6,733 nt of DNA from an uncultured Eubacteriales bacterium (GTDB lineage: Bacteria > Bacillota_A > Clostridia > Christensenellales > Aristaeellaceae), in assembly GCA_902766515.1 (NCBI GenBank), contig CACXEB010000046.1, positions 1 through 6,733 of the forward strand, written 5' to 3'. Each line of letters opens with the position of its first letter. Position 1 is the stretch's first letter. Made by a program: the position numbers and the translations under genes. Shown here one piece after another: positions 1 to 6,733 of the stretch. The notes beneath the pieces were generated by a model, which did no database searches, was not told where the DNA came from, and saw nothing but the letters and a program-made list of their open reading frames with translations.

Positions 1-776
1 GAGCCGACGGTCTTGATATCCACGTCCTGGCCCTTCCAGGTGCCGGCGGGCACGGTGACGTAGTCATAGCCCTGCTCGCACAGGGTGGCCAGCGTTTCGT
101 CGGCCAGCTGCACGTCGTACATGGCGTGGTTCAGGCACAGCTCGGTGGTGTTGGCCTGGCCGGAACCGATGTGGTCGATGGTGAGGTCATAGAGGTCGTC
201 GGACAGGCCGTCCTTGATGGCGCCGCCGGAGGTCTTCTCCACGGTCAGCCAGGCCGGAGGATTGTTGATATCCACGCCGTACACGCCGAACACGCGCTCC
301 GCGGCCAGCTCGCCGAAGGAGCCGTTCTTCTTGATGACCATGCGGACGGGCTGCTGCTTCTCGACCAGCTCTTCGATGGTCTTGATGCCGGTTTCATCCA
401 CGAACCGCTGGGTGAACATCACGTTGACGAAGTCCTTGCCGAGGCCGCCGGCGATGCAGCGGACGTCCGGGCAGACCGGCAGAGAGGCGGATTCAACACC
501 GGTGGTGGCAGCCCACAGCGCGGGCGCGGAGTTGGACACGGTGATGTCGCACTCGCCTTCCTGGATCAGCACAGGAGAGGTCACGTTGCCGGAAGAGTTG
601 GAAACCAGGGACACGGAATAGCCGGGGATGGTCTGGATGCACTGCATGATAGCGGTGGCGTAGGTGTAGCCGGCAGTGCCGGTTTCCTGGGTACCGATCA
701 GGAGCTCGACGTCCGCGAACGCGGAGCCGGCCAGCAGCAAACCGAGAACGAGGGTGAGAGCGATCAGTTTCTTCAT
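1..776 (-). CDS. TAXI-family TRAP transporter solute-binding protein (3' end outside window)
   Basis: Secreted or membrane-surface binding protein that would capture a carboxylated solute for a TRAP-type secondary transporter. The reading frame runs open for 258 codons from ATG at 776-774 to the left edge, so the C-terminus is missing. Residues 1-22 form a classical signal peptide: MKK, then a Leu/Ala-rich core ending in AFA before Asp. There is no lipobox Cys. The mature start, DVELLIGTQETGTAGYTYA, matches the N-terminal 'IGT..TGG.Y' signature of TAXI proteins, and a later AALWAATTG-like stretch (APALWAATTG) also fits. AGGAGG at 785-790 lies 8 nt upstream and fixes the start. It follows the PdxA homologue by 37 nt with no terminator, so it is probably the sixth gene of the operon. 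Known TAXI ligands are mostly dicarboxylates. Binding of a sugar acid is inferred from the neighbours. The matching fused permease should lie just left of the window. Confidence 0.85.
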   Translation of the reverse strand, partial: MKKLIALTLVLGLLLAGSAFADVELLIGTQETGTAGYTYATAIMQCIQTIPGYSVSLVSNSSGNVTSPVLIQEGECDITVSNSAPALWAATTGVESASLPVCPDVRCIAGGLGKDFVNVMFTQRFVDETGIKTIEELVEKQQPVRMVIKKNGSFGELAAERVFGVYGVDINNPPAWLTVEKTSGGAIKDGLSDDLYDLTIDHIGSGQANTTELCLNHAMYDVQLADETLATLCEQGYDYVTVPAGTWKGQDVDIKTVG

Positions 777-813
777 GATTGTTTCCTCCTATTTGTTGTT
801 GCGGCGGGAAGCG

Positions 814-1860
814 TTATGCTTCCTTTATTTTGCGGCTTCTGGACAGGCGAACGCCATAGTCGATGGCATTCAGCAGGCTCAGCTCGTTGGCCTTGCCTGT
901 GCCGGCCTGGTCGAACGCGGTGCCGTGGTCCACGGACACGCGCACGATCGGCAGGCCCAGCGTCAGGTTGATGCCTTCCACGGCATCCCACTTGCCCTCC
1001 TTCTGGTTGTAGACAAAGCCTACGACCTTCAGCGGGATGTGGCCCTGATCGTGGTACATGCATACGACGATGTCGTACCAGCCGCCGCGCAGTTTTGAGA
1101 AGATCGAGTCCGGGGGGAAGGGACCGCTTGCGTCGATGCCTTCCGCGCGGGCCGCTTCGATGGCGGGGGTGATCTCCCTGATCTCCTCGTCACCGAACAG
1201 TCCGCCTTCGCCGCAGTGCGGGTTCAAACCGGCTACGGCGACTCTCGGGTGTTCGATCCCCAGATCTTTGCATGCCTCATGGGACATGCGGATCACATCC
1301 AGAACACGGTCCTTCTTGACGCGATCACAGGCCTCGCGCAGGGACACGTGTGTGGAAACATGGGTGACGCGCATATTCTGATGCGCCAGCATCATGCAGT
1401 ATTTCTTGGCGCCGGTGTAATGCGCATAGATTTCGGTATGGCCGGAGAAATGATGCCCGGCCATGTTCATCGCTTCTTTGTTCAGGGCGTTGGTGACGGT
1501 GCCGTCCACTTCTCCCGCCAGAGCCATCTCGATGACTTTCTTGACATACTGGAAGGCCGCGTTGCCGGCTTCCACGGAGAGCTCGCCGATCTTCAGCGTG
1601 TCGGCGTCGACCAGGTGCATGTCGTACACGTCGATGGTGCCCGGGGTAAACAGGGCTTCCGACACGGCGCTGACCGCGTGGATTTCGATATCCTCCCGGC
1701 CAACCATCCTGCGGGCGCGGCGCATGATCTCGGCGTCGCCGATCACAATGGGCTTGCAGGTATCATAGATGTCCGTATGGCCGCCCAGCGCTTTGATGGT
1801 GATCTCGGGCCCGATGGACGCGGGATCGCCCATGGTAATGCCGATGATGGGTTTGATCAT
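814..1860 (-). CDS. pdxA2: PdxA-family dehydrogenase, probable D-threonate 4-phosphate dehydrogenase (PdxA2-like)
   Basis: NAD-dependent, metal-dependent oxidative decarboxylase of a 4-phosphorylated C4 acid. PdxA2 enzymes turn 4-phospho-D-threonate into DHAP and CO2. The full-length 348 aa fits the family (about 330 aa). Visible motifs are GDPASIGPEI at 11-20, FSGHTE at 138-143, THVS with His171, NPHCGEGG with His215, YHDQGH with His270, and HGTAFDQAGTGKA at 312-324. His171, His215 and His270 correspond to the three metal ligands of E. coli PdxA (His166, His211, His266). Ser15 replaces the Gly of the usual GDPAGIGPE, and Cys216 sits where Ala is common. AGGAGG at 1867-1872 is 6 nt from the ATG, and the upstream aldolase stops 15 nt before this start. 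A biosynthetic pyridoxal role cannot be excluded from sequence alone. The DUF1537 kinase, transporter gene and sugar-type neighbours favour the catabolic branch. The family is certain, the exact substrate is inferred. Confidence 0.88.
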   Translation of the reverse strand: MIKPIIGITMGDPASIGPEITIKALGGHTDIYDTCKPIVIGDAEIMRRARRMVGREDIEIHAVSAVSEALFTPGTIDVYDMHLVDADTLKIGELSVEAGNAAFQYVKKVIEMALAGEVDGTVTNALNKEAMNMAGHHFSGHTEIYAHYTGAKKYCMMLAHQNMRVTHVSTHVSLREACDRVKKDRVLDVIRMSHEACKDLGIEHPRVAVAGLNPHCGEGGLFGDEEIREITPAIEAARAEGIDASGPFPPDSIFSKLRGGWYDIVVCMYHDQGHIPLKVVGFVYNQKEGKWDAVEGINLTLGLPIVRVSVDHGTAFDQAGTGKANELSLLNAIDYGVRLSRSRKIKEA

Positions 1861-1875
1861 GGTGTTCCTCCTTGC

Positions 1876-2784
1876 TCAGCACAGGCCGAGCGCCTTGGTG
1901 TCGTCCAGGATCTTCCGGATGGCGGCGACGCCCTCTTCCGGCACGTAGTTGAAGGGCGAGCGGCAGCGGCCGACCGGATAGCCGAGCATCTCCACGGCGC
2001 GCTTGATGATGGTGTTCGGATTGCCGAACTTGAACGCGGTCTGCAGCACGGAGATGCCGTCCTGCGCGGCCTGCGCTCCTTCGAGGTCGCCGGCGACAAA
2101 CTTGTCATAGATGGAGGCGATGGTCTTGGGCCAGATATTGGCGCGGCCCGCGATACCGCCCCTGCCGCCTTCCTTCAGGCAGGTGAGGATGGCGCCGTCG
2201 TTGCCGGCCAGGATCGCCGCGTCCTTGTCCAGCTCTTTCGTCAGCCGGATGTAGGCCTTGAGGTTCTCAATATCGCCGCTGGAGTCCTTGGCGCCGACGA
2301 TGACGTCCACGTCGCGGATCAGGTCACGGACGGTTTCGGGCAGCAGCTTGTTGCCGGTGCGCGGGGGGATGTTGTACAGGATGATGGGGATGTTCACATG
2401 CTTCGCCACTTCGACATAGTGGTCGTAGAGCTCCTTCTGGGAGGCCGCCGCGAAGCTGGGCGTGATGATGGACAGCACATCGGCGCCCATCTTTTCCGCC
2501 TGTACGCTCTGGCGGATCGTGTCCCGGGTGGAGATGCAGCCGGTGCCCGCGTAGATGGGAACGCGGCCTTTCACCTGGTCGATCATGACTTCCAGGATTT
2601 CGTATTTCTCGTTTTCGCTCAGGATGTAGCCTTCACCGTTGGTTCCGAACGCGAACAGGCCGTGTACGCCGCCCGCCAGCAGGCGTTCGATCTGATTCCT
2701 GAGCTCCGGCAGGTTGAGGCTCTCATCCTCGTTCATGGGGGTCAGAATAGGCGGGATAATACCTTTGATCTCGACGCGCTTCAT
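1876..2784 (-). CDS. DapA/NanA-fold class I aldolase or dehydratase (DHDPS family)
   Basis: TIM-barrel Schiff-base enzyme of the dihydrodipicolinate synthase / N-acetylneuraminate lyase superfamily. It most likely cleaves or dehydrates a 2-keto-3-deoxy sugar acid in the cytosol. The 302 aa are typical of the family. Visible signatures are GTNGEG at 47-52 (carboxylate-binding loop), YNIPPRTG at 137-144 with the catalytic Tyr137, and GAKDSSG at 164-170 with the Schiff-base Lys166. Asn49 replaces the second Thr of the DapA 'GTTGE' loop, which argues against ordinary lysine biosynthesis, although the DapA-like Arg142 is kept. An upstream in-frame ATG at 2808-2806 overlaps the preceding stop as ATGA. 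I prefer the ATG at 2784-2782 because it has AGGAGG 7 nt upstream and removes a non-conserved 8-residue head. It lies 20 nt after the alcohol dehydrogenase gene and 15 nt before the PdxA homologue. Sialic acid lyase, KDG-type aldolase and 4-hydroxy-2-oxoglutarate aldolase all remain possible. The substrate is not determined. Confidence 0.87.
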   Translation of the reverse strand: MKRVEIKGIIPPILTPMNEDESLNLPELRNQIERLLAGGVHGLFAFGTNGEGYILSENEKYEILEVMIDQVKGRVPIYAGTGCISTRDTIRQSVQAEKMGADVLSIITPSFAAASQKELYDHYVEVAKHVNIPIILYNIPPRTGNKLLPETVRDLIRDVDVIVGAKDSSGDIENLKAYIRLTKELDKDAAILAGNDGAILTCLKEGGRGGIAGRANIWPKTIASIYDKFVAGDLEGAQAAQDGISVLQTAFKFGNPNTIIKRAVEMLGYPVGRCRSPFNYVPEEGVAAIRKILDDTKALGLC

Positions 2785-2791
2785 ATTCTTG

Positions 2792-2797
2792 CCTCCT
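2792..2797 (-). promoter_or_regulatory. Shine-Dalgarno that decides the aldolase start
   Basis: The minus strand reads AGGAGG here, 7 nt before the ATG at 2784-2782. The alternative ATG at 2808-2806 lies upstream of this site and has no comparable purine tract at the right distance, so the downstream start is preferred. Confidence 0.8.
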
Positions 2798-2804
2798 ACT
2801 GCGG

Positions 2805-3965
2805 TCACATGACCTGTTGATAGATCGCCCGGGCATCGTCCGGGGTAATCTCGCGCATATTGTTGACCAGCAGGCGGGTCACCTGCATGCCGGCCTGCAC
2901 CAGGCCCTCCAGGTCCTCCTCCGGTACGCCGAATTCCTTGAGGCTGGTGGGGATCTCCAGGTGGCGGACGATCTCGTCCAGCTTGCTGATGATCCAGGCG
3001 CTCTTCTCCTCCGCGGTCCGGCAGGCGCTGCCGTCGTGCGCGCAGCGGTCATAGCACTGGGCAAACCGCTCGCGGCAGACCGGCTCGTTGAACTTCATCA
3101 CCGGTACCAGCAGGATGGCGTTGGAGACGCCGTGGGCGATGTGATACTTGCCGCCCAGCGGGTAGCTCAGCGCGTGCACGCCGGTGGTGCCGCTGGCCGT
3201 GATCGCCAGGCCGCCGTAGAACGCGGCGATCTGCATGGCGTTCTTGGCCGCCATCGCTTCGGGGTCATCGCAGGCGGGAATGATGTTGTTGATGATCAGG
3301 TCCAGGCCGTGCAGGGCGAAGGTGTCGCTGAGCGGATTGGCCTTGTTGCTGGTGTAGCACTCGATGCAGTGGGCCAGCGCGTCCACGCCGGTCGCCGCCG
3401 CGATCTTGCGGGGAAGGTTCTTGATCATGCGGGCGTCCAGGATGACGTAGTCCGCGATCATGTTTTCGTTGACGATGCCGACCTTCAGCTGCTTCTCGGG
3501 CACGGCCACGATGGCGTTCGGCGTGACTTCCGCGCCGGTGCCGGCGGTGGTGGGGATCAGGACGATGGGGACGCACTTTTTGGCGCGGCCGGGGGTATCC
3601 AGCAGCTCTTTGACGCCGTATTCATCCGTCACCAGGATGCTGGCCAGCTTGGCCGCGTCCATGACGCTGCCGCCGCCGCAGGCGACGATCAGGTCGGCGC
3701 CCTGGGCCTTGAAATCATCGATCAGCTTCTGGACCGCCATGTAGTCCGGTTCGGGCTTCAGGTCATCCAGCACATAGTATTCGACGCCGCTGGCCTTCAC
3801 CGCCGCTTCCGGCAGGGCGAAAAGGCCGGTCTTTTCGATCCCGTGATCCGTGAACATCGCGACTTTTTTCGCGCCGGTCGCCTTGATGATGGCGGTGATG
3901 TTGTCCATCGCGTTTTCGCCGCCGTACACGGCGTGGGGCATTTTCAGGTTATAGCTTGCAAGCAT
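2805..3965 (-). CDS. Iron-containing (group III) alcohol dehydrogenase
   Basis: Cytosolic NAD(P)-dependent oxidoreductase that interconverts an alcohol and an aldehyde or ketone using a divalent metal, usually iron. The full-length 386 aa matches FucO/AdhB-type enzymes. Visible are the nucleotide-binding GGGSVMDAAK at 97-106, the PTTAGTGAE loop at 138-146, and the metal set Asp195, His199 (in VDALAHCIE), His264 (GVHALSYPLGG) and His278 (HIAHGVSNA). These fit FucO's Asp196/His200/His263/His277. AAGGAG at 3973-3978 lies 7 nt before the ATG. It starts 15 nt after the propeller gene and ends 20 nt before the aldolase. The operon position suggests it handles a small hydroxy-aldehyde or alcohol made or consumed by the neighbouring enzymes, for example the aldehyde product of the aldolase, but this is inference. 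Substrate specificity within this family cannot be read from motifs. Confidence 0.93.
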   Translation of the reverse strand: MLASYNLKMPHAVYGGENAMDNITAIIKATGAKKVAMFTDHGIEKTGLFALPEAAVKASGVEYYVLDDLKPEPDYMAVQKLIDDFKAQGADLIVACGGGSVMDAAKLASILVTDEYGVKELLDTPGRAKKCVPIVLIPTTAGTGAEVTPNAIVAVPEKQLKVGIVNENMIADYVILDARMIKNLPRKIAAATGVDALAHCIECYTSNKANPLSDTFALHGLDLIINNIIPACDDPEAMAAKNAMQIAAFYGGLAITASGTTGVHALSYPLGGKYHIAHGVSNAILLVPVMKFNEPVCRERFAQCYDRCAHDGSACRTAEEKSAWIISKLDEIVRHLEIPTSLKEFGVPEEDLEGLVQAGMQVTRLLVNNMREITPDDARAIYQQVM

Positions 3966-3980
3966 AGTCTGGCTCCTTCT

Positions 3981-5141
3981 TTATCGGGTCTGCGCGGCGG
4001 TAGGATTGTACAGGCCGACTTTTTCACGCTTCTGGCCGATGACATCGCCCTCGCTGAAGCGCACATACTTGACGCCCTTGCGGGTATAGGCGGCGTAGGC
4101 GAGGTGCAGCATGCCGTCGCGGCTCTGCATCAGGTAGGGATACTCATACTGGCGGTTGTTGGTCTTGTTTTCCTCGCCGACGTAGCCTTCGCCGCGCTCC
4201 ATCCAGCGGATCAGCGGGAAGGTCAGGCCGCCGTCCTCGCTGAGGGCGACCGCCACGGGGCAGCGCAGGCCGGGCCATGCCGCTTTGCCGGGCTGGGGAT
4301 CCGGGGTGCAGGTCGGGTTATAGGCGATCGCGACGCGGCCGGACTGCAGCCGGAGCGCGCTGATGGAGGAATTGTTGTTGGGCAGGGGCGTCGGGACCGG
4401 CACGGACCAGGTGTCGCCGTAGTCGGCGGACTCGCTGCGGTAAATGAAATCCGCCTCGCGGCTGCGCATGAACGCGGCCAGGTGTCCGTTGTCCAGCTCG
4501 ACCACGTTGGCGTGAACGCGGCCGCGGCTGCCGGGCATATCGACCTGCCGCCAGGTGCGGCCTTCGTCGTCGGAAATCTGCAGCGCCGTCGGGTCGCCGG
4601 ACAGGCCGTCGGGGCTGTCGGTGCACAGCCAGTTGGCGAAGATCCAGCGGCCGTTGGACAGCACCTGGATCGGCTGGCGGCAGAAGCTGCCTTCCCGGGC
4701 GAACAGGGTCTCATACGGGCCCCAGGTCCGTCCGCCGTCCGTGCTCTTCTGCACCCGGATCTGGCTGGTGAACTGCATATTGTCCTTCCCGGCCTGGCGG
4801 TCCTTCTGGGCCGTATAGATCGCCCATACCGCGCCGTCGTTGCCGGCGAACAGGGAGGGATTCTGCTCGCTGCGCTCGGGATCGCCGGAAATATCCACCG
4901 GATCCGACCAGCGCAGGCCGTCTTTTTCAAGCCGTGAGCAGATGATGCGGATGTCGGCGCTGCCTTCGTAGGTGCCGGCAAACCAGCAGCACAGCAGAGC
5001 GCCGTCGGGCAGCTCCAGCATGGCGGGGGCATGCGCGGTCGGATATCCGCCGCTGGGCAGGTATGCCTCTACGGTGCCCATGTCCGCGTTCCGGTACAGG
5101 GTGCCGTCGGGCGTCAGGCCGGGGAGCAGGGGATAAACCAT
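3981..5141 (-). CDS. Sialidase-like BNR-repeat beta-propeller protein, cytosolic (COG4692/BNR_2-like)
   Basis: Predicted six-bladed-type beta-propeller of 386 aa with no signal peptide, so it probably acts in the cytosol. Asp-box (SxDxGxxW) repeats are visible at 133-140 STDGGRTW, 190-197 SDDEGRTW, 238-245 SADYGDTW and a weaker 301-308 SEDGGLTF. Other blocks fit the 'predicted neuraminidase' group: HAPAMLELPDG at 37-47, WFAGTYEGSAD at 53-63, FMRSR at 224-228 and LPNNNSSISALRL at 253-265. The F/YRIP motif of true GH33 sialidases is absent, with the HAP segment in the equivalent N-terminal region. It could be a glycosidase, a lyase or another propeller enzyme, so I do not call it a sialidase by function. 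AGGAGG at 5150-5155 is 8 nt from the ATG. The kinase stops 14 nt upstream and the alcohol dehydrogenase starts 15 nt downstream, so it is firmly inside the operon. Its job is probably to release an intracellular sugar acid from a conjugate, which is inference. Confidence 0.82.
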   Translation of the reverse strand: MVYPLLPGLTPDGTLYRNADMGTVEAYLPSGGYPTAHAPAMLELPDGALLCCWFAGTYEGSADIRIICSRLEKDGLRWSDPVDISGDPERSEQNPSLFAGNDGAVWAIYTAQKDRQAGKDNMQFTSQIRVQKSTDGGRTWGPYETLFAREGSFCRQPIQVLSNGRWIFANWLCTDSPDGLSGDPTALQISDDEGRTWRQVDMPGSRGRVHANVVELDNGHLAAFMRSREADFIYRSESADYGDTWSVPVPTPLPNNNSSISALRLQSGRVAIAYNPTCTPDPQPGKAAWPGLRCPVAVALSEDGGLTFPLIRWMERGEGYVGEENKTNNRQYEYPYLMQSRDGMLHLAYAAYTRKGVKYVRFSEGDVIGQKREKVGLYNPTAAQTR

Positions 5142-5155
5142 GGATGTGACCTCCT

Positions 5156-6421
5156 TTATTGAGCGGGTTGGGACTGTGCTTCGATGCGGGACTTGATATC
5201 CACAAGCAGGCTTTCCTGGCCGAAGCCGCCGGATTTGGTCATCGCGAAACGGGTCTGACCGCCGGACTCAAACTGGGCCAGCACCACGCCGGGGAAGATC
5301 TCCAGCAGCGGTTCCATCTGGAAAACGTGCATCCGGTTCATGCATTGCAGCAGCGTATCGCCGCCCGTGATCAGCAGGGTGCGCTTCGGGCCCTGCAGCA
5401 TCGCCGGCAGGATGTCGCCCAGGGCGGAGGAAATGGCGCTGCGGAGCGTTTCGGTGTCCATGCGCCGTTCCGCGGCGTAGGCGGCGGTGGCGGTGTTGGC
5501 ATCGTCCTCGTCGTTGGCGTCCAGGATCAGCCACGGCTGCGCTTCGGACTGCCGCTGCCAGCCGGCGAGCACAGCCCGGCCTTCGGGACTGCTGAAATAG
5601 CCGGGACGGAGCTTTTGCTCCGGGGTGATGTGCAGCCGGGTGAATCCATGCTCCCCGGCGAAGCGGAGCTGCCGCTGGGTGATCGGGTTCACGCTGCCGC
5701 AGAGCACCAGCAGCCCGTCGTCCAGGGGCGGACAGACCGGCGGGCGGTCCGCTTCAAGGTTCAGCAGATCCGGCAGCACGGAAGCAAAGCCCGCGCAGCC
5801 TGCCGTGATCCGGAGCGCGCCGCAGCGGGCCAGGCTGCGGCCGGCTGCTGCCAGGTCGGCGTCGGTCCGGGCGTCGACGACCCAGATGCCGTCCCGCGCC
5901 GCGGGCAGCGTGTCCGCCGTGGCGCTGTAGGCGGGCGTCCTGGTCTGCAGGCCGATCAGGCGGAGGACGTTCGATTCCCGCACGGGCTCGAAGGGGTCGC
6001 GCCCAAACACCGATTCGGCCACCGGGACACTGTCGATATAATGGACGCCGTTGACCGTCAGCCGCGCCAGCGCAGGCATCGCCGGCATGAAGTACATCCG
6101 CTTTTCGCCGGCCGCGTCCATCACGGCGCTCAGCTCCGCGCCGATATTGCCGCGCAGGCCGGAATCTGTCTTCTTATAAATGGAAGGAATCCCCGCTTCA
6201 ACGCCTTTCTGCACCGCCTGAAAAACGGCGGCATAGGCCTGGTCGGGCGGCATGTGCCGCGTCTCCGCGACGACGACCAGCACCTGCGCGCTGTCCGCGG
6301 CCGTCCGGAAATCGACCTGCGGGTCGGTGACCACACGGGTCCGGATGCCACGGGAGGCAAACTGGACGCCGGTGTCCAGCCCGCCCGTGAAATCGTCAGC
6401 AATGATCAGCAGCTTGATCAT
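5156..6421 (-). CDS. Four-carbon acid sugar kinase family protein (DUF1537), probable D-threonate/D-erythronate-type kinase
   Basis: ATP-dependent kinase that would phosphorylate a four-carbon acid sugar (tetronate) at C4, giving the substrate of the PdxA homologue. The 421 aa are the usual length. N-terminal substrate-domain motifs are IADDFTGGLD at 7-16, YKKTDSGLRGNIGAEL at 82-97 and PAMPALAR at 113-120. C-terminal nucleotide-domain motifs are CGSVNPITQRQL at 241-252, ITGGDTL at 351-357 and TRFAMTKSGGFG at 390-401. The second Gly of FTGGLD replaces the more usual Ala. It is the first gene after the promoter at 6467-6495, with AAGGAG at 6429-6434, 7 nt from the ATG. In studied systems DUF1537 members include D-threonate, D-erythronate and 3-oxo-tetronate kinases. 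The PdxA partner here favours D-threonate, but the exact substrate is inferred. The family call is strong. Confidence 0.92.
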   Translation of the reverse strand: MIKLLIIADDFTGGLDTGVQFASRGIRTRVVTDPQVDFRTAADSAQVLVVVAETRHMPPDQAYAAVFQAVQKGVEAGIPSIYKKTDSGLRGNIGAELSAVMDAAGEKRMYFMPAMPALARLTVNGVHYIDSVPVAESVFGRDPFEPVRESNVLRLIGLQTRTPAYSATADTLPAARDGIWVVDARTDADLAAAGRSLARCGALRITAGCAGFASVLPDLLNLEADRPPVCPPLDDGLLVLCGSVNPITQRQLRFAGEHGFTRLHITPEQKLRPGYFSSPEGRAVLAGWQRQSEAQPWLILDANDEDDANTATAAYAAERRMDTETLRSAISSALGDILPAMLQGPKRTLLITGGDTLLQCMNRMHVFQMEPLLEIFPGVVLAQFESGGQTRFAMTKSGGFGQESLLVDIKSRIEAQSQPAQ

Positions 6422-6466
6422 GTTTCCACTCCTTAATAGAAGAACGGTATCCTGAGTTCCGTGTTT

Positions 6467-6495
6467 ATTATATGCGGTCTGGCGGCCTCGCGCAA
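6467..6495 (-). promoter_or_regulatory. Sigma-70-like promoter of the catabolic operon
   Basis: The minus strand has a perfect -10 TATAAT at 6472-6467. Exactly 17 bp upstream is TTGCGC at 6495-6490, which matches the -35 consensus at its three most conserved bases. The predicted start is near 6460, giving a leader of about 39 nt before the kinase ATG at 6421. An 8-bp palindrome, TCAATTGA (6498-6505), abuts the -35. No mapped transcript exists, so this is a motif-based call. Confidence 0.7.
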
Positions 6496-6520
6496 TTTCA
6501 ATTGACCTGATGAGTGTTTA

Positions 6521-6566
6521 AATTTGGAACATATTTCCTAAATCGTGTTCAAAAATGTTCCAAATT
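6521..6566. repeat. Perfect 12-bp inverted repeat, probable operator / activator site
   Basis: AATTTGGAACAT at 6521-6532 is repeated as its exact reverse complement ATGTTCCAAATT at 6555-6566, with 22 bp between and arm centres 34 bp apart (about three helical turns). Additional TGTTC half-sites lie inside. The element sits between the two divergent promoters, 25 bp upstream of the operon -35 and 20 bp upstream of the regulator -35. The best reading is a binding site for the divergently encoded regulator, able to act on both promoters. There is no T-tract, so it is not a terminator. Confidence 0.65.
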
Positions 6567-6586
6567 AAGACATGCGCTTCCGGGGC

Positions 6587-6615
6587 TTTTCAAAACTGTT
6601 TATATATGATACAAT
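6587..6615 (+). promoter_or_regulatory. Sigma-70-like promoter of the divergent regulator
   Basis: TTTTCA at 6587-6592 (4/6 to the -35 consensus) lies 17 bp from TACAAT at 6610-6615 (5/6 to the -10). The predicted start is near 6622, giving a leader of about 50 nt before the ATG at 6672. An overlapping TATGAT at 6605-6610 is an alternative -10. This is a motif-based call. Confidence 0.55.
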
Positions 6616-6671
6616 ATGCCCGGACGGAACCCTGTGATAATACCGTGGTACGACCAACGGAGGTGGCAACC

Positions 6672-6733
6672 ATGCTGCTCGCTGATACTTCTCCCATCCG
6701 CGTACTGGCCATCGCGCCGTACGAAGCCATGGC
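6672..6733 (+). CDS. Start of a divergent regulator, probably PrpR N-terminal sensor type (truncated by window edge)
   Basis: Only the first 20 codons are in the window, reading MLLADTSPIRVLAIAPYEAM. The ATG at 6672-6674 is preceded by GGAGGT at 6659-6664, 7 nt away, and by a plausible promoter, which supports a real gene rather than a chance frame. The segment 'IRVLAIAPYEAM' resembles the opening beta-strand of PrpR_N sensor domains, which in Clostridia often front sigma-54 activators or other HTH proteins and often sit beside DUF1537/PdxA operons. Divergent placement with a shared inverted repeat fits a local activator that senses the substrate or an intermediate. With so few residues, the family is a recognition-based guess. 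The effector and DNA-binding domains lie outside the window. Confidence 0.55.
   Translation, partial: MLLADTSPIRVLAIAPYEAM

Follow-up and report, generated by a model that had tools for sequence, protein, structure and literature searches.

A gene set of gut and soil bacteria that looks like a catabolic route for Dha, an acid sugar of rhamnogalacturonan II

Two enzymes, the DUF1537 kinase DtnK and PdxA2, reportedly suffice to convert D-threonate into DHAP and CO2 (a pathway said to date from 2016), and the locus analyzed here encodes members of both families together with three further enzymes. The question is which substrate such a five-enzyme set would serve. In the window (the whole stretch of 6,733 nucleotides that was analyzed), ORF calls and Pfam matches confirmed six closely packed genes on the minus strand, with the kinase gene first and the PdxA gene fifth, as the original prediction had stated. 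In gene order they encode a DUF1537 (four-carbon acid sugar) kinase (5156..6421, 421 aa; Pfam SBD_N and NBD_C, PF07005 and PF17042), a sialidase-fold propeller (3981..5141, 386 aa; BNR_2), an iron-containing alcohol dehydrogenase (Fe-ADH; 2805..3965, 386 aa; PF00465 and PF25137, over the cut-off), a DHDPS-fold Schiff-base aldolase (1876..2784, 302 aa; PF00701), a PdxA-family dehydrogenase (814..1860, 348 aa; PF04166), and the start of a TAXI TRAP solute-binding protein (3..776, 258 aa; NMT1_3, PF16868), the rest of which is cut off by the window edge. The intergenic gaps in the ORF list are 14, 15, 20, 15, and 37 bp, where the 20-bp gap assumes that the aldolase gene starts at the ATG at position 2784; a longer GTG start (ORF 1876-2808) would give a 4-bp overlap. 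We propose that the five enzymes probably form one linear route for a 3-deoxy-hept-2-ulosaric acid, most likely the Dha of rhamnogalacturonan II (RG-II).

Kinase, Fe-ADH, aldolase, and PdxA genes were all present, in varying order, at 66 of the 80 loci with a related propeller gene (BNR), when matches of at least 35% identity (25% for the TAXI protein) were counted and none of the 80 loci was dropped. The linkage of the five genes far exceeds chance. The tie of the three middle genes to the kinase and PdxA withstood this neighborhood comparison, since these genes are kept at orthologous loci. The full partner set was found in Clostridia, Paenibacillus, Streptococcus, and Enterococcus. Its distant members again lie together in Bacilli and Succinivibrionaceae. 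In three genomes of Succinivibrionaceae/Aeromonadales (G002, G003, and G004), the PdxA, aldolase, and ADH genes were clustered, joined by the kinase gene in G002 and G004, and the BNR gene lay beside a TAXI gene on a different contig. The four-gene core without a propeller gene at E <= 1e-60 was found in the genomes of L128, L131, and L133, and the propeller-less clusters contained an additional PTE-family protein and a 2-hydroxyacid dehydrogenase. The distribution of the cluster is patchy, since few genomes matched in a class-wide survey of 291 genomes: 2 with the propeller (E <= 1e-60, the centre itself included), 12 with the aldolase (E <= 1e-65), and 6 with the kinase (E <= 1e-55). A plasmid search with PdxA returned 516 matching records and added no further context.

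The best NCBIfam model of the kinase was D-threonate kinase (195.7 bits, below the cut-off of 450). PdxA exceeded the cut-off of the generic pdxA model (343.9 against 290.35 bits), and its second-best match was the D-threonate 4-phosphate dehydrogenase model (351.3 against a cut-off of 583 bits); the closest PDB entries were 6e85, 2hi1, and 4jqp, the first of which is a D-threonate 4-phosphate dehydrogenase. Fe-ADH matched 16 NCBIfam models, all under their own cut-offs. Judging from sequence, we propose that the kinase may be a D-threonate 4-kinase, PdxA a 4-phospho-D-threonate 3-dehydrogenase with DHAP and CO2 as products, and Fe-ADH a threuronate reductase.

The aldolase was aligned with 66 relatives, matches of less than 40% identity or fewer than 270 aligned residues being left out. 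The Schiff-base residue K166, Y137, and R142, which correspond to DapA Lys161, Tyr133, and Arg138, were invariant in all 67 sequences, as were the replacements of T45 by N and of Y107 by F (E. coli DapA numbering). The invariant Arg argues for a carboxylated aldehyde as product. The aligned residue is Leu in E. coli YagE, YjhH, and NanA, and true DapA shares Arg138, which counts against the Arg as a Dha-specific sign. Among 27 distant aldolases, the same position was occupied by Arg in 20, Lys in 4, Asn in 2, and Leu in 1. The window aldolase scored under the NCBIfam dapA cut-off (199.4 against 206.15 bits), which the distant aldolase of L148 exceeded (225.9 bits), and reached neither N-acetylneuraminate lyase cut-off (139.6 against 281 and 125.3 against 382 bits). 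It is a candidate Dha aldolase, with pyruvate and D-threuronate as the proposed products.

Structure prediction gave the propeller a GH33 sialidase fold, and no signal peptide was obvious by eye. In assigning roles to its residues, we take the GH33 catalytic set to be an Arg triad, an Asp acid/base, and a Tyr-Glu pair. In a profile alignment, His210 takes the place of the Glu that pairs with the nucleophilic Tyr, and Arg226 corresponds to the second triad Arg. His37 lies at the first triad Arg and D63 at the Asp acid/base in weak matches (E 0.11-0.14), Arg293 corresponds to the third triad Arg by the coordinates of a weak match, and Tyr334 to the nucleophile by motif placement only. The catalytic set is thus incomplete, the first triad Arg and the Glu both being replaced by His, in contrast to GH33 and to GH143 as published; homologues have His or Gln at the Glu position. 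The propeller was the sole BNR_2 protein over the Pfam cut-off in 13 of 16 carriers. The modelled fold is consistent with a Dha ketoside hydrolase, which is the function proposed here. A YhcH gene, from a family presented as Neu5Ac anomerases in PMC8141875, was found at 15 of the 80 related loci. A sequence tie between the propeller and GH143 was set aside as support, because 5mqr was matched at E 0.62 only.

Dha, an acid sugar with seven carbons, is a rare component of the pectin in plant walls. GH138, apiosidase, and others are markers of RG-II, and RG-II-type genes were detected by Pfam, BLAST, and one NCBIfam model under its cut-off. In four Paenibacillaceae genomes (G436, G420, G534, and G557), a TNGE-type aldolase gene lay 3-17 kb from a GH138-like gene, with a propeller gene also there and apiosidase, GH95, and pectin-enzyme genes in the surroundings. 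The kinase, PdxA, aldolase, and ADH genes were contiguous inside the RG-II-type cluster of G557; the kinase, PdxA, and ADH genes of G436 lay about 39 kb from the aldolase gene, and the kinase and PdxA genes of G420 were on a different contig from it. The clusters of G436 and G534 each contained two distinct propellers, BNRpa and BNRpb, and a PF22422-type glycosidase gene adjoined the propeller homologue in G534 and G557. Identities with the window proteins were 42-43% for the aldolase and 38-39% for the propeller (29% for another) at L146 and L148, and 35% for ADH, 30% for the kinase, and 43% for PdxA at L161. Of 295 genomes, 24 carried the aldolase, 9 carried GH138-like genes, and 5 carried both (P = 2.4e-4, kinship ignored); once the query genome and a near twin of it were removed, 3 carried both (P = 0.011, kinship ignored). 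GH138-like genes were absent from 19 of the 24 aldolase-bearing Paenibacillaceae genomes, and the aldolase from 4 of the 9 genomes with GH138-like genes. Kdo too occurs in RG-II, so that Dha and Kdo cannot be told apart by the RG-II context.

In the proposed route, Dha or a small Dha glycoside would be imported by the TAXI-TRAP system (by CitMHS, other TRAP, SSF, or ABC systems in relatives), and the propeller, probably cytosolic, would hydrolyze the Dha ketoside, which is the least certain step. The aldolase would then cleave the C3-C4 bond via a Schiff base to yield pyruvate and D-threuronate, an aldehyde acid of four carbons; the Arg that corresponds to DapA R138 would hold the carboxylate of D-threuronate. 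Reduction of the aldehyde by Fe-ADH would give D-threonate and phosphorylation by the kinase 4-phospho-D-threonate, and oxidation and decarboxylation by PdxA would yield DHAP and CO2 and regenerate the NADH spent by Fe-ADH. The net conversion of Dha to pyruvate, DHAP, and CO2 would be redox neutral and would fit anaerobes. The stereochemistry of Dha leads to D-threonate, by bookkeeping from the sugar names. We infer the substrate, the individual reactions, and their order from the five-gene linkage, the aldolase residues, the GH33 fold, YhcH, the metal exporters described below, the RG-II-type context, and the stereochemistry. Counted against the Dha pathway are the distant homology to the RG-II clusters, the many aldolase carriers without GH138-like genes, the occurrence of Kdo in RG-II, the two missing GH33 residues, and the scores of the kinase and PdxA below the D-threonate cut-offs. 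A larger substrate giving a tetronate and another fragment, as originally predicted, fits this route (D-threonate after reduction, and pyruvate), but the middle genes need not serve a separate fragment and can be joined with the kinase and PdxA in a single linear route. They had been called unexplained; the sialidase fold of the propeller and the presence of homologous genes in RG-II-type pectin clusters had been overlooked.

The reading closest to the original prediction is an operon with two branches, in which the propeller would split an imported tetronate-sugar acid conjugate, the kinase and PdxA would take the tetronate, and the aldolase and Fe-ADH would act on the other part, e.g., converting KDG to pyruvate and glyceraldehyde and then glycerol. 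All five activities would find a use, conjugate cleavage suits a propeller hydrolase, and esterase-like genes occur at some loci. However, the invariant aldolase Arg speaks for a carboxylated aldehyde, the four-gene core recurs in genomes without a propeller at E <= 1e-60, and we know of no natural example of such a conjugate, so that this reading is unlikely. A plain D-threonate operon, with the propeller, ADH, and DHDPS-fold genes as unrelated passengers, agrees with the top NCBIfam match of the kinase, but it is strongly disfavored and highly improbable given that the five genes stay together at 66 of the 80 loci despite rearrangement and that distant members re-cluster in Bacilli and Succinivibrionaceae.

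Since the cleavage removes the C4 stereocentre, the enzyme content is blind to C4 epimers, and the same chemistry could act on another hydroxylated ulosaric acid (e.g., a C4 epimer of Dha, another heptulosarate, or a lactone of such an acid). The PTE-family protein and 2-hydroxyacid dehydrogenase of the propeller-less clusters hint at other entry points, and GH138-like genes are missing from most aldolase carriers. On the other hand, RG-II-type clusters carry the genes, and Dha is to our knowledge the only 3-deoxy-heptulosarate of land plants; we consider such a substrate quite unlikely. Kdo catabolism, in which the propeller would be a Kdo hydrolase, the aldolase would yield pyruvate and D-arabinose, and ADH, the kinase, and PdxA would act on later or parallel intermediates, would suit the sialidase fold and YhcH equally well, and Kdo is given as the other ulosonic acid of RG-II in PMC12282258. 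It appears improbable, however, because a tetronate kinase and PdxA are not needed for D-arabinose, which offers no carboxylate to the conserved Arg, and because the two propellers in the G436 and G534 clusters would correspond to one per ulosonic acid. Dipicolinate breakdown, suggested by calcium and DapA hints, was dropped, as it leaves the kinase and PdxA unexplained.

The Dha route shares the kinase and PdxA families with the D-threonate pathway, and its proposed last two steps are identical; two enzymes act there, whereas three more would here supply D-threonate from a larger acid, and neither the kinase nor the PdxA of the window reaches the curated cut-off. Sialic acid catabolism (sialidase, NanA, and NanQ/YhcH) likewise combines a sialidase-fold enzyme with a DHDPS-fold lyase, the two being encoded at one locus, and 15 of the 80 relatives have a YhcH-family gene. 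In contrast, the window contains neither NanK nor NanE, its aldolase has Arg where NanA has Leu, and its propeller is without two GH33 catalytic residues. In the D-glucarate/galactarate pathway (GudD/GarD, GarL, GarR, and GarK), a 2-keto-3-deoxy aldarate is split by an aldolase into pyruvate and an aldehyde acid, on which a reductase and a kinase follow. This order is common to the proposed route, whereas a six-carbon substrate and tartronate semialdehyde are involved there and a seven-carbon substrate and threuronate are proposed here; the enzymes there belong to families other than those of the window. The GH143 protein BT1020 of Bacteroides thetaiotaomicron, to which GH142 is also assigned, has beta-L-arabinofuranosidase and Dha hydrolase sites and releases Dha from RG-II. 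It unites these two activities, much as a PF22422-type glycosidase gene stands beside a propeller homologue in G534 and G557. Its Dha hydrolase was published as a five-bladed propeller that retains the Tyr-Glu pair, the Glu of which is replaced in the window propeller.

Plant foods contain RG-II as a conserved domain of their pectin, and Dha belongs to the sugars that are its signature. If the Dha route is correct, the fate of Dha after release would be explained, the enzymes could be named with substrates that can be made, DUF1537 kinase-PdxA pairs would gain a natural source of D-threonate, and RG-II cross-feeding by gut bacteria such as Faecalibacterium would be suggested. The view that no described pathway has this exact set agrees with the open-licence papers in PubMed Central, among which no description of a Dha utilisation route was found; titles and abstract openings of the papers listed there for DUF1537 point to no such gene set, passages of PMC12911395 name single genes only, and the RG-II terms sought are absent from PMC11784079. 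We lean slightly toward regarding this as the first Dha catabolic pathway, in which a diverged Dha hydrolase of sialidase fold, an aldolase dedicated to Dha, and a reductase for threuronate would feed the kinase and PdxA2. In this reading, the carriers would be gut anaerobes, among them strains of Faecalibacterium prausnitzii, and Paenibacillaceae with RG-II-type clusters, whose versions are distant; some carriers would import Dha as a calcium chelate.

The best NCBIfam match of the solute-binding protein was the TAXI TRAP model TIGR02122 (50.6 bits, below the cut-off of 84.35), and CitMHS, other TRAP, SSF, or ABC systems were importer candidates at the loci of relatives. Metal exporters of three unrelated families were found at 15 of 39 CitMHS loci against 0 of 31 TRAP loci (Fisher test, kinship ignored), a comparison biased by the choice of the three exporter queries from CitMHS loci after looking. 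For this test, 10 loci without a visible transporter were excluded, and any locus that had transporters of both types was scored as CitMHS. Upstream of the kinase gene, an inverted repeat (6515..6572; 22-nt arms, 14-nt spacer, 86% complementary) is a possible operator; none of 52 related intergenic regions contained its core letters. PrpR_N regulators were encoded at 58 of the 80 related loci, and a regulator of this group was divergent to the kinase at 52 loci. The divergent plus-strand ORF of the window, whose first codons (6672..6733, translation MLLADTSPIRVLAIAPYEAM) lie outside the originally noted range 1..6421, probably encodes a PrpR_N/Fis-type regulator, a likeness seen by eye.

Six minus-strand genes separated by gaps of 14–37 bp were called within positions 1–6421 of the window, and a divergent plus-strand ORF started at position 6672. 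By Pfam and NCBIfam, the six belong to the DUF1537 kinase, BNR_2 propeller, iron alcohol dehydrogenase (ADH), DHDPS, PdxA and TAXI-type TRAP binding protein families, the last being represented by the start of its gene only. A 22-nt inverted repeat, with arms 86% complementary and a 14-nt spacer, was located at positions 6515–6572 upstream of the kinase gene as a possible operator; its core letters were found in none of 52 related intergenic regions.

Using 16 propeller sequences as bait, 112 relatives were obtained from public genomes, the best 80 of which were kept as loci. All ORFs of these loci were compared with the six window proteins, with at least 35% identity for each of the kinase, ADH, aldolase and PdxA. 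All four partners lay on the propeller's stretch in 66 of the best 80 loci, and this neighbourhood comparison upheld the original prediction that the middle genes belong with the kinase and PdxA. The TAXI protein was present in 27 of the same 80. Gene order was variable: kinase-propeller-ADH-aldolase-PdxA in 28 loci, the same followed by TAXI in 11, kinase-ADH-aldolase-PdxA-propeller in 12 and TAXI ahead of the propeller in 8, besides further arrangements. The gene set is real and conserved, and it very probably works as one unit.

Many of the 14 incomplete loci were short or stopped close to the propeller; in L069 the propeller was alone despite 10 kb on either side. When the aldolase was sought elsewhere in 11 of these 14 genomes, it was found at 43–75% identity in seven (one a fragment), at 36% together with a 55% fragment in G011, and at 30–34% only in G008, G005 and G001. 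PdxA, aldolase and ADH were clustered in G002 (Succinatimonas), G003 (Succinivibrionaceae) and G004 (Aeromonadales), on a contig separate from the propeller, which stood beside TAXI. A kinase of 26–28% identity was within this cluster in G002 and G004, and the kinase-like match of G003 was on another contig. The 80 loci came from Clostridia, Faecalibacterium prausnitzii, Paenibacillus, Streptococcus, Enterococcus and Succinivibrionaceae. In a class-wide survey the propeller turned up in just 2 of 291 genomes, the centre included; given this rarity, it was likely spread by horizontal transfer. The closest plasmid-borne PdxA relatives were those of Enterococcus raffinosus (NZ_CP072889.1, 64.5%) and Subdoligranulum variabile (OY725838.1, 61.3%).

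The window aldolase and 66 others were aligned in E. coli DapA numbering, the aligned DapA positions being taken to have their assigned active-site roles. The Schiff-base Lys, Tyr133, Thr44, Gly46-Glu47 and Arg138 were invariant in all 67 sequences, and in all 67 Thr45 was replaced by Asn and Tyr107 by Phe. Aspartate semialdehyde is a four-carbon aldehyde acid whose carboxylate is bound by Arg138 in DapA. Leu takes this place in E. coli NanA, YagE and YjhH, enzymes with aldehyde products that bear no carboxylate. With Arg138 kept and Thr45 and Tyr107 replaced, the window protein is probably not DapA, yet a four-carbon aldehyde acid should be its product or acceptor. The T-N-G-E/F/Y/R/K pattern recurred in loci L128, L131, L132, L133, L137 and L138; no propeller was detected at E ≤ 1e-60 in the genomes of L128, L131, L132 and L133. 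Of 27 more distant aldolases, 20 have Arg at position 138, 4 have Lys, 2 have Asn and 1 has Leu. L128 (by Pfam) and L133 (by eye) have kinase-PdxA-aldolase-ADH clusters without a propeller and with a PTE-family protein and a D-2-hydroxyacid dehydrogenase, a content that suggests other entry points into the same core.

If a DHDPS-fold aldolase cleaves a 2-keto-3-deoxy acid to pyruvate plus a four-carbon aldehyde acid, that substrate must be a seven-carbon dicarboxylate. In Fischer bookkeeping, the D-lyxo configuration (left-left-right at C4–C6) yields D-threonate after cleavage and reduction. D-Threonate so formed would be the substrate of the kinase-PdxA2 pair, and the aldehyde reduction would consume the NADH that PdxA gives back. 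Probably a 3-deoxy-heptulosarate undergoes aldol cleavage, one product being pyruvate and the other, once reduced, D-threonate; the best candidate for this substrate, which we favour with some reserve, is 3-deoxy-D-lyxo-heptulosaric acid (Dha) of the pectin domain rhamnogalacturonan II (RG-II). The exact reaction of the propeller is the weakest step of this route. The novelty is that of known enzyme families in a new combination with a newly proposed substrate. Among the matches listed in open-licence PubMed Central, no description of a Dha aldolase or Dha catabolism was found, including in passages of PMC6811678, PMC6353982, PMC12168206, PMC7939467, PMC8141875, PMC12911395 and PMC12282258, and no open-licence paper there combined 'heptulosaric' with 'threonate'.

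Among the 80 propeller loci, a PrpR_N regulator was encoded in 58, a CitMHS transporter in 28, a fused TAXI permease in 19, a VOC-like protein in 17, YhcH/DUF386 in 15 and esterase-like proteins of three groups in 11, 10 and 4. YhcH is described in PMC8141875 as an anomerase opening cyclic Neu5Ac for NanA. In a wider BLAST, metal exporters were found in 15 of 39 CitMHS loci versus 0 of 31 TRAP loci (Fisher P = 5e-5, a value that ignores kinship and is biased because the exporter queries were drawn from CitMHS loci). They comprised 11 Na/Ca exchangers, 3 Ca-type P-ATPases and 1 TerC, which may export metals other than calcium. CitMHS proteins take up citrate as metal complexes, so in CitMHS loci the substrate may likewise be imported chelated to calcium; a polyhydroxy dicarboxylate would suit such uptake.

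An aldolase query from L132 (E ≤ 1e-75) gave 19 matches in 17 carriers among 295 evenly drawn Paenibacillaceae genomes, and all 19 loci were retrieved. BLAST detected, partly as partial matches, a propeller homologue in 14, PdxA in 13, the kinase in 12 and ADH in 12; all five genes were together in 7. Two of the 19 lay inside pectin clusters. That of G420 (L146) contained GH78, GH28, pectate lyase, pectinesterase, GH2, GH95 and apiosidase (PF13204) by Pfam, with the kinase and PdxA on another contig. That of G436 (L148) contained apiosidase, GH29 and GH28, with GH42, GH95 and GH78 farther along the contig and ADH-kinase-PdxA approximately 39 kb from the aldolase. The G436 contig also encodes, farther along, a protein of 912 aa that reaches 1028.9 bits with the alpha-D-galacturonidase model NF049878, below the cut-off of 1300, and was taken as GH138-like. 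GH138 is specific to RG-II.

NF049878 found nine carriers among the 295 genomes, all below the cut-off, and Bacteroides ihuae was its sole match in 14 control genomes. With the L148 aldolase as query (24 carriers), aldolase and GH138-like genes coincided in 5 of 295 genomes versus 0.73 expected (P = 2.4e-4). The overlap was three genomes (P = 0.011) when the query genome and a near twin of it were set aside, and likewise three (P = 0.011) with the 17 carriers from L132. The two genes were 3–17 kb apart in four of the five shared genomes and on separate contigs in G501. In G557, kinase-PdxA-aldolase-ADH were contiguous; 3.4 kb separated the aldolase from a GH138-like gene, and the neighbouring stretches contained three apiosidase-type genes. 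A homologue of the PF22422 glycosidase adjoined a propeller in G534 and G557 (BLAST), echoing a B. thetaiotaomicron protein that combines beta-L-arabinofuranosidase and Dha hydrolase sites. Four of the nine GH138-like genomes had aldolase relatives at 32–34% only, and 19 of the 24 aldolase genomes were without GH138-like genes; many aldolase carriers may therefore feed on Dha that is already free, or on an acid related to it. A further DHDPS-fold protein of 29–30% identity, with N-T-G-E and His at 107, shares stretches with GH138-like genes (L169:943-1866, L171:1199-2125, L182:9281-10177) and may be an aldolase that acts on another sugar acid. A 698-aa protein at L163:658-2754 with no Pfam or NCBIfam match has 51–53% identical homologues in the RG-II-type clusters that G534 and G557 carry (L175, L178); it is a candidate for a glycosidase not yet described.

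The clusters of G436 and G534 both contain two propeller types, BNRpa and BNRpb, which could serve Dha and Kdo, the other RG-II ulosonic acid. The window propeller is nearer to BNRpa (38% versus 29%, in L148). In BNRpb (L148:14871-15917; L175:17602-18603), a possible Kdo-specific counterpart, R228 is replaced by Thr and H210 by Gln. A lone propeller paralogue (L130:9018-10139, 56%) lies beside a Ca-type P-ATPase and genes reading like fatty-acid synthesis; with its active-site changes K37, Q210 and T334, it is perhaps no longer an enzyme.
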